64,000 nucleotides of DNA. Origin: Agrococcus terreus. Lineage in GTDB: Bacteria; Actinomycetota; Actinomycetes; Actinomycetales; Microbacteriaceae. Both the position numbers and the translations under genes were made by a program. Under the pieces are notes generated by a model. The model had not been told where the DNA came from and searched no databases. It worked only from the letters and a program-made list of their open reading frames with translations. Positions 1 to 64,000 of the stretch are shown here, one piece after another (position 1 is the first letter of the stretch; each line of letters starts with the position of its first letter). The stretch lies in the NCBI RefSeq assembly GCF_014645235.1, contig NZ_BMLM01000001.1:186001-250000 (forward strand). Direction: 5' to 3'.

Positions 1-1
1 C

Positions 2-100
2 GCGACCTACATCGGCAGCCAGATCCACAACATCACCCGCATCGTGGAATCCTGGGGTGCGGAGCCGGCAGCGCTCCCCGCGGAGCTGGAGGAGCCCTGA
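2..100 (+). CDS. Metal ABC transporter substrate-binding protein, C-terminal end (partial)
   Basis: Only the last 32 codons lie in the window; the reading frame is open from the first bases to a TGA at 98-100. The residues ATYIGSQIHNITRIVESWGA followed by an acidic tail fit the last helix of a TroA/ZnuA-type extracytoplasmic zinc or manganese binding protein. The assignment rests mainly on the ATPase, two permeases and Zur-like regulator that follow directly. The stop overlaps a possible CTG start of the ATPase, so the four transporter genes look translationally coupled. Metal specificity (zinc) is inferred from the neighbours. Confidence 0.6.
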   Translation, partial: ATYIGSQIHNITRIVESWGAEPAALPAELEEP

Positions 101-936
101 ACCCGATCGTCGACATCGCGCGCGCGAGCCTCTCGCACGCAGGCGGCACCCCCGTGCTCACGGGGGTGTCGTTCGACGTGCGCCCGGGGGAGGCCGTGGC
201 GCTCATCGGGCCGAACGGCGCCGGGAAGTCGACGCTCCTCGCGGGCCTCATCGGCACGGCCGCGCACGCGGCCGAGCGCTGGGTCGTGCCCGACCGCGCC
301 GACATCGGCCTGCTGCCGCAGACCTCCACGGCTGACCTCGACTTCCCCGTCACGCTCGAGGACGTCGTGCTCATGGGCCGCACCGCCCGGCTCGGGATGC
401 GCTGGCCGGGCCGCGCCGACCGGCGCATCGCGCGCGACGCGATCGAGCTCGTCGGCCTCGGCCCGCAGCGCCGCACCCGCTTCGGCGCCCTCTCCGGCGG
501 CCAGCGGCAGCGCGGCCTCCTCGCGCGCGCCCTCGCGGGCGAGCCGCGCCTCGTGCTGCTCGACGAGCCCTTCAACGGCCTCGATCGCGCCTCGCGCGAC
601 GCGCTGCTCGGCGTCATCGAGCGGCTGAAGGCCGAGGGCGTCGCGCTCCTCATCACGACCCACGACCTCGACCTCGCTCGCGCCGCCTGCGAGCGCACGC
701 TGCTCGTCAACGGCGAGCAGGTGGCGTTCGACGAGACCGCCTGCGTGCTGACGCTCGAGCAGGTGGAGCGCACCTTCGCCGCCCACGCGATCGAGATCGA
801 CGGGCACACGCTCGCCACGACGGAGCACCACGCATCCGAGCACGCCGAGCACCACGGCCTCGGGCAGCACGAGGCGCACGGCGCGCCCGCCGCACCTGCC
901 GAGCGACCCGGCGCCGCGTCCGACGCCGCGCGGTGA
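97..936 (+). CDS. Zinc/manganese ABC transporter ATP-binding protein (ZnuC/AztA-like)
   Basis: Cytoplasmic ATPase that powers metal uptake through the two permeases downstream. Taken from a CTG at 97 it is 279 aa: Walker A GPNGAGKST near residue 38, signature LSGGQRQR near 132, Walker B LVLLDEP near 152, and a switch histidine in TTHDLDLA. The last ~45 residues are rich in His (HHASEHAEHHGLGQH), a tail suited to zinc binding. No ATG, GTG or TTG exists between the previous gene and GTG 154, yet the codons from 97 to 153 look coding and supply the first beta strand of the fold. CTG 97 overlaps the upstream stop and sits behind a GGAGGAG. GTG 154 is the conservative alternative start. Confidence 0.88.
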   Translation: MNPIVDIARASLSHAGGTPVLTGVSFDVRPGEAVALIGPNGAGKSTLLAGLIGTAAHAAERWVVPDRADIGLLPQTSTADLDFPVTLEDVVLMGRTARLGMRWPGRADRRIARDAIELVGLGPQRRTRFGALSGGQRQRGLLARALAGEPRLVLLDEPFNGLDRASRDALLGVIERLKAEGVALLITTHDLDLARAACERTLLVNGEQVAFDETACVLTLEQVERTFAAHAIEIDGHTLATTEHHASEHAEHHGLGQHEAHGAPAAPAERPGAASDAAR

Positions 937-943
937 CCCGCCG

Positions 944-1831
944 ATGATCGACATCGTCGGCCCGTTCGCGCTGCCCTTCCTGCAGCGCCCGCTGCTGCTG
1001 CTGCTCGTGCTGGCGGTCGCCGCCGCGACCGTGGGGCTGCTCGTCAACCTCCGCCGCCTCGAGTTCATCGGCGACGGCCTCACCCACGCCGTCTTCCCCG
1101 GCCTCGTCATCGGCTTCGTCATCGCCGGCGAGCCGGGACTCCTGCCCGGCGCGCTCGTCGCCGCCGTGCTCGCGGCGCTCGCGCTCACCGCCGTCGAGCG
1201 GCGCGGCACGGGCGGCGAGACCGGCATCGCGATCCTCCTCACCTCGTTCTTCTCGGTGGGCGTCGTGATCGTCTCGACCCGCAGCGACTACGCGGGGCAG
1301 CTGCAGGAGCTCTTCTTCGGCCGCCTGCTCACGATCACGGATGCGCAGCTCGGCTGGTCGGCGGCGATCGTCGCGCTCGCCGTGGCGCTCGTGGCGCTCG
1401 GCTGGCGGCAGCAGGTGTTCCGCGCGTTCGACCCGGCGGGCGCCGAGGCCGCGGGCCTGCGCACGCTGCGGCTCGACCTCGTCGCGAACATCGCGGTCGG
1501 CCTGTTCGTCGTGGCCGCGGCCTCGTCGGTGGGCGTGCTGCTCGTGCTCGCGGTGCTCATCGTGCCCGCCGCGGCCGCGCGGGGCGTCACCGGGCGCATC
1601 GGCGCCGCGGCGCTCGTCGCGCTCGTCTTCGCGGCCGTCACCGGCTGGCTCGGCCTCGCGGTGTCGTTCCACCTCTCGGTCGAGCTGGGCGTCGACGCCG
1701 CGCCCGGCGCGACGGTGGCGACGCTCATGGTGGCCGCGTACCTGCTCGTGCTCGGCGCCGGCGCGCTCGTGCGCCGCGCCGGCTCCGCCCGCTCGCGCGC
1801 GGGCGTCGCCGCAGGGACGGCGGCCGCCTGA
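944..1831 (+). CDS. Zinc/manganese ABC transporter permease 1 (ZnuB family)
   Basis: Integral membrane permease of 295 aa with about eight hydrophobic helices, belonging to the ABC-3 (ZnuB/TroC/MntB) family that moves Zn2+ or Mn2+ across the cytoplasmic membrane. The family's FIGDGLTHAVFPGLVIGF segment near residues 44-61, which contacts the ATPase, is clear, as is the VLLVLAVLIVPAAAAR segment near 200. It starts 7 nt after the ATPase stop, and its TGA overlaps the ATG of the second permease (TGATG). A low-complexity Arg/Ala tail ends the protein. Confidence 0.92.
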   Translation: MIDIVGPFALPFLQRPLLLLLVLAVAAATVGLLVNLRRLEFIGDGLTHAVFPGLVIGFVIAGEPGLLPGALVAAVLAALALTAVERRGTGGETGIAILLTSFFSVGVVIVSTRSDYAGQLQELFFGRLLTITDAQLGWSAAIVALAVALVALGWRQQVFRAFDPAGAEAAGLRTLRLDLVANIAVGLFVVAAASSVGVLLVLAVLIVPAAAARGVTGRIGAAALVALVFAAVTGWLGLAVSFHLSVELGVDAAPGATVATLMVAAYLLVLGAGALVRRAGSARSRAGVAAGTAAA

Positions 1832-2673
1832 TGGACTACTTCTCGCTCGCCCTCGTCGAGGCCGTGCTCGCGGGCGCCCTCGCCGGGCTCACGGGGGTGC
1901 TCGTGGTGCTGCGGCAGCGCGCGTTCTTCACCATGGCGCTCACGCACGCGACCTTCCCGGGCGCCGTCGTCGCGGTCATGCTCGGCGTCGCCGCGCCCAT
2001 CGGCGCCGCGGTCGCGGCCGTCGCGCTCATCGGCGTCGCCGCGCTCGTCGGGCGGGTGCGCAGCCAGGGCTCGGCGACGGCGAGCGGCATCATGCTCACG
2101 CTCGGCTTCGCGCTCGGCTCGCTCGCGCAGTCGCTCGCCCACGGCCCGGTCGACGTCGAGTCGATGCTCACGGGATCGATCCTCGCGACCGACGCCGGGC
2201 AGGTCGCGCTCACCGCGGTCGTGCTCGCGCTCGTCGCCGCGCTGTGGCTGCTCGCCGGCCGCCGGCTCGTCTTCGACTCCTTCGACCGGGGAGGCGCGGC
2301 GGCCGCGGGGCTGGCGCCGCTCGGCACCGAGGTGCTCGCGCTCGCCGGCATCGCGGCGACCGTGGTCACCATCCAGCCCGTCGTGGGCGCGATCCTCGGC
2401 GTCGCGCTCGTCGTGGCGCCCGCCGCCGCCGCGCGCCGGCTCGTCGGCTCGGTGGGCGGGATGCTGTGGCTCGCCCCGGTGCTCGGCGCGGCCTCCGGTG
2501 TCGCGGGCCTCTGGATCTCGCGGTCGCTCGGCGTCTCGGCCGGCGGCGCCATCACGCTCGTCGCTGCGCTCGTGTTCGCGGCGACGCTGCTCGTGCCGCA
2601 GCACCGCGACGCGGGCCGGGTGGGCGGCCGGGAGCGGCCGGCGCCGGCGCGGGCTACGGTGGGGGCACCATGA
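1831..2673 (+). CDS. Zinc/manganese ABC transporter permease 2 (ZnuB family)
   Basis: Second ABC-3 family permease, 280 aa, with about eight membrane segments. It carries the matching coupling segment FFTMALTHATFPGAVVAVML near residues 32-51 and a GAILGVALVVAPAAAARR segment near 190. Two dissimilar permeases in a row suggest a heterodimeric channel, as in manganese/zinc systems with two permease genes; that is inference. Its start is in the TGATG overlap with permease 1, and its stop overlaps the ATG of the Zur-like regulator (ATGA), so all the transporter genes and the regulator are likely one mRNA. Confidence 0.92.
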   Translation: MDYFSLALVEAVLAGALAGLTGVLVVLRQRAFFTMALTHATFPGAVVAVMLGVAAPIGAAVAAVALIGVAALVGRVRSQGSATASGIMLTLGFALGSLAQSLAHGPVDVESMLTGSILATDAGQVALTAVVLALVAALWLLAGRRLVFDSFDRGGAAAAGLAPLGTEVLALAGIAATVVTIQPVVGAILGVALVVAPAAAARRLVGSVGGMLWLAPVLGAASGVAGLWISRSLGVSAGGAITLVAALVFAATLLVPQHRDAGRVGGRERPAPARATVGAP

Positions 2674-3065
2674 CGGAGACGAGGCGGCGCACGACGCGCC
2701 AGCGCGAGGCGGTGCGGGCGGCGCTGACGGCCAACGACGAGTTCGTCTCGGCGCAGACGCTCCACCAGTCGATGCGCGATGCGGGCGAGACCGTCGGCCT
2801 CGCCACCGTCTACCGCGCGCTCGCGACCCTCGCCGAGGACGGCGAGGCCGATGCGCTGCAGTCGGGCGGGGAGCAGCTGTATCGCGCCTGCACCCCCACG
2901 CACCACCACCACCTCATCTGCCGCAGCTGCGGCCGCACGGTCGAGCTCGAGGCGGCCGAGGTCGAGGCGTGGGCGCGCCAGGTCGCGTCCGCGCACGGCT
3001 TCGTCGAGCCCGAGCACGTCGTCGACATCTTCGGCCTCTGCGCCGACTGCGCCGCGAAGCGCTGA
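2670..3065 (+). CDS. zur: Fur-family transcriptional regulator, probably Zur
   Basis: A 131-aa Fur-family repressor. The N-terminal winged helix contains VGLATVYRALATLAEDGEAD, the DNA-reading helix of the family. A histidine cluster (THHHHLICRSCG) and the pairs CRSCG and CADC form the regulatory and structural zinc sites. Fur, Mur and Zur share these, so the zinc assignment rests on position: it is translationally coupled (ATGA) to a ZnuB-type permease. It would repress the zinc uptake genes when Zn2+ is plentiful. No promoter of its own is visible, which makes it autoregulated with the transporter whose promoter lies outside the window. Confidence 0.85.
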   Translation: MTETRRRTTRQREAVRAALTANDEFVSAQTLHQSMRDAGETVGLATVYRALATLAEDGEADALQSGGEQLYRACTPTHHHHLICRSCGRTVELEAAEVEAWARQVASAHGFVEPEHVVDIFGLCADCAAKR

Positions 3066-3175
3066 GCCGCGGGCCTCGAGCCGGCTGAGCCGCGGCCGCC
3101 GGCCGGTCGCCCTCCTGTCCACAGGCGCCCCGCCGCTCGCGGCGCGCCCCCAGCCGTCGCTGTGAGACTGGCGCC

Positions 3176-3189
3176 GTCCGTCGACGGAC
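3176..3189. promoter_or_regulatory. 14-bp perfect palindrome upstream of membrane protein gene
   Basis: GTCCGTCGACGGAC is a perfect palindrome located 41 bp before the GTG of the next gene, in the 164-bp gap after zur. It could be an operator. No -35/-10 pair is convincing and the rest of the gap holds nothing else recognisable. Confidence 0.25.
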
Positions 3190-3229
3190 GGATCCCGCAG
3201 CGCCCGTTCCAGCACCACAGGAGGCACCG

Positions 3230-4174
3230 GTGACCCAGCCGCCCAGCGCGTTCGGCGCACACCCGACCGAGCCCGCCGCCGAGCCGCGGCCCGCCCGCAC
3301 GCCGCGGCGCATCATGGGGATCCAGCCGGTGCTGCTCGTCGGCATCTGCCTGCTCGCGATCGTCTCGCTCATCACCGTCGTGCTCATCTTCATCGGCGAC
3401 TTCGAGAGCCAGGCCGCGCGCGTCGTGTGGACCGTCGTCGTGTTCCTCGTCTTCACGGGGCTGCTCGCGCTCGACCTCGTGCTCGCGCGGCGCTCCGCGA
3501 CCCCGCTCGTCATCGGCGTCGCCGCGAACACGTACCTGCTCGCGGTGCTCATGATCGCGATCTGGGTGCGCGGCGGGACGTCCGACGACGACAGCCTCAT
3601 CGGCTACGACAGCGGATGGCTCTTCGCCGAGCTGTTCGGCATCGTGCTGCTCACGATCCTCGTCGTGCGCGCGGCGGCCGCGGGCGCGTGGGGGCTCATC
3701 GTGCTCGGCCGCCGGGCGCGGGCCGCGTTCGCGTACGTCGTCGGCCTGGTCGCCGCGTCGCTGCTGGGGCTCGTCGGCGTGCTGCTCACCCTGCACTTCG
3801 CGATCGACGCCTTCGGCATCGAGGTGGGGGAGTGGTACTGGCGCTCCACCGTGGCGGCGGTCGTGATCTCGGCGCTCGCGGCGTCGATCACGGTGCTGCT
3901 GTTCTGGAACCGCCGCAACATCGACTGGCAGGAGGCCGAGGCGCGCGGCGAGCACGTCGGCCCCCGGCAGCCCACCGGGCCGGTGCAGCCGCCGATGCAG
4001 GCGGCGTCGATGCAGGGCGCGCCCGCGCAGGCGGGTGCGGTGCCGCCTGCGGCGGCGCCCTGGCCGCCCGCCCCGCAGCCCGACGCGCAGGGTCGCCTCC
4101 CCTGGCCGACCTACGCCGACGGCACGCCGCTGCCGATGGGCCCCGACGGCCAGCCGGTCTTCCCGCAGCACTGA
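3230..4174 (+). CDS. Uncharacterised membrane protein with proline/glutamine-rich tail
   Basis: A 314-aa protein of unknown function. It starts at a GTG preceded by an AGGAGG at good spacing. Residues 1-26 are a short polar, proline-rich cytoplasmic segment; five or so hydrophobic helices follow between about 30 and 230. The C-terminal ~85 residues are a disordered Pro/Gln/Ala tail ending in WPTYADGTPLPMGPDGQPVF. Such tails often act as docking segments in actinobacterial envelope proteins, but nothing specific is recognisable. It lies alone between zur and the ribosomal operon and has its own ribosome binding site. Confidence 0.75.
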   Translation: MTQPPSAFGAHPTEPAAEPRPARTPRRIMGIQPVLLVGICLLAIVSLITVVLIFIGDFESQAARVVWTVVVFLVFTGLLALDLVLARRSATPLVIGVAANTYLLAVLMIAIWVRGGTSDDDSLIGYDSGWLFAELFGIVLLTILVVRAAAAGAWGLIVLGRRARAAFAYVVGLVAASLLGLVGVLLTLHFAIDAFGIEVGEWYWRSTVAAVVISALAASITVLLFWNRRNIDWQEAEARGEHVGPRQPTGPVQPPMQAASMQGAPAQAGAVPPAAAPWPPAPQPDAQGRLPWPTYADGTPLPMGPDGQPVFPQH

Positions 4175-4209
4175 GCCGCGATAGCGCGCGACCCGCCGCG
4201 CATCCGGGA

Positions 4210-4239
4210 TTGCCGGCGGCGCGTCGCGTCGCGTATGAT
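4210..4239 (+). promoter_or_regulatory. Promoter of the rpmB-rpmG-rpsN operon
   Basis: TTGCCG at 4210-4215 and TATGAT at 4234-4239 are separated by 18 bp, the only good sigma-70-type hexamer pair in the 216-bp gap before rpmB. I looked for an A/T-rich actinobacterial Zur box here and found none. Confidence 0.55.
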
Positions 4240-4352
4240 CGATCCTTGGTGCGCCTCTGTGCGCGCCCGTCCGCGGTCCGCCGCGGAGCACATGGTCACC
4301 CCGGGGCCCTCACGGAACGCGGGCAGTGCCATGCGCAGGCAAGTGATCTTGG

Positions 4353-4370
4353 GTGGGGCTCCGGCCCCAC
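4353..4370 (+). promoter_or_regulatory. Leader hairpin with UCCG tetraloop before rpmB
   Basis: GTGGGGC and GCCCCAC form a perfect 7-bp stem closed by a TCCG loop with a C-G closing pair, the very stable cUNCGg tetraloop type. It ends 10 nt before the GGAGGA ribosome binding site, so it could gate translation of L28. There is no U-run, so it is not a terminator. Confidence 0.45.
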
Positions 4371-4390
4371 GGTACCCATGGAGGAAACCA

Positions 4391-4627
4391 ATGGCAGCAG
4401 TGTGCCAGGTGACCGGAGCCGTTCCCGGCTTCGGCCACAACATCTCGCACTCGCACCGTCGGACGAAGCGCCGCTTCGACCCGAACGTGCAGCGCAAGAC
4501 CTACTTCGTCCCCTCGCTCAAGCGCAACGTCACGCTGAACGTCTCGGCCAAGGGCATGAAGGTCATCGACGCCCGTGGCATCGAGTCCGTCATCCGTGAC
4601 CTGCAGAAGAAGGGGGTGAAGCTCTGA
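4391..4627 (+). CDS. rpmB: 50S ribosomal protein L28
   Basis: 78-aa large-subunit protein, clearly L28 from [20 protein letters not shown], the TKRRFDPN segment and [14 protein letters not shown]. It has one cysteine only, so it lacks the paired Cys zinc ribbon found in C+ forms of L28. GGAGGA precedes the ATG. Its TGA overlaps the ATG of rpmG, and three genes follow head to tail, so the operon is co-translated. Confidence 0.97.
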
Positions 4628-4797
4628 TGGCGAAGAAGTCGCAGGACATCCGTCCGATCATCAAGCTCCGCTCGACCGCCGGTACGGGCTACACCTACGT
4701 GACGAAGAAGAACCGTCGCAACAACCCCGACCGCCTCGTGCTCAAGAAGTACGACCCGGTGATCCGTCAGCACGTCGAGTTCCGAGAGGAGCGATAA
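4627..4797 (+). CDS. rpmG: 50S ribosomal protein L33 (cysteine-free form)
   Basis: 56-aa ribosomal protein L33, recognisable from [19 protein letters not shown] and the [13 protein letters not shown] segment. It has no cysteine at all, so this is the zinc-independent C- form. The ATG overlaps the rpmB stop (TGATG) and the TAA is immediately followed by the rpsN ATG. Confidence 0.96.
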
Positions 4798-5103
4798 ATG
4801 GCCAAGAAGAGCATGATCGCCAAGAACGAGCAGCGGAAGGCCATCGTCGCCCGCTACGCCGAGAAGCGCGCTGCGCTCAAGAAGGCGCTCGTCGACCCCA
4901 ACAGCACCGACGAGGAGCGCGAGGCCGCTCGTCTCGGCCTGCAGAAGCTGCCCCGCAACGCGTCGCCCGTGCGCGTGCGCAAGCGCGACGCCATCGACGG
5001 CCGCCCCCGCGGCCACGTCGGCGAGTACGGCATCTCGCGCGTCCGCTTCCGCGACATGGCGCACCGTGGCGAGCTGCCCGGCGTGACCAAGTCGAGCTGG
5101 TAA
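4798..5103 (+). CDS. rpsN: 30S ribosomal protein S14 (long, cysteine-free form)
   Basis: 101-aa S14. The length and the absence of the CxxC...CxxC motif identify the long zinc-independent form; the C-terminal [10 protein letters not shown]-like segment (residues 77-86) and LPGVTKSSW are typical. It begins right after the rpmG TAA, with GAGAGGAG in the end of rpmG as its ribosome binding site. In other actinobacteria this gene trio is often the Zur-repressed low-zinc set. In Microbacteriaceae it may instead be the only copy, so zinc control is not shown. Confidence 0.97.
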
Positions 5104-5119
5104 GCACCCGCTTCGCTCG

Positions 5120-5150
5120 AAGGCCCCCGACTCCGGTCGGGGGCCTTCGT
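5120..5150 (+). terminator. Intrinsic terminator of the ribosomal operon
   Basis: A perfect 12-bp stem (5120-5131 with 5136-5147) closed by a TCCG tetraloop, followed by a TCGT-type short U-containing tail, 16 nt after the rpsN stop. The GH13 gene converges on it from the other strand, so it may serve both directions. Confidence 0.85.
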
Positions 5151-5163
5151 CGTTGCCGCCCCG

Positions 5164-6843
5164 CTAGCGGCGGCGGATGCGGGCGTCGGCCGGCGTCACC
5201 TGCAGCCACCGCCAGCCGTACGGCGCGACCTCGACGTCGAGCGCACCGTCGCTGCGCGAGGTCGTGCCCTCGAAGCGGTCGAGCAGCGACACCTGCTCGC
5301 CGCCGGCGTCGACCGTGAGCGTGACGACCTCCGGCGCATCCCCGAGGTTGTGGAGCGCGAGCATCGTCCAGCCGTCGCCGCGGCAGACGTGCGCCAGCAC
5401 GGGCCGCTGCCGCACGGGCAGGACTTCGAGCCGCGACCAGGCGAGCTCCGGCTCGTCGCGGTACATGCCCGCGAGCCGCTGCACGTGCCGCCAAAGCGAC
5501 TGCGGGTCGTCGCGCTGGTCGGCGACGTTAATCCGGTCGGGACCCCAGCCGTCGGAGGGCATCGGCCGCGGCCAGCGCCGCGGCGCCGCGGTCGAGAAGC
5601 CGCCGTCGGCGGTCCACTGCATCGGCGTGCGCACCGCGTACCGGCCCTCCACCTCGAGCGCCTCGCCCATCCCGATCTCCTCGCCGTAGAACAGCACGGG
5701 CACGCCCGGCAGCGAGAACAGCAGCGTGTAGACCATGCGCACGGCGCGCTCGTCGCCGAGCATCGTCGGCAGGCGGCGGCGGATGCCGCGGCCGTACACG
5801 CGCATCCCCTCGTCGGGCGCGAACGCCTCGAAGACCTCCTCGAGCTCGTCGGGCGCGAGCTGGTCGAGCGTGAGCTCGTCGTGGTTGCGCACGAAGTTGG
5901 CCCACTGGCTCGCGACCGGCAGCTGCGGGCGCGCCCGCAGCGTCTCGGCGAGCGCCCGCGCGTCGCGGCGCGCGAGCGACAGGTAGAGCCGCTGCATCGT
6001 GGCGAAGTCGAACTGCAGGTGCAGGCCCTGCGCCTCGCCCTCGGCCTCGAACCACGCGAGCTGCTGCTCGTGCGGCAGGTTGACCTCTCCGAGCAGCATC
6101 GCCTCGCCGGCGCGCCGCGTGACGAACCGCTGGATGGCGCGCAGGTGGTCGACGCCGTCGTACTCGGCGGCGCCGCGGACGTCGGTCTCCTCGGTCTCGG
6201 CGTTCGCGAACAGGAACGGCACCGCGTCGATGCGGAAGCCCGAGACGCCCAGCTGCAGCCAGAGGCCGAGGTTGCGCTCGATCTGCAGCTGCACCTCCGG
6301 GTTCGCGACGTTGAGGTCGGGCTGGTGGGCGCGGAAGTGGTGGAGGTACCACTGGTCGGTGCGCTCGTCGTGGGTCCAGGTGGAGTCCTCCTCGCCGGGG
6401 AAGACCGGCGGGTCGGGATTCGCGGGCGGCTCGTCGCGCCACACGTACCAGTCGCGTCGCGGGTTGGAGCGCGAGCGGCGGGCGGCGCGGAACCACGGGT
6501 GCTCGGCCGAGGTGTGGTTCATGACGAAGTCGAGGATCACCCGCATGCCGTGGGCGCGGGCGACGCGCACCACCTCCACGAGGTCGCCGAGCGTGCCGAG
6601 GCGCGGGTCGACGGCGAAGAAGTCGGTGATGTCGTAGCCGTCGTCGCGGTCGGCGGTGGGGAACATCGGCATGAGCCAGAGGCACGTCACGCCGAGGTCG
6701 GCGAGGTCGTGGATGCGCGAGACGAGACCTTGCAGGTCGCCGACGCCGTCGCCGTCGGAGTCCTGGAACACCTGCACGTCGAGGCAGTAGAAGACGGCGC
6801 CGCGCCACCACCGGTCGGCCGACTCGATGGGCCGCGGGCTCAT
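5164..6843 (-). CDS. GH13 alpha-glucanase/trehalose-synthase-like enzyme
   Basis: 559-aa cytoplasmic glycoside hydrolase family 13 enzyme acting on alpha-glucosides. The (beta/alpha)8 barrel shows DFVMNHTS near 104, the nucleophile Asp in GFRIDAVPF (~D205), the acid/base Glu in LLGEVNLP (~E252) and FVRNHDELTLD (~D321). FYGEEIGMGE and RTPMQW follow, then a beta C-domain. The pattern is closest to trehalose synthase/oligo-1,6-glucosidase-like GH13 members; the exact substrate cannot be told from sequence. No signal peptide. The ATG overlaps the stop of the upstream oxidoreductase (ATGA), so the two are coupled. Confidence 0.88.
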   Translation of the reverse strand: MSPRPIESADRWWRGAVFYCLDVQVFQDSDGDGVGDLQGLVSRIHDLADLGVTCLWLMPMFPTADRDDGYDITDFFAVDPRLGTLGDLVEVVRVARAHGMRVILDFVMNHTSAEHPWFRAARRSRSNPRRDWYVWRDEPPANPDPPVFPGEEDSTWTHDERTDQWYLHHFRAHQPDLNVANPEVQLQIERNLGLWLQLGVSGFRIDAVPFLFANAETEETDVRGAAEYDGVDHLRAIQRFVTRRAGEAMLLGEVNLPHEQQLAWFEAEGEAQGLHLQFDFATMQRLYLSLARRDARALAETLRARPQLPVASQWANFVRNHDELTLDQLAPDELEEVFEAFAPDEGMRVYGRGIRRRLPTMLGDERAVRMVYTLLFSLPGVPVLFYGEEIGMGEALEVEGRYAVRTPMQWTADGGFSTAAPRRWPRPMPSDGWGPDRINVADQRDDPQSLWRHVQRLAGMYRDEPELAWSRLEVLPVRQRPVLAHVCRGDGWTMLALHNLGDAPEVVTLTVDAGGEQVSLLDRFEGTTSRSDGALDVEVAPYGWRWLQVTPADARIRRR

Positions 6844-7805
6844 GCGCCGACCCGCAGCGACGGCAGCACCCGCTCGCCGAAGGCGTCGATCCAGGGGGCC
6901 TGCTCCTCGCCGACGTGGTGGAGGTAGAGCTCGTCGATGCCGGTGGCGAGGAGCCCGGCGATGTGGGTGGTGTGGCGCGAGAGGTCGCTCGAGACGTGCA
7001 CGGCGCGGCGGATGTCCTCCTCGCTCGCGCCGGCGGAGCGGCGGTCGAACTCCTCGGGGAAGGCGATGTCCCACGACTCGGGCGGCGTGATCACCCCGTT
7101 CGCCCACTCCTCGCGGGCGATGCGGAGGGCCTCCGCCTCGTCCTCCGCCCACGACAGGTGCAGCTGCCCGGCGACGGGGCCGCGGCCGCCCGCGTCGCGG
7201 TAGGCGGCGACGATGTCGGCGAGCGAGCCGGCGTCGCCCGCGACGGTGATGAGGCCGTCCGCCCACTCGGCGTGCCGTGCGGCGGAGGCGGTGGTGGTGG
7301 CGGCGGCGAGGAGCCGCGGGGGCTGCTCCGGCAGCGACCAGACGCGGCCGCGATGCACCGTCACCTCGCCATCGTGCGTCACCTCCTCGCCCGCGTGCAG
7401 GCGGCGGATGACGTCGACGCACTCGCGCAGCCGCCGCTCGCGCACCGGCTTCTCGGGCCACGTGTCGCCGGTGACGTGCTCGTTCATGGCCTCGCCGGAG
7501 CCGAGCGCCGCCCAGAAGCGGCCGGGGAACATCTCGGCGAGCGTCGCGAGGGCCTGCGCGTGCACGACCGGGTGGTAGCGCTGGCCGGGCGCGGTGACGA
7601 CGCCGAACCGCAGCGACGTCGTGGCGAGGGCGGCGGCGAGCCAGGAGAAGGCGAAGCCGCTGTGCGCCTGGCGCAGGCTCCAGGGCGCGAGGTGGTCGGA
7701 GCACATGGCGGCGTCGAAGCCGGCCGCCTCCGCGTGCTGCACGGCGGCGAGCAGGCGGCTCGGCGGCAGCTGCTCGTGGGACGCGTGGAATCCGAGGACG
7801 GGCAT
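6840..7805 (-). CDS. LLM-class flavin oxidoreductase (probable non-F420 subfamily)
   Basis: 321-aa bacterial-luciferase-like TIM-barrel protein. FHASHEQLPPSRLL at the start, MCSDHLAPW near 35, and GSGEAMNEHVTG near 100 resemble F420-dependent glucose-6-phosphate dehydrogenases. The N-terminus resembles the TIGR03885-type subfamily thought to use ordinary flavin, which I recall as being found beside GH13 genes. Here it directly precedes and overlaps the GH13 gene, matching that context. The substrate is unknown. Start ATG 7805 was chosen because the fold begins at PVLGFHASHE. Confidence 0.8.
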   Translation of the reverse strand: MPVLGFHASHEQLPPSRLLAAVQHAEAAGFDAAMCSDHLAPWSLRQAHSGFAFSWLAAALATTSLRFGVVTAPGQRYHPVVHAQALATLAEMFPGRFWAALGSGEAMNEHVTGDTWPEKPVRERRLRECVDVIRRLHAGEEVTHDGEVTVHRGRVWSLPEQPPRLLAAATTTASAARHAEWADGLITVAGDAGSLADIVAAYRDAGGRGPVAGQLHLSWAEDEAEALRIAREEWANGVITPPESWDIAFPEEFDRRSAGASEEDIRRAVHVSSDLSRHTTHIAGLLATGIDELYLHHVGEEQAPWIDAFGERVLPSLRVGA

Positions 7806-7900
7806 GATTCCCACGGAAGCCGCTCGCGCATCCGTCGTCAAGGCTGCCCGGGGGACTGGCAGGGCCTCCCCAGGAGCGCTCGCCAGGGACGTGGTACCCG

Positions 7901-9304
7901 CTACACGACCGCGGCGTCGTGCAGGCGCTCGTGGCGCGAGCGCTCGCCCGCGCGCAGGGCGCGCCACGCGGCACCCAGCCGGGCCATCGCGGCGGCCGTG
8001 AGCTCCGGCTCCCACGTCATCGGGATGCGGGCGTAGCGGTCGAGCACGCCGGACGCCGAGAAGCGCGGCCCCGGCGGCAGCAGCAGCCCCCGGTCGCGCG
8101 CGGCGAGCGACAGCGACGTCGACCAGGGCCCGCCGAGGTCGACCCACGCGGCGAGGCCGCCCGGCACGGCGGGCATCGCGACCTCCGGCAGGTGCGTGGC
8201 GAGCCCGTCGGCGACCGCGGCGCGGCCGATCCGCAGGCGGCGACGGGCGTGCGACAGCAGCCCCTCCATGTCGTCGTGGAGCTCGATCGCGATGCACTGC
8301 TCGAGCACCGCGGTGCCGAGGTCGAGCGACGGCCGCACAGACAGCATCCGGTCGACGTGCTCGCGGCTCGCGCGGATCCACCCGATGCGGAGGCCGCCCC
8401 AGGCGATCTTCGACATGGAGCCGATGAGCACCGCGGGCCCGTGCGCGGCGAACGGCCGGGGCGTCCAGCCGCGGTCGATGTCGAGCTCGGCGCACGTCTC
8501 GTCGACCACGAGCACGGTGCCGACGGAGCGGGCGACGGCCGCGACGCGGGCGCGCTCGAGCTCGGGCATCGTCGCGCCCGTCGGGTTGTGGAAGTCGGCG
8601 ACGAGGTACGCGAGCGCCGGCCGCTGCTGCCGGATGGTGTCGACGAGGTGCGCCGAGTCCCAGCCCTCGGGGGTCACGGGCGTCGGCAGCAGGCGGTGGC
8701 CGGTGCGGCGCAGCGCCTCCATCGCGTGCGCGAACGTCGGCTGCTCGACGACGGCGGGGCGGCCGCGCTCGCCGAGCGCGGCGAGCACGATCGCGAGGGC
8801 GTGCATGGCGCCGCTCGTGACGATGATCTGCTCCGGATCGGTGGGCAGGCCGCGCTCGCGGTAGCGGGCGGCGATGCGCTCGCGCAGCTCCGGCAGGCCC
8901 TGGAGGGAGTAGCCGGGCGTGCCGAGCAGCGGCGCCAGGCGGTCGAGCGCCCGCACCGTCGCGGCGTGCATGCCGGGGGCGGAGCCGACGGAGGCGATGG
9001 TGAGGTCGATGACGTCGCCGTCGACGGCCGCGGCGCGCGGCAGCCGCTGCGCGGGCAGCGCGGCGCGCGTGCCGGAGCCGTGGACGCGCTCGGCGTAGCC
9101 GGCCGCCTCGAGCAGCTCGTAGGCGCGCGCGACGGTGGCGCGCGAACGGCCCAGCTCGGCGGCGAGCGCGCGCTCGCTCGGGAGGCGCTCGCCGACCGTG
9201 ATGCGGCCGTCGAGCAGGAGCATGCGGATGCGGTCGGCGAGCGCCTGGGCGACGCCGCCCGTCGCCTGCCACTCGCCGAGCTGCGTGCCGAGCCGGGATG
9301 CCAT
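7901..9304 (-). CDS. MocR/GabR-family PLP-dependent transcriptional regulator (YczR-like)
   Basis: 467-aa fusion of a GntR-type winged helix (residues ~10-80, LPSERALAAELGRSRATVAR) with a class I aminotransferase fold. The aminotransferase part has FHNPTGATMP near 235 and GSMSKIAWGG near 297 with the PLP lysine (~K299). Such proteins bind PLP or its derivatives and act as regulators rather than enzymes. It is divergent from a YczE-family membrane protein, the partnership known for the YczR subgroup, and three AGTGG-type boxes lie between them. ATG 9304 is used; an ATG six codons earlier (9322) is possible. Confidence 0.9.
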   Translation of the reverse strand: MASRLGTQLGEWQATGGVAQALADRIRMLLLDGRITVGERLPSERALAAELGRSRATVARAYELLEAAGYAERVHGSGTRAALPAQRLPRAAAVDGDVIDLTIASVGSAPGMHAATVRALDRLAPLLGTPGYSLQGLPELRERIAARYRERGLPTDPEQIIVTSGAMHALAIVLAALGERGRPAVVEQPTFAHAMEALRRTGHRLLPTPVTPEGWDSAHLVDTIRQQRPALAYLVADFHNPTGATMPELERARVAAVARSVGTVLVVDETCAELDIDRGWTPRPFAAHGPAVLIGSMSKIAWGGLRIGWIRASREHVDRMLSVRPSLDLGTAVLEQCIAIELHDDMEGLLSHARRRLRIGRAAVADGLATHLPEVAMPAVPGGLAAWVDLGGPWSTSLSLAARDRGLLLPPGPRFSASGVLDRYARIPMTWEPELTAAAMARLGAAWRALRAGERSRHERLHDAAVV

Positions 9305-9331
9305 GGCACCAGCATGGCGCACGAGGCATGC

Positions 9332-9374
9332 CGAGTGGACCGGTGATCGCGAGCCACTTCGGATCGAGTGGTCC
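9332..9374. promoter_or_regulatory. MocR operator: two direct boxes plus one inverted box
   Basis: CGAGTGGACC at 9332-9341 and CGAGTGGTCC at 9365-9374 are direct repeats 33 bp apart. Between them CGAGCCACTTCG (9350-9361) carries the same core on the other strand (AGTGGCTC). The AGTGG(A/T)CC core agrees with published MocR-family boxes (PdxR/YczR type AAGTGGWCTA). Placement between the divergent start codons supports control of both genes. Confidence 0.6.
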
Positions 9375-9402
9375 GTGGTGGCGGCATGCGGGCGGGTGTC
9401 TG

Positions 9403-10095
9403 ATGGGTTCCATGCACCGCATCCGCCGACTCCTGCTGCCGATCGACTCGCTGGGCCGTGCCGACACGGCCGCCCGCGTCGCGCAGCTGCTCGTCGGCCT
9501 GGGCCTCTACGGGCTCTCGCTCGCGCTGCTCATCCGCGCCGACCTCGGCGTCGGGCCGTGGGACGTCTTCTCGCTCGGCCTCGCCGTGCACCTGCCGATG
9601 ACGTACGGCACCGCGACCGTCGTCGTCTCGGGCATCGTGCTGCTCCTGTGGATCCCGCTGCGGCAGCGGCCGGGCATCGGCACGCTCGCGAACGCGCTGC
9701 TCGTCGGCCCGGCCGCCGACCTCGGCCTGTGGCTCATCCCGGAGGCGACGGCGCTGTGGCAGCAGATCCTCCTGCTCGCGGGCGCGATGCTGCTGCTCGC
9801 CTTCGCGACCGGCGTCTACATCGCGCCGCGCCTCGGGCCGGGTCCGCGCGACGGGCTCATGACGGGGCTGCGGCGCGTGACGGGCTGGCCGGTGTGGATC
9901 GTGCGCACGCTCATCGAGGGCACGGCGCTGCTCGTGGGATGGCTGCTCGGCGGTCCCGTGGGCGTCGGCACGGTGGTGTTCGCGTTCGGCATCGGGCCGC
10001 TCATCGGCGTCTTCCTGCCGCTGCTCGAGCGGCGCCGGCAGGCCAGGATCGAGCACCTGCTGGTGCGCCGCGCGGGCACGACGACGGGCGCCTGA
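9403..10095 (+). CDS. yczE: YczE/YyaS/YitT-family membrane protein
   Basis: 230-aa integral membrane protein with five to six helices. The ADLGVGPWDVFSLGLA segment near residue 40-55 and the GPRDGLMTGL segment near 145 are the conserved parts of the YczE/YitT family, whose transport role is not established. It is divergent from the MocR regulator with operators in the gap. The ATG at 9403 follows the operator region; an ATG at 9412 is also possible. Confidence 0.85.
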   Translation: MGSMHRIRRLLLPIDSLGRADTAARVAQLLVGLGLYGLSLALLIRADLGVGPWDVFSLGLAVHLPMTYGTATVVVSGIVLLLWIPLRQRPGIGTLANALLVGPAADLGLWLIPEATALWQQILLLAGAMLLLAFATGVYIAPRLGPGPRDGLMTGLRRVTGWPVWIVRTLIEGTALLVGWLLGGPVGVGTVVFAFGIGPLIGVFLPLLERRRQARIEHLLVRRAGTTTGA

Positions 10096-10248
10096 GCGGA
10101 CCGATCCGTTCGCGGATGGCGAGCAACAGCGTCCGCAAACCTCGAAATCCGCGGAATCATCGGCGTGTCGGGGTGTTCCGGCGGTGCTCCCGGTCCGTCG
10201 CGGCTACGGTCGGGGGTGGCCGGAGCCCCCTGAGCGGCACCGGCTGAT

Positions 10249-10266
10249 GCCCGCCTCCTGGCGGGC
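10249..10266 (+). promoter_or_regulatory. Hairpin in the hup leader
   Basis: GCCCGCC and GGCGGGC form a perfect 7-bp stem with a TCCT loop, 27 nt upstream of the hup start and just before its AGGAGGA ribosome binding site. It may stabilise the message or end upstream transcripts. The remainder of the 198-bp yczE-hup gap shows nothing clear. Confidence 0.35.
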
Positions 10267-10293
10267 CGGACATGCCACCATCAGGAGGACACC

Positions 10294-10578
10294 ATGGCTG
10301 AGACCATCAACAAGACCACCCTCGCCTCGAAGATCGCGGCGTCGACCGACCTCTCGCAGGCCAAGGTCACCGCTGTGCTCGACGAGCTCTTCGCCGAGGT
10401 CTCCTCGGCCGTCGCCGCGGGCGACAAGGTCTCGATCCCCGGCTTCTTCACGGCCGAGCGCACCGAGACGGCTGCCCGCACGGGCCGCAACCCGCAGACG
10501 GGCGCCGAGATCCAGATCGCCGCGGGCCACCGCGTCAAGCTGACGGCCGGCTCGAAGCTCAAGGCTGCCGTCAAGTAA
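10294..10578 (+). CDS. hup: HU-family DNA-binding protein
   Basis: 94-aa nucleoid protein. NKTTLASKIAASTDLSQAKV forms the helical dimer part; VSIPGFFTAERTETAARTGR with NPQTGAEIQI forms the beta arms that enter the minor groove, with the intercalating proline in RNPQTG. It lacks the long lysine/alanine tail of mycobacterial HupB. AGGAGGACACC precedes the ATG, a strong ribosome binding site fitting an abundant protein, and a strong terminator follows. Confidence 0.96.
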   Translation: MAETINKTTLASKIAASTDLSQAKVTAVLDELFAEVSSAVAAGDKVSIPGFFTAERTETAARTGRNPQTGAEIQIAAGHRVKLTAGSKLKAAVK

Positions 10579-10594
10579 CGACCGCACCCGCAGC

Positions 10595-10630
10595 CACGAG
10601 GGGCCCCGCCGGACGGCGGGGCCCCTCGTG
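10595..10630 (+). terminator. Intrinsic terminator after hup
   Basis: A 17-nt arm at 10595-10611 is exactly complementary to 10614-10630, giving a very strong GC stem with a minimal loop 17 nt after the hup stop. The U-tract is weak (CGTGCG), as is common in this genome. Confidence 0.85.
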
Positions 10631-10639
10631 CGTGCTCGC

Positions 10640-10690
10640 CGCTGGTCGGGGAGCGGCCGGCGGCGCCGGCGGCGTCTCGAGACCTCCGCT
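10640..10690. repeat. Dispersed CTGGTCGAGGAGC/TCTCGAGACC element, copy A
   Basis: Begins CGCTGGTCGGGGAGCGG and ends GGCGTCTCGAGACCTCC, with a GC palindrome (GCCGGCGGCGCCGGC) inside. The ends match copies near 44.3, 49.1 and 50.7 kb. Located between the hup terminator and the next promoter. Confidence 0.6.
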
Positions 10691-10720
10691 CCAAGCTCCA
10701 TCGCACATAGCAGCCCCGAC

Positions 10721-10726
10721 TACCCT
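10721..10726 (+). promoter_or_regulatory. Leaderless -10 (TACCCT) for the CopD-CtaG gene
   Basis: TACCCT lies 6 nt before GTG 10733, so transcription would begin at the start codon. It supports GTG as the start and absence of a 5' leader. Confidence 0.55.
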
Positions 10727-10732
10727 GGGACG

Positions 10733-12688
10733 GTGCAGCGCCTTCGACTCCTCGGGCCGGCACTCGCGGTCCTCGCGGGGCTGGCTGCGCTGTGGGCGGC
10801 GCTCGCCTACGGCGGCGGCGCCGAGGCGCCCCTCATCGAGGATCCCGGAGCCGTCGTCCGCTACGGCATCCCGGTCGCCACGATGCTCCGCAACCTCGCG
10901 ATCGCCGTCGCGTTCGGCGGCCTCGTGCTCGCCTGCTTCGCGCTGCGGCCCGACGGCCGCGACTGGCAGCGCACGCTCGACCTCGCAGCCTCCGCCACCG
11001 GCGTGGCCGCGGTCGCGCACGCGTTCGTCGCGTTCGGCGCCTTCCGCACCGTCGTCACGAACCCGGTGAGCGCCGATGACCAGTTCGGCGGCCTCCTGCA
11101 GCTGTTCTTCGTCGAGATCGAGACCGGCCGCCTGCTGCTCGGCACGCTGCTCTCGCTCGCGCTCCTCACGGTCGTGCTGCTCGTCGCGCGCAGCGCGGCC
11201 GCGGCCGCCTGGGTCGTGGCGCTCTGGGCGGTGCCGTTCTGGCTCATCGCCTCCGGCGGGCACGCGGGCGGCACCGACAACCACACGCTCGCGGTCTCGT
11301 CGCTCTTCCTGCACCTCGTCTTCGTCTGCATCTGGCTCGGCGGCCTCGCGCACGTCGCGCTGCTCGCCGGCCGCCGCGACGGCGACGTCGACGGCCCCGC
11401 GCTCCTGGCGCGCTACTCGTCGCTCGCGATCGTCAGCTTCGCCGTCGTCGCCTTCAGCGGCATCGTCTCGGCCCTCATCCGCATCGGCGACGACTGGGGG
11501 AGCCCCTACGCGGTGCTCGCCATCGCGAAGACGGCGCTGCTCGTCGTGCTCGGCGGCTTCGGCGCCTGGCAGCGGCTGCGCGTCATCGGCCCGCTCCGGG
11601 CCGCGGGCGAGCGGGTGCCGGGGCGCGCGCTCGCCGCCCTCCTCGCCGCCGAGCTCGTCGTCATGGGCGTCACCGCCGGCGTCGCCGCGGGCCTCGCCCG
11701 CACACCCACGCCGGTGCAGGAGGTCGTGCCGGGGGCCGGATCCACCCCCTCCGAGATCCTCACCGGCAGCCCGCTGCCGCCGCCGTTCGAGCCCGCGCGC
11801 CTGCTCGACACCTGGAACGTCGACCCGCTGTGGCTCGCGATCTCGGCGATGCTGCTGTTCTTCTACCTCGCCGCCGTCGTGCGCCTCGCGCGCCGCGGCG
11901 ACCGCTGGCCCATCGGCCGCACCGCCTCGTGGACGGCGGGCGTGCTGCTGCTCGCCTGGTGCACGAGCGGCGCGCTCAACGAGTACCAGGAGCACCAGTT
12001 CTCGCTGCACATGCTCGTGCACATGCTGCTGGGCATGGCCGTGCCGGTGCTGCTCGTGCCGGGCGCGCCCATCACGCTCGCGATGCGCGCGATCGCCAAG
12101 CGCAAGGACGGCACGCGCGGCGGCCGCGAGTGGCTGCTCGCGATCGTGCACTCGAAGTACCTGCAGGCGGTCGGGCACCCGCTCGTCGCCGCCGGCATCT
12201 TCGTCGTCAGCCTGTGGGTCTTCTACTACACGCCGCTGTTCGAGTGGTCGATGCGCGACCACCTCGGGCACGTGTGGATGGTCGTGCACTTCGTCGGATC
12301 CGGGTACCTGTTCGTGCAGGCGATCATCGGCATCGACCCCGGCCCCGCGCGACCGCCGTACGCGCTGCGCATCGTGCTGCTGCTGGGCGCGATGGTGTTC
12401 CACGCGTTCTTCGGCCTCACGCTCATGACGGGCGAGACGCTGCTCGTCGCCGACTGGTTCGGCGCGATGGGCAACGGCATCGACGCGCTGCACGACCAGC
12501 AGGTGGGCGGCGGCATCGCCTGGTCGATCGGCGAGATCCCGACGATCGTGCTCGCCATCACCACGGTGGTGCTGTGGGCCCGCAGCGACAAGCGGGAGCG
12601 GGTGCGCATCGACCGCGCGGCCGACCGCGACGGCGGGGCCGAGCTCGCCGCCTACAACGAGATGCTCGACCGGATGGGGAAGCGATGA
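10733..12688 (+). CDS. CopD-CtaG fusion: copper resistance / cytochrome oxidase assembly membrane protein
   Basis: 651-aa polytopic protein. Residues ~1-320 form a CopD-like copper-import domain with about eight helices; a loop (~325-365) leads to a CtaG/caa3-type domain (~370-625) with seven helices. Histidine-rich membrane motifs such as HQFSLHMLVHMLLGM and HLGHVWMVVHF are the likely copper ligands. Actinobacteria commonly carry this fusion, which supplies copper to cytochrome oxidase. The hydrophilic C-terminus ends AAYNEMLDRMGKR. Its TGA overlaps the ATG of the following phosphatase gene (ATGA). Confidence 0.88.
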   Translation: MQRLRLLGPALAVLAGLAALWAALAYGGGAEAPLIEDPGAVVRYGIPVATMLRNLAIAVAFGGLVLACFALRPDGRDWQRTLDLAASATGVAAVAHAFVAFGAFRTVVTNPVSADDQFGGLLQLFFVEIETGRLLLGTLLSLALLTVVLLVARSAAAAAWVVALWAVPFWLIASGGHAGGTDNHTLAVSSLFLHLVFVCIWLGGLAHVALLAGRRDGDVDGPALLARYSSLAIVSFAVVAFSGIVSALIRIGDDWGSPYAVLAIAKTALLVVLGGFGAWQRLRVIGPLRAAGERVPGRALAALLAAELVVMGVTAGVAAGLARTPTPVQEVVPGAGSTPSEILTGSPLPPPFEPARLLDTWNVDPLWLAISAMLLFFYLAAVVRLARRGDRWPIGRTASWTAGVLLLAWCTSGALNEYQEHQFSLHMLVHMLLGMAVPVLLVPGAPITLAMRAIAKRKDGTRGGREWLLAIVHSKYLQAVGHPLVAAGIFVVSLWVFYYTPLFEWSMRDHLGHVWMVVHFVGSGYLFVQAIIGIDPGPARPPYALRIVLLLGAMVFHAFFGLTLMTGETLLVADWFGAMGNGIDALHDQQVGGGIAWSIGEIPTIVLAITTVVLWARSDKRERVRIDRAADRDGGAELAAYNEMLDRMGKR

Positions 12689-13476
12689 CCGACGCGACCG
12701 GCACGACGGACACGACGGGCACGACGGGCCGCCGTGACGCCGACGAGGAGGTGCAGCGGAGCCCTGAGGAGCTCGCGGCGCTCGCGGGCGGCCGCGGGCT
12801 CGTGCTGCGCATCGTCCGGCACGCCGAGACCGTCTACAACACGCAGCACGTGATGCAGGGCTGGTCCGACTCGCCCATCACGGAGCGCGGCACCGAGCAG
12901 ATCGCCGCCGTCGCGCGGCACCTCGCGGCCCAGCGGTTCGACCTCGCGTTCTCGTCCGACCTGCAGCGCACCCGCACGACCATGGCCGGCATCCTCGCCG
13001 AGCTCGACCCCCAGCCGCCGCTCGAGCACCTCGAGTCGCTCCGCGAGTGGAACTTCGGCGGCCATGAGGAGCGGCCCTCGTTCGAGGTGTGGAGCGAGGT
13101 GATCGCGGCGCACGGCCTCGAGGTCGACCGCGAGCTCACGGCGCTCCGCTCGATCGCCGACCGCATCGGCTGGCGCGGGCTGTTCGACGCCGTCGCCCAG
13201 TCGGACGTCTCGGGCCAGGCCGAGCAGGCCGCGGCGATCGTGCTGCGCGCCGACGCCGCCCTCGCACACGTCGTGAAGGCCGCCGCGGCGCTGCCGGGCG
13301 AGCACGAGGCGCAGGTGCTCGTCGTCTCGCACGGCGGCTTCATCACCTCCCTGCTGCGCCAGCTCGTGCCCGAGGTGACGCCCGACGTGATCCTGCCCAA
13401 CTGCTCCGTCTCGACGGTGGCCCTGGCCGCGGGCTCGACCGCGTGGGAGCTGCGCGGGGTCGGGGAGACCGCCTAG
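12685..13476 (+). CDS. Histidine phosphatase (phosphoglycerate mutase family)
   Basis: 263-aa histidine phosphatase. The phosphohistidine motif is RIVRHAETVYN near residue 48; SSDLQRTRTT near 92, a Glu in LREWNFG and VVSHGGFITS near 215 complete the active site. The substrate is unknown; many family members dephosphorylate small metabolites. The first ~40 residues are disordered and open with a short TDATGTTDTTGTTG repeat. The start overlaps the stop of the CopD-CtaG gene. Confidence 0.88.
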   Translation: MTDATGTTDTTGTTGRRDADEEVQRSPEELAALAGGRGLVLRIVRHAETVYNTQHVMQGWSDSPITERGTEQIAAVARHLAAQRFDLAFSSDLQRTRTTMAGILAELDPQPPLEHLESLREWNFGGHEERPSFEVWSEVIAAHGLEVDRELTALRSIADRIGWRGLFDAVAQSDVSGQAEQAAAIVLRADAALAHVVKAAAALPGEHEAQVLVVSHGGFITSLLRQLVPEVTPDVILPNCSVSTVALAAGSTAWELRGVGETA

Positions 13477-13512
13477 GCCGCAGCGCCCGACCCGCTCGGA
13501 CGGAGGAGACCC

Positions 13513-14841
13513 ATGCCGCTCGACGCCGCCGCCGTGCGCGCGCACGTGCAGGAGCGGGACCTCCGACCCGTCGCGGAGGGGCTCCGCGAGGCGCGCGTCG
13601 ACGAGGTGCTCGCGCTCCTCGACGAGCTCGCGACGACGGATGCCGCGGTCGTCTTCCGGCTGCTCGGGAAGCAGGCGGCCGTCGAGGTGCTCGACCGGCT
13701 CGACGCGCGGTCGCGCACCGACCTCGTGGCCGTGCTGGGGCACGAGGAGGTGGCGGCCGCGTTCCGGGGGCTCGACGCCGACGAGCAGGCACGCCTCCTC
13801 GACGAGCTGCCGGCGACCATCGCTCGCAGGCTGATCGCGACGATCGACGACGAGCGGCTCGAGCCGGTGATGGCGGTGCTCGGCTACCCGGCGGGGTCGG
13901 TGGGCCGCCGGATGGAGCCGACCACGGTGCGGCTGCTCGCCGACGACAGCGTCGACGCCTCGCTCGCCGCGCTGCGCGCGACCGCCGACGTCGGCGCGGC
14001 GGTCCCGGTGCTCGAGGACGACCGCGTGCTCGTGGGCCTGAGCGACGCGCACGCGCTGCTGCGCGCCGATCCGGCCGCACCCACCCGTTCCGTCGCCGCG
14101 GCGGCGCCCGTGGTCGCCACCACCTCCGACGACGCCGAGCGCGTCGCGCGCCTCGCGCTCGACCGCGGGGCGCTCCTCGTGCCCGTGCTCGACGCCGAGC
14201 GCCGGCTCGTGGGCGTGCTGCCCATCGCCGACGCCGCCCGCATCGACCGCGACGCGGTGGCCGAGGACCAGGCCCGATCGGGCGGCAGCGAGCCGCTGCG
14301 CCGCCCCTACCTGCTCACGCCCGTGCGCACGCTCACGCGGTCCCGGATCGTCTGGCTGCTCGTGCTCGCGGTCTCGGCCGTGCTCACGGTGCACGTGCTC
14401 GAGCTCTTCGAGGCGACCCTCGAGCAGCAGGTGGCGCTGGCGCTGTTCATCCCCCTGCTCACGGGCATCGGCGGCAACACCGGCTCGCAGGCCGCCACGA
14501 CGGTGACGCGGGCGCTCGCGGTGGGCGACGTGCAGCCGCGCGACGTGCTCCGGGTCGCGGGCAAGGAGGTGCGCACGGGCCTGCTGCTCGGGCTCGGGCT
14601 CGCGCTGCTCGCCTTCGCGATCGCCTCGCTGGTCTACGGCTGGCACATCGGCGCCGTGCTGGCGATCGCGCTCGCCCTCAACTGCCCGATCGCGGCGACG
14701 GTGGGCGGCGTCGTGCCGCTCGCCGCGCGCGCCTGCCGCGTCGACCCCGCCGTGCTGTCGACGCCGTTCATCACCACCTTCTGCGACGCGACCGGTCTCG
14801 TCGTCTACTTCCTCGTGGCGATCGCGGTGCTGCCGCTGTGA
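13513..14841 (+). CDS. mgtE: Magnesium transporter MgtE
   Basis: 442-aa Mg2+ channel. The N-domain (~1-125) is a superhelix of short repeats, the paired CBS domains (~130-260) sense Mg2+, and five helices follow. The pore motif FIPLLTGIGGNTGSQAATTV near 315-335 is the family signature; ALNCPIAATVGGVVPL and FITTFCDATGLVVYF are the later pore helices. CGGAGGA precedes the ATG. The TGA overlaps the GTG of the PAP2 gene (GTGA). Confidence 0.94.
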   Translation: MPLDAAAVRAHVQERDLRPVAEGLREARVDEVLALLDELATTDAAVVFRLLGKQAAVEVLDRLDARSRTDLVAVLGHEEVAAAFRGLDADEQARLLDELPATIARRLIATIDDERLEPVMAVLGYPAGSVGRRMEPTTVRLLADDSVDASLAALRATADVGAAVPVLEDDRVLVGLSDAHALLRADPAAPTRSVAAAAPVVATTSDDAERVARLALDRGALLVPVLDAERRLVGVLPIADAARIDRDAVAEDQARSGGSEPLRRPYLLTPVRTLTRSRIVWLLVLAVSAVLTVHVLELFEATLEQQVALALFIPLLTGIGGNTGSQAATTVTRALAVGDVQPRDVLRVAGKEVRTGLLLGLGLALLAFAIASLVYGWHIGAVLAIALALNCPIAATVGGVVPLAARACRVDPAVLSTPFITTFCDATGLVVYFLVAIAVLPL

Positions 14842-15674
14842 GGCCGAGCGCCCACGCGCGGGTCGGCCGCACCGCCCGCACCGCAGTCGCGGTCGGGGCG
14901 GGGCTCGCGGTGCTGGTCGTCTACGCGCTCGCCGTGCACACCGGCGGCGGCCGCGCCCTCGACGGCGCGGTGCTCGACGCGGCCGGCTACGCCACCGACT
15001 CGCCGCTCCTGACCGCCGTGAGCGTGGCGAGCCTGCTGCTCGCGTGCGCCGCCGTCGCGACGATCGCGCTCGCGCGCCGCCGCGGCGATCTCGCGATCGT
15101 CGGCGTCGCGATCGTCGTCGGCGGCAGCGTCATCGGACGCCTGCTGAAGCTCGTGCTCCCGCGCCCCGAGGTCGCGGGCGGCGCGAACTCGTTCCCGAGC
15201 GGCCACATGATCGCCTTCGCCGGCGTCGCGGTCGCGCTGCTCGTGGTCCTGCCCGCGGCCGCGCGACCGGTCACGGCGATCGCGGCGGCCCTCGTGCTGC
15301 CCGCGGTCGCCGTGCAGCTCGTGCGCGACGGCTGGCACCGCCCGAGCGACGTGCTCGGCTCGCTGCTGCTCGTGCTCGCAGCGACCGCCGCGGCGACCGC
15401 CTGGCGCGCGCCGCACGCGCCCGCCCGGGCGCGCTTCCACCGGCTGGCCGAGACCGGCCTCATGGCGGCCGCCCTCGTGGCCGCCGCGGTGGCCGGCATC
15501 GCCCACGGGTTCGCGCCCGAGGGGGATGCTCGGGGAGGATGGACGCTCGTGGCCGGCGCAGCGGCGCTCGTCGCGCTCGTCGAGGCCTTCCTCGCCGCGA
15601 CCCTGCGGCTCCTGCGCCTCGCCCCGGGTGGCGGCGCAGCCCGGCGGCCCCACACCCTGCCCGAGACCACCTAG
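14838..15674 (+). CDS. PAP2-family membrane phosphatase
   Basis: 278-aa membrane protein of the type 2 phosphatidic acid phosphatase family. The three active-site motifs are present: KLVLPRPE near 105, PSGH near 119 and RDGWHRPSDV near 158. Members dephosphorylate lipid phosphates such as undecaprenyl pyrophosphate. The GTG start overlaps the mgtE stop and an LCP ligase follows 14 nt later, so recycling of the lipid carrier used by that ligase is a reasonable inference. Confidence 0.86.
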   Translation: MRPSAHARVGRTARTAVAVGAGLAVLVVYALAVHTGGGRALDGAVLDAAGYATDSPLLTAVSVASLLLACAAVATIALARRRGDLAIVGVAIVVGGSVIGRLLKLVLPRPEVAGGANSFPSGHMIAFAGVAVALLVVLPAAARPVTAIAAALVLPAVAVQLVRDGWHRPSDVLGSLLLVLAATAAATAWRAPHAPARARFHRLAETGLMAAALVAAAVAGIAHGFAPEGDARGGWTLVAGAAALVALVEAFLAATLRLLRLAPGGGAARRPHTLPETT

Positions 15675-15688
15675 GGACCGATCCACCC

Positions 15689-16975
15689 ATGCAGCAGCCC
15701 CCGCAGCCCTACGGCCGCGCGCCCCGCGGCGCCCGTCGCGCGACCTTCGTCCCGGCTCCCGAGGACGGTGCCGGCCGGCGCGGGCGGCACCGCGCCTCGC
15801 GCGCCACGTACGTGCGGCGCCGCGCGGTCGCCGCGCTCGGCGGGGCGCTCGCGATCGTGCTCGTGGCGGGCATCGCCTTCGCCGCGGTCGTCTCGCTGCG
15901 GGTCGTGCAGAACATCGACGAGAACGCCGTCGCCCGGCCCGGCGCGCCGACCGAGGCGCTCGGCGACACGGACGGTCCCGACTGGCACGGCGCGGTGAAC
16001 CTGCTCATCATGGGATCCGACACCCGCGACGGGCAGGTGAGCGGCGACTACGGCGACGTCGGCGGCGCGCGTTCGGACGTCATGATGCTGCTGCACGTGG
16101 CCGAGGACCGCGAGAGCGCGACCCTCGTGAGCATCCCGCGCGACACGATGGTCGCCGCCCCCGAGTGCACGACCGAGGACGGCCGGACGGTGCCGGCGCG
16201 GCAGGCGGTGCAGATCAACGGGCTGCTCGACCAGGGGCCGTTCTGCGCGCTCGACGCCGTCGCCGAGCTCACGGGCCTGCCGCTCGAGCACTTCATCGTC
16301 GTCGGCTTCGACGGCGTCATCGGCATGACGGAGGCGATCGGCGGCGTCGAGGTGTGCGTCGACCGGGATGTCGACGACCCGTACTCCGGCCTCCAGCTGG
16401 CCGCCGGCACGCACGAGATCGAGGGCGAGCAGGCGCTCGCGTTCCTGCGCACCCGCCACGGCTTCGGCGACGGCAGCGACCTCGGCCGCATCGAGGCGCA
16501 GCAGGCGTTCCTCGCCTCGCTCGCGCGGAAGGTGAAGGCGGCGGGCACGCTCTCGAACCCGGCCGCGCTCTACGGCCTGGCCGACGCCGCCTCGCGCGCC
16601 GTCACGGTCGACGAGGGCCTCGCCGACCCGACGAGCCTCGTGGCGCTCGCGGGCACGCTCGCCGACATCGACCTCGACAGGCTCGTCATGGTGCAGCTGC
16701 CGGTCGAGGCCTACCCGTCCAACCGGAACCGCGTGCAGGCCACGGCCGAGGCGGATGCGCTCTTCGCGTCGCTGCGCGACGATCGGCCGCTGACGCTGCA
16801 GGCCGAGGCGCCGGCGGGCGCCGAGGGTGCGACCGCCGCGCCGTCGGGCTCGGCGGAGGCGACGCCCACGCCGACGCGGACCTCGACCGAGGATCCCGCC
16901 GCCTCCTCGTCGCCGCTCGAGCTCGGCCCCGACGCCGTCGGCCAGACGGCCGAGCAGGTGCGCTGCGCGAGCTGA
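15689..16975 (+). CDS. LytR-CpsA-Psr (LCP) family protein
   Basis: 428-aa membrane-anchored phosphotransferase that attaches glycopolymers from undecaprenyl carriers to peptidoglycan. A basic cytoplasmic segment (~1-48) is followed by one helix (~50-72) and the extracellular LCP domain (~100-360). Conserved parts are NLLIMGSDTRDG near 111, GGARSDVMMLLHV, SIPRDTMV, INGLL and FLRTRHGFGDGSDLGRIEAQ near 254, which holds the arginines that grip pyrophosphate. A Ser/Thr/Ala/Pro tail ends the protein. Confidence 0.92.
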   Translation: MQQPPQPYGRAPRGARRATFVPAPEDGAGRRGRHRASRATYVRRRAVAALGGALAIVLVAGIAFAAVVSLRVVQNIDENAVARPGAPTEALGDTDGPDWHGAVNLLIMGSDTRDGQVSGDYGDVGGARSDVMMLLHVAEDRESATLVSIPRDTMVAAPECTTEDGRTVPARQAVQINGLLDQGPFCALDAVAELTGLPLEHFIVVGFDGVIGMTEAIGGVEVCVDRDVDDPYSGLQLAAGTHEIEGEQALAFLRTRHGFGDGSDLGRIEAQQAFLASLARKVKAAGTLSNPAALYGLADAASRAVTVDEGLADPTSLVALAGTLADIDLDRLVMVQLPVEAYPSNRNRVQATAEADALFASLRDDRPLTLQAEAPAGAEGATAAPSGSAEATPTPTRTSTEDPAASSSPLELGPDAVGQTAEQVRCAS

Positions 16976-16991
16976 GCCGGTCGCGGTCCCG

Positions 16992-17963
16992 TCAGCCGCG
17001 CACGTCGACGACCACGCGGCCGCGGATGCTGCTCGCGAGGATCCGCTCGGCCGCGTCGACCGCGCCCTCGAGCCCCACGACCTCCGTCGCCTCGTCGAGC
17101 GCCGCCAGGTCGAGCTTCGCCTCGAGCATCGACCACGCGCGCTCGCGCTGCGCCGCCGGCTGCTCGACCGAGTGCACCCCGTGGAGGGTGATGCCGCGCA
17201 GGATGAACGGCAGCACCGTCGCCGGCAGCTCCGCGCCCGCCGTGAGGCCGCACGCGGTCGCGTGGCCGCCCGGCCGCAGCTGCGCGAGCGCGTTGGCGAG
17301 GATCGTGCCGCCCACGGCGTCGGCCACGGCATCCCACCGCGCCGACTGCAGCGGCCGCCCGGCCTCGCCGAGGCTCGAGCGGGGCTCGACCGCGACCGCG
17401 CCGAGCGAGCGCAGCCACGGCTCGAGCTGCTCGACCCGGCCCGTGAGCGCCGTCACCTCGGCGCCGGCGCGCGCGAGCAGCTGCACGGCGATCGAGCCGA
17501 CCCCGCCGCCCGCGCCGGTGACGAGGATGTCGGCGCCGTCGAGGCGCATCCCCGCGTCCTGCAGCGCGAGCACGCCGAGCGCGGCCGTGTAGCCGGCGGT
17601 GCCGACCGCGGCGGCCTGCACGTCGGTGAGGCCGGCGGGGATGCGCGTGAGCATGTGCGGCTCGACGCGGGCGCGCTCGGCGAGGCCGCCGTGGCGCGAC
17701 TCCCCGAGGCCCCAGCCGTTCACGAGCACGCGCTCGCCCGCCGACCAGCCCGCCGCATCCTCGGCGACCGTGCCGACGAGATCGATGCCCGGCACCTTCG
17801 GCCAGTCGCGGATGACGCCCGGGCGGCCGCCGATCGCGAGCCCGTCCTTGTAGTTGATCGACGAGTGCGTCACGTCGACGAGCACGGCGCCGTCGAGCGC
17901 GGATTCGTCGAGGTCGGTCACGCCGGTCGTCGCGGCGTCCCCGGTGGCCAGCAGCGCGCGCAT
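16992..17963 (-). CDS. MDR-family NADPH oxidoreductase (acrylyl-CoA reductase/YhdH-like)
   Basis: 323-aa medium-chain dehydrogenase/reductase without the zinc-binding cysteines. SSINYKDGLAI near 36, VPGIDLVGTV near 58 and the NADP-binding GAGGGVGSIAVQLLA near 150 place it in the AcuI/YhdH group that reduces acrylyl-CoA or similar activated alkenes. GAGGAGG precedes the ATG. The GNAT gene lies 38 bp upstream on the same strand, so the two may be co-transcribed. Confidence 0.87.
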   Translation of the reverse strand: MRALLATGDAATTGVTDLDESALDGAVLVDVTHSSINYKDGLAIGGRPGVIRDWPKVPGIDLVGTVAEDAAGWSAGERVLVNGWGLGESRHGGLAERARVEPHMLTRIPAGLTDVQAAAVGTAGYTAALGVLALQDAGMRLDGADILVTGAGGGVGSIAVQLLARAGAEVTALTGRVEQLEPWLRSLGAVAVEPRSSLGEAGRPLQSARWDAVADAVGGTILANALAQLRPGGHATACGLTAGAELPATVLPFILRGITLHGVHSVEQPAAQRERAWSMLEAKLDLAALDEATEVVGLEGAVDAAERILASSIRGRVVVDVRG

Positions 17964-18001
17964 CACGCCTCCTCTCGCGCCGTCGACGTCGACGGCCTCG
18001 G

Positions 18002-18517
18002 TCAGCTCCTCGTGGGCAGGTGGACGGAGAGCTCGTAGCGCTCGCGCGGCTCGCCGTCGTCGACGCGCTCGCCCGCGAGGCCGAGGCGCCGGTAGAAGTC
18101 GGCCGCGACGTCGAGCGACTGCCACTCGAGCACGCGGATGCGGGTGTGCTGCTCCGCCCAGTCGCGGATCGCGGCGAACAGCGCCGTGCCGGCGCCGCGG
18201 CCGCGGGCGGCCGGCGAGACCCACAGGTCGTGCATGCGGGCGATCGACCAGTCGCGGTGCGGGGCGGGTCCGTAGTCCTGCGCGGCCGCGTAGCCGATCA
18301 CGGCGCCGTCGGCCTCCGCGACGACGATCCGGTGCCCGGGGTGCTCGACGAGCGACTCGAGGCGCTCGCGGTAGCGGTCGACCTTCTCGTCGGGCTCGTC
18401 GGCGCCGCGGTGCTCGGCGAGCAGCGGCAGCAGGGCGCGGGCGTCGTCGACGTTCGCCTGCCGCACGACGATGCCGGAGGGGGCGCTGCCGCCCCCGTGG
18501 ATGTCGCCGTCGCCCAT
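18002..18517 (-). CDS. GNAT-family N-acetyltransferase
   Basis: 171-aa acetyltransferase. The acetyl-CoA loop is seen in LWVSPAARGRGAGTALFAAI near 98-117; DVAADFYRRLGLAG near the end is the usual last helix and strand. The acceptor is unknown. The N-terminal 15 residues (MGDGDIHGGGSAPSG) are not part of the fold. A leaderless promoter signature supports the ATG. Confidence 0.85.
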   Translation of the reverse strand: MGDGDIHGGGSAPSGIVVRQANVDDARALLPLLAEHRGADEPDEKVDRYRERLESLVEHPGHRIVVAEADGAVIGYAAAQDYGPAPHRDWSIARMHDLWVSPAARGRGAGTALFAAIRDWAEQHTRIRVLEWQSLDVAADFYRRLGLAGERVDDGEPRERYELSVHLPTRS

Positions 18518-18523
18518 GCGGCC

Positions 18524-18529
18524 AGGGTA
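18524..18529 (-). promoter_or_regulatory. Leaderless -10 (TACCCT) for the GNAT gene
   Basis: Read on the minus strand, TACCCT stands 6 nt before ATG 18517 and no ribosome binding site is present. Confidence 0.5.
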
Positions 18530-18565
18530 GCGGCGCGCGCTCCCGGTGCGCCGAGCGCGGTCGCG

Positions 18566-19465
18566 TCAGCGGCGCGTCGGCGCCTCAGGCAGCGCCGCCG
18601 CCTCGACGAGCGCCGCGTGCTCCGGGCACGCGGGCGCGCAGGCCTCGCAGGTGGTCAGCTGCCGCCGGCACGACAGGTCGGCGCAGTTCGCGACCCGGTT
18701 CGTGCCCGTGCCGCAGCGGTGGCAGGTGCCCATGACCGTCGCGCCGTCGCCGAGGTCGACCGTGCCGCGGCCGTCGAAGACGTACAGCGACCCCTCCCAC
18801 AGCCCCCGGTTGCCGAAGGTCTCGCCGTACCGGACGATGCCGCCCTCCAGCTGGTAGACGTCCTCGAAGCCGCGCGAGCGCATGAGCGACGACAGCACCT
18901 CGCAGCGGATGCCGCCCGTGCAGTAGGTGACGATCGGCGTGCCCTTGAGGTGGTCGTAGACGCCCTCGTCGAGCAGGCGCACGAAGTCCTTCGTGGTGTC
19001 GACGTCCGGCACGATCGCGTCCTTGAAGCGGCCCACCTCCGCCTCGAACCGGTTGCGGCCGTCGAGCATGACCGCATCCGGCCGCTCCTCGAGCAGGCGG
19101 TGCAGCGCGCCCGGGGTCAGGTGCTGGCCGCCGCCGACGACGCCGTCCGCATCCACCTCGAGCTCGTCGGGCGCGCCGAACGAGACGATCTCGTCGCGCG
19201 CCTTGACGCTCAGGCGCGGGAACTCGGCGCCCGTGCCGTTCGACCACTTGACGTCCATGCCGTGGAACGCGGAGTACGAGCGCGTCGCCCGCACGTAGCG
19301 CTTGCACGCGGCCATGTCGCCGCCGAGGGTGCCGTTGATGCCGTGGCGCGAGACGAGGATGCGGCCCGTGAGGCCCAGCGAGTCGCAGAGCGCGTGCTGC
19401 CACAGACGCACCGCCTCGGGGTCGGCGATCGGCGCGAAGCGGTAGAAGAGCAGCACCTTCTGCAT
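18566..19465 (-). CDS. trhO: tRNA uridine(34) hydroxylase TrhO (rhodanese-related)
   Basis: 299-aa YceA/TrhO-family enzyme that hydroxylates U34 of tRNAs on the way to 5-methoxy- or oxyacetic-uridine. An N-terminal acylphosphatase-like domain ([12 protein letters not shown] near 38-49) precedes the rhodanese domain, whose catalytic loop is YCTGGIRCE with C182 and C188. A Cys-rich tail ([21 protein letters not shown]) resembles a zinc-binding module. [18 protein letters not shown] marks the true N-terminus. Confidence 0.9.
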
Positions 19466-19558
19466 CCCTCCATCGTCCCATCCCGGGCGGCGGCGGGCGT
19501 TGTGGGCCGACGACAGCGCGTGCCCGGCAGGGAGGCGCGCTGCGGCAGGATCGACGCC

Positions 19559-20134
19559 GTGAACATGTGGCTGCAGTGGCTGATGGCGATGACGGTGAAG
19601 AGCACGGGGAAGCCGGCGCTCGCGATCGACGAGGTGGCGCGCACGCCGTTCCGGGTGCTGCCGACCGACATCGACCTCCTCGGCCACATGAACAACGGCC
19701 GCTACCCGTCGTACATGGACCTCGCGCGCGTCGACATGACCGTGCGGACGGGCATGCAGGCGGCGCTCGAGGCCGAGGGCATCTACGCAGTGGTCGGGCA
19801 GTCGTCGATGGTCTACCGCCGCAGCCTCGACCTGTGGCAGCGCTTCGACATCGAGACGGCGGTGCTCGGCGCCGACGAGCGCGCCGTCTACCTCGTGCAG
19901 CGGTTCGTCGTCGACGGCGAGGTGTACGCGCGGGGCGTCGTGCAGGGCCGCTTCATCCAGAAGGGCGTCGGCACGATCCGGGTCGCGCGGCTCGTGGAGG
20001 TGCTGGAGGCCGCCGGCATCGAGGTGCGGCTGCCGGAGCTCGACGAGCGCGTGGCCGACTGGGCGCGCCTCAACGCGCTGCCGCCGACGCGCGCCGCGGC
20101 GCCGTCCGACTGGGCGGGGCGCACGCCGCGCTGA
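19559..20134 (+). CDS. HotDog-fold acyl-CoA thioesterase
   Basis: 191-aa thioesterase of the 4HBT/FatM type. [20 protein letters not shown] near 36-55 holds the HotDog catalytic segment, and [19 protein letters not shown] is the central beta region. It probably hydrolyses acyl-CoA or acyl-ACP. GTG 19559 follows a CAGGA at 8-nt spacing; ATG 19565 is a second candidate. It is divergent from trhO, with 93 bp between them. Confidence 0.83.
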
Positions 20135-20145
20135 GGCGGGAGCCG

Positions 20146-20402
20146 CGCCGTATCCGCTCCTGGGCACAGCGCCGAGCGCACATCGCAGCCGGCGGCCTGC
20201 TGGCGTGCTGATCCGGGCGGGAATCGGCGGATCCCCGGAGCATTCGGCCGTCAGCGGCCTCATGGCTGCGATGTGCGCTCATGTGCCCGCTGAGCGCGGA
20301 TTCCTCCGGCCCAGGGCCGGCGCTTCCCCGGAGGAATCGGGCCGCAGCGGAGGGCCAGCTGGATAGTCCACTCGGCGCACCGCTGAGCGCGGAATCCTCC
20401 GG
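20146..20402. repeat. Nested inverted repeats filling the thioesterase/small membrane gene gap
   Basis: A perfect 17-bp inverted pair (20174-20190 and 20264-20280, GAGCGCACATCGCAGCC) encloses ~73 bp. Around it a degenerate ~22-bp unit, best seen as CTGAGCGCGGAATCCTCCGG, occurs at ~20291 and ~20382 on the plus strand and at ~20233 and ~20332 on the minus strand. No ORF is credible here. It resembles a REP-like or small non-autonomous palindromic element. Confidence 0.55.
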
Positions 20403-20414
20403 GCACCCGGCGCC

Positions 20415-20420
20415 TACGCT
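20415..20420 (+). promoter_or_regulatory. Leaderless -10 (TACGCT) for the small membrane gene
   Basis: TACGCT ends 6 nt before ATG 20427. The GGAGG next to the ATG is too close to act as a ribosome binding site. Confidence 0.5.
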
Positions 20421-20426
20421 GGAGGC

Positions 20427-20741
20427 ATGGCCTCCGCTGATCCCGACGTCGAGCGCCGCGTCGCCGTCCTCGGCTGGGTGAGCCTCGGGCTCGCGGTCGC
20501 CGCGCTCGTGCTGCTGTTCGCGCCCCTCCCGGTCGCCGACGAGCAGCTCCTGACCCTCAAGGTGGCCGCGCTGCCGCTCTCCGTCGTCGCGGTCTTCATC
20601 GCGCTGCGCTCCCGCCGGCTCGTCGTCGCGCACGGGGTCGAGCGCGGCTGGCAGCCGGGCCTCGGTGGCATGATCCTCGGCGGCTTCGCGCTCGCGGCAG
20701 CGCTCATCGGGGTCGTCATCCCGATGCTCGCCGCCGGCTGA
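20427..20741 (+). CDS. Small three-helix membrane protein, unknown function
   Basis: 104-aa protein with helices at about 12-32, 43-62 and 80-102, and a basic linker RSRRLVVAHGVERGW between the second and third. No family is recognised with certainty; the layout resembles small DUF4190-like actinobacterial membrane proteins. It converges on the CrtI-like gene with a 6-bp gap. Confidence 0.7.
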   Translation: MASADPDVERRVAVLGWVSLGLAVAALVLLFAPLPVADEQLLTLKVAALPLSVVAVFIALRSRRLVVAHGVERGWQPGLGGMILGGFALAAALIGVVIPMLAAG

Positions 20742-20747
20742 GGCCGC

Positions 20748-22322
20748 TCAGGCCAGCTCGGGCCCCAGCAGCTCGAGCGCCGCGTGGGCGGCGTTGTGGC
20801 CGCCGATGCCCGAGACGGCGCCACCGCGGCGCGCACCGGATCCGGCCATGAGGATGCGCGCGAACGGCGTCTCGACGCCCCACGCCTCCGCCACCGAGGT
20901 GGCCTCCTGCTCGAGCCACGGCCACGACAGGTCGCCGTGGAAGATGTGGCCGCCGGGCATGCCGAGCGCCTGCTCGATGTCGAGCGTCGTGCGCGCCTCG
21001 ATCGCGGGGGCGCCGGAGCCGTCGGCGAGCAGCAGCGGCTCGATGGGCTCGGCGAGCACCGAGTCGAGCGACGCGACGACCGCCTGCAGCAGCTCCGCCC
21101 GCATCCGGTCGTTCGACTCCGCGTCGACGAGCCGGTCGGGCGCGTGGAGGCCGAAGACGGTGAGCGTCTGGGCCCCGGAGGCGCGCAGGTCGTCGCCGAG
21201 GATCGTCGGGTCGGTGAGCGAGTGGCAGTAGATCTCGCACGGCAGCGGATCCGGGATGCGGCCGGACGCCGCCTCGCGGTAGGCGGCGCCGAGGCGTTCG
21301 TAGCCCTCGTTGATGTGGAACGTGCCGCCGAACGCGGCCTCCGGTGCGACGCCCTCGCGCAGGCGCGGCAGCCGCGACAGCAGCATGTTCACCTTGACCT
21401 GGGCGCCCTCGGGGCGCGTCCACCCCTCCGGCCCGTCCTCGCCGAGCAGGCCCGCGAGGACGTGCGGGGCGACGGCCGAGAGCACGAGGTCGAACTGCGC
21501 CGTGAGCTCGGTGCCGAGCGGCACCGGGCCGCGCTCGGCCCACGTCACCTCGCCGTCGGGCGTGACGCGCGTCACCTCGACGTCGGTGAGGATGGTCGCG
21601 CCGGCGTCGCGCGCCGCGCGCTCGAGGCCGCCCGAGACCTGGCCCATGCCGCCGATCGGCACGTCCCAGTCGCCGGTGCCGCCGCCGATCACGTGGTACA
21701 GCAGGCAGCGGTTCTGCTCGAGGCCCGGGTCGTCGAGGGCCGCGAAGGTGCCGATGAGCGCGTCGGTGGCGACGACGCCGCGCACCAGGTCGTGCTGCAC
21801 GGCCGCCTCGATCGCCTCGGCGATCGGCGCGTCGACGATCTCGCCCCACGCCGAGTCGGCGCCCGCCGCGGCCCGCGCGGCCTCCCGCGTGGGCAGGCGG
21901 TCGGTGAGCGTGGGGAAGAGGGATGCGGCGAGCCGCGTCGTGCGGCCGTAGAACGCCGCGAACCCGTCGGCGTCGGCGGCCGCGCCGAGCGCCGCGAACG
22001 ACGCGCGCGTGGCGGCCTCGTCGCCCGCGTCGACGAGCAGCCCGCGGTCGCTGCCCGGCAGCGGCGTGTACGAGGAGTAGCGGCGTCGCGCGAGCCGCAC
22101 GTCGAGGCCGAGGTCGCGGATGATGCGCTCGGGCAGCAGGCTCACGAGGTAGCTGTAGCGCGACAGCCGCGCGTCGAGGCCCGGGAACGCCTCGGCCGAC
22201 ACCGCCGCGCCGCCGGGGTGGTGGAGGCGCTCGAGGACGGTGACCTGGACCCCCGCGCGGGCGAGGTAGGCGGCGGCGGTCAGGCCGTTGTGGCCCCCGC
22301 CGACGATGGCGACGCTCGGCAT
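20748..22322 (-). CDS. CrtI/phytoene-desaturase-like FAD oxidoreductase
   Basis: 524-aa flavoprotein. The N-terminal dinucleotide fold VAIVGGGHNGLTAAAYLARAG and the following HHPGGAAVSAEAFPG are those of the phytoene dehydrogenase/amine oxidase superfamily; the C-terminal GSGARRGGAVSGIGGHNAA is the second FAD contact. No other carotenoid genes are nearby, so it more likely belongs to the broad NDP/FAD group of unknown substrate. GAGGAG precedes ATG 22322. It is divergent from putA across 125 bp. Confidence 0.85.
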   Translation of the reverse strand: MPSVAIVGGGHNGLTAAAYLARAGVQVTVLERLHHPGGAAVSAEAFPGLDARLSRYSYLVSLLPERIIRDLGLDVRLARRRYSSYTPLPGSDRGLLVDAGDEAATRASFAALGAAADADGFAAFYGRTTRLAASLFPTLTDRLPTREAARAAAGADSAWGEIVDAPIAEAIEAAVQHDLVRGVVATDALIGTFAALDDPGLEQNRCLLYHVIGGGTGDWDVPIGGMGQVSGGLERAARDAGATILTDVEVTRVTPDGEVTWAERGPVPLGTELTAQFDLVLSAVAPHVLAGLLGEDGPEGWTRPEGAQVKVNMLLSRLPRLREGVAPEAAFGGTFHINEGYERLGAAYREAASGRIPDPLPCEIYCHSLTDPTILGDDLRASGAQTLTVFGLHAPDRLVDAESNDRMRAELLQAVVASLDSVLAEPIEPLLLADGSGAPAIEARTTLDIEQALGMPGGHIFHGDLSWPWLEQEATSVAEAWGVETPFARILMAGSGARRGGAVSGIGGHNAAHAALELLGPELA

Positions 22323-22434
22323 GCTCTTGCTCCTCACTGCGCTGGCGCGGTCGGCCCGTTGCGCGGTGGCGCAAGAGTCGTGCGCAGGAGGCCTCCCGGA
22401 CGCTCGACCGGCAGGGCCGCTCTGCCCGCACGCA

Positions 22435-22440
22435 TACGAT
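22435..22440 (+). promoter_or_regulatory. Leaderless -10 (TACGAT) for putA
   Basis: TACGAT lies 7 nt before ATG 22448. It backs the very upstream putA start and hence the long N-terminal extension. Confidence 0.55.
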
Positions 22441-22447
22441 ATGCGGC

Positions 22448-26962
<4,515 letters not shown>

Positions 26963-27025
26963 GCGCGGCCGCTGCCTGATCCCGCCGTGCGCGCGGGGTC
27001 AGGCGGCGGTGCTTGACTGATCCGC

Positions 27026-28018
27026 ATGCGGTACGGATACAAGGCCAGCGCCGAGCAGTTCTCGCCCGCCGAGCTCCTCGACCTCGTCGTCCTCGCGGAG
27101 CAGGTCGGCCTCGACTCCGCCTTCATCTCCGATCACCTGCAGCCGTGGCGGCACGAGGGCGGGCACGCGCCGAACGCGGTCGCGTGGCTCGGCATGGCGC
27201 TCGAGCGCACCGAGTCGATCATGCTCGGCACCTCGGTGCTGACGCCGACCCTCCGCTACCACCCGGCGGTCGTCGCGCAGCAGCTCGCGACGCTCGGGCA
27301 GGTGCACCCGGGCCGCCTCATCCTCGGCGTCGGGACGGGGGAGTCGCTCAACGAGCAGGCGATCGGCGTCGAGTTCCCCGACCTGAAGGAGCGCTTCGCC
27401 CGACTGCGCGAGGCCGTGCGGGTGCTGCGGCGCCTGTGGACGGACGAGCGGGTCGACTTCGACGGCGACTTCTACGACCTGCACGGCGCGACGATCTACG
27501 ACCGGCCGGAGCAGCCCATCCCGATCTACGTCGCCGGCGGCGGGCCCGCGACCACGCGGTACGCGGCGCGCTTCGCCGACGGCCACATCTGCACCTCGGG
27601 CAAGGGCGACGACTACTACCGCGACACGATCGTCGCCTCCCTCGAGGAGGGCCTCGAGCAGCAGGGGCGCGACTCGGCCGACGTCGACCGGATGATCGAG
27701 ATCAAGGTGTCGTACGACCGGGATCCGGAGGCGGCGCTCGAGGCGACGCGGTTCTGGGCGGCGCTCTCGCTCACGCAGGAGCAGAAGCACTCGGTGCACG
27801 ACCCGATCGAGATGCAGCGCCTCGCCGACGAGCTGCCGATCGAGCAGGTGGCGAAGCGCTGGATCGTCGGCTCGGATGCGCAGGAGGTCGCCGACGCGAT
27901 CCGCCACTACGTCGACCTGGGCTTCACGCACCTCGTCTTCCACGGCCCCGGCCACGACCAGCGGCGCTTCCTCACGCAGTTCGCCGAGGACGTCCTCCCG
28001 CTGCTCCCGGCCCGCTGA
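27026..28018 (+). CDS. fgd: F420-dependent glucose-6-phosphate dehydrogenase
   Basis: 330-aa LLM-family enzyme that oxidises glucose 6-phosphate and reduces coenzyme F420. [59 protein letters not shown]-like and [12 protein letters not shown] match mycobacterial Fgd1 closely along the whole length. This implies that the organism makes F420. It follows putA by 63 bp, but with no strong ribosome binding site, and is probably independent. Confidence 0.92.
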
Positions 28019-28068
28019 CGCGCGTCGCGGCCCCTCCACCTGGCCGGGCGCACGCTTCCCGTCGCCCA

Positions 28069-28201
28069 GGGGCCACGTCCTGCTGCTGATCGGTCGCTCC
28101 CTGCGACGAGTGGTCGCGTCGTGCTGGGAGTGGTCACCTCCTGCAGCAGGACGTGACCGCTGATCGCGCGGATCGACCAGTCACGAGCAAGCAGTGACCA
28201 C
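28069..28201. repeat. 20-bp-period GTGGYCRC array, copy 1
   Basis: In the 257-bp gap between convergent genes, GTGGTCGC (28110) and GTGGTCAC (28130) lie exactly 20 bp apart. Weaker copies fall at ~28069 and ~28090, and inverted copies follow, ending with GTGACCAC at 28194. Linkers contain CTGC/GCAG pieces. The same design recurs at 52.67-52.80 kb. Confidence 0.6.
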
Positions 28202-28218
28202 TGGGCATGAGAGACACG

Positions 28219-28255
28219 GCGACGGGGCCGAGGCGCGCTGCCTCAGCCCCGTCGC
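28219..28255. terminator. Bidirectional terminator between fgd and the ABC exporter
   Basis: 16-nt arms (28219-28234 and 28240-28255) pair with one mismatch around a 5-nt loop, 21 bp beyond the ABC permease stop on the minus strand. It can serve both convergent units. Confidence 0.7.
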
Positions 28256-28275
28256 ACCCAGGATCCGGATGCGAG

Positions 28276-29583
28276 CTACGCCGGCGCCCGCTCCGTCGCC
28301 ACGCGCCGCACGAGCGGCAGCGCGCTCGCCGTCGCGCCGAGCACCGCCACGACCGACAGCGCCGAGATGAGCGCCCACGTGCCGATCGACTGCGGCGACT
28401 GCACCCACAGCAGGAAGCTCGGGATGATCAGCAGCAGCGCCACGCCGGCCGCGCCGCCCACGGCCACGAGCAGCGGCAGCGTCACCTGGCGCACGATCGC
28501 GGCGCGCATCGTCGGCAGCTCCACGCCCATCCGGTGCATCGCCTGGTGCTCGCGGCGCTGGTCGAGCACCTTGGCCGACTGCGCGATGCCCGCGAGCACG
28601 GCGCCGAGCACGCCGGCGATCGCGATGGTGAGCGCGGCGCCCGTGGCCATGTCGATCGACATCTGGTCGACGCCGCCGCTCATCGCGGGCGCGAGGCTCG
28701 CGAAGCCGCCCGCCATGACGGCGACCGCCATGGCGCCGACCACGTTGAAGGCGCCCCGCGGGTCGTCGACGACGCGACGGGCCGCGAGCAGCGTCGCGGG
28801 GGAGCGGGCACCCTTCGCCACGAGCCACGCGACGCCCTGGATGACGAGCGGGCCGAGGAGCGAGTACGAGAGCACGAGGATCGAGATGAGCGCGATCGAG
28901 ACGCCCATCGCCACGTCGATGACGCCCATGCCCACGATGAGCACGTACGCGGCCACCGGCACGGCGAACGCGGCGATCCGCCACAGCGAGAGCCGCCTTG
29001 GCCGCACCCGCTGCGCGACGCCGAGCGGCGTCACGTGCACGCGCCGCAGCGACGCGAGCGCGGCGCCGAGCGCGATGAGCACGACCGCGCCGATCGCGGC
29101 CAGCCACACCCAGGCGGGTGGCAGCAGCTCAGCGGTGGTGAACGGGAGGCCCTGGAACTCGATGCGGGCGATGCCCGGGGTCACGGCGAGGGCGAGCAGC
29201 GCGCCGACGAGGCCGCCGACGAGCGCCTGCGAGACCGCGTCGAGCAGCGCCATCGCGCTCACCTGGCCTCGCGTCGCGCCGGCGAGGCGCAGCGCGGCGA
29301 GGCGGTCGTCCCGACGGGCGATCGCGAGCCGCACGGCGGCCTGCGCGAGCGTCCACACCGCCGGCAGCAGCAGCGCCGCCGCGACGAACGAGAGCATGAG
29401 CACGAAGGATCCGGTGGCCTCGTCGACCGCGCCGGTCTCGTAGCGCAGGCGGAAGGCGTTGACGCCGCCGAGCACCGCGAGCAGCGCGGCGGTGGCGAAG
29501 GCGAACGCGACGGCGCTGAGCATGTCGGTCGCGCGGGGGCCGGTGGCGCGGCCGAGCCGCGCCCAGAGGCGCAGGGCGGTCAT
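28276..29583 (-). CDS. FtsX/MacB-type ABC exporter permease
   Basis: 435-aa permease with about ten membrane segments arranged as two FtsX-like blocks. RRDDRLAALRLAGATRGQVS near 90-110 and RREHQAMHRMGVELPTMRAA near 340 are the cytoplasmic coupling helices of this family. It is translationally coupled to its ATPase (ATGA). Such pairs export peptides or antibiotics, or transmit envelope signals. The usual adjacent two-component system is absent, so the substrate is open. Confidence 0.87.
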   Translation of the reverse strand: MTALRLWARLGRATGPRATDMLSAVAFAFATAALLAVLGGVNAFRLRYETGAVDEATGSFVLMLSFVAAALLLPAVWTLAQAAVRLAIARRDDRLAALRLAGATRGQVSAMALLDAVSQALVGGLVGALLALAVTPGIARIEFQGLPFTTAELLPPAWVWLAAIGAVVLIALGAALASLRRVHVTPLGVAQRVRPRRLSLWRIAAFAVPVAAYVLIVGMGVIDVAMGVSIALISILVLSYSLLGPLVIQGVAWLVAKGARSPATLLAARRVVDDPRGAFNVVGAMAVAVMAGGFASLAPAMSGGVDQMSIDMATGAALTIAIAGVLGAVLAGIAQSAKVLDQRREHQAMHRMGVELPTMRAAIVRQVTLPLLVAVGGAAGVALLLIIPSFLLWVQSPQSIGTWALISALSVVAVLGATASALPLVRRVATERAPA

Positions 29584-30719
29584 CGGGCGCCGCCCTGCTG
29601 CCAGGCCTGCTGGCCCTGCTGCCCGTGCTGGGCCTGGTGCCAGGCGGCCGGGACGGATGCGGGGTGCGGCGCCGACGCTGCCGGGTTCGGCACGTGGGCG
29701 GTGCGGCCCGTCCAGTCCTGCGGCACCTCGGCGGGGTGCGCGGGCACGCCCTGGAGCGTGACGCCGGCGCGCGTGGCGCCGTACGAGGGCGCGGGGTAGG
29801 GCTCTGGCTGCGCGGCCGGGCCGGATGCGGGGTGGTCGGACGCGGGATGGGCGGCGGCGCGGTGGGAGGCGGCGTGCGCGGCGGGGTGCGTCGGGGCGAC
29901 GTGCGGCACGGGCGGCTGCGGGAGGTGCGCCGTCTGCGCCGTGTGCGCGACCTGCGCCGGACCAGCGACGGCTGCCGCATCCGCGGCCCCGGCATCCCGG
30001 GCACCCGCATCCGTCCGCTCGTCGCCGACGATCCGGCCGTCCTGCAGGCGCACGATGCGCGAGCACGCGGCCGCGACCTCCGGGTCGTGCGTGACGACGA
30101 CGAGCGATGCGCCGTGGCCGAGCGTCGCGCCGATGAGGAGGCTCATGACGGCCGTGCCCGTGGCGCTGTCGAGGGCGCCGGTGGGCTCGTCGGCGAAGAC
30201 GATGCCGGGGCTGCCGACGAGGGCGCGGGCGATCGCGACGCGCTGCGCCTGGCCGCCCGAGAGCTCGCCGGGGCGGCGCGACTCCATGCCGCCGAGGCCG
30301 AGGCGCACGAGCAGCTCGGCGGCCTGCGCCTCGGCGCGGCCGCGCGACTGCCCGGCGAGCAGCAGCGGCAGGGCCACGTTCTCGACGGCGGGCAGCTCGG
30401 GCAGCAGCTGGCCCGACTGGAAGACGAAGCCGAAGTCGCTGCGGCGGAGGCGCGTGCGCTCGCCGTCGCGCATCGTGGCGAGGTCGCGGCCGCGCCAGGC
30501 GACGCGGCCGTCGACGGGGGCGACGATGCCGGCGAGCACGTGGAGGAGGGTCGACTTGCCCGAGCCCGACGGGCCCATGATGGCGACGGCCTCGGGGCCC
30601 TCGGCGCCGATCGTGAGCGAGACGCCGTCGAGCACCCAGGGGTGGGTGCCGGGGTCGCCGTAGGCGTGCGCGACGGCGGTGGCGTCCATGCGGTTCGCGG
30701 AGGTCTGGGTGGTGTGCAT
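29580..30719 (-). CDS. MacB-type ABC exporter ATPase with long His/Pro/Ala tail
   Basis: 379-aa ATPase. Walker A GPSGSGKST near 49, Q-loop VFQSGQLLPELPAVENV, signature LSGGQAQRVAIARAL near 154 and Walker B IVFADEPTGALD near 174 form a complete LolD/MacB-type domain ending near 232. About 145 further residues are low-complexity Ala/Pro/His/Gln with many single histidines (HPAAHAASHRAAAHPASDHP) and a QQGQQAWQQ end. Family members normally stop near 230-250 aa. The tail is unusual and of unknown function. Confidence 0.88.
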   Translation of the reverse strand: MHTTQTSANRMDATAVAHAYGDPGTHPWVLDGVSLTIGAEGPEAVAIMGPSGSGKSTLLHVLAGIVAPVDGRVAWRGRDLATMRDGERTRLRRSDFGFVFQSGQLLPELPAVENVALPLLLAGQSRGRAEAQAAELLVRLGLGGMESRRPGELSGGQAQRVAIARALVGSPGIVFADEPTGALDSATGTAVMSLLIGATLGHGASLVVVTHDPEVAAACSRIVRLQDGRIVGDERTDAGARDAGAADAAAVAGPAQVAHTAQTAHLPQPPVPHVAPTHPAAHAASHRAAAHPASDHPASGPAAQPEPYPAPSYGATRAGVTLQGVPAHPAEVPQDWTGRTAHVPNPAASAPHPASVPAAWHQAQHGQQGQQAWQQGGAR

Positions 30720-30772
30720 GGCTGCACTCCATCGCGTCGGAGCACCTCGGCGCGAGCGATCCGGCCCTCCTT

Positions 30773-30808
30773 CCGACCGCGGTCGGACGAGGATCATCCG
30801 CTGGGATG
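30773..30808. promoter_or_regulatory. Two dyads upstream of the ABC exporter operon
   Basis: CCGACCGCGGTCGG (30773-30786) is a perfect 14-bp palindrome and TCATCC-gctg-GGATGA (about 30793-30808) is a second dyad, both 55-90 bp before the ATPase start. They are candidate operators; the remaining gap to 30915 shows nothing else. Confidence 0.35.
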
Positions 30809-30915
30809 ACGGGCCGGCCGACCAGCGGATGTCGCGGGCCGTCGTGGCTCGTCCGGCTAGGGCTGGGCGCCGCCCACCCGCCCCGGTCGATGCGGCACCC
30901 CCGAGAGGCGAGCGC

Positions 30916-31734
30916 CTACGGCTCGACGGGCTGTGCCGTGCCGAGGTCCGTGGAGAACGGACTGGCCTGGGACGCCTCGAGCGTCGAGTGGACCACGCCG
31001 TCCCGGCGGATCGTGGGGTTGACCGGCTGCCCCGCGGGACGGGCGTCGATCGTCCGGCCCCCGTCGGCGACGGCGATGCTGTCGCCTGCGGCCTCGGCGA
31101 TCGCGACGTTGATGGGCGATGCGATGAAGTCGCGCATCGTGACGCCCTGGAGGCCGCTCCAGTCGCCGGCGAACGCGGGGACGACGTCGCGGTCGGTGAA
31201 GCGACCGTCGTCGATGTACATGCCGCGGGTGCCGTCCCCCTCGGTGTTGCCGATCGCGCCGAGGTAGCGGTCTGACGCGAGGAAGTCGCCGCGCTCGGCG
31301 GCGTTCGCGGCGGCGAGCGCGGTCGCGCCCTCCCAGTAGGAGAAGGCCTGCGCGACGCCGTTGCCGCGCTCCCACATGGCGCCCGGGTGCGCGGGGTCGT
31401 CCTCGAGGCCGGTGGCGGCCGGCCAGGCGTAGCCGGCCGGCAGGTCGTAGGGGAACGCGCGCACCGCTGCGCGGTACTCGGCCTCGACCGCGTCGAGGTC
31501 GTTGGCCCCGCCGCTGAACGAGTGCTCGCGGATGAACGCCTCGACCGACACCGGCTCGAGGTCGTCGATGGTCTCGACGTCGGCGATGTCGACAGGGGCT
31601 GCCGTGTGCGCACCGACGACGATCGGTTCCGTGAGCGGATCCGCCGAGGTGTCGAGCGGGGCGTGCGAGCACGCCGCGATCGTCATGGCGGCGGCCGCGA
31701 CGGGGATGGCGACGGCGGTGCGGAGGCGGAACAT
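30916..31734 (-). CDS. Putative lipoprotein, unknown function
   Basis: 272-aa secreted protein. Residues 1-22 form a signal peptide ending in a lipobox-like AAC (TIAACSHAP), so Cys22 is probably lipidated. The mature part is acidic and includes two conserved-looking segments, YAWPAATGLEDDPAHPGAMW near 105 and FIASPINVAIAEAAGDS. No family is recognised. It lies upstream of the ABC exporter on the same strand with 196 bp between, so a link is possible but weak. ATG 31743 is an alternative start. Confidence 0.72.
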   Translation of the reverse strand: MFRLRTAVAIPVAAAAMTIAACSHAPLDTSADPLTEPIVVGAHTAAPVDIADVETIDDLEPVSVEAFIREHSFSGGANDLDAVEAEYRAAVRAFPYDLPAGYAWPAATGLEDDPAHPGAMWERGNGVAQAFSYWEGATALAAANAAERGDFLASDRYLGAIGNTEGDGTRGMYIDDGRFTDRDVVPAFAGDWSGLQGVTMRDFIASPINVAIAEAAGDSIAVADGGRTIDARPAGQPVNPTIRRDGVVHSTLEASQASPFSTDLGTAQPVEP

Positions 31735-31852
31735 GGGTCCCATCGTGGCATCCGAACGGGGTCGAAAGCGAGCGGCTCTCACGAATGCTCTGCAGGGCCT
31801 CGGCGCTCTCGAGCGATGCGCCGGCACCCGGCCCCCGCGCAGGCGGGCTCCG

Positions 31853-31858
31853 TAGGCT
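31853..31858 (+). promoter_or_regulatory. Leaderless -10 (TAGGCT) for the CPBP-like gene
   Basis: TAGGCT lies 6 nt before GTG 31865, without a ribosome binding site. Confidence 0.5.
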
Positions 31859-31864
31859 GGGCTC

Positions 31865-32737
31865 GTGACGACCGCCGAGCGCAGCGCCCGGGGCCTCCGC
31901 CTGCCGCCGATCGCCGCCGAGGGGGCGCCGACGCATCCGATCGCCATCGTGCCGGCGGCGCTCGTCTCGGCCGGAGCGGTGCTGCTGTTCTGGGTGATGA
32001 CCGATTGGGGCTACGCGCCGCTCGTCGCCGGCGTCGTCGCCGGCATCCTCACCGACCGTGCCGGCCGCTCGAGCCGCCTCGGCTCCGACCTCGCGATCAT
32101 CGCGCTCGCGCTCGCGTGGATCAGCACCATCTCGCTCCACGCCGACCTCACCGACGCCGGCATGACGCGGTTCACGATCGCGCTCGGCGGCGCGGTGCTC
32201 ATCCCGTACGCGATCTCGCGCTGGGGCTACCGCGAGCACGCGGTGCGCTTCCCGTGGGGCGGCGGCCGCTGGAGCCGGCGGATGTTGGTGTACCTTGCCG
32301 TCGTCATCGTGCTGGCGTACCTGATCCTGCCGTTCTACTTCCTCACCTCGGGCGTCTACCGCAACTGGCCGGCGGTCGAGGAGGGCGGCGAGATCGCTCG
32401 GCTGTTCGTGGGCGTGAACGCCGTCGGCCTGTGGGACGAGCTGTTCTTCATCTGCACCGCCTACACGCTGCTGCTGCGGCACTTCCGGCCGTGGCTCGCG
32501 AACCTGCTGCAGGCGGCGATCTTCGTCTCGTTCCTGTGGGAGCTCGGCTACCAGTCGTGGGGGCCGCTGCTCACGATCCCGTTCGCGCTCGTGCAGGGCG
32601 CCATCTTCTCCTGGACGAAGAACCTCGCCTATGTCGTCACGGTGCACCTGCTGTTCGACGCGATCGTGTTCCTCGTCATCGTGCACGCGCACCACCAGGA
32701 GGCCCTGCCGATCTTCCCGCTCGTCCACGGCTGGTGA
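31865..32737 (+). CDS. CPBP-like intramembrane protease homologue, degenerate motifs
   Basis: 290-aa protein with about eight helices. The last third resembles the CPBP/Abi (CAAX protease-like) fold: DELFFICTAYTLL, FVSFLWELGYQSWGP and HLLFDAIVF take the places of the three active-site motifs. The usual EExxxR is not intact (WDELFFICT), while HxxxD is kept. It may be a non-proteolytic relative. It stands alone with its own promoter. Confidence 0.68.
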   Translation: MTTAERSARGLRLPPIAAEGAPTHPIAIVPAALVSAGAVLLFWVMTDWGYAPLVAGVVAGILTDRAGRSSRLGSDLAIIALALAWISTISLHADLTDAGMTRFTIALGGAVLIPYAISRWGYREHAVRFPWGGGRWSRRMLVYLAVVIVLAYLILPFYFLTSGVYRNWPAVEEGGEIARLFVGVNAVGLWDELFFICTAYTLLLRHFRPWLANLLQAAIFVSFLWELGYQSWGPLLTIPFALVQGAIFSWTKNLAYVVTVHLLFDAIVFLVIVHAHHQEALPIFPLVHGW

Positions 32738-32778
32738 GCGGAGGCGCGGGCGCCCTGGCGGATGTCAGGGGCGCCGCG

Positions 32779-32784
32779 TAGGTT
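32779..32784 (+). promoter_or_regulatory. Leaderless -10 (TAGGTT) for the VOC gene
   Basis: TAGGTT lies 7 nt before ATG 32792, without a ribosome binding site. Confidence 0.5.
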
Positions 32785-32791
32785 GCGCGGC

Positions 32792-33160
32792 ATGGCAATC
32801 GCACGCTGGCCCAACGTCGTCATCGACTGCCCGGACGCGAAGGCGCTCGCGGGCTTCTACGGGGCGCTCCTCGACTGGCCCGTGAAGCCCGAGGGCGACG
32901 AGGTCGACGACTGGTACGAGATCCGCGGCGCCGAGGGGCAGGTGATCTGCTTCCAGCAGGTCGACGCCTACCGGGCGCCCGAGTGGCCCGGGCAGGAGCA
33001 TCCGCAGCAGATGCACCTCGACGTGGTCGTCGACGACCTCGACGAGGCGGAGGCCGCCACGCTCGCGCTCGGCGCGACGAAGCACGAGGTCCAGCCGGGC
33101 ACGACCTTCCGGGTCTTCCTCGACCCCGCCGGCCATCCGTTCTGCCTCTGCGTCAGCTGA
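32792..33160 (+). CDS. VOC-family (glyoxalase-like) protein
   Basis: 122-aa protein of the vicinal oxygen chelate fold: two beta-alpha-beta-beta-beta modules, VVIDCPDAKALAGFYGALLDW at the start and MHLDVVVDDLDEAEAATLALG near 75, closing with FRVFLDPAGHPFCLC. A histidine in QMHLDV is a likely metal ligand. The substrate is unknown; single-domain members of this type often give resistance or act on small metabolites. Confidence 0.85.
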   Translation: MAIARWPNVVIDCPDAKALAGFYGALLDWPVKPEGDEVDDWYEIRGAEGQVICFQQVDAYRAPEWPGQEHPQQMHLDVVVDDLDEAEAATLALGATKHEVQPGTTFRVFLDPAGHPFCLCVS

Positions 33161-33195
33161 GCGGCCAGCTGCGCCGGCGGCGCGGCCGGCGGCCG

Positions 33196-33201
33196 TAGGG
33201 T
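33196..33201 (+). promoter_or_regulatory. Leaderless -10 (TAGGGT) for the nucleoside hydrolase gene
   Basis: TAGGGT lies 7 nt before GTG 33209, without a ribosome binding site. Confidence 0.5.
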
Positions 33202-33208
33202 CGTCGAC

Positions 33209-34156
33209 GTGACCCTGGTGCTGCTCGACGTCGACACGGGCGTCGACGACGCGCTCGCCATCCTCACGGCGGCGCTCTCGGACTCGATCGAGCTCGTCGG
33301 CTGCAGCGTCGTGTGGGGCAACGTCGACGTCGACCAGTGCGTGCGCAACACGGTCGAGGTCCTGCGCATCGCGGGCCACGGCGACGTGCCCGTCGCGCGC
33401 GGTGCCGCAGGCCCGCGCGCAGGTGGCCCGGCGGTGCTCGCGCCCGAGGTGCACGGCGACGACGGCCTCGGCGGCTGCGCCGACCTCGGCATCGAGCCGG
33501 GGCCGGGCTCCGCGACCGCTGTCGACCTCATCCTGCGCCTCAGCCACGAGCACGCGGGTGAGCTCGAGCTCGTCGCGGTCGGGCCGCTCACGAACCTCGC
33601 CGAGGCGCTCGACGCGGATCCGACGCTGCCCGAGCGCATCCGGCACGTCACGATCATGGGCGGCGCGGCCATCGCGCCCGGCAACGTGAGCGAGACGGCA
33701 GAGGCGAACATCTGGCACGACCCCGAGGCCGCGCAAGTCGTGCTCGACGCCGCCTGGGACCTCACGATGGTCGGCCTCGACGTGACGATGACCTCGCTCG
33801 TCACCGACGCGCACCGCGCGCGGCTCGCCGCAGGCGGCGCCGCCGGCCGGTTCTGCGCGCGCATCCTGGACCACTACCTCGGGTACTACGAGGGGTGGAC
33901 GGGCGAGCGCGCCTCCGGCAACCACGACGCCCTCGCGCTCGCGGTCGCGACGGGGCTCGTGCGCACGACCCTCTCGCCCGTCGTCGACGTGACGGTCGAC
34001 TGCACCGACGGGCCCGCCCGCGGTCGCACGGTCGCCGCCCTCGAGGGTGCGTGGGGCGAGTGGCCCGACCGTCCCGGCGCGCGGCACCGCGTGGTGATGG
34101 AGGTCGAGCCCGGCTTCGAGGAGCGGATGGTCGACCTCATCGCCGCCGCGCCCTGA
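33209..34156 (+). CDS. Inosine/uridine-preferring nucleoside hydrolase
   Basis: 315-aa nucleosidase that splits ribonucleosides to base and ribose. The calcium-binding DVDTGVDDALAI motif lies at residues 7-18, AVGPLTNLAEAL near 127, VTIMGGA near 149, EANIWHDPEAAQ near 167 and the catalytic-side GNHDALALA near 235. These are the complete family signature. A ribokinase lies 17 kb away, so no operon link to ribose use is visible. Confidence 0.92.
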   Translation: MTLVLLDVDTGVDDALAILTAALSDSIELVGCSVVWGNVDVDQCVRNTVEVLRIAGHGDVPVARGAAGPRAGGPAVLAPEVHGDDGLGGCADLGIEPGPGSATAVDLILRLSHEHAGELELVAVGPLTNLAEALDADPTLPERIRHVTIMGGAAIAPGNVSETAEANIWHDPEAAQVVLDAAWDLTMVGLDVTMTSLVTDAHRARLAAGGAAGRFCARILDHYLGYYEGWTGERASGNHDALALAVATGLVRTTLSPVVDVTVDCTDGPARGRTVAALEGAWGEWPDRPGARHRVVMEVEPGFEERMVDLIAAAP

Positions 34157-34174
34157 GCGCCCGGCGCGATCGCC

Positions 34175-34645
34175 TCAGTCGAGGCGATGGATCCGCTCGT
34201 CGACCTCGCGGCCGAGACCGGCCGCCCAGGAGCGCTCCGCACCCACCTCACGGAAGCCGGCCTTCCGCAGCACCGCCGCCGAGGCGAGGTTGTGGGCCGC
34301 GACCCGCGCGTGGAGCGGACGCGTCGTGTCGGCCTCGAGCAGCAGGGCCACGGCTCGCGACGCGATGCCGCGTCCCCACCTCGCGGGGTCGATCCAGTAT
34401 GAGATCTCGCGGTCGCCCTCCATCGTGAAGCTCGAGGCGGTGCCGACGAGCTCGCCGTCCTCCTCGACGACCAGCAGCAGGTTCGCCGGATCCGACCGGA
34501 CCCTGGCGTAGTGCTCGTCGGACGCAGGGCGATCGTCGGGGTCGGCCCTGGTGAACGCGGCCATCGCCACGGCCGCGGGGTCGCGCTCCCATCGGAAGAC
34601 CGCGTCGAGGTCGGCGTCGCTGAGCGGTCGGAGGCGCGTCGTCAT
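34175..34645 (-). CDS. GNAT-family N-acetyltransferase (RimJ-like)
   Basis: 156-aa acetyltransferase. LRPLSDADLDAVFRWERDP opens the fold; EISYWIDPARWGRGIASRAV near 78-97 is the acetyl-CoA loop and NLASAAVLRKAGFREVG near 117 is the closing helix-strand typical of RimJ/RimL-like enzymes. The acceptor is unknown. A leaderless promoter supports ATG 34645. Confidence 0.88.
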   Translation of the reverse strand: MTTRLRPLSDADLDAVFRWERDPAAVAMAAFTRADPDDRPASDEHYARVRSDPANLLLVVEEDGELVGTASSFTMEGDREISYWIDPARWGRGIASRAVALLLEADTTRPLHARVAAHNLASAAVLRKAGFREVGAERSWAAGLGREVDERIHRLD

Positions 34646-34651
34646 GGCAGC

Positions 34652-34657
34652 ACCGTA
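34652..34657 (-). promoter_or_regulatory. Leaderless -10 (TACGGT) for the RimJ-like gene
   Basis: On the minus strand TACGGT lies 6 nt before ATG 34645. Confidence 0.5.
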
Positions 34658-34786
34658 GGCGCGGCCGCCCACCGCGCGCGAGGCCCGAGCCGAGGCGCAC
34701 CTGCCAGACTGGACGCTCCGCGCCGACGGGTCGGCGCCCCTCCATCCGCGACCGGCCGCGCGCGCCGCGGTCCGGGGAAGGCTCCG

Positions 34787-35728
34787 ATGCGCGCGCTCCA
34801 CACTCTCGCCCACACGCTCCGAGGCGGCCTGATCGGCGTCACGGAGCTGATCCCGGGGGTGTCGGGCGGCACGATCGCGCTGCTCATCGGCGTCTACGAG
34901 CGGCTCATCGAGTCGGCCGGCGCGCTCGTGCGCGGCGTCGTGCGGGCCGTGCTCGACGTGCCGCGCGGCCGTGGGCTCGCGCGCGCGAAGGAGCACTGGC
35001 ACCGCGTCGCGTGGGCGACGGTGCTGCCGGTGGGCATCGGGATGGTCGTGGCGGTCGTCGCGATGGCGCGGGTCGTCGCGCCGCTCGTCGAGGCGCACCC
35101 GATCACGTCGCGCGCGCTGTTCGCGGGGCTCATCGTCGTCTCGCTGATCGTGCCGGCCCGGATGCTCGGCACGCGCTGGCAGCTGCGCGACGTCGCGCTC
35201 GCCGTGCCGGCCGCGGCCGCGAGCTTCCTGCTCACGGGGCTCCCGAGCGGCGGCGAGGCGGAGCCGGGGCCGCTCGGCATCTTCCTGTCGGCGGCGCTCG
35301 CGGTCTGCGCGCTCGTGCTGCCGGGCGTCTCGGGCTCGTTCGTGCTCGTCTCGACCGGCATGTACGAGCCGACGCTCAAGGCGCTCAACGACCGGGAGCT
35401 CGGCTACATCGGCATCTTCATCGCGGGCGCGGTGGTCGGCCTCGCGCTCTTCGTGCACGTGCTGCTGCGCCTGCTCTCGCACCACCGCCGCGTGACGCTC
35501 GCGATCATGACGGGCCTCATGGCGGGCTCGCTGCGGGCGCTGTGGCCCTGGCAGACCGAGGAGCGCGACCTGCTGGCCCCGAGCGGAGACCTGCTCGGGC
35601 CGACGCTCTGGTTCCTGCTGGGCGCTGCGATCGTGGCCGGGCTGCTCGTCGCCGAGCACCTCGTGCACCGGCGCTCGCTGGCGGGCGCGGCGGCCGCCCA
35701 GGACCGCGCCGCCGACGACGCCGCCTAG
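34787..35728 (+). CDS. DUF368 membrane protein (PopT-type polyprenyl-phosphate translocase)
   Basis: 313-aa protein with eight to ten helices. The family's two signature stretches are present: GVTELIPGVSGGTIALLIGVYE near 17-38 and VCALVLPGVSGSFVLVSTGMYEP near 170-192, an internal repeat of the PGVSG motif. DUF368 proteins have recently been shown to move undecaprenyl phosphate back across the membrane. That role would support the PAP2/LCP and Stealth envelope enzymes in this window, though they are not adjacent. Confidence 0.88.
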   Translation: MRALHTLAHTLRGGLIGVTELIPGVSGGTIALLIGVYERLIESAGALVRGVVRAVLDVPRGRGLARAKEHWHRVAWATVLPVGIGMVVAVVAMARVVAPLVEAHPITSRALFAGLIVVSLIVPARMLGTRWQLRDVALAVPAAAASFLLTGLPSGGEAEPGPLGIFLSAALAVCALVLPGVSGSFVLVSTGMYEPTLKALNDRELGYIGIFIAGAVVGLALFVHVLLRLLSHHRRVTLAIMTGLMAGSLRALWPWQTEERDLLAPSGDLLGPTLWFLLGAAIVAGLLVAEHLVHRRSLAGAAAAQDRAADDAA

Positions 35729-35768
35729 GCGGCCGCCGCCCCGCGCGCGCCGCGTCGCGCCGGCCCGG

Positions 35769-36935
35769 TCACGCGATCGCGCCCATCCGCCGCACGGCCT
35801 CCTCGATGACGTCCGGTCGCGTGCCGAGGTTGAAGCGCACCCGGTTCTCGCCGCCGGTCCCGAACGACTCGCCCGCGTTGAGCCCCACGCGCGCCCGCTC
35901 GAGGAACGCGGCGGCGGCACCGGTCGAGAGGCCCACATCGCCCGCGTCGGCGCGCGACGCCGCATCCGCCACCCGCGTGCCGCGGCAGTCGAGCCAGGCG
36001 AGGAACGTCGCCTCGCCCGGCTGCCACCGGATGCTCGGCGCGTGCCCCGCGAGCAGGCGGGCCAGCAGCGCGCGGTTGCCGCGCAGGCCCGCGATGACCT
36101 CGTCGAGCCAGCCGCGGCCGTCGTCGAAGGCGGCGACGTGCGCGATGGTGGCGAGGTGCGAGGGGCCGTGGCTGACGACCTCGGCGAGGTGCTCGAGGTC
36201 GCGCGCCTCCGCCCCCGGGACGATGAGCGCGGTGCGCAGGCCCGCGAGGTTCCAGGCCTTCGAGGCCGAGGTGATCGAGAAGCCCTGCGGATCGACGCTC
36301 CAGTAGGGCGTGAACGCGGCGTCGAAGACGATCGGCGCGTGCACCTCGTCCGAGATGACGCGCACGCCGTGGCGCGCGCACACCTCGGCCACGGCCTCGA
36401 GCTCCGCCCGGGTGTGCACGGTGCCGGTGGGGTTGTGCGGGTTGCAGAGCAGCAGCACGCCGCCCGCCTCGCCGACGCGCGCGCACGCATCCTCGATCGC
36501 GGCGACGTCGAGGCGCAGGTCGTCGCCGAGCGGCGCCTCGAGCACGGTGCGCTCCGCGTGCTCCGAGTAGGCGTGGAACGGCGGGTAGACAGGGCTCGTG
36601 ACGATCACGTTGCCGCCAGGGCGCGTGAGCAGCCGGATGAGCTCGAACGCGCCCTGCATGACGTCGGCGACGAGCGCCGTGCGGCCGGGATCGAAGGAGG
36701 CGCCCCAGCGGTCGTCCGCGAAGCGCGCGAAGGCCTCGGCGTAGGCGTGCCCGTGCGGGTAGCCGGTGTCGCCGCGGCCGAGCGCCTCGGTGATCGCCGC
36801 CGTGATCGCGGACGCGGGCAGCACGTCCATCTCGGCCACCCACATCGGCAGCACGTCGGGCTCGAACCACCGCCACTTGATGCTCGTGCGCTCGCGGAGC
36901 GCCTCGACGGTCACCTGCTCGAACGGGTTCGCCAT
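35769..36935 (-). CDS. MalY/PatB-type PLP-dependent beta-lyase/aminotransferase
   Basis: 388-aa fold-type I PLP enzyme. WRWFEPDVLPMWVAEMD near 20-36, LLCNPHNPTGTVH near 160, ISDEVHAPIVF near 190 and the PLP lysine in SITSASKAWNLAGLRTA near 222 match cystathionine beta-lyases of the MalY/PatB group. It probably cleaves cystathionine or cysteine S-conjugates. GGGAGGA precedes the ATG. It lies downstream of the carbonic anhydrase gene across a large hairpin. Confidence 0.9.
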   Translation of the reverse strand: MANPFEQVTVEALRERTSIKWRWFEPDVLPMWVAEMDVLPASAITAAITEALGRGDTGYPHGHAYAEAFARFADDRWGASFDPGRTALVADVMQGAFELIRLLTRPGGNVIVTSPVYPPFHAYSEHAERTVLEAPLGDDLRLDVAAIEDACARVGEAGGVLLLCNPHNPTGTVHTRAELEAVAEVCARHGVRVISDEVHAPIVFDAAFTPYWSVDPQGFSITSASKAWNLAGLRTALIVPGAEARDLEHLAEVVSHGPSHLATIAHVAAFDDGRGWLDEVIAGLRGNRALLARLLAGHAPSIRWQPGEATFLAWLDCRGTRVADAASRADAGDVGLSTGAAAAFLERARVGLNAGESFGTGGENRVRFNLGTRPDVIEEAVRRMGAIA

Positions 36936-36975
36936 GCCCCGATCCTCCCAGCCCGACGTACCGACGGCGCTGCAC

Positions 36976-37037
36976 CTCAACGGCTCTGCGCGCACCGCGA
37001 CCCGCCTCAGGCGGGTCAGCTGCGCAGAGCCGTTGAG
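36976..37037. terminator. Nested hairpin (cruciform-like) between carbonic anhydrase and MalY genes
   Basis: Outer arms CTCAACGGCTCTGCGC (36976-36991) and its exact complement (37022-37037) enclose a second perfect stem CCCGCC-tca-GGCGGG (37001-37015). It sits 11 bp after the carbonic anhydrase stop on the minus strand and probably ends that transcript. The size and nesting are more than a terminator needs. Confidence 0.65.
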
Positions 37038-37048
37038 ATCGGGAGGCG

Positions 37049-37549
37049 TCAGGCGACCTGGTCGAGGAGGCCCGAGTCGACGTCGTAGAGGAAGCCGCCG
37101 ACCTTCACGCGGTCGCCGATGAGCGGGTGCGACGAGACGCGGTGCACGTCGGCCGTGAGCGCCTGGCGCTGATCGTCGATCGCGCCGAGGTCGAGCCAGG
37201 AGGCGTCCATGCCGGCGGAGGCGCCGAGGGCGGCGATGAGCTCGTCCTCCGACTTCGACGCCATGGCGCAGCGCGTGTGCTGCACGACGAGCACGCGCTC
37301 GACGCCCAGCAGGTGCGTGGCGAGCACGAGCGCCACGAGGGCGCGCTCGGTGACGCGGCCGCCCGGATTGCGCAGGATCTTGGCGTCGCCCGGCACGAGG
37401 CCGATCATGCCCAGCGGGTCGAGCCGCGAGTCCATGCAGGTCACCATGGCGACGCCGGCGCGCGCGACGCCGTCGAAGCCCTGGAGGTCGAAGGAGGCCG
37501 CGAAGTCGCGGTTGTGCGCGAGGAGGTCCTCGAACGATGCGGAGTCCAT
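37049..37549 (-). CDS. Beta-class carbonic anhydrase
   Basis: 166-aa enzyme interconverting CO2 and bicarbonate. The zinc ligands are C38 in TCMDSRLDP, H91 and C94 in QHTRCAM; the catalytic Asp-Arg dyad is in CMDSR, and KILRNPGGRVTE follows. It matches the small plant-type/Rv1284-like beta carbonic anhydrases. It is divergent from the MazG-like gene with overlapping promoters in 36 bp. Confidence 0.92.
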   Translation of the reverse strand: MDSASFEDLLAHNRDFAASFDLQGFDGVARAGVAMVTCMDSRLDPLGMIGLVPGDAKILRNPGGRVTERALVALVLATHLLGVERVLVVQHTRCAMASKSEDELIAALGASAGMDASWLDLGAIDDQRQALTADVHRVSSHPLIGDRVKVGGFLYDVDSGLLDQVA

Positions 37550-37555
37550 GCTCCG

Positions 37556-37561
37556 AACCTA
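37556..37561 (-). promoter_or_regulatory. Leaderless -10 (TAGGTT) for the carbonic anhydrase gene
   Basis: On the minus strand TAGGTT lies 6 nt before ATG 37549, within the 36-bp divergent gap. Confidence 0.5.
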
Positions 37562-37585
37562 CGCCCGCGTGCGAGCATGGGCCAC

Positions 37586-37954
37586 ATGGAGCTCCGCGCC
37601 CTCGCCCAGCAGATCGACGCGATCTCGCGCCGCTACGCCGACGTCTACGGCTTCGAGCGCGACGCCGACTGGCTGGTGCTGAAGCTGCAGGAGGAGGTCG
37701 GCGAGGTCGTGCAGGCGTGGCTCGCGAAGACCGGGCGGCAGCGCGACAAGGGGCACTCGCCCGAGGAGATCGACCGCCGCTTCGCGCTCGAGCTCGCCGA
37801 CGCGGTGGGGATGCTGCTGGCGCTCGCGGAGGCGACGGGCGTCGACATCGAGCGCGCGGTCGACGAGAAGTGGCTCGTCTGGGACCGCCGCGTCTCGCAG
37901 CGCACCGGTGAGTCCGACGAGGCCTGGCGGGCGCGCACGGCCGATCCCGCGTAG
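37586..37954 (+). CDS. MazG-like nucleotide pyrophosphohydrolase
   Basis: 122-aa all-alpha NTP pyrophosphatase of the MazG/phosphoribosyl-ATP pyrophosphatase superfamily. The metal-binding helices are LVLKLQEEVGEVVQAWLA near 31-48 (ExxE) and FALELADAVGMLLALAEA near 71-88 (ExxxD). It probably hydrolyses non-canonical or damaged nucleotides. ATG 37577 three codons earlier is an alternative start. Confidence 0.82.
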   Translation: MELRALAQQIDAISRRYADVYGFERDADWLVLKLQEEVGEVVQAWLAKTGRQRDKGHSPEEIDRRFALELADAVGMLLALAEATGVDIERAVDEKWLVWDRRVSQRTGESDEAWRARTADPA

Positions 37955-37998
37955 CGGAGTCCGGATGGACCGCCCGCCGCGCGCTCAGTCGCCGCGGG

Positions 37999-38004
37999 TA
38001 GCCT
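37999..38004 (+). promoter_or_regulatory. Leaderless -10 (TAGCCT) for the FAD monooxygenase gene
   Basis: TAGCCT lies 6 nt before ATG 38011, without a ribosome binding site. Confidence 0.5.
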
Positions 38005-38010
38005 GCGGGC

Positions 38011-39171
38011 ATGACGCAGACCGCCATCATCGTCGGAGCAGGGATCGGCGGGCTCGCCGCCGCGCGGGCGCTCGAGGACGCCGGATGGCGGGTCCGGGTG
38101 CTGGAGGCCGAGGATGCCGTGCCGACGCCCGGCGCGGGGGTCGTGCTCACCCGCAACGGCGTCGCCGCGCTCGACGCGCTCGGGATCGGCGCCGAGGTGC
38201 GCCGAGCCGCCGTGCGCTCGATGCCGCAGGGCGTCGCGACCGACCAGGGCGCCCCGCTCCTCCGTGCCTTCCAGTCGCCCTCGAGCGCCGTGCTCGGCAT
38301 CCATCGGGCGACGCTGCTCGAGCTGCTGCGCGGCGACCGCGAGGTCGAGACCGGCAGCCGCGTGCTCCGCGCGACCGACGGCGAGCAGGGCCGCCCCGCG
38401 GTGCTCGTCGAGCGCGCCGGCGCCGAGCCCGAGCGCATCGAGGCCGACCTCGTCGTCGGCGCCGACGGCATCCGCTCGGCCGTGCGCCGCTCGCTGTGGC
38501 CCAAGGCCGCGCGGCCCGACTACACGGGCGCGACCTGCTGGGAGGCCGTGCTCCCGGCCGGCGCGATCGCCGGCGTCGCGGACGCCCGCGGCATGCGGCA
38601 GATGGTCGGCCAGGGCACCGAGCTCGGCTGGATGCCGATCGACGGCGAGCGCGTGCACTGGTGGGCCATCGCCCACTCGCGGCTCGGCCGCGCGGAGGCC
38701 GACGAGCTCGCCGCCGTCCGCGCGTGGGTCGGCGACTGGTCGCCGGAGGCGCAGGGCCTGCTCGCGGGCACGCCGGCGGACGCCGTGCAGCGCCGGGACC
38801 TCTGGTACCTGCCCACCTCGATGCGCTCCTTCCGTCGCCCGGGCGTCGTGCTCGTCGGCGATGCGGCGCACGCGATGGCGCCGATGCTCGGCCAGGGCAC
38901 GAGCCTCACGCTCGAGGACGCCGCGACGCTCGGGGCCCTCGTCGACGACCGCCCGCTCGACTCTGCCCTCGACGGCTACGACGACGCGCGCGTCGACCGG
39001 ACGCAGCGGTTCCAGCGCCGCTCGCTGCGCCTGCTGCGTGCCACCACCGACCGCCGCCTCCCGGCGCTCGTCGCCGCCCGCAACGGCGCCGCGAACCTCG
39101 TGCCGGTGCTCGCGGCCGAGATCGTGCTCGACTGGATGCTGCACTGGCGCGCCCCGCGCCGGCGCGACTGA
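38011..39171 (+). CDS. FAD-dependent monooxygenase (PHBH/UbiH-like)
   Basis: 386-aa class A flavin monooxygenase. The FAD fold GAGIGGLAAARALEDAGW near 9-26, the DG motif LVVGADGIRSAVRR near 149, and GDAAHAMAPMLGQGTSLTLEDA near 288-309 are the three group signatures. The substrate, probably an aromatic or quinone-like compound, is unknown. Its last codons and stop fall inside the first unit of a 14-bp tandem repeat. Confidence 0.9.
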   Translation: MTQTAIIVGAGIGGLAAARALEDAGWRVRVLEAEDAVPTPGAGVVLTRNGVAALDALGIGAEVRRAAVRSMPQGVATDQGAPLLRAFQSPSSAVLGIHRATLLELLRGDREVETGSRVLRATDGEQGRPAVLVERAGAEPERIEADLVVGADGIRSAVRRSLWPKAARPDYTGATCWEAVLPAGAIAGVADARGMRQMVGQGTELGWMPIDGERVHWWAIAHSRLGRAEADELAAVRAWVGDWSPEAQGLLAGTPADAVQRRDLWYLPTSMRSFRRPGVVLVGDAAHAMAPMLGQGTSLTLEDAATLGALVDDRPLDSALDGYDDARVDRTQRFQRRSLRLLRATTDRRLPALVAARNGAANLVPVLAAEIVLDWMLHWRAPRRRD

Positions 39172-39240
39172 GCCGGCGCGACTGATCCGGCGCGACTGAG
39201 CCGGCGCGACTGAGCCGGCGCGACTGAGCCGGCGCGGCCG
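39161..39240. repeat. 14-bp tandem repeat spanning a stop codon
   Basis: Five units of GGCGCGACTGAGCC (the second reads GATCC) run from 39161 to 39230, with a partial sixth. The monooxygenase stop (TGA 39169-39171) is in unit one. The array ends 9 bp before the convergent Nudix stop. Confidence 0.9.
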
Positions 39241-39248
39241 CGCGGCCG

Positions 39249-39668
39249 CTACGCCCGCGCGGCCGCCGCCCGCTCGGCGAGCAGCAGCGGGAAGACGTGC
39301 TCGCGGTTGAGCGGCGCCTCCGCCGGGTCGTCGACGCCCACGGCCGGCAGGATCCACCGGCAGCCCTCGATCTCGGCCTGCACGACCGGCTCGATCCGCT
39401 CGCGAGTGCGGAACACCGTCGCGCGCAGCGCGAAGCCCGCCTCGTTCGCGGCCCGCGTCTCGAACACGTCGACGAGCTCGATCCGGTCGACCGGCAGCGC
39501 GACGCCGAGCTCCTCGCGCACCTCGCGCACGGCGCACTCGGCCGCGCCCTCGCCGGGATCCGGCTTGCCGCCCGGCAGCATCCACATGCCCGTGCCTCGC
39601 TTGCGCACCGTGAGCACCGCGCCGTCCTCGCGCTCGAAGCAGATCGCCGAGACCACGATGACGCCCAT
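39249..39668 (-). CDS. Nudix hydrolase
   Basis: 139-aa pyrophosphohydrolase. The Nudix box runs from GGKPDPGEGAAECAVREV to REELGV (about residues 33-56) and keeps the GX5EX7REVXEELG pattern. RKRGTGMWMLPGGK before it is typical of MutT-like members. The substrate is unknown. A leaderless promoter supports ATG 39668. Confidence 0.92.
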   Translation of the reverse strand: MGVIVVSAICFEREDGAVLTVRKRGTGMWMLPGGKPDPGEGAAECAVREVREELGVALPVDRIELVDVFETRAANEAGFALRATVFRTRERIEPVVQAEIEGCRWILPAVGVDDPAEAPLNREHVFPLLLAERAAAARA

Positions 39669-39674
39669 GCGACC

Positions 39675-39680
39675 AGGCTA
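39675..39680 (-). promoter_or_regulatory. Leaderless -10 (TAGCCT) for the Nudix gene
   Basis: On the minus strand TAGCCT lies 6 nt before ATG 39668. Confidence 0.5.
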
Positions 39681-39806
39681 GGGCCGCCCGGCCGCCCCCC
39701 GCCGACGACGTCGCCGCACGCCGGAACGACACCTCGGGGCGGGGGTTGAGCATGTGCTGAGCCGTCGGCCCTGGCGCGGCAGCGCGCCGCGGGCGGACAC
39801 TGGGGC

Positions 39807-40514
39807 ATGGCCGAGCGGGCTGACGATCCGCGGCCGCCGCGAGACGACGCCGCGCTCGCCCGTCGCGCCCAGATCCTCGCCACCGAGCACTGGGGGCTCC
39901 TCGCCGCCCGCGGCACCGCCCAGAGCGAGGTCCTCACGCGCATCACGATCTTCCTCACGCTCGTCTCCGCCGGGCTCGTGACGATCGGCCTCCTCGGCCA
40001 GGCGACGCGCTTCGACGGGCCGTTCCAGGCGGCCATGCTCGGCATCCTGGGCTTCCTCGCGCTCATCGGCTGGATGACGCAGCTGCGCGTGCTGCACGTG
40101 GCCGAGGAGGACTTCATGTACGTCATCGCGATGAACCGGCTGCGCGGCGCGTACGCAGACCTCGACCCGGGTGTGGAGCGCTACTTCCTCGCCTCCATCG
40201 CCGACGACGAGCGCGGCGCGGAGCGCACCTACTCGTTCCTGCGCGTGCGGGGCGACTGGGCGGTCGTCGGCGGCAGCTCGATGATGCTCATCATCCTCGT
40301 CGAGGCCTGCGTCGTCGGCACCCTCGCGGGCGGCGTCGCCGTCGCGGCCGGCGCCGCGGTGCCGTGGGCGATCGCGCTCGGCGTGCCCGTCGCGCTCGCG
40401 TGGGCCGCCGCGGCGGCTCGCCACGGCTACGTGCTCTACCGGGCGTCGATCGACGGCCACCGGCCGCTGCGCACGAGCGCGCCGCCGCCGGTGCAGGAGC
40501 CGCCGCTCGCCTAG
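39807..40514 (+). CDS. Uncharacterised four-helix membrane protein
   Basis: 235-aa protein of unknown function. Helices lie at about 43-63, 74-92, 153-175 and 178-198, with an acidic cytoplasmic-type middle region (FMYVIAMNRLRGAYADLDPG). The N-terminal ATEHWGLLAARGTAQSEVLTR helix suggests a coiled or interface segment. The TAG overlaps the stop of the convergent DUF2087 gene in a shared CTAG. Confidence 0.7.
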   Translation: MAERADDPRPPRDDAALARRAQILATEHWGLLAARGTAQSEVLTRITIFLTLVSAGLVTIGLLGQATRFDGPFQAAMLGILGFLALIGWMTQLRVLHVAEEDFMYVIAMNRLRGAYADLDPGVERYFLASIADDERGAERTYSFLRVRGDWAVVGGSSMMLIILVEACVVGTLAGGVAVAAGAAVPWAIALGVPVALAWAAAAARHGYVLYRASIDGHRPLRTSAPPPVQEPPLA

Positions 40515-41005
40515 CGCTGCGCGGCGTCGGCGTCGGATGCGCGGCGGTACGTCGCGCCGTCGACGTCGCGGTCGAGGAGGCCCGCGTCGACGAGGTCGCG
40601 CCGCAGCGTCGCGGGGTCGTCGGCGACGGCCGCGAGCCGCTCGGTCACCGCGCGCTCGGTCGCCGTCGTGCCCTGGGCGACCGCGCGGTCCGCCGCCCAC
40701 GCGAGCAGCTCGGCCCGGTCGTCCGGCCGGCGCGGCCACGCGGCGATGCGCCCGTCGCGCAGGAAGCGGTCGAGCCCGGATGCCGCCGGCCGATGCTCGA
40801 GGAGCGGGCCGAAGGCGTCGACCGCCGTCGCCCGGCCGCCCTCGACGGCCGCGAGCCCGGCGCGCTCGAGCGCGGCGAGCGCGCGCCGCTCGCGGCTCGT
40901 CAGCGGCGCGGCGTCGACGCCGCCCTCCACGAGCATCCGCGCCCACAGCATCCGTCGACCCTCGTCGGCGAGCGCCGCCGCGACCGGCCGCCAGGCATCC
41001 GTCAT
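40511..41005 (-). CDS. DUF2087 domain-containing protein
   Basis: 164-aa cytoplasmic protein. The C-terminal part (~80-160), DRFLRDGRIAAWPRRPDDR then LVDAGLLDRDVDGATYRR, is the DUF2087 fold, a small winged-helix-like module often linked to regulators. The N-terminal ~75 residues look like a degenerate helix-turn-helix (SRERRALAALERAGL). GGGAGGA precedes the ATG. Function is unknown, probably nucleic-acid binding. Confidence 0.78.
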   Translation of the reverse strand: MTDAWRPVAAALADEGRRMLWARMLVEGGVDAAPLTSRERRALAALERAGLAAVEGGRATAVDAFGPLLEHRPAASGLDRFLRDGRIAAWPRRPDDRAELLAWAADRAVAQGTTATERAVTERLAAVADDPATLRRDLVDAGLLDRDVDGATYRRASDADAAQR

Positions 41006-41136
41006 CGGCGTCCTCCCGCGTCGGCGCCAGTCTGCCAGCCCGCGGGGACGCCGCACGGGCCCTCCCGCGCGGCACGCAGGTCCGTCCGCCTACCGTCGTC
41101 CCGACGGATGGCTGGCGCGCGACCGGAGGAGACCCC

Positions 41137-41679
41137 ATGCTCGACCGCGATCGCGTCGAGCGGTCCCCGTTCGAGCGCTCCCCGGCGAAGCGGCTCTTCA
41201 CCCTCGCCGCGATGGTCAGCGCCGCCCAGCTGCTGTGGGTGCTCGCGATGGGCCTCATCGCCGGCGGCCAGTTCGTCCCCGACCAGTGGCCCGACCGGGA
41301 CCCCCTGGTGCCCTGGCCCGTGCTCGCCATCCCGTCGTGGTGCACCATCGCGCTGGGTGCGCTCGCGTGCGTCGGCGCGGTCGGCGCCGCCGCCGGCCCC
41401 ACGGGGGATCGCATGCTGCGCCGTCGCACGCCGCGCGGTCGCGGGTCGGGCGGGCGGTGCAGGACATCGGCATCGCGCTCGTCGTGCTCGTGGTGCTCCC
41501 GCTCGGCCTCGCCCGCCTCTACCCGGAGCCCGGGGGCGTCGCGGCGCCCTTCACCGGCCCCGACGGCGTGCTCGGCTGGCACTGGATCGCGGCGGCGCTG
41601 CAGGCGGTCACCGTCGCGGCGCTGCTCGTGCGCCGCGCTGATCGGCGTCGTCGCCGCGCTCAGCCCGCCGTGCGGGTGA
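41137..41679 (+). CDS. Small membrane protein gene carrying two compensating frameshifts
   Basis: The nominal ORF gives 180 aa from an ATG behind CGGAGGAG. Codons 1 to ~105 look natural (two helices, ~20-43 and ~64-86). From ~41450 to ~41632 this frame turns into Ser/Arg/Cys-rich nonsense while the -1 frame reads QDIGIALVVLVVLPLGLARL and WHWIAAALQAVTVAALLV with G/C third positions. The original frame then resumes as ALIGVVAALSPPCG to the TGA. One missing base near 41440-41456 and one extra base near 41633 would explain this. It could be a double mutation or assembly error. Its end overlaps lrp by 20 bp. Confidence 0.7.
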   Translation: MLDRDRVERSPFERSPAKRLFTLAAMVSAAQLLWVLAMGLIAGGQFVPDQWPDRDPLVPWPVLAIPSWCTIALGALACVGAVGAAAGPTGDRMLRRRTPRGRGSGGRCRTSASRSSCSWCSRSASPASTRSPGASRRPSPAPTACSAGTGSRRRCRRSPSRRCSCAALIGVVAALSPPCG

Positions 41680-42097
41680 TGAGCTTCGAGAGCACGATCG
41701 CCGAGCGCGTGTGGTCGACCGAGGTCGCCGCACGCACCTTCTCGAGCGCCTCCTCGAGCGCGATGACGTCGCGGGCGCGCATGATGACGATCGCGTCGGC
41801 CTCGCCCGTGACGGTGCCGGCCTCGACGATCTCGGGCACGCCCGAGAGGATGCGCTTGAGGTCGGTGGGCGAGACGGTGCCGCGGCAGAAGAGCTCCACG
41901 TAGGCCTCGGTGGCGAGGCCCTCGACGGCGGGGTCGACCTGCACGGTGAAGCCCCGGATGACGCCGTCGGCGACGAGCCGGTCGATGCGGCGCTTCACGG
42001 CGGAGGCGGAGAGGCCGACCTCGGCGCCGATGTCGGCGTAGCCCGCGCGCGCGTTGAGGCGCAGCTGGTCGATGATGCCGTGGTCGATCCGGTCCAT
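41660..42097 (-). CDS. Lrp/AsnC-family transcriptional regulator
   Basis: 145-aa regulator with an N-terminal helix-turn-helix (DIGAEVGLSASAVKRRIDRL near 23-42) and a RAM amino-acid-binding domain (~65-140). It is divergent from the ddaH-like/rocD operon, so it likely senses arginine, ornithine or proline and controls that operon and itself. An inverted TCGCAA/TTGCGA pair lies in the 91-bp gap. A leaderless promoter supports ATG 42097. Confidence 0.9.
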   Translation of the reverse strand: MDRIDHGIIDQLRLNARAGYADIGAEVGLSASAVKRRIDRLVADGVIRGFTVQVDPAVEGLATEAYVELFCRGTVSPTDLKRILSGVPEIVEAGTVTGEADAIVIMRARDVIALEEALEKVRAATSVDHTRSAIVLSKLITRTAG

Positions 42098-42104
42098 GTG
42101 CACG

Positions 42105-42110
42105 AATGTA
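42105..42110 (-). promoter_or_regulatory. Leaderless -10 (TACATT) for the lrp-like gene
   Basis: On the minus strand TACATT lies 7 nt before ATG 42097. Confidence 0.5.
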
Positions 42111-42127
42111 CGGTGCGAACCCCCTGA

Positions 42128-42179
42128 GTCGCAAGAAACATGCGCTCCCGCCCTGGGAAGTGCGTGGATCGTTTGCGAC
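42128..42179. promoter_or_regulatory. Candidate Lrp operator: GTCGCAA...TTGCGAC dyad
   Basis: GTCGCAA at 42128-42134 and TTGCGAC at 42173-42179 are perfect 7-bp complements 45 bp apart, with similar flanks (AGAAACATGCG / CGTGGATCGT). They bracket the region just before the ATG at 42189. The helical spacing suits an Lrp octamer, an inference. Confidence 0.45.
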
Positions 42180-42188
42180 CATGGCCTC

Positions 42189-43028
42189 ATGCAGACCGAG
42201 ACGACCATCGCGCCCGCCGGCGCCCTGCGCACCCCCGTGCAGAAGACCGTGCTGATGTGCCGCCCCGAGCACTTCACGGTGACCTACCGCATCAACCCGT
42301 GGATGGATCCCGACATCCCCACGAGCACCGCCACGGCGGTCGAGCAGTGGGAGACGCTCCGCGCCGCCTACACGGGCCTCGGCTACGGCGTCGAGCTCAT
42401 CGACCCCATCGAGGGCCTCAACGACATGACCTACGCCGCCAACGGAGGCTTCACGCTCGACGGCAAGGCCTACGGCGCGCGGTTCACCTACGAGCAGCGG
42501 GTGCCGGAGGGCCCCGCGTACATGCGCTGGTTCGCCGACCACGGCTTCCAGGTGCACGACCCGCAGCACATCAACGAGGGCGAGGGCGACTTCCTGCTCT
42601 CGAACGGCGCGATCCTCGCCGGCCACGGCTTCCGCACGAGCCTCGAGTCGCACGACGAGCTGCGCTCGATCTTCGACCGCGAGGTCGTGAGCCTGCGGCT
42701 CGTCGACCCGGCGTTCTACCACCTCGACACGGCCATCGCGATCCTCGACGAGACGAACATCGCGTACCTCCCGAGCGCGTTCGACGAGGCGAGCCAGGCC
42801 GAGCTCGCGCGCCGCTACCCGGATGCGATCCACGTCGCCGCCGAGGACGGCGCGGTGCTGGGCCTCAACTCGTTCGGCGACGGCCGCACGATGCTCATCG
42901 CCGAGCGCGCGGTCGGCTTCGGCCGGCAGCTGCGCGACCGCGGCTACGAGACCGTCGCCGTCGACCTCTCCGAGCTGCTGCTCGGCGGCGGCGGCATCAA
43001 GTGCTGCACGCTGGAGCTCCGCCGATGA
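42189..43028 (+). CDS. Dimethylargininase-family enzyme, possible arginine dihydrolase
   Basis: 279-aa guanidine-modifying enzyme of the DDAH/amidinotransferase fold. The catalytic His (FYHLDTA, ~H178) and Cys (GGIKCC, ~C272 with C273) are present. At the substrate site the bacterial DDAH pattern D-x4-E-D is replaced by D79-x4-A-N85 (DMTYAAN). That resembles cyanobacterial ArgZ-type arginine dihydrolase, which makes ornithine directly. It is coupled (ATGA) to ornithine aminotransferase and controlled by Lrp. Databases would probably call it ddaH; activity is unproven. Confidence 0.85.
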   Translation: MQTETTIAPAGALRTPVQKTVLMCRPEHFTVTYRINPWMDPDIPTSTATAVEQWETLRAAYTGLGYGVELIDPIEGLNDMTYAANGGFTLDGKAYGARFTYEQRVPEGPAYMRWFADHGFQVHDPQHINEGEGDFLLSNGAILAGHGFRTSLESHDELRSIFDREVVSLRLVDPAFYHLDTAIAILDETNIAYLPSAFDEASQAELARRYPDAIHVAAEDGAVLGLNSFGDGRTMLIAERAVGFGRQLRDRGYETVAVDLSELLLGGGGIKCCTLELRR

Positions 43029-44257
43029 GCGCCGTCGGCATCCGCACGTCGGAGGCGACCGAGGCCGCGATCGGCCAGGTCGAGGCGCACGCGGCGCACA
43101 ACTACCACCCGCTGCCCGTCGTGGTCACCGAGGCGTCCGGCGCCTGGGTGACCGACGTCGACGGCCGCCGCTACCTCGACTGCCTCGCGGCGTACTCCGC
43201 CGTGAACTTCGGCCACGGCAACGAGCGCCTCATCGCCGCGGCGAAGGCGCAGCTCGACCGCGTCACGCTCACGAGCCGCGCCTTCCACTCCGCCGCGCTC
43301 GGACCCTTCGTCGAGGCGCTCGCGCGGCTCGCCGGCAAGGAGATGGTGCTGCCGATGAACACGGGCGCGGAGGCCGTGGAGTCGGGCATCAAGGTGGCGC
43401 GCCGCTGGGCGTACGAGGTCAAGGGCGTGCCCGCCGGCGAGGCGGAGATCGTCGTCATGGAGGGCAACTTCCATGGCCGCACGACCACGATCGTCTCGTT
43501 CTCGGACGACCCCGACGCCACCACGAACTACGGGCCGTTCACGCCCGGCTTCGTGCGCGTGCCGTACGGCGACATCGACGCGCTCGAGGCGGCCATCACG
43601 CCCCGCACGGCCGCGGTGCTGCTCGAGCCCATCCAGGGAGAGGCGGGCATCCTCGTGCCGCCGGCCGGCTACCTGCAGGCCGTGCGCGAGCTGACGCGCC
43701 GCGAGCGCGTGCTCATGATCGCCGACGAGATCCAGTCGGGCCTCGGCCGCACCGGCGCCACGTTCCAGTGCGACAACGAGGGCGTCGTGCCCGACGTCTA
43801 CCTGCTGGGCAAGGCGCTCGGCGGCGGCGTCGTGCCGGTCTCGGCGGTGGTGGCGAATGCGGACGTGCTGGGCGTCCTGACGCCCGGCTCGCACGGCTCG
43901 ACGTTCGGCGGCAACCCGCTCGCGGCGGCCGTCGGCCTCGAGGTGGTGCGGATGCTCGAGGAGGGCGCGATGCAGGAGCGCGCGCGCGTGCTCGGCGAGC
44001 GCCTGCACGCGGGCCTCGGCGCGCTCGTCGGGCACGGCGTGACCGCGGTGCGCGGCATCGGCCTCTGGGCCGGCATCGACATCGACCCGGCGGTCGGCTC
44101 GGCGCGCGACGTGTGCCTTCGGCTGCTCGAGCGCGGGATCCTCGCGAAGGACACCCACGGCCAGACGGTGCGGCTCGCGCCGCCGATCGTCATCGATGAG
44201 GCCGACCTCGACATGCTCGTCGATGCGTTCCGCGAGGCGGTCGGCGCGGAGCGCTGA
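43025..44257 (+). CDS. rocD: Ornithine--oxo-acid aminotransferase
   Basis: 410-aa class III aminotransferase converting ornithine to glutamate semialdehyde. It shows NYHPLPVVVTEASGAWV near 20, NTGAEAVESGIKVARRWAYE near 110, the PLP-contacting LMIADEIQSGLGRTG near 230 and the PLP lysine in LLGKALGGGVVPVS (~K263). HGSTFGGNPLA near 297 is conserved. It overlaps the ddaH-like gene by ATGA, so arginine would be degraded through ornithine to glutamate, joining the putA product pool. Confidence 0.94.
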   Translation: MSAVGIRTSEATEAAIGQVEAHAAHNYHPLPVVVTEASGAWVTDVDGRRYLDCLAAYSAVNFGHGNERLIAAAKAQLDRVTLTSRAFHSAALGPFVEALARLAGKEMVLPMNTGAEAVESGIKVARRWAYEVKGVPAGEAEIVVMEGNFHGRTTTIVSFSDDPDATTNYGPFTPGFVRVPYGDIDALEAAITPRTAAVLLEPIQGEAGILVPPAGYLQAVRELTRRERVLMIADEIQSGLGRTGATFQCDNEGVVPDVYLLGKALGGGVVPVSAVVANADVLGVLTPGSHGSTFGGNPLAAAVGLEVVRMLEEGAMQERARVLGERLHAGLGALVGHGVTAVRGIGLWAGIDIDPAVGSARDVCLRLLERGILAKDTHGQTVRLAPPIVIDEADLDMLVDAFREAVGAER

Positions 44258-44274
44258 CCACCGCCCCCCCCGTC

Positions 44275-44396
44275 GGTCGAGCCGGACGGCGCCGCAGGCG
44301 CCGCCCGAGTCGAGACCACCGAGTGGCGGACCGCTCGCCCGGCGGTGGTCTCGAGACGCGTGCGGCCTGCGGCCGCGCGCTCCTCGACCAGCGGGG
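44275..44396. repeat. Dispersed hairpin element, copies B1 and B2 (face to face)
   Basis: B1 runs GGTCGAGCCGGACGG to GTCGAGACCACC (about 44275-44320) around a GGCGCCGCAGGCGCC palindrome. B2 is inverted, GGTGGTCTCGAGACGCG to CTCCTCGACCAGCGG (about 44344-44394), around GCGGCCTGCGGCCGC. Together they occupy the rocD-VOC convergent gap. Confidence 0.7.
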
Positions 44397-44400
44397 GCCC

Positions 44401-44841
44401 TCAGTCCTCCGGCGGCGCCTCCGCGCGCACGTCGGAGCCGTCCGAGAGGACGTCGGAGATGAGGCCCATGACGTTGCCGTCCGGGTCGCGGAAGTACGCG
44501 AGCCTGCCGACGCCCGGCATGTCGTACGGCGCCATCGCCTCCGCGCCGCCCTGCTCGAGCGCCGCCGCGTACCGCGCGTCGGCGTCGTCGACCCCGACCA
44601 CCACGACCACGCCGTTGATGGGCGCCCCGGCCTCGGGCGGCGGCCCCTCGCGGCGAGCGAGGCCGCCGTTGATGCCCATGCCCGGCGCATCCATGCCGAT
44701 CGACCCCTCGCCGGTCTGGATGGTCCAGTAGTCCATCTGGCCGTAGCGCTCGAAGCGCCAGTCGAGCACGCGCCCGTAGAAGTCGGCGAGCCGCTCGGGC
44801 TCGCTCGCGTGGAGCTCGAAGTGGACGACCAGGCTGCTCAT
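44401..44841 (-). CDS. VOC-family (glyoxalase-like) protein
   Basis: 146-aa vicinal oxygen chelate protein. VVHFELHASEPERLADFYGR at the start and VVVVVGVDDADARYAAALEQ near 78 begin the two modules; RLAYFRDPDGNVMGL near 115 is the closing metal-site strand with the glutamate replaced by Gly-Leu. The His in VVHFEL and the loop residues could bind metal. Substrate unknown. GGAGGAG precedes the ATG. Confidence 0.87.
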   Translation of the reverse strand: MSSLVVHFELHASEPERLADFYGRVLDWRFERYGQMDYWTIQTGEGSIGMDAPGMGINGGLARREGPPPEAGAPINGVVVVVGVDDADARYAAALEQGGAEAMAPYDMPGVGRLAYFRDPDGNVMGLISDVLSDGSDVRAEAPPED

Positions 44842-44951
44842 GGCGGCTCCTCCGCTCGATGCGCGCGCGCCACCGGTCGCGGCCGCGTCGCCGTGGCCGA
44901 CGCTACGCGGGCCCCGAGCGGCCCGCCAGCATCGCCTGCCACGCTCGTCGC

Positions 44952-45407
44952 ATGCCCGCCCGCTACCGCTTCGGCCATGCCTGGCACGTCGACGCCGCGC
45001 CCGAGCGCGTGCGAGCGCTGCTCGAGGATGTCGCGCGCTACGACGCGTGGTGGCCCGCCGTGCGGGTCGTCGGGGGCGCTGCGGGCACCGACCCCGGCAG
45101 CGGTGCCCGCGCCGCCCGCCTCGTCGTGACCGCGCCGCTCGGCCACCGACTCCGCATCCGTGTCGTCGAGGCCGCGCCGCGCGACCGCGAGCTGCGCGCG
45201 GCCATCCACGGCGACCTCGAGGGCTGGTGCGCCTGGCGGGTGGAGCCCGACGGCGACGGCAGCCTCGTGCGCTTCGCCCAGCACGTGGAGGCCAGGGCAT
45301 CGCTCGTGCGGCTCGCGACGCCGCTGCTGCGGCGCGTGCTCGAGCGCCAGCACGCGGCCGTCATGCGCGCCGCCGCCGACGGCATGCGGGCCGCGCTCGC
45401 CCCCTGA
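44952..45407 (+). CDS. SRPBCC-family (polyketide cyclase/START-like) protein
   Basis: 151-aa helix-grip protein. FGHAWHVDAAPERVRALLED at the start is the usual first strand and helix, WWPAVRVVGG follows, and a long C-terminal helix (LERQHAAVMRAAADGMRAAL) closes the cavity. Such proteins bind hydrophobic ligands or act as small cyclases; no ligand can be named. A CACGCT six bases before the ATG may be a weak leaderless -10. Confidence 0.82.
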   Translation: MPARYRFGHAWHVDAAPERVRALLEDVARYDAWWPAVRVVGGAAGTDPGSGARAARLVVTAPLGHRLRIRVVEAAPRDRELRAAIHGDLEGWCAWRVEPDGDGSLVRFAQHVEARASLVRLATPLLRRVLERQHAAVMRAAADGMRAALAP

Positions 45408-45466
45408 CCGGGCACTCCCCGCCATCGGCGCGTCGCGCGCCCATTGGACTCCTGCGGGGAAGAGCG

Positions 45467-45472
45467 TAGGCT
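45467..45472 (+). promoter_or_regulatory. Leaderless -10 (TAGGCT) for the gene at 45480
   Basis: TAGGCT lies 7 nt before GTG 45480, without a ribosome binding site. Confidence 0.5.
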
Positions 45473-45479
45473 CGGCCGG

Positions 45480-46319
45480 GTGCCCGATCGCATCCTCCTC
45501 GGCAGCGCACCCCGTCCGACCGACGGCACCCTGCTCGCCAAGCGCATCCGCAAGCTCATGATCGCCGCAGAGCCGGCGCGCATCGAGTGCACCGCCCACA
45601 TCGAGGCGGTCCTCGACGGCCCCGACATCGCGAGGCTCGACCTCGACCTCACCGGCTACGTGCTCGGCGACGAGCACGACCGAGACCGGTCCCGGATCGA
45701 GCCGCAGGGCGCGCCCGTCGCGAGCGAGGAGGGCGTGCTGCGCGACCTGCGCGTGCACGCCGCCCCGATGCGGGTCTCCGGCGCCGACGTGACGCTCGAC
45801 CTCGCCCTGCAGGGCGTGCCGGTGCGCTGGATCGACACCGACGCGGGCGAGCTCGCCGTCGAGCTCGGCGACCCCTCGGGCGAGCGGCCCGTCCACGGCT
45901 CGCTGCGCCTGGCGGTGCCCGAGCAGCAGCTCGGCGACGCCGTGCGCGCGCTCGCCGAGCCGATCCTGCAGGAGCACGGCGTGCACCTCTCGCGCCTCGA
46001 CCTCGAGCTCGAGGCCGTCACGCCCCGCCAGGTGCGCATCCACGCCGACGCGAAGGTGCGCAAGGGGCTCCTCGGCGCCTCGGCGCACGGCTCCGCCACC
46101 GCGACCGTCGACGACGCCATGGGGCTCGTGCTCTCGGACATCCGGCTCGACAGCGGCAACCCGCTCGTCGCGGCCATGCTCGCGGTCGCGCGCGGCCGCA
46201 TCCAGGGCCTCGAGGGCCAGCGCTTCGACCTCGCCACCGAGCTGCCCCCGGGCATCTCGGTCGAGGACGTGCGCGTCGCGGTCGACCGCGACGTCGTCAT
46301 CGAGGCGCGGCTGGCCTAG
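45480..46319 (+). CDS. Uncharacterised protein, weakly DUF2993/LmeA-like
   Basis: 279-aa protein rich in alternating hydrophobic/polar strands, with repeated DLDLTGYVLG, LDLALQGVPV, LDLELEAVTPRQVRIHADAK patterns suggesting a lipid-binding beta sheet. The end, LAVARGRIQGLEGQRFDLATELP then ISVEDVRVAVDRDVVIEARL, resembles DUF2993 (LmeA) proteins, which are periplasmic in mycobacteria. No signal peptide or membrane helix is visible here, so the resemblance is tentative. Confidence 0.65.
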   Translation: MPDRILLGSAPRPTDGTLLAKRIRKLMIAAEPARIECTAHIEAVLDGPDIARLDLDLTGYVLGDEHDRDRSRIEPQGAPVASEEGVLRDLRVHAAPMRVSGADVTLDLALQGVPVRWIDTDAGELAVELGDPSGERPVHGSLRLAVPEQQLGDAVRALAEPILQEHGVHLSRLDLELEAVTPRQVRIHADAKVRKGLLGASAHGSATATVDDAMGLVLSDIRLDSGNPLVAAMLAVARGRIQGLEGQRFDLATELPPGISVEDVRVAVDRDVVIEARLA

Positions 46320-46337
46320 GCGCCGGCCGGCCTGGCC

Positions 46338-47246
46338 TCAGCCCAGCAGCGGCTCGAGCCGCCGCGCCGGCTCGGGCATCCGCACGCCCGCGCGGCGCAG
46401 CCGCGCCGCGGTCTCCTCGGCGCTCACCATGTCGAGCGGCGGGCCGGCCTCGAGCGGCACCACCGAATGCAGCACCGTCGCCGGGTAGACGTGCACGAGG
46501 TTGTACGAGCGCGCGGCGTCCTGCGCGCGGAGGCCGCCGACCGGCACCGTGAGGTCCTGCGTGTAGCAGGTGGCGGACGCGACCGACACGGGGATGCCGG
46601 CGAACGTGCCGCTCGACGAGTGGTGCAGGTGCCCGGCGAGGATCGTGCGCACGTCGGTGCCCACGAGCACCTCCGCGAGCCGATGCTGCGCGCGCAGCTC
46701 GACGCTGATGGCGAGGTCGATGACGCTCGGCAGCGGCGGGTGGTGCATGGCGAGGATCGTGCCGTGCGGCGCGCGGGTCGAGAGCACGTCGGCGAGCCAA
46801 TCGAGCTGGCGGCCGTCGACGGCGCCGTGGTGGTGCCGCGGCACGGTGGTGTCGAGCACGACCACGCGGAGGCCGTCGAGGTCGACGACGCGGTCGACCG
46901 GCTCGGCCGTGGCCGGCTCGTCGAGCAGCCCGGCGCGGAACGCGCGGCGCTCGTCGTGGTTGCCCATGACCCAGATCGCGCGGGCGCCCAGCTCGGCGGC
47001 CGCGGGGTCGACGATGGCGCGCAGCCGCCGGTAGGCGTCCGGCTCGCCACGGTCGGCGAGGTCGCCGGTGAAGACGATCGCCTCCGGCCGCGCGCCGGAC
47101 GCGGCGAGGCCCTCGAAGAGGCGCCGCAGGTGCGCCTCGCTCGCGACGCGGTCGTAGAGGCGGCCGCCGTCCGCGAGCAGGTGGGTGTCCGAGATGTGGA
47201 GGAGGAAGTGGTCCGGCCGGGGGTGCTCGGCCGAGCGGATCGTCAC
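46338..47246 (-). CDS. Metallophosphoesterase (CpdA/3',5'-cyclic-nucleotide phosphodiesterase-like)
   Basis: 302-aa calcineurin-like phosphatase. All metal-site motifs occur in order: [11 protein letters not shown] near 18, [11 protein letters not shown] near 60, VMGNHDERR near 94, MHHPPLP near 165 and [10 protein letters not shown] near 203. It resembles cyclic-nucleotide or phospholipid phosphodiesterases of the Rv0805/CpdA group; the substrate is not certain. GTG 47246 follows a weak GGA; ATG 47270 eight codons earlier is an alternative without a ribosome site. Confidence 0.87.
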
Positions 47247-47411
47247 GGTGCATCCATTCCGTCGGTTCATGCACAGCGTCGTGCAGTGCGCTGAGCGTAT
47301 TCGAGCAGCCGACGGGGAACGGTGTGTGAACGCGGCGTGTACGAGCGATGATCCCGCAGGATTCCGCCGCAGTACCATGGGCTGTCCCCCTCGGAAGGAG
47401 CCCCGCGAGCT

Positions 47412-49085
47412 GTGAGCGATCGAGAGCCAGACCACGGCAGCGCCTTCGAGCGCCCCGCACCCGCGCCGGGCATCCGGCTCTCCGCCGCCCCCGAGCTCGT
47501 GCTCGTGCCCTCCGGCGGCCGCTTCGGTCGCTTCCGACGCCAGGACCTCGTGCTGCGGAAGGGCCGGTACGCCCTCCGCAACGGCCACATGACCCCGCAG
47601 GAGTCGATGGTCGAGGACCTGCTGGCGCTCGCCGACGCGCTCGACGGCGCCGACATCCCGCACCTGCTGGTGCGCGACGACGACGGCCGCCCGATCCTCG
47701 CGGTCGACCGCGGGCGGCGGAAGCAGCTCGCGGCGGCGCTCGCGGAGGCCTTCGCGGAGGAGCCGTTCTACGCCGAGCCGATCGCGCCGGAGCAGCTGGC
47801 CGGGCGCGACCCGGTGCTGCTCGCCGACGGCCGCCTCGCGGGCCACAAGAAGGCATCGGCGATGCGCGTGTGGCGCCCCCGCGTCGAGCCCGCCGGCCGC
47901 CTCCGGTACGGCCGGGAGACGGCCGTGCAGCTCGAGCTGTGGCGCTTCGGCGACGAGACGCTCGTGGCGCCGCTGCCGAACGCGGTGATGCGGGCCGCGA
48001 TGCCCCGCCACGAGGCCGTGGTCGAGACCGTCGAGCGGTACGGCCGCGAGTGGCAGACCATCCAGCACATGTGGGAGCCGCTCGCGAGCGACGTCGGCTT
48101 CCCCGTCGACATCGTCTTCTCGTGGGTCGACGGCTCGAGCGACGAGTTCCAGCGCGAGCGCGCCAAGCGGATGCAGGCGTACGTGGTGGGGGAGGGCGAC
48201 GACTCGGAGGCCCGCTTCCGACAGATCGACGAGCTGCGGTACGCGCTCCGGTCCGTGCACATGTACGCGCCCTGGGTCCGTCGCATCTTCATCGCCACCG
48301 ACTCGCCGGCGCCCGCCTGGCTCGCCGAGCACCCCAAGGTGACGATCGTGCGCGCCGAGGAGATGTTCGAGGACACGTCGGTGCTGCCGACCCACAACTC
48401 GCACGCGGTCGAGGCGCAGCTGCACCGCATCGAGGGCCTCGCCGAGCACTTCCTCTACTCGAACGACGACATGTTCTTCGGCCGGCACGTGAGCCCCGAC
48501 CTGTTCTTCTCGCCCGGCGGCATCACGAAGTTCGTGGAGGCGACCACGCGCATCGGCCTCGGCGACACGCACGAGCGGCGCTCGGGCCACGACAACGCGG
48601 CCCGCACGAACCGGCGGCTGCTGCGCGAGCGCTTCGGCACGGTCACCACGCGGCACCTCGAGCACTGCGCGGCGCCCCTGCGTCGCAGCGTCATGGCCGA
48701 GCTCGAGGCGACGTTCCCGGACGACTTCCGCCGCACGGCGGGCAGCCGCTTCCGCGCCGCGACCGACATCTCCGTGACGAACTCGCTGTACCACTACTTC
48801 GCGCTCATGACCGGGCGCGCGGTGCAGCAGACGACGGCGAAGGTGCTCTACGTCGAGACGACGCTGAAGAAGGCGCTGCCGGCCATGGAGCGGCTGCTGC
48901 GCAAGCGCGACCAGGACATGTTCTGCCTCAACGACGGCAGCCACCCCGAGATCCCGGTCGAGGAGCGCACGGCCGCCGTGCAGGCGTTCCTGGAGTCGTA
49001 CTTCCCGATCGCCGCGCCGTGGGAGCGCGACCGGCCGGCGGCCGCCGAGCCGGAGCCGCGCGTGGGGCTGCCCGACGTCGGCTGA
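47412..49085 (+). CDS. Stealth-family sugar-phosphate transferase (exopolysaccharide phosphotransferase)
   Basis: 557-aa hexose-1-phosphoryl-transferase-like enzyme. The four Stealth blocks are present: CR1 in [16 protein letters not shown] near 232, CR2 in [20 protein letters not shown] near 272, CR3 in [20 protein letters not shown] near 452, and CR4 in [15 protein letters not shown] near 497. These build phosphodiester-linked capsular or wall glycans. The N-terminal ~220 residues are an extra region seen in actinobacterial CpsY-like members. It stands alone with no glycosyltransferases nearby. The GTG start follows AAGGAG. Confidence 0.9.
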
Positions 49086-49092
49086 CCGCCCT

Positions 49093-49143
49093 TCGCTGGT
49101 CGAGGAGTGCTGCCGCAGGCCGCACGCGTCTCGAGACCACCGC
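49093..49143. repeat. Dispersed hairpin element, copy C
   Basis: Runs TCGCTGGTCGAGGAGTGC to CGCGTCTCGAGACCACC around GCCGCAGGC, in the 63-bp convergent gap between the Stealth and reductase genes. Confidence 0.7.
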
Positions 49144-49148
49144 GCGGC

Positions 49149-50117
49149 CTAGAACGGCAGCACCATCCCCGCCTCCTCCGCAGCCAGCTCGCGGTCGATC
49201 GTCGACGCGGCGGTGAGCCCCGAGGCCATCGCCGCCACCACGGCCGCCGGCGGCATGGGCGCCCACTCCGGCTGCGCCGCATCCCCCGCCGCGGAGACGC
49301 CCGGCACGCTCGTGCGCCCGAGCGCGTCGACCGCGATCGCGCCACTCGCGGCCCGGGCGAGCCCGAGGTCGTCGGCGAGCGTGCCGACGGGCTTCCACGC
49401 GGTGTGCACGATCATCCCCGACGCCTCCACCGCCTCCTCGCCCTCGACGTCGATCGCGATCTCGGCGCCGTCGGCCGTGCGGGCGGGCAGGCGCCGGGCG
49501 CCGAGCACCTTGCCGGGCCGCAGCTCCGCGCCGAGGCGCGTGAGCGCCTCCGCGGTCTCGGGCGCGACCTCCGCGCCGTCGGCGAGCACGACGACCCGGG
49601 TGGCGAGCCGTCCGATGAGCGAGGCCATGAGCGGCACGTGCGCCGCGGCGCCCAGGAGCGCGATCGGACCGTCGGCGATCTCTGCGCCGTGGCAGTACGG
49701 GCAGTGGATGACGCGGTCGCCGAAGAGCTCCGCGACGCCCGGGATCGCGGGCAGGCTGTCGGCGACGCCGGTGGCGAGCAGCACGCGGCGGGTGCGGAGC
49801 GCGCCGCCGTCGGCGAGCGCGACGCGGAAGCCGGCCTCCGCCGGCTCGACGGCGGCCGCGGCCTGCTCGCGCACGGCGACGGTCGCGTAGCGGGCGAGCT
49901 CGCCGCGCCCCTCGGCGCGCAGGGCGGCCGGGGCGGCGCCGTCGTGGCCGAGCGCGTTCTGCATCGCGTGGGCGGGGTCGTTGCGGTAGCTGCCGCTGTC
50001 GAGCAGCACGACGCGGCGGCGCATGCGGCCGAGCGTCAGCGCCGCCTGCAGGCCGGCAGGGCCGCCGCCGATGACGACGACGTCGAGCTCGGATGCGGGA
50101 GCGGTGGGGGCGGGCAT
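49149..50117 (-). CDS. Thioredoxin-reductase-like NAD(P)/FAD oxidoreductase
   Basis: 322-aa flavoprotein of the low-molecular-weight thioredoxin reductase group. FAD motif VVVIGGGPAGLQAALTLGRM near 13-32, redox pair HCPYC near 137, and the closing VSAAGDAAQPEW near 280. The NADP motif is weak (GAAAHVPLMASLIG rather than GxGxxA). The dithiol suggests a disulfide substrate, perhaps mycothiol or a thioredoxin-like partner. A MerR regulator is divergent, with a perfect operator in a 19-bp promoter spacer. GGAGGA precedes the ATG. Confidence 0.87.
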   Translation of the reverse strand: MPAPTAPASELDVVVIGGGPAGLQAALTLGRMRRRVVLLDSGSYRNDPAHAMQNALGHDGAAPAALRAEGRGELARYATVAVREQAAAAVEPAEAGFRVALADGGALRTRRVLLATGVADSLPAIPGVAELFGDRVIHCPYCHGAEIADGPIALLGAAAHVPLMASLIGRLATRVVVLADGAEVAPETAEALTRLGAELRPGKVLGARRLPARTADGAEIAIDVEGEEAVEASGMIVHTAWKPVGTLADDLGLARAASGAIAVDALGRTSVPGVSAAGDAAQPEWAPMPPAAVVAAMASGLTAASTIDRELAAEEAGMVLPF

Positions 50118-50146
50118 GGATCCTCCTGGGGTTGCGGTCGGCACCC

Positions 50147-50177
50147 ATGCTGTGACTTCATGTCGACATGAAGTCAA
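50147..50177 (-). promoter_or_regulatory. MerR-type promoter/operator
   Basis: On the minus strand TTGACT (50172-50177) and CAGCAT (50147-50152) flank a 19-bp spacer, the long spacing typical of MerR-activated promoters. A perfect 24-bp palindrome (50153-50176, arms TGACTTCATG/CATGAAGTCA around TCGA) fills it. The palindrome also covers the ATG of the divergent merR-like gene (50168-50170). Confidence 0.72.
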
Positions 50178-50611
50178 GTGCGACGTGGGCGATCGGGGAG
50201 CTGGCCGAGCGGTTCGGGCTCGAGACGCACGTGCTGCGGCACTGGGAGGACCGCGGGCTGCTCGCGCCCGAGCGCGACGCCGGTGGGCGCCGGCGCTACG
50301 GCGAGGCCGACGCGTGGCGGGTCGCGGTGATCCTCGCGAGCAAAGCGGCGGGGCTCGGGCTCGAGCAGATCCGCGCGCTCGTCGACGGGGAGGCGCGCGA
50401 CCGCCACCGCATCCTCGAGGCCCAGCTCGCCGAGCTCGACGCGCGCGCGGATGCGCTCGCCCGCGCCCGCCACATGGCGCAGCACGCGATGGAGTGCGAG
50501 GCGCACGACATCACGGCGTGCCCGCGCTTCCGCGAGCACGTGGCCGACGTCGTCGCGGGCGAGCGCGTGGGCCTCCCGTTCGAGGCGGCGCTGCGCGGAA
50601 CGACCCTCTAG
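50168..50611 (+). CDS. MerR-family transcriptional regulator
   Basis: 147-aa regulator. The winged helix begins at once (WAIGELAERFGLETHVLRHW, residues 7-26) and a dimerising helix follows (~80-110). The tail holds two cysteines (MECEAHDITACPRF), possible redox or metal sensors. It is divergent from the thioredoxin-reductase-like gene and probably activates it. The operator palindrome covers its own start codon, so translation without a leader and tight autorepression are likely. No later in-frame start would keep the DNA-binding domain. Confidence 0.9.
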   Translation: MKSSATWAIGELAERFGLETHVLRHWEDRGLLAPERDAGGRRRYGEADAWRVAVILASKAAGLGLEQIRALVDGEARDRHRILEAQLAELDARADALARARHMAQHAMECEAHDITACPRFREHVADVVAGERVGLPFEAALRGTTL

Positions 50612-50628
50612 CCCCTCTCCGCCGCTCG

Positions 50629-50682
50629 ATCCGGCACTAGTGGTTGCCCCAGGCGCCCGGAGGCCAACCACGAGTGCCGGAT
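50629..50682. terminator. 18-bp inverted repeat after the merR-like gene
   Basis: ATCCGGCACTAGTGGTTG (50629-50646) pairs with 50665-50682 in 17 of 18 positions around an 18-nt loop, 17 nt past the stop. It can act as a terminator for the merR-like gene. Confidence 0.55.
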
Positions 50683-50703
50683 GGTTCGGGCCAGGGCGCT
50701 CCG

Positions 50704-50755
50704 CCGCTGGTCGAGGAGCGCGCGGCCGCGGGTCGCACGCGTCAGGAGGCCCGGC
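50704..50755. repeat. Dispersed hairpin element, copy D (3' end altered)
   Basis: CGCTGGTCGAGGAGCGCGCG to CGCACGCGTCAGGAGGCCC. The left end matches the other copies exactly; the usual TCTCGAGACC end has become TCAGGAGGCC. Confidence 0.6.
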
Positions 50756-50759
50756 GGGG

Positions 50760-51692
50760 TCAGCGTGCGAGCAGCGCGTCGACCTCGGCGGCGGTCGGGA
50801 TGCTCGGCGAGGCGCCGCGCCGGGTCACGGCGAGGGCGCCGGCGGCGGATGCGCGCCGCGCGGCCGCGTCGAGGTCGTCGCCTCGGGCGAGCGCCGCAGC
50901 AAGGGCGCCCGCGAAGGCGTCGCCCGCGGCCGTGGTGTCCACCGCATCCACCGCGAAGGGCGGCACGCGCCGCGCGCCGGCGGCGTCGACGAGCACCGCG
51001 CCGGCACCGGCGAGCGTCACGATCGCCGCCCGAGCGCCGCGCTCGAGGAACCACCGTGCGGCCGCCTCCGCGCTCGCGGCGTCGCGCACCGCGATGCCGG
51101 TGAGCGCGCTCGCCTCCGACTCGTTGGGCGTCACGACGGCGACGTGCGGCCACAGCGCGTCGTCGAGCGGCTGCGCGGGAGCCGGGTCGAGCACGACGGC
51201 GAGGCCCGCCTCGTCGCCGCGGCGGATGGCGTGCGCGACGGTCGCGAGCGGCGACTCCAGCTGCACGAGCATCGCGGCTGAGCGGCCCGCCTCCGCTGTC
51301 AGTGCCGCGTCGACGTCGTCGGGCGAGAGCGCGGCGTTCGCGTTGGCGACCACCACGATGTCGTTCTCGCCCGCGGCGTCGACGCGGATGTGCGCGATGC
51401 CCGTCGGCCCTTCCGTCCGCGCCACGTGCGCGAGGTCGACGCCGGCATCCGCGAGGCCCGCGGCCACGATCGCGGCGAACGGGTCGTCGCCGATGCGGGC
51501 GACGAAGCGGGTGGGCGCCCCGGCACGTGCGGCGGCGACGGCCTGGTTCGCGCCCTTGCCGCCGAGCACGAGCGTGCACGCCTCGCCGAGCACGGTCTCG
51601 CCCGGGGCCGGCAGGCGGCTGGCGAAGGCGGTGACGTCGACCGAGACGGAGCCGACCACGAGCACGCCGTCGCGCCTGCCGGCCTCGCCCAT
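50760..51692 (-). CDS. rbsK: Ribokinase (PfkB family)
   Basis: 310-aa sugar kinase. LVVGSVSVDVTAFASRLPAPGET near 11, LGGKGANQAVAAARAG near 42, TPNESEASALTG near 183 and the anion-hole signature DTTAAGDAFAGALAAAL near 245 are ribokinase features. It phosphorylates ribose or a similar sugar. It lies 86 bp downstream of the SDR gene on the same strand with its own GAGGAGG, so it may be the second gene of a small unit at the end of the rhamnose cluster. Confidence 0.88.
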   Translation of the reverse strand: MGEAGRRDGVLVVGSVSVDVTAFASRLPAPGETVLGEACTLVLGGKGANQAVAAARAGAPTRFVARIGDDPFAAIVAAGLADAGVDLAHVARTEGPTGIAHIRVDAAGENDIVVVANANAALSPDDVDAALTAEAGRSAAMLVQLESPLATVAHAIRRGDEAGLAVVLDPAPAQPLDDALWPHVAVVTPNESEASALTGIAVRDAASAEAAARWFLERGARAAIVTLAGAGAVLVDAAGARRVPPFAVDAVDTTAAGDAFAGALAAALARGDDLDAAARRASAAGALAVTRRGASPSIPTAAEVDALLAR

Positions 51693-51778
51693 CCGCGCCT
51701 CCTCGTCGTCGCCGCCCACCACGCTAGCGGCACGACAAGGGCCCGCCGCGCGGATGCGACGGGCCCTCGGACGCTCGG

Positions 51779-52534
51779 TCAGACGGCCGTGTAGCCGCCG
51801 TCTGCGAGGTGGTAGCTGCCGGTGATGAAGCTCGCGTCGTCCGAGAGCAGGAACGCCGTGAGCGCCGCGATCTCCTCGGGGCGGCCGAGGCGGCCGAGCG
51901 GGTGCTTCGCGGCGATCGCCTGCATCGCGTCGGCGTCGAGGTTCGCCTCGAGCAGCGGGGTGCGGATGTAGCCGGGGCCGACCGCGTTGATGCGCAGGCC
52001 CTGCGCGCCGTACTCGGCGGCCGCGTTCTTCGTGAGGCCGACGACCGCGTGCTTCGTGGCCGTGTAGGCGCTGCTCATCGGGGCGGCGACCGAGCCGTGG
52101 ATCGACGCCATGTTGACGATGGCCGACTCCGTCGGGTGCTCGAGCATCGCAGCGATCTGCGCCTGCATGCCGTGGAAGACGCCCGTGAGGTTGATGTCGA
52201 CGACCTTCTGCCACGAGACGGGGTCGACGTCGGCCGTGGGGGCGGGGGCTCCGCCGATGCCGGCGTTGTTCACCGCGAGGTGGAGCGCGCCGTACGCGTC
52301 GACCGCGGCCTGGACGGCCGCCTTCGCGTCGTCGGCCGAGGCGACGTCCTGCTGGAAGGCGGTCGCGGTGCCGCCGGCGCCCTCGATCTCCGTGACGACG
52401 CGCTGCGCCGCGTCGAGCGCGATGTCGGTGACGAGCACCTTCGCGCCCTCGCTCGCGAGCCGCTTCGCGATCGCCTCGCCGATGCCCGAGCCGCCGCCCG
52501 TCACGAGCGCCACCTTGCCGTCGAACCGTGCCAT
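51779..52534 (-). CDS. Short-chain dehydrogenase/reductase (SDR)
   Basis: 251-aa classical SDR. Cofactor motif TGGGSGIGEAIA near 12-23, NNAGIGG near 88, catalytic Ser in NMASIHGS, YTATK near 155 and GPGYIRTP near 186. An Asp after the second strand (VTDIALDAA) favours NAD+. It probably oxidises a sugar or sugar alcohol, given the ribokinase downstream and the rhamnose genes upstream; the substrate is open. The 323-bp region before it holds the 20-bp-period repeat array. Confidence 0.88.
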   Translation of the reverse strand: MARFDGKVALVTGGGSGIGEAIAKRLASEGAKVLVTDIALDAAQRVVTEIEGAGGTATAFQQDVASADDAKAAVQAAVDAYGALHLAVNNAGIGGAPAPTADVDPVSWQKVVDINLTGVFHGMQAQIAAMLEHPTESAIVNMASIHGSVAAPMSSAYTATKHAVVGLTKNAAAEYGAQGLRINAVGPGYIRTPLLEANLDADAMQAIAAKHPLGRLGRPEEIAALTAFLLSDDASFITGSYHLADGGYTAV

Positions 52535-52666
52535 GACCACTTCCTCCATCCCGGCGCCGCCGTCGGTGCCGCTGCTGGATGCAACGCTACGCCTGTCGCT
52601 TTGCTTCCGCGCGCACCGGATCCGCGGTCCTCTCGCTGCAGCCTGCTCCAGCCCGTCCGGGATCGA

Positions 52667-52801
52667 GTGGTCACTTCTGCCATCGAGTGGTCACGATGTG
52701 CTGCATCTCGCGACCACAGTCGACCGATCGTGGCCACTCGATGCAGGAAGTGGCCACTCGATGCAGGAAGTGGCCACTCCCCACAGGAAGTGGCCACTCG
52801 A
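52667..52801. repeat. 20-bp-period GTGGYCAC array, copy 2
   Basis: GTGGTCAC at 52667 and 52687, an inverted GCGACCAC near 52710, then GTGGCCACT at 52730, 52750, 52770 and 52790. Units 52730 and 52750 are identical over 20 bp (GTGGCCACTCGATGCAGGAA). It fills the 323-bp gap between the lactate-oxidising enzyme gene and the SDR gene; no ORF is credible there. Confidence 0.85.
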
Positions 52802-52857
52802 GTCCTGCGGCGCGGGCGGAAGCGACGCGGCGGCGCGAGCAGTTCAGCGAAGGCTGA

Positions 52858-54084
52858 TCAGCGCGGGCGGAGGCTCGTCAGCTGGGTCACGTGCTGCGGG
52901 CCGAGCTCCTCGAGCGAGGTGACGCCGAGGAGGCGCATGACGCGCGAGGTCTCGTCCGACAGGATCGACAGCATCCGGTTGACGCCCGCGCGGCCGCCGG
53001 CCATGAGGCCGTACAGGTAGGCGCGGCCGACCTGCACGTAGCGGGCGCCGAGCGCGACCGACGCGACGACGTCGGCGCCCGACATGACGCCCGTGTCGAC
53101 GTGCACCTCGAGGTCGCGGCCCACCTCGCGCACCACCTCCGGCAGCAGCAGGAACGGCACGGGCGCGCGGTCGAGCTGGCGGCCGCCGTGGTTCGAGAGC
53201 TGGATCGCGTCGACGCCGAAGTCGGCCATGCGCTTCGCGTCCTCGACCGACTGCACGCCCTTCACGACGAACTTGCCCTTCCACAGCGAGCGGATCTCGC
53301 GGAGGTCGTCCATGTCGATCGACGGGTCGAACATCGTGTCGAGCAGCTCGCCGACGGTCCCGTCCCAGTTGCGGATCGCCGCGAACTCGAGCGGCGGCGT
53401 CGTGAGGAAGTTGATCCACCACTCCGGGCGAGGCAGCGCGTCGAGCACGGTGCCGGGCGTGAGCTGGGGCGGGAACGACATGCCGTTGCGCTTGTCGCGG
53501 TGCCGGGCGCCGGCGACGGGGGTGTCGACGGTCACGAGCAGCGTGTCGAAGCCCGCCGCGGCCGCCCGCTCGACGAGCTCGTACGAGCGGTGCCGCGCCT
53601 TCATCATGTACAGCTGGAACCACAGGCGGCCGTCGGGCGACGCCTCGCGCACGTGCTCGGGGCTCGTGGTGCCGAGCGTCGAGAGCGCGAACGGCACGCC
53701 GTACGCGGCGGCCGCCGCCGCGCCCGCCCGCTCGCCCGCCGCGTGCATGAGGCGCGTGAAGCCGGTCGGCGCGATGCCGAACGGCAGGGCCGAGCGCTGG
53801 CCCAGCACGTCCCACCCCGTGTCGACCGCCGTCACGTCGCGCAGCACCGACGGGTGGAACTCGACGTCGCGGAACGCGTTGTAGGCGCGCTGCAGGCCCA
53901 CCTCGCCCTCGGCGGCGCCCGCCGTGTAGTCGAACGGGCCCTTGGGCGTCCGCCGCTTCGCGATGGCGCGGAGGTCCCAGATCGTCTGCGCCTTCGCGAG
54001 CCGCTGCTGCGCGGGGTTCCGCAGCGGGTTCTCGAAGCGCATGAGGTCGCGGAGGGCCGCGATGTCGGGCAGCTGGCGTCGCAT
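52858..54084 (-). CDS. lldD: FMN-dependent alpha-hydroxy-acid dehydrogenase (L-lactate dehydrogenase LldD-like)
   Basis: 408-aa TIM-barrel flavoenzyme oxidising L-lactate or a related 2-hydroxy acid to the keto acid. [20 protein letters not shown] near 102, [10 protein letters not shown] near 150, [19 protein letters not shown] near 177, and the active-site [16 protein letters not shown] near 293-308 with the catalytic His-Gly-Gly-Arg. It follows the rhamnose genes on the same strand, where it would turn the lactate made from lactaldehyde into pyruvate. GGAAGG lies 9 nt before ATG 54084. Confidence 0.9.
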
Positions 54085-54104
54085 GGGAGCCATCCTTCCG
54101 TGTG

Positions 54105-55520
54105 TCACCCTCGCGGGCGCGGGGCGTAGGTCGTGAGGTCGGCCGTGTCGCGCACGAGCGCGCGGAGCGCCTCGAGGGAGTCGGGGGCGGCGCCGAGCGT
54201 GCGCGCCTGCACGAGCACGTTGCCGATGGCGGTCGCCTCGACAGGACCCGCGATCACCGGCAGCCCCGTGCGGTCGGCCGTGAGCTGGCACAGCAGCGCG
54301 TTCCGCGAGCCGCCGCCCACGACGTGCACGCGCTCGACCCGCTGGCCGCTGATCCGCGCGGCGTCGCGCAGGGTCACGGCGTAGCCCTCGGCGAGCGACT
54401 CGAGGATCGAGCGCGCCACCTCGGCGCGGCCCCGCGGCGCCCGCTGCCCGCGCGCTGCGAACCACGCCTCGATGCGGGCGGGCATGTCGCCCGGCGGGTA
54501 GAACGCGGCGTCGGTGGGGTCGAAGACGGGCACGGCCCAGTCGACCTCGGCGGCCGCCGCGAGCAGGCCCGGCAGCGCGATCCGCTCGCCCGCCGCCTCC
54601 CACGTGCGCACGGCCTCGGTGAGGATCCACAGCCCCATGACGTTCTTCAGGAACCGCGTGCGGCCGTCGACGCCGCCCTCGTTCGTGAAGTCGGCGGCGA
54701 GCGCCTCGGGCGTCGCGATCGGCGCGGGCGTCTCGATGCCGACGAGCGACCACGTGCCGCTCGAGATGTAGGCGGCGCCCTCCTCCATCGGCACCGCGAC
54801 GACGGCGGATGCGGTGTCGTGCGAGCCGACGGCCAGCACGTCGGGCGCGCCCTCCACGCCGAAGTGCTCCCGCGCCTCGGCCGAGAGGGGTCCGATGCGG
54901 GTGCCGGGCTCCACGACCTCGGCCATGAACGACGCGTCGATGCCGAGCGCCGCGAGCAGGTCGGCGTCCCACGAGCCGTCGAGCCGCATGAGGCCCGTCG
55001 TCGACGCGTTCGTCGCCTCCGCCACGCGCCGCCCCGTCATCCAGTAGCCGAAGAGGTCGGGGAGCATGAGCATCCCGTCGGCGGCCTCGAGCAGGCCCGT
55101 CTCGCGGTCGACGGCGAGCTGGTTGATGGTCGTGAAGGGCATGCGCTGCAGGCCGCAGCGGGCGTAGAGCTCGGGCTGCGGGATGATCCGGTCGACGAGC
55201 TCGAGGCCGTGCGCGGTGCGGTCGTCGCGGTAGGAGTAGGGGATGCCGAGCATGCGTCCGCGGCGCAGCAGCGCGTAGTCGACGGCCCACGAGTCGACCG
55301 CGACGGAGGCGATGGCGCCCTCGCGCGAGGCGCGGGCGAGCCCGTCCATCGCGCTGCCGTAGAGGCCGAGCACGCTCCAGTGCAGGCCGCCGCCGATGCG
55401 CACCGGCCGGTTCTCGAAGCGCGCCACCTCGTCGAGCCGCAGCACGCCGCGGCCGACCTCGGCGCGCACGACGCGGCCGCTCGTCGCGCCGAGGTCGATC
55501 GCGGCGACGGTCGCCGTCAC
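54105..55520 (-). CDS. rhaB: Rhamnulokinase
   Basis: 471-aa FGGY-family kinase phosphorylating L-rhamnulose at C1. [20 protein letters not shown] near 6-25 is the first phosphate loop, SWAVDYALL near 77, IPYSYRDDR near 93, [13 protein letters not shown] near 233, [11 protein letters not shown] near 253 and [15 protein letters not shown] near 400. The order and length fit RhaB, and it lies directly after the aldolase fusion, 55 bp away. GTG start. Confidence 0.94.
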
Positions 55521-55575
55521 GCCGCCGGCCCCGTCCGGCCTCGCCGCATCCGGGCCCGGTCCATCCCCGGCCCCC

Positions 55576-57618
55576 TCATCGCAGGAACGCCGCGGGGACG
55601 CCCGAGTCGACGGGCACGTGGAGGCCGGTCGTGTGCGAGAGGTCGGGCCCGGTGAGCACCGACACCGCGTTCGCCACGTGCTCGGGCAGCACCTCGCGGC
55701 CGAGCAGCGTGCGGCCGGCGTAGTACTTGCCGAGGTCCTCCTCGGCCACGCCGTAGACCTTCGCGCGCGAGGCGCCCCAGCCGCCGGCGAAGATGCCGGA
55801 GCCGCGCACGACGCCGTCGGGGTTGATGCCGTTCACGCGCACGCCGTGGCTGCCGAGCTCGGCCGCGAGCAGCCGCACCTGGTGCGCCTGGTCGGCCTTC
55901 GTCGCCGAGTAGGCGATGTTGTTCGGGCCGGCGAAGACGGCGTTCTTCGAGGAGATGTAGACGATGTCGCCGCCGAGCCCCTGGTCGATGAGCACGCGGG
56001 CCGCAGCGCGCGAGACGAGGAACGAGCCCTTCGCCATGACGTCGTGCTGGAGGTCCCAGTCGGCCTCGGTGGTCTCGAGCAGCGTCTTCGAGAGCGACAG
56101 CCCGGCGTTGTTCACGACGAGGTCGAGACCGCCGAAGGCGAGCACGGCCGCGTCGACCGCCGCCTGCACCTGGTCGGCCCGCGTCACGTCGCACTGCACG
56201 CCGATCGCGACGTCGGTCGAGCCGAGCTCGGCGGCGGCCTCCTGCGCCTTCGCGAGCGAGAGGTCGGCGATGACGACGCACGCGCCGTCGGCGGCGAGCC
56301 GGCCGGCGATCGCGCGGCCGATGCCGGAGGCGGCGCCCGTGACGAGCGCGACGCGACCGGCGTGCGAGCGCGGCTTCGGCATCCGCTGCAGCTTCGCCTC
56401 CTCGAGCGACCAGTACTCGATGCGGAACTTCTCGGCCTCGTCGATCGGCCGGTAGGTCGAGAGCGCCTCGGCGCCGCGCATCGCGTTGATGGCGTTGATC
56501 GCGAACTCGCCCGCGACGCGGGCGGTCTGCGCGTCCTTGCCGTAGGAGAACATGCCGACGCCCGGCACGAGCACGATCGCGGGATCCGCGCCGCGCATCG
56601 CGGGGGAGTCGGGGCTCGCGTGCCGCTCGTAGTAGGCGGTGTAGTCGGCCCGGTAGGCCTCGTGCAGCGCGCCGAGCCGCTCGCGCACCTGCTCGAGGGG
56701 CGCGTCGCCCGGCAGGTCGAGCACCATCGGGCGCACCTTCGTGCGCAGGAAGTGGTCGGGGCAGGAGGAGCCGAGGGCGGCGAGGCGCGGATGCTCGGCG
56801 CGCGCCAGGAAGTCGAGCACGACCTCGTCGTCGCTGAAGTGCCCCACCATCGGCCGGTCGTGCGAGGCGATGCCGCGCAGCTGCCCGGCGAGCGCGGCCG
56901 CGCGCTCGCGCCGCGCCTCGGGCGCGAGCGCCTCGAAGCCGGGCACGACGGGGCCGAGCGGCTCCGGCTTCCCGTGCTCGGCGATGTAGGACTCGGCCGT
57001 GCGGATGATCCAGAGCGAGCGCTCCTCGCACTCCTCGCTCGTGGCGCCCCACGCGGTGATGCCGTGGCCGCCGAGGATGCAGCCGACCGCCTGCGGGTTC
57101 GCGCGCTGGATCTCGCGGATGTCGAGTCCGAGCTGGAAGCCGGGGCGCCGCCACGGCACCCAGACGACGCGGTCGCCGTAGATGCGCGCGGTGAGCGCCT
57201 CGCCGTCGGCGGCCGCGGCGATCGCGATGCCCGCATCCGGGTGCAGGTGGTCGACGTGCGGCTGCTCGACGAGCGCGTGCATCGACGTGTCGATCGACGG
57301 CGCCGCGCCGCCCTTGCCGTGCAGGCAGTAGTCGAACGCGGCGACCATCTCGTCCTCGCGCTCGACGCCCGGGTAGACGGCCTCGAGCCCGCGCACGCGG
57401 TCGAGGCGGAGGGCCGCGAGCCCCGCGGGGGTGAGCGTGCCGAGGTCGCCGCCCGAGCCCTTCACCCAGACGAGCTCGACCGGCTCCCCGCTCGCGGGGT
57501 CGACGTCGACGCCCTTGGCGGAGGTGTTGCCGCCGGCGTAGTTCGTGACGGTCGGGTCGGAGCCCAGCCGGTTGCTGCGGGCGATAAGCGCCTCGACCAC
57601 CTCGTGCACCATCGTCAT
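55576..57618 (-). CDS. rhaEW: Bifunctional rhamnulose-1-phosphate aldolase / lactaldehyde dehydrogenase (SDR fusion)
   Basis: 680-aa fusion. Residues ~1-400 are a class II aldolase with zinc ligands in VDHLHPDAGIAIA and GGHGITAWG; it splits rhamnulose 1-phosphate into dihydroxyacetone phosphate and lactaldehyde. Residues ~425-680 are an SDR (TGAASGIGRAIAG, NNAGLSLS, YSATKADQ) that oxidises lactaldehyde. The end YCLHGKGG and DTSMHALVEQPH segments near 100 are typical of the fused type. The ATG overlaps the rhaI stop (ATGA), the second gene of the catabolic operon's core. Confidence 0.92.
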   Translation of the reverse strand: MTMVHEVVEALIARSNRLGSDPTVTNYAGGNTSAKGVDVDPASGEPVELVWVKGSGGDLGTLTPAGLAALRLDRVRGLEAVYPGVEREDEMVAAFDYCLHGKGGAAPSIDTSMHALVEQPHVDHLHPDAGIAIAAAADGEALTARIYGDRVVWVPWRRPGFQLGLDIREIQRANPQAVGCILGGHGITAWGATSEECEERSLWIIRTAESYIAEHGKPEPLGPVVPGFEALAPEARRERAAALAGQLRGIASHDRPMVGHFSDDEVVLDFLARAEHPRLAALGSSCPDHFLRTKVRPMVLDLPGDAPLEQVRERLGALHEAYRADYTAYYERHASPDSPAMRGADPAIVLVPGVGMFSYGKDAQTARVAGEFAINAINAMRGAEALSTYRPIDEAEKFRIEYWSLEEAKLQRMPKPRSHAGRVALVTGAASGIGRAIAGRLAADGACVVIADLSLAKAQEAAAELGSTDVAIGVQCDVTRADQVQAAVDAAVLAFGGLDLVVNNAGLSLSKTLLETTEADWDLQHDVMAKGSFLVSRAAARVLIDQGLGGDIVYISSKNAVFAGPNNIAYSATKADQAHQVRLLAAELGSHGVRVNGINPDGVVRGSGIFAGGWGASRAKVYGVAEEDLGKYYAGRTLLGREVLPEHVANAVSVLTGPDLSHTTGLHVPVDSGVPAAFLR

Positions 57619-58775
57619 GCCCCCCATCCGGCCTGGACGCCGCCCTGGCGCTCCTCGGCGATCCGCTCGAGGTACCCGGAGGCGAGGAACGCCCGCATCG
57701 GATCCTCGGGCAGGCCCTTCGACGCCCGGTGCTCGGCGAGCAGCGGGCGCACGTCGGTCGCGTACGCGTCCATGAGCACCTCGTTCGCGAGCAGCACGTC
57801 GCCCGCGCGGCGGGCCGCGTCGAGCGCGGCGGTGTCGAGCGAGAGCGCCTTCGCGACGGCCTCCTGCACGTTGAGCACCGAGCGGATCTGGCCCGGCACC
57901 TTCGCCTCGATGTTGTGGCACTGGTCGAGCACGAGCTGCACGTCGGGGTCGCCGTAGCCGCCGCCCGCGATGAGCTCGACGACGATGCGGAAGAGCTGGA
58001 AGGGGTCGGCCGCGCCGACCATGAGGTCGTCGTCGGCGTAGAAGCGCGAGTTGAAGTCGAAGGCGCCGAGCTTCCCGAGCCGCAGCAGCTGGGCCACGAT
58101 GAACTCGATGTTCGTGCCGGGCGCGTGGTGGCCGGTGTCCAGCACGACCTTCGCCTGCTCGCCGAGCGCCGCGCAGTGCACGTAGCTCGTCCCCCAGTCC
58201 GGGATGTCGGTGTGGTAGAACGCCGGCTCGAAGAACTTGTACTCGAGCACCATGCGGTGGTCGTCGTCGAGCGCGGCGTAGATCTCGGCGAGCGACTCGG
58301 CGAGGCGGTCCTGGCGCTCGCGGATGGAGTCCTGGCCGGGGTAGTTCGTGCCGTCGGCCAGCCACACCTTGAGGTCGCGCGAGCCGGTCTGCCGCATCAC
58401 GTCGATGCACTGCAGGTGGTGGTCGATGGCCTTGCGGCGGATGCGCGGCTCGACGTGGGTGAGCGAGCCCAGCTTGTAGTCGTCGTCCTGGAACGTGTTC
58501 GAGTTGATCGTGCCGAGCGCGACGCCGAGATCCTCCGCGTGCCGTCGCAGCGCGCCCCAGTCGTCGACGAGGTCCCACGGGATGTGCAGCGCGACCGTGG
58601 GGGCGAGGCCGGTGTGGGCGTGCACCTGCGCGGCGTCGGCGACCTTCTCGAAGGGGTCGCGGGGCGTGCCGGGCGTGCCGAACACGCGGAAGCGCGTGCC
58701 GGAGTTGCCGTAGGCCCAGCTGGGCACCTCGATCCGGAGGCGGTCGAGCTCGGCGCTCGTGGGGGTCACGGCCAT
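57615..58775 (-). CDS. rhaI: L-rhamnose isomerase
   Basis: 386-aa TIM-barrel isomerase converting L-rhamnose to L-rhamnulose. SWAYGNSGTRFRVFGTPG near 19-36, TINSNTFQDDDYKLGSL near 88, metal-binding LEYKFFEPAFYHTDIPDWG near 178-196, LDTGHHAPGTNIEFI near 212 and FNSRFYADDDLMVG near 240 fit the RhaI (Pseudomonas/Bacillus-type) family rather than E. coli RhaA. It is translationally coupled to the aldolase fusion. Confidence 0.94.
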   Translation of the reverse strand: MAVTPTSAELDRLRIEVPSWAYGNSGTRFRVFGTPGTPRDPFEKVADAAQVHAHTGLAPTVALHIPWDLVDDWGALRRHAEDLGVALGTINSNTFQDDDYKLGSLTHVEPRIRRKAIDHHLQCIDVMRQTGSRDLKVWLADGTNYPGQDSIRERQDRLAESLAEIYAALDDDHRMVLEYKFFEPAFYHTDIPDWGTSYVHCAALGEQAKVVLDTGHHAPGTNIEFIVAQLLRLGKLGAFDFNSRFYADDDLMVGAADPFQLFRIVVELIAGGGYGDPDVQLVLDQCHNIEAKVPGQIRSVLNVQEAVAKALSLDTAALDAARRAGDVLLANEVLMDAYATDVRPLLAEHRASKGLPEDPMRAFLASGYLERIAEERQGGVQAGWGA

Positions 58776-58792
58776 GGCGGCTCCTGTCGGTC

Positions 58793-59143
58793 TCAGCGCC
58801 TGTCGGCGGGGTCGTCGGGCGCGGCGGCGAGCTGCGCCTCGAGGTCGAAGGCGAGGGGGAGGAGCTCGAACGACTCGTCGGCCGGGCGCTCCAGCCCCTC
58901 GAAGAACGGCCGCATCTCGGCCTGCCAGCGCGCGTTGACGTCGGTGGCGGCCATGCCGGCGAGGGATGCGGCGAGGTCGGCGGTGCGGAAGGTGCCGATG
59001 CAGGTGCCGTCGTCGGCGACGAAGATCCGGTAGTCGTGCCAGCCGGTCGCCGCGAGCGCGCGGAGCATCTCGGGCCAGACGGCGGCGTGGCGCTCGCGGT
59101 ACTCGGCGACGAGCTCGGGCCGGACGCGGAGGCGGAAGCACAT
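58793..59143 (-). CDS. rhaM: L-rhamnose mutarotase
   Basis: 116-aa ferredoxin-like enzyme interconverting rhamnose anomers. FRLRVRPELVAEYRERHAAVWPE-type opening (catalytic His near 19), GWHDYRIFVADDG near 34, and ATDVNARWQAEMRPFF near 65 are conserved. It is the first gene of the minus-strand catabolic unit, 17 bp upstream of rhaI and divergent from the DeoR regulator. The frame stays open upstream through a 15-bp tandem repeat, but the fold begins at MCFRLRV. Confidence 0.92.
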   Translation of the reverse strand: MCFRLRVRPELVAEYRERHAAVWPEMLRALAATGWHDYRIFVADDGTCIGTFRTADLAASLAGMAATDVNARWQAEMRPFFEGLERPADESFELLPLAFDLEAQLAAAPDDPADRR

Positions 59144-59145
59144 GG

Positions 59146-59188
59146 GATGCAGCGGCGCTGGGTGCAGCGGCGCTGGGTGCAGCTGCTG
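59146..59188. repeat. 15-bp tandem repeat in the rhaM leader
   Basis: Nearly three units of TGCAGCGGCGCTGGG lie directly before the rhaM start. They would fold or bind within the 5' untranslated RNA. Confidence 0.65.
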
Positions 59189-59282
59189 CCCGGTCGTCCC
59201 GCCCATGCGCTCGCGTCCTCCTCGACGTCGTCGCGGCCTCCGGCATCGGAGGTCCTGCGCGGCCAGCATGCCGCCTCCGACT

Positions 59283-59340
59283 TTCGAACGCAAGCGATTA
59301 GGTTGCGATTTGGTATCGGAGTGTTGCGATCGGAGTTTCG
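59283..59340. promoter_or_regulatory. Candidate DeoR operator in the divergent rhamnose promoter
   Basis: TTGCGAT occurs at 59303-59309 and again at 59324-59330, 21 bp (two helical turns) apart, with an inverted CGCAAGCGAT at 59289-59298. The block lies just before the regulator's start and within the rhaM/DeoR divergent gap (198 bp). Confidence 0.55.
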
Positions 59341-59341
59341 T

Positions 59342-60223
59342 ATGCGTACTGTCGCCGTCAACAGGGACGAAGGGGTCACCGTGGTCGATCGGGATGCGCA
59401 CATCCTCGACGTGCTCGGCGCAGCAGGCGCCGTCGCCGTCGCCGACCTGGCGCGCGACCTCGGCGTCTCGGAGGTGACGATCCGCAAGGACCTCGACGGC
59501 CTCGAGCGCCAGCAGCTCCTGCGCCGCACCCGCGGCGGCGCCCTGCCGCCCGAGCGGCGCGACGAGGGCGCCTTCGCCGACCGCATGCGCGCCGCGTCCG
59601 ACGCCAAGCGGGCCATCGCCCGCCGCGCGGCCGAGCTCGTCGACGACGGCGACGTCATCGCCCTCGACACCTCGTCGACCTCCCACTTCCTCGCGCTCGA
59701 GCTCGTCGCGCGCCAGGGCCTCGTCGTCATCACGCAGTCGCTGCCGACCGCCACGATGCTCGCCGAGCGCTCGAGCGCCCGCATCGTCATGCCCGGCGGC
59801 ACGCTGCGGCGCGAGAGCTCGGGCCTCGTCGGCTCCATCGGCGACGCGCTCGCCGGCCGCGGCCGGATCCGCACGAGCTTCGTCGGCGTCGTCGGGCTCT
59901 CGCCCGAGCGCGGCCTGCTCGAGCTCGCCTCCGACGAGGCCGTCGCCAAGCAGGCCCTCGTCGCCTCGAGCGACCGGGTGCACGCGCTCTTCGACTCGAG
60001 CAAGGTCACCGGCTTCGCGCTCCACACGTTCGCGACCGCCGAGCAGGTGACGAGCCTCATCACGGATGAGGACGCGGACGACGACTTCGTCGCGCAGTGG
60101 GAGGCCGTCGGCGTCGCCGTCGACCGCGTGCCCCTGCTCGACGCGCAGACGACCGGCACGGCGCCGGTCCGGCCTCGGGCGGGGACCGCCTCCCGACGCC
60201 ACACCCAGAAGGAGCATCGATGA
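59342..60223 (+). CDS. DeoR-family regulator of rhamnose genes
   Basis: 293-aa repressor. The helix-turn-helix VADLARDLGVSEVTIRKDLD lies near 34-53, followed by RRTRGGALPP. The sugar-phosphate-sensing domain (~80-260) shows DGDVIALDTSSTSHFLALEL near 103, MPGGTLRRESSGLVG near 155 and the Lys/Asp region ALFDSSKVTGFALHTF near 218. It likely senses a rhamnose-derived phosphate. It is the first gene of the uptake operon: its TGA overlaps the ATG of the binding protein (ATGA), so regulator and transporter are made together. Confidence 0.9.
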   Translation: MRTVAVNRDEGVTVVDRDAHILDVLGAAGAVAVADLARDLGVSEVTIRKDLDGLERQQLLRRTRGGALPPERRDEGAFADRMRAASDAKRAIARRAAELVDDGDVIALDTSSTSHFLALELVARQGLVVITQSLPTATMLAERSSARIVMPGGTLRRESSGLVGSIGDALAGRGRIRTSFVGVVGLSPERGLLELASDEAVAKQALVASSDRVHALFDSSKVTGFALHTFATAEQVTSLITDEDADDDFVAQWEAVGVAVDRVPLLDAQTTGTAPVRPRAGTASRRHTQKEHR

Positions 60224-61269
60224 AGATCTCACGCAGGATCGCGGGTGCACTGGCGCTCTCGGCGGCCGCCGCCGTCGTGCTGGCCGGCTGCACGTCGCGC
60301 AACGACCCCGGCCAGTCGGCCGCCCCCGGCGCCAGCGAGGGCGGCGGCACGGCCGAGGACCTCACCATCGCGTTCGTCCCGAAGCTGCAGGGCATCCCGT
60401 ACTTCGAGGCGATGAACACCGGCGGCCAGCAGGCTGCCGAGGAGCTCGGCTTCGAGTGGCTCTACCAGGGCCCCACGACCGCCGACGCCGCCGCGCAGGC
60501 CGACATCGTCCGCTCGTTCATCCAGCAGGGCGTCGACGTGCTCTTCGTCGCCCCGAACGACCCGAACTCGATGGCGCCGCTGCTCGAGGAGGCCCAGGCC
60601 GCCGGCATCCACGTCGCCACGACCGACACCGACGCGCCGGACTCCGTGCGCGAGGTGTTCGTGAACCAGGCGTCGACGGAGGGCATCGGCGAGGCTCTGA
60701 CCGACGCGCTGCTCGAGGCCATGGGCGGCTCGGGCCAGTACGCGATCGTCTCCTGCGGCGAGACCGCGGCGAACCTCAACGCGTGGATCGAGGTGCAGGA
60801 GGCGTACACGGCGTCCGAGTACCCCGACGCCGAGATCGTCGACATCGTCTACGCCGGCGAGGACCAGGCCATGGCCACGCAGATGGCGACCGACCTCATG
60901 AGCTCGAACCCCGACCTCACGGGCCTCGTGGGCGAGTGCACCTCGTCGGCGCCGGGCGTCGCGCAGGCCGTCGAGGACGCCGGCCGCACCGGCGAGGTCT
61001 TCACGGTGGGCCTCGGCACGCCGCAGTCGATGCTCCCGTACCTCGAGTCCGGTTCGTCGAGCGGCTCGATCCTGTGGGACGTCGAGGCGCTCGGCTACCT
61101 CACCGGCTGGGCCGGCGTGCAGCTCGCCAGCGACGGCGACCTGGGCGACACCAGCACCATCGGCCTCGAGGGCGCCTCGGGCGCCACGTACGACGAGGCG
61201 ACGGGCGAGCTGCTGCTCGGCCCGCCGACCATCTTCACGGCCGAGAACGCGGGCGACTACGACTACTGA
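60220..61269 (+). CDS. rhaS: Rhamnose ABC transporter substrate-binding lipoprotein
   Basis: 349-aa periplasmic-binding-type protein. The signal peptide ends in a lipobox (VLAGCTSRN, Cys ~24). LTIAFVPKLQGIPYFEAMNTG near 47 opens the type I sugar-binding fold, DVLFVAPNDPNSMAPLLEEA near 107 is the hinge region, and LGTPQSMLPYLESGSSSGSI near 267 is the binding-site helix. It fits the RhaS group of ribose-type binding proteins. AGAAGGAG precedes the ATG. A strong hairpin follows it. Confidence 0.92.
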   Translation: MKISRRIAGALALSAAAAVVLAGCTSRNDPGQSAAPGASEGGGTAEDLTIAFVPKLQGIPYFEAMNTGGQQAAEELGFEWLYQGPTTADAAAQADIVRSFIQQGVDVLFVAPNDPNSMAPLLEEAQAAGIHVATTDTDAPDSVREVFVNQASTEGIGEALTDALLEAMGGSGQYAIVSCGETAANLNAWIEVQEAYTASEYPDAEIVDIVYAGEDQAMATQMATDLMSSNPDLTGLVGECTSSAPGVAQAVEDAGRTGEVFTVGLGTPQSMLPYLESGSSSGSILWDVEALGYLTGWAGVQLASDGDLGDTSTIGLEGASGATYDEATGELLLGPPTIFTAENAGDYDY

Positions 61270-61297
61270 CGCCCGACGGTCACGTCCCTCGTGACCT

Positions 61298-61329
61298 GCC
61301 CGGGGCGCGGCGAGCGCCGCGCCCCGGGC
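61298..61329 (+). terminator. Strong hairpin after rhaS (partial terminator/stabiliser)
   Basis: 14-nt perfect arms (61298-61311 and 61316-61329) with a GAGC loop in the 158-bp rhaS-rhaT gap and no U-run. Such hairpins commonly let the binding protein be made in excess over the membrane parts. Confidence 0.6.
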
Positions 61330-61427
61330 ACCCCACCCGCATCCGGATCCACCCGATCCACGACCACCGCATCCGCGACGCGACCCGCGACCTCGGACCA
61401 TCGGCGACGGCGCCGAGGAGGAGCAGC

Positions 61428-62990
61428 ATGACCGACACCGCGCATCGACCGGCAGCCGCCGGCCCGCCCAGGCTCGAGATGCAGGGCATCGCGAAGCGCT
61501 ACGGCGGCGTCCGCGCCATCCGCCACGCCGACATCACGGTGCGGCCCGGCACCGTCCACGCCCTCGTGGGCGAGAACGGCGCCGGCAAGTCGACGCTCAT
61601 CAAGATCCTCTCGGGCGCCGAGCAGGCCGACGAGGGCACGATCGCCATCGACGGCAGCCCCGTCTCGATCGGCGCGACGACCGACGCGATCGCGCTCGGC
61701 GTGCAGACCGTCTACCAGGAGCCGCAGCTCTTCCCGGAGCTGACGGTCGCCGAGAACTTCTTCGTCGGCCGCGAGATCACCCGCGGCCCCGCCATCGACT
61801 GGCGCGCGCAGGCGCCGCGCATGCTCGAGCTGCTCGACACCGTCGGCCTCGACCGCGGCCTGGCCTCGCAGCCCCTCGGCTCGCTCTCCATCGCCAAGCA
61901 GCAGCAGGTCTCCATCGCCAAGGCGCTCCTCGAGCAGGCGAGCATCCTCATCCTCGACGAGCCGAGCGCCATCCTCACCGACGCCGAGATCGAGGTGCTC
62001 TTCGGCGTCGTGCGCCGCCTCGCCGCCGACGGCGTCTCGATCATCTACATCAGCCACCGCCTCGACGAGCTCTTCCGCATCGCCGACGAGGTGACGATCA
62101 TGCGCGACGGCGAGACCGTCTCGTCGCAGCCGATCGGCGAGCTCACGGTGCGCGAGATCGCCGAGCGCATGGTCGGCGGCGCCATCTCCGAGGGCCACCA
62201 CGAGGACCGCGAGCACGGCGAGCCCGTGCTCGAGCTCGAGTCGCTCTCGCTCGACGGCGCCTTCGAGGACGTCACGCTCACGCTGCGCGCGGGCGAGGTC
62301 GTGGGCCTGTACGGGCTCGTCGGCTCCGGCGCCGCCGAGGTGGGGGAGGTCGTCTACGGCATGCGCCGCGCCACCTCCGGCCGGCTCCGCGCCGTCGGCG
62401 ACGACCGCCACCCGGCCTCGCCCTCGGCGGCGAAGCGCCGCGGCATCCGCATGGTGCCCGCCAACCGCGCCTCGCAGGGCTCGTTCTCGTTCCAGCCCAT
62501 CGCGTTCAACATCACCGTCGGCTCGCTCGGGCTGCTCGGCAAGGCGCCCGGATGGGTCTCGCCCCGCGCCGAGCGCCGCATCAGCGACGACCTCATCCGC
62601 CGCCTCGCCGTGAAGACCCCCTCGGGCCGCCAGCCGATCGGCGCGATGTCAGGCGGCAACGCGCAGAAGGTCGTGCTCGCCCGGCAGATCGTCGAGCAGC
62701 CGAAGCTGCTCGTGCTCGCCGAGCCCACGCAGGGCGTCGACGTCGGCGCCAAGGAGGAGATCCACCGGATCGTCGCCGACCTCGCCGAGCGCGGCACCGC
62801 CGTGCTCGTCATCACCACCGACCTCGCCGAGGTGCAGCGCATCGCCGACCGCATCCTCGTCTTCCGCGCCGGCCGCGTCGCCCGCGAGCTGCCGCCCACC
62901 GCGAGCCAGGCGTCGCTGCTCGCCGCCGCGGCGGGCGCGATCGACGACGAGCCGACGCCCATGCCCGGCACCACCGAGGAGGCAGCATGA
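61428..62990 (+). CDS. rhaT: Rhamnose ABC transporter ATP-binding protein (double ATPase)
   Basis: 520-aa protein with two ABC domains. Domain 1 (~18-255): Walker A GENGAGKST near 52, signature LSIAKQQQVSIAKAL (variant) near 155, Walker B ILILDEPSAIL near 176. Domain 2 (~265-505): degenerate Walker A GLYGLVGSGAAE, signature MSGGNAQKVVLARQ near 407, LLVLAEPTQGVDVGAKEEI near 427. This is the RbsA/MglA layout. GAGGAGGAG precedes the ATG; it overlaps the permease gene (ATGA). Confidence 0.94.
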   Translation: MTDTAHRPAAAGPPRLEMQGIAKRYGGVRAIRHADITVRPGTVHALVGENGAGKSTLIKILSGAEQADEGTIAIDGSPVSIGATTDAIALGVQTVYQEPQLFPELTVAENFFVGREITRGPAIDWRAQAPRMLELLDTVGLDRGLASQPLGSLSIAKQQQVSIAKALLEQASILILDEPSAILTDAEIEVLFGVVRRLAADGVSIIYISHRLDELFRIADEVTIMRDGETVSSQPIGELTVREIAERMVGGAISEGHHEDREHGEPVLELESLSLDGAFEDVTLTLRAGEVVGLYGLVGSGAAEVGEVVYGMRRATSGRLRAVGDDRHPASPSAAKRRGIRMVPANRASQGSFSFQPIAFNITVGSLGLLGKAPGWVSPRAERRISDDLIRRLAVKTPSGRQPIGAMSGGNAQKVVLARQIVEQPKLLVLAEPTQGVDVGAKEEIHRIVADLAERGTAVLVITTDLAEVQRIADRILVFRAGRVARELPPTASQASLLAAAAGAIDDEPTPMPGTTEEAA

Positions 62991-64000
62991 CCGCCACCGC
63001 ACCGGCGCCCGCGCCGGCATCCGCGTCCGGCCAGGTGAGCCTGCGCCGCATCCTCCCGCCCGTCGTCACCGGACAGGAGCTCGTGCTCCTCGGCGTGCTC
63101 GTCGTGCTGTGGGTGCTGCTCGGCATCTTCACGCCCGCGTTCCTCACGCCCGGCTCCATCGGGCCGCTGCTCGTGCAGGTCGCGCCGATCGCGCTCATCG
63201 GCGTCGGCATGACGTTCGTCATCATCACCGCCGGCATCGACGTCTCGGTCGCCGCGACGATCATGGTCTCGGCCGTCGTCACGGCCCGGGTGCTCGTCGC
63301 CGCCGACGTGCCGGCGGTGCTCGCCGTGCTGCTCGCGATCGCGATCGGCGCCCTGCTCGGCACCGTGAACGGCGTGCTCATCGCGTACGGCCGCGTGCAC
63401 CCGATCATCATCACGTTCGGCACGGCCAACCTCTTCCAGTGGCTCGGCCTGCGGGTCTTCGACTCGTCGACCGTCAACGGCATCCCCGGCACGCTCGACT
63501 TCTTCGGCCGCGGCGCCGCGGGCTCCACGCTCGGCGTGCCGCACTCGTTCGCGATCGCCGTCGTCGCGGTCGCGGTCGCCTGGTGGTTCCTGCGCTACGC
63601 GAAGGCCGGGCGCAACCTCTACGCGATCGGCGGCAACCAGAACGCCGCGCGCCTCGCGGGCATCAAGGTGCAGCCGCGGCTCGTGTGGGTCTACGGCATC
63701 ACGGGCGCCCTCGCCGGCCTCGCCGCCTGCATGATCATCGCCACCGGCACCTCGAGCCTCGACCAGTCGGTCGGCTCGGGCAAGGAGCTGCAGGTGATCG
63801 CGGCCGTCGTCATCGGCGGCACCTCCATCCTCGGCGGCCGCGGCAGCGTCGTCGGCACCATGCTCGGGGCGCTGCTCGTGCAGACGGTCGTCTCGGGCGT
63901 CACGCAGCTCGGCTGGCCCACCCAGCTCGGCTTCCTGTTCGTCGGCATCTGCATCCTCATCGCCGTCGGCACCGATCTCATCCGCGAGCGAGCGAGGAGG
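62987..64000 (+). CDS. rhaP: Rhamnose ABC transporter permease (partial, runs off the end)
   Basis: At least 338 codons are open to the window end. It is an RbsC-type permease with about ten helices: TFVIITAGIDVSVAATIMVSA near 77, GTVNGVLIAYGRVHPIIITFG near 125, RNLYAIGGNQNAARLAGIKV near 206, and VIGGTSILGGRGSVVGTMLGALL near 275. The ATG overlaps the ATPase stop. The last bases, GCGAGGAGG, look like a ribosome binding site for the next gene, so a second permease (rhaQ) probably overlaps or follows at once. Confidence 0.92.
   Translation, partial: MTATAPAPAPASASGQVSLRRILPPVVTGQELVLLGVLVVLWVLLGIFTPAFLTPGSIGPLLVQVAPIALIGVGMTFVIITAGIDVSVAATIMVSAVVTARVLVAADVPAVLAVLLAIAIGALLGTVNGVLIAYGRVHPIIITFGTANLFQWLGLRVFDSSTVNGIPGTLDFFGRGAAGSTLGVPHSFAIAVVAVAVAWWFLRYAKAGRNLYAIGGNQNAARLAGIKVQPRLVWVYGITGALAGLAACMIIATGTSSLDQSVGSGKELQVIAAVVIGGTSILGGRGSVVGTMLGALLVQTVVSGVTQLGWPTQLGFLFVGICILIAVGTDLIRERARR

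Follow-up and report, generated by a model that had tools for sequence, protein, structure and literature searches.

A family of phased, mirrored 20-bp unit arrays at gene 3' ends in Agrococcus, read as candidate sites for a DNA-binding protein

Introduction

In Agrococcus terreus, a row of short GTGGYCAC motifs, 20 bp apart, fills the gap between an FMN-dependent dehydrogenase gene (FMN_dh) and a gene of the SDR type. What is this array, and does it belong to the gene that follows it or to the gene that precedes it? The stretch of DNA analysed here, the window, spans 64,000 nucleotides (C1:186001-250000 of the own genome, G000), and coordinates refer to it unless a contig is named. The array is the second of two in the window and is called copy 2. 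A first-pass annotation had described it as a seven-motif array at a promoter-type site, with a palindromic core that a protein could occupy along one DNA face, and knew of no named element with such a layout. No paper describing such arrays was found in our own search among open-licence PMC papers, in agreement with that statement.

Structure of the array and the gap that holds it

A motif scan of the window placed GTGGYCAC at 52667, 52687, 52730, 52750, 52770 and 52790, and a unit scan added a degenerate inverted core, GCGACCAC, at 52710; the seven units of the first-pass annotation were all found where it had put them. The complete array covers 52665-52799 and consists of seven 20-bp units, two on the plus strand followed by five on the minus strand, with a dyad at 52702 and an overlap of 5 bp between the two arms (Table 1). 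The claim that two units are identical over 20 bp was confirmed by an exact-repeat search (52730-52749 and 52750-52769), and Tandem Repeats Finder (TRF) reported 52730-52801 as a repeat of period 20 with 3.6 copies and a score of 116. Unit-like motifs spaced at 20/21 bp formed same-strand chains of up to four members in the window, compared with a maximum of two in 100 dinucleotide shuffles. Copy 2 shares a 103-bp stretch with other copies of the own genome, and the asymmetric centre of this stretch runs in the same direction as transcription of the flanking genes.

The FMN_dh gene closes a run of genes, among them those for an FGGY kinase and an aldolase-SDR fusion. Copy 2 ends 58 bp past the FMN_dh stop codon and about 115 bp ahead of the SDR start, and the gap belongs to the 3' end of the FMN_dh gene as much as to the region 5' of the SDR gene. 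Promoters and T-run terminators were considered as the content of this gap; a consensus scan yielded neither in it.

Table 1. Features of the window, and own-genome loci with an array in the corresponding gap of another species.
Feature	Position	Strand	Basis
Copy 1, same family, between convergent genes (28018 on +, 28276 on -); array also in the gap of G017	28067..28203	+	Unit scan, G017 comparison
PfkB kinase gene, after the SDR gene	50760-51722		Gene calls, Pfam
SDR gene (PF13561/PF00106), downstream of copy 2	51779..52549	-	Gene calls, Pfam
Stretch without counterpart in G017 (about 5 bp only there)	52619..52855	.	Comparison with G017
103-bp stretch, gapless alignment with 12 other own-genome copies	52657..52759	-	Alignment, orientation, model R1 match
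Plus arm of copy 2, two 20-bp units (52665-52684, 52685-52704) of GAGTGGTCAC-N4-TGC type	52665..52704	+	Unit scan
Minus arm of copy 2, five 20-bp units (starts 52700, 52720, 52740, 52760, 52780)	52700..52799	-	Unit scan, exact 20-bp repeats
FMN-dependent dehydrogenase gene (PF01070, FMN_dh), 3' end precedes copy 2	52858..54084	-	Gene calls, Pfam
Array in gap shared with G017	own C1 768k
Array in gap shared with G017, G006, G018	own 1552k
Array in gap shared with G017, G006, G018, G008 (single hairpin in G013)	own 1553.8k
Array in gap shared with G001, G022	own 1352k
Array in gap shared with G006, G017	own C2 280k
Array in gap shared with G005	own 1907k
Array in gap shared with G023	own C2 714k

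Unit, spacing and dyad

From 87 units of the own genome the consensus GAGTGGTCRC-N4-TGC-N3 was derived, with G5, G6, C8, A2 and G16 near-invariant and variable linker positions at 11-14 and 18-20. Within the unit, about one helical turn separates the conserved sub-motif GGTC from the other one, TGC. The palindrome GTGGCCAC, from which the first-pass annotation had argued for protein binding, turned out to be a local variant and its symmetry incidental: among the commonest unit classes at 13 own loci, GTGGTCAC and GTGGTCGC units prevailed over it by 46 to 13.

The spacing is strongly phased. Among 459 steps between same-strand neighbours, 394 were of 20 bp, 58 of 21, six of 22 and one of 17 (452 of 459 at 20 or 21 bp), and none was of 19 bp, a distance that the count permitted, units being required to have a neighbour at 19-22 bp. 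The junction of the two arms is equally strict in the aligned own copies, where the last plus unit and the first minus unit start 15 bp apart in 13 of 13, so that the cores lie 21 bp apart. In an automated count the 15-bp offset was also the commonest class in G000 (10/17), G008 (14/27), G021 (10/19 listed) and G017 (5/11); the next class in G000 and G017 was 35 bp, i.e. one more unit, and cores readable on both strands account for at least part of the remaining offsets. In genomes whose arms are long and homogeneous, among them G001, G006, G014, G016 and G018, the same count did not show the 21-bp dyad. The 20/21-bp steps, the single turn between GGTC and TGC and the strict dyad all fit the earlier suggestion that the sites are phased along one DNA face.

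A dispersed family in Agrococcus

Copy 2 belongs to a dispersed family. Model R1, built on 13 own copies that can be aligned without gaps over 103 bp, identified 15 strong loci in the 2.83-Mb own genome (among the matches listed, in which opposite strands of one array are entered separately) and had matches in at least 18 of 24 Agrococcus genomes. With GGTCRC as an exact three-unit pattern, 13 of the 24 gave matches; the pattern reversed as a control gave almost none (0 in most genomes, singly up to 4 matches, in G011 and G023). The number of units differs between copies and between species. In a brief look at the match lists for enrichment near origin or terminus, matches lay toward contig ends in G001 and mid-contig in G021.

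The two-unit pattern GAGTGGYCAC was found in one of 396 genomes of a phylum sample, namely the own genome, and in four of 299 genomes of a family sample, all of them Agrococcus. Beyond the genus, two-unit matches numbered 40 in the uncultured bin-0811 (G727) and three in Kineosporia mesophila. A contig scan for three units returned 38 stretches (6 Agrococcus, 12 bin-0811 and 20 others); in the 27 of these that were examined, the motif hardly extended past the searched pattern outside bin-0811 and K. mesophila. Plasmid and phage collections contained no match to the copy 2 array. The bin-0811 loci (L067, L082, L090, L092, L093 and others) carry near-identical GAGTGGCCACTGGGCACCGC 20-bp arrays, many of them at most 30 bp from where a called gene ends; convergent gaps make up 8 of 12 there, as called by an Agrococcus-trained gene caller that probably missed genes in this bin.

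Presence and absence of arrays among relatives

The window is syntenic with contig C1 of G017, the nearest relative tested, and the FMN_dh and SDR genes are each 92% identical between the two genomes. In G017 the two genes are 91 bp apart with no array, and own positions 52619-52855 have no counterpart. This stretch comprises the array with about 46 and 56 bp of flank, and carries GATC at both edges, possibly a 4-bp target duplication (a single case). We inspected 13 loci in relatives, taken from 23 matches outside the own genome. The SDR gene adjoins FMN_dh in four of them (G017, G004, G007 and G019, with gaps of 91, 87, 69 and 91 bp), and copy 2 is absent from all four, which makes it dispensable there. 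The prospect that arrays would be missing from close relatives, which the first-pass annotation had named as part of a refutation of its reading, came true for copy 2; for the family as a whole it did not.

Eight of the 15 strong own loci, among the matches listed, have an array in the corresponding gap of another species (Table 1). The G017 stretches compared yielded no counterpart of own loci 906k, 950k, 1007k and 1139k, and own locus 358k aligned in G017 as separated flanks only. Simple perfect hairpins on the same base occur in G013 and G009. The one in G013 (L238:1500-1564) is a perfect 23-bp hairpin, CGATTGGTCACGAAGTGCTGGCC, in a convergent gap orthologous to that of an own array, and is possibly the simple ground state of the family.

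An AbiEi/DUF559-like gene with weak MTES_1575/DUF559 matches (L011:1698-2564, own C1 at about 1552.9k; counterparts L218, L172, L204, L185, L223 and L238) is bordered by arrays on both sides in G000, G017, G006 and G018. It evolves faster than its neighbour (74 vs 91% DNA identity between own genome and G017) and is split into two reading frames in G006. This gene was considered as the source of a protein reading the arrays. Only 4 of 108 flanking proteins match DUF559/MTES_1575 and the gene is split in G006, so it was retained as a lead only.

Sequence dialects

Five gaps carry arrays in both the own genome and G017 (that at 28.1 kb in the window, own C1 768k, 1552k, 1553.8k and C2 280k). In all five the own units are of the GTGGTCRC type and those of G017 of the GTGGCGNC type; in the copy 1 gap, G017 has an array with core GTGGCGAC/GTGGCGGC. 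At the G017 loci included in the unit count, 53 of 53 detected units had a CGxx core, and all six arrays of at least three units in 415 kb of G017 were CG-type. Own units were TCxx or CCxx in 62 of 78 cases (six commonest classes, 13 own loci), and a 400-kb sample of the own genome away from known arrays contained no array of either type. Further dialects were seen in G005 (CG-type), in G018 and G010 (CC-type), and in G008 and G021 (mostly CT or TT at positions 3-4). As judged from the sequences compared, position and geometry persist while the core sequence changes by species.

Some arrays depart from this pattern: own C1 263.9k carries the CG type, as arrays of G017 do, GTGGCGCC units occur at own 1007k, and GAGCGGTC units occur at G017 L235. 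Different loci of one genome have linkers partly in common, and dialects could therefore also come from copying between loci.

Placement relative to genes

Genes were called with a codon model trained on the window, and array-bearing gaps were compared with those other gaps in these loci that measured 60 bp or more. The 57 array-bearing gaps, in 50 loci, were convergent in 32 cases, tandem in 22 and divergent in three; the corresponding numbers for the other gaps were 6, 28 and 26 (Fisher tests, p = 1e-7 for convergent and p = 1e-6 for divergent gaps). In tandem gaps the array was closer to the 3' end of the upstream gene (median 52 vs 96 bp, p = 2e-4). The asymmetric centre was codirectional with the genes in eight of nine own copies in tandem gaps (two-sided p = 0.039), the exception being L053. 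The flanking genes were diverse; 108 proteins matched 172 Pfam families, none of which was represented in more than five proteins.

These data speak against the promoter-type site proposed for copy 2. Divergent gaps are avoided (3 of 57 array gaps vs 26 of 60 others), and G017, which has both genes without the array, yet retains the SDR-proximal GCGTTGCATCC.

The copy 1 gap also holds a separate hairpin at 28219-28255. Elsewhere in the window, a 14-bp tandem repeat of GCCGGCGCGACTGA (39158-39236, 5.6 copies, 96% matches) overlaps the end of a plus-strand gene and precedes a convergent minus-strand gene, and is thus another 3'-end array with a different unit.

Discussion

Spacing is strict while sequence drifts between species, and the arrays therefore look like landing sites for a DNA-binding protein. 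We tentatively read them, at somewhat less than an even chance of being right, as a genus-wide family of oriented site arrays for a putative lineage-specific trans-acting protein, which would form a two-way boundary at transcript ends and whose dialects would have arisen by co-evolution. Such a protein would nucleate on the central palindrome or dyad and extend outward over both arms on one DNA face, and the resulting two-way complex could act as a boundary or roadblock separating convergent or successive transcription units. The role of the arrays is probably that of a boundary at transcript ends. That position, spacing and symmetry are kept while the core is replaced points to a trans-acting reader with drifting specificity, and the species dialects may be read as co-evolution of the sites with it; own 263.9k, own 1007k and G017 L235 break the pattern and are evidence against a pure dialect model. 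Also counting against this reading are the linkers partly common to loci of one genome, the lack of the 21-bp dyad where arms are long and homogeneous, the absence of copy 2 from relatives and the pairing excess in some unoriented sets. In gaps such as that of copy 1, moreover, the separate hairpin could do the terminating. The stronger proposal, a new kind of chromosomal boundary element in which a dyad-nucleated protein polymerises along two phased mirrored arms at transcript ends, sites and protein co-evolving fast enough for sister species to differ in dialect at the same positions, we regard as unlikely.

A dispersed repeat of the REP/BIME kind, selfish or neutral, is the main rival, and we consider it a serious possibility if a doubtful one. 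Units would spread and expand by slippage, recombination or a transposase and survive where they are least damaging, downstream of stop codons, and dialects would result from turnover and interlocus copying. The 3'-end and convergent placement matches that of REPs as described in PMC3733652, unit number varies by copy and species, the gap between FMN_dh and SDR has an array in the own genome, possibly flanked by GATC, and none in relatives, and the own copies have a single asymmetric 103-bp consensus in common, which is what descent from one element would produce. Against this, steps and dyad are retained while linkers diverge, and several arrays hold the same gap across species with altered cores, unlike a simple insertion. 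Mobilisation by RAYT was rejected; family PF01797 was found in 0 of 24 Agrococcus genomes, the control search having detected it in 5 of 14 known genomes, and as judged by this family the engine typical of REPs is lacking. A cargo-free miniature transposon derivative, with several opposed transposase sites at its ends, is very improbable. Tn7/Mu/IS21-type transposon ends carry several transposase sites in opposite orientation, and the opposed arms of about 20-bp sites and the 237-bp presence/absence difference with GATC at both edges recall them. That difference, however, runs 46 and 56 bp past the units, unit number is variable, a fixed terminal sequence was not seen, a target duplication is suggested in one case only, and the plasmid and phage collections gave no match.

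The mirrored arms could instead act in RNA, folding into a long 3'-UTR hairpin that terminates transcription or protects the transcript, an explanation to which we assign a low probability. It was taken up because of strong folds (MFE z-scores of 13 own copies against shuffles, -2.1 to -6.4 forward and -0.8 to -6.3 reverse); the codirectional centre in eight of nine tandem gaps and the simple hairpins of G013 and G009 also agree with it. It was lowered because the oriented set showed no clear covariation. In the 13 oriented own copies, standard pairs amounted to 73.2% against 73.6% in shuffles (342 of 500 as high), offset -20 was matched by 338 of 500 shuffles and the mirror by 125 of 500; further pair types numbered 41 vs 36.2 in shuffles (24/500 shuffles), a point in its favour. 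Unoriented sets beat all 500 shuffles in G000 at offset -20 and in G008 at offset +21, and offset -21 was reached by 14 of 500 shuffles for G008 and for G008 with G021; the G000 signal, however, was gone once the copies were oriented. Mirror pairing in G021 and G017 fell below shuffles (500/500), and the mirror register showed no pairing excess over shuffles across genomes. Nor does a hairpin account for the core common to loci of one genome, and the copy 2 gap has no terminator-like site with a T run. A search of Rfam returned one match, MIR1846, at 27.8 bits against a gathering score of 77.5, which was taken as chance. With no clear covariation in the oriented own set, we favour DNA sites over an RNA role on these comparisons.

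The arrays have partial counterparts in several known systems. REP/BIME elements of the GTAG and CGTC families are described in PMC3733652 as species-specific families of short units, dispersed and opposed, that lie downstream of genes and in convergent gaps. The Agrococcus arrays too lie after genes and are enriched in convergent gaps (32/22/3 vs 6/28/26), but their units are 20-bp direct repeats, most of them not palindromic in themselves, arranged as two mirrored arms whose steps and dyad are fixed; the own consensus unit is neither a palindromic hairpin nor GTAG/CGTC-tagged, and RAYT was not found. DNA uptake sequences of Neisseriaceae, as described in PMC3630211, share with the arrays a short motif with species dialects, and have a co-evolving reader, ComP, and often form inverted pairs at terminators; they differ in numbering 1543 to 3770 per genome and in not being described there as phased tandem arrays. 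The MerR-like protein BldC of Streptomyces forms cooperative head-to-tail multimers on direct repeats of varying number, but these are one helical turn apart, AT-rich, AATTXXXX(C), and located at promoters (PMC5859096). Compared with the BldC sites so described, the Agrococcus arrays have two turns per step, are GC-rich, form opposed arms and lie at 3' ends. The ram motif of Bacillus resembles GTGACC/GGTCAC. The centromere-like ram sites are dispersed chromosomal sites for RacA, an oligomerising DNA-binding protein, and differ in being densest near the origin (PMC6593407).

If a reader protein is involved, the arrays could serve as a model for the co-evolution of site families and DNA-binding proteins, and perhaps offer GC-rich bacteria a protein-based means of keeping convergent genes apart. 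Should the arrays prove selfish, they would still form a REP-like family, one that lacks the RAYT transposase typical of REPs, and one would have to ask what drives their spread and homogenisation.

Further hairpins and motif pairs were also observed. A second, simpler hairpin family in the own genome starts with GTGGTCAC (GTGGTCACGTGTGGCCCTC...GAGGGCCATTTGTGACCAC), with two members in tandem at L054:1499-1630 (own C2 at about 562.5k). In G053, from another family of the order, there are six TGGTCAC...GTGACCA pairs, each exactly 37 bp long.
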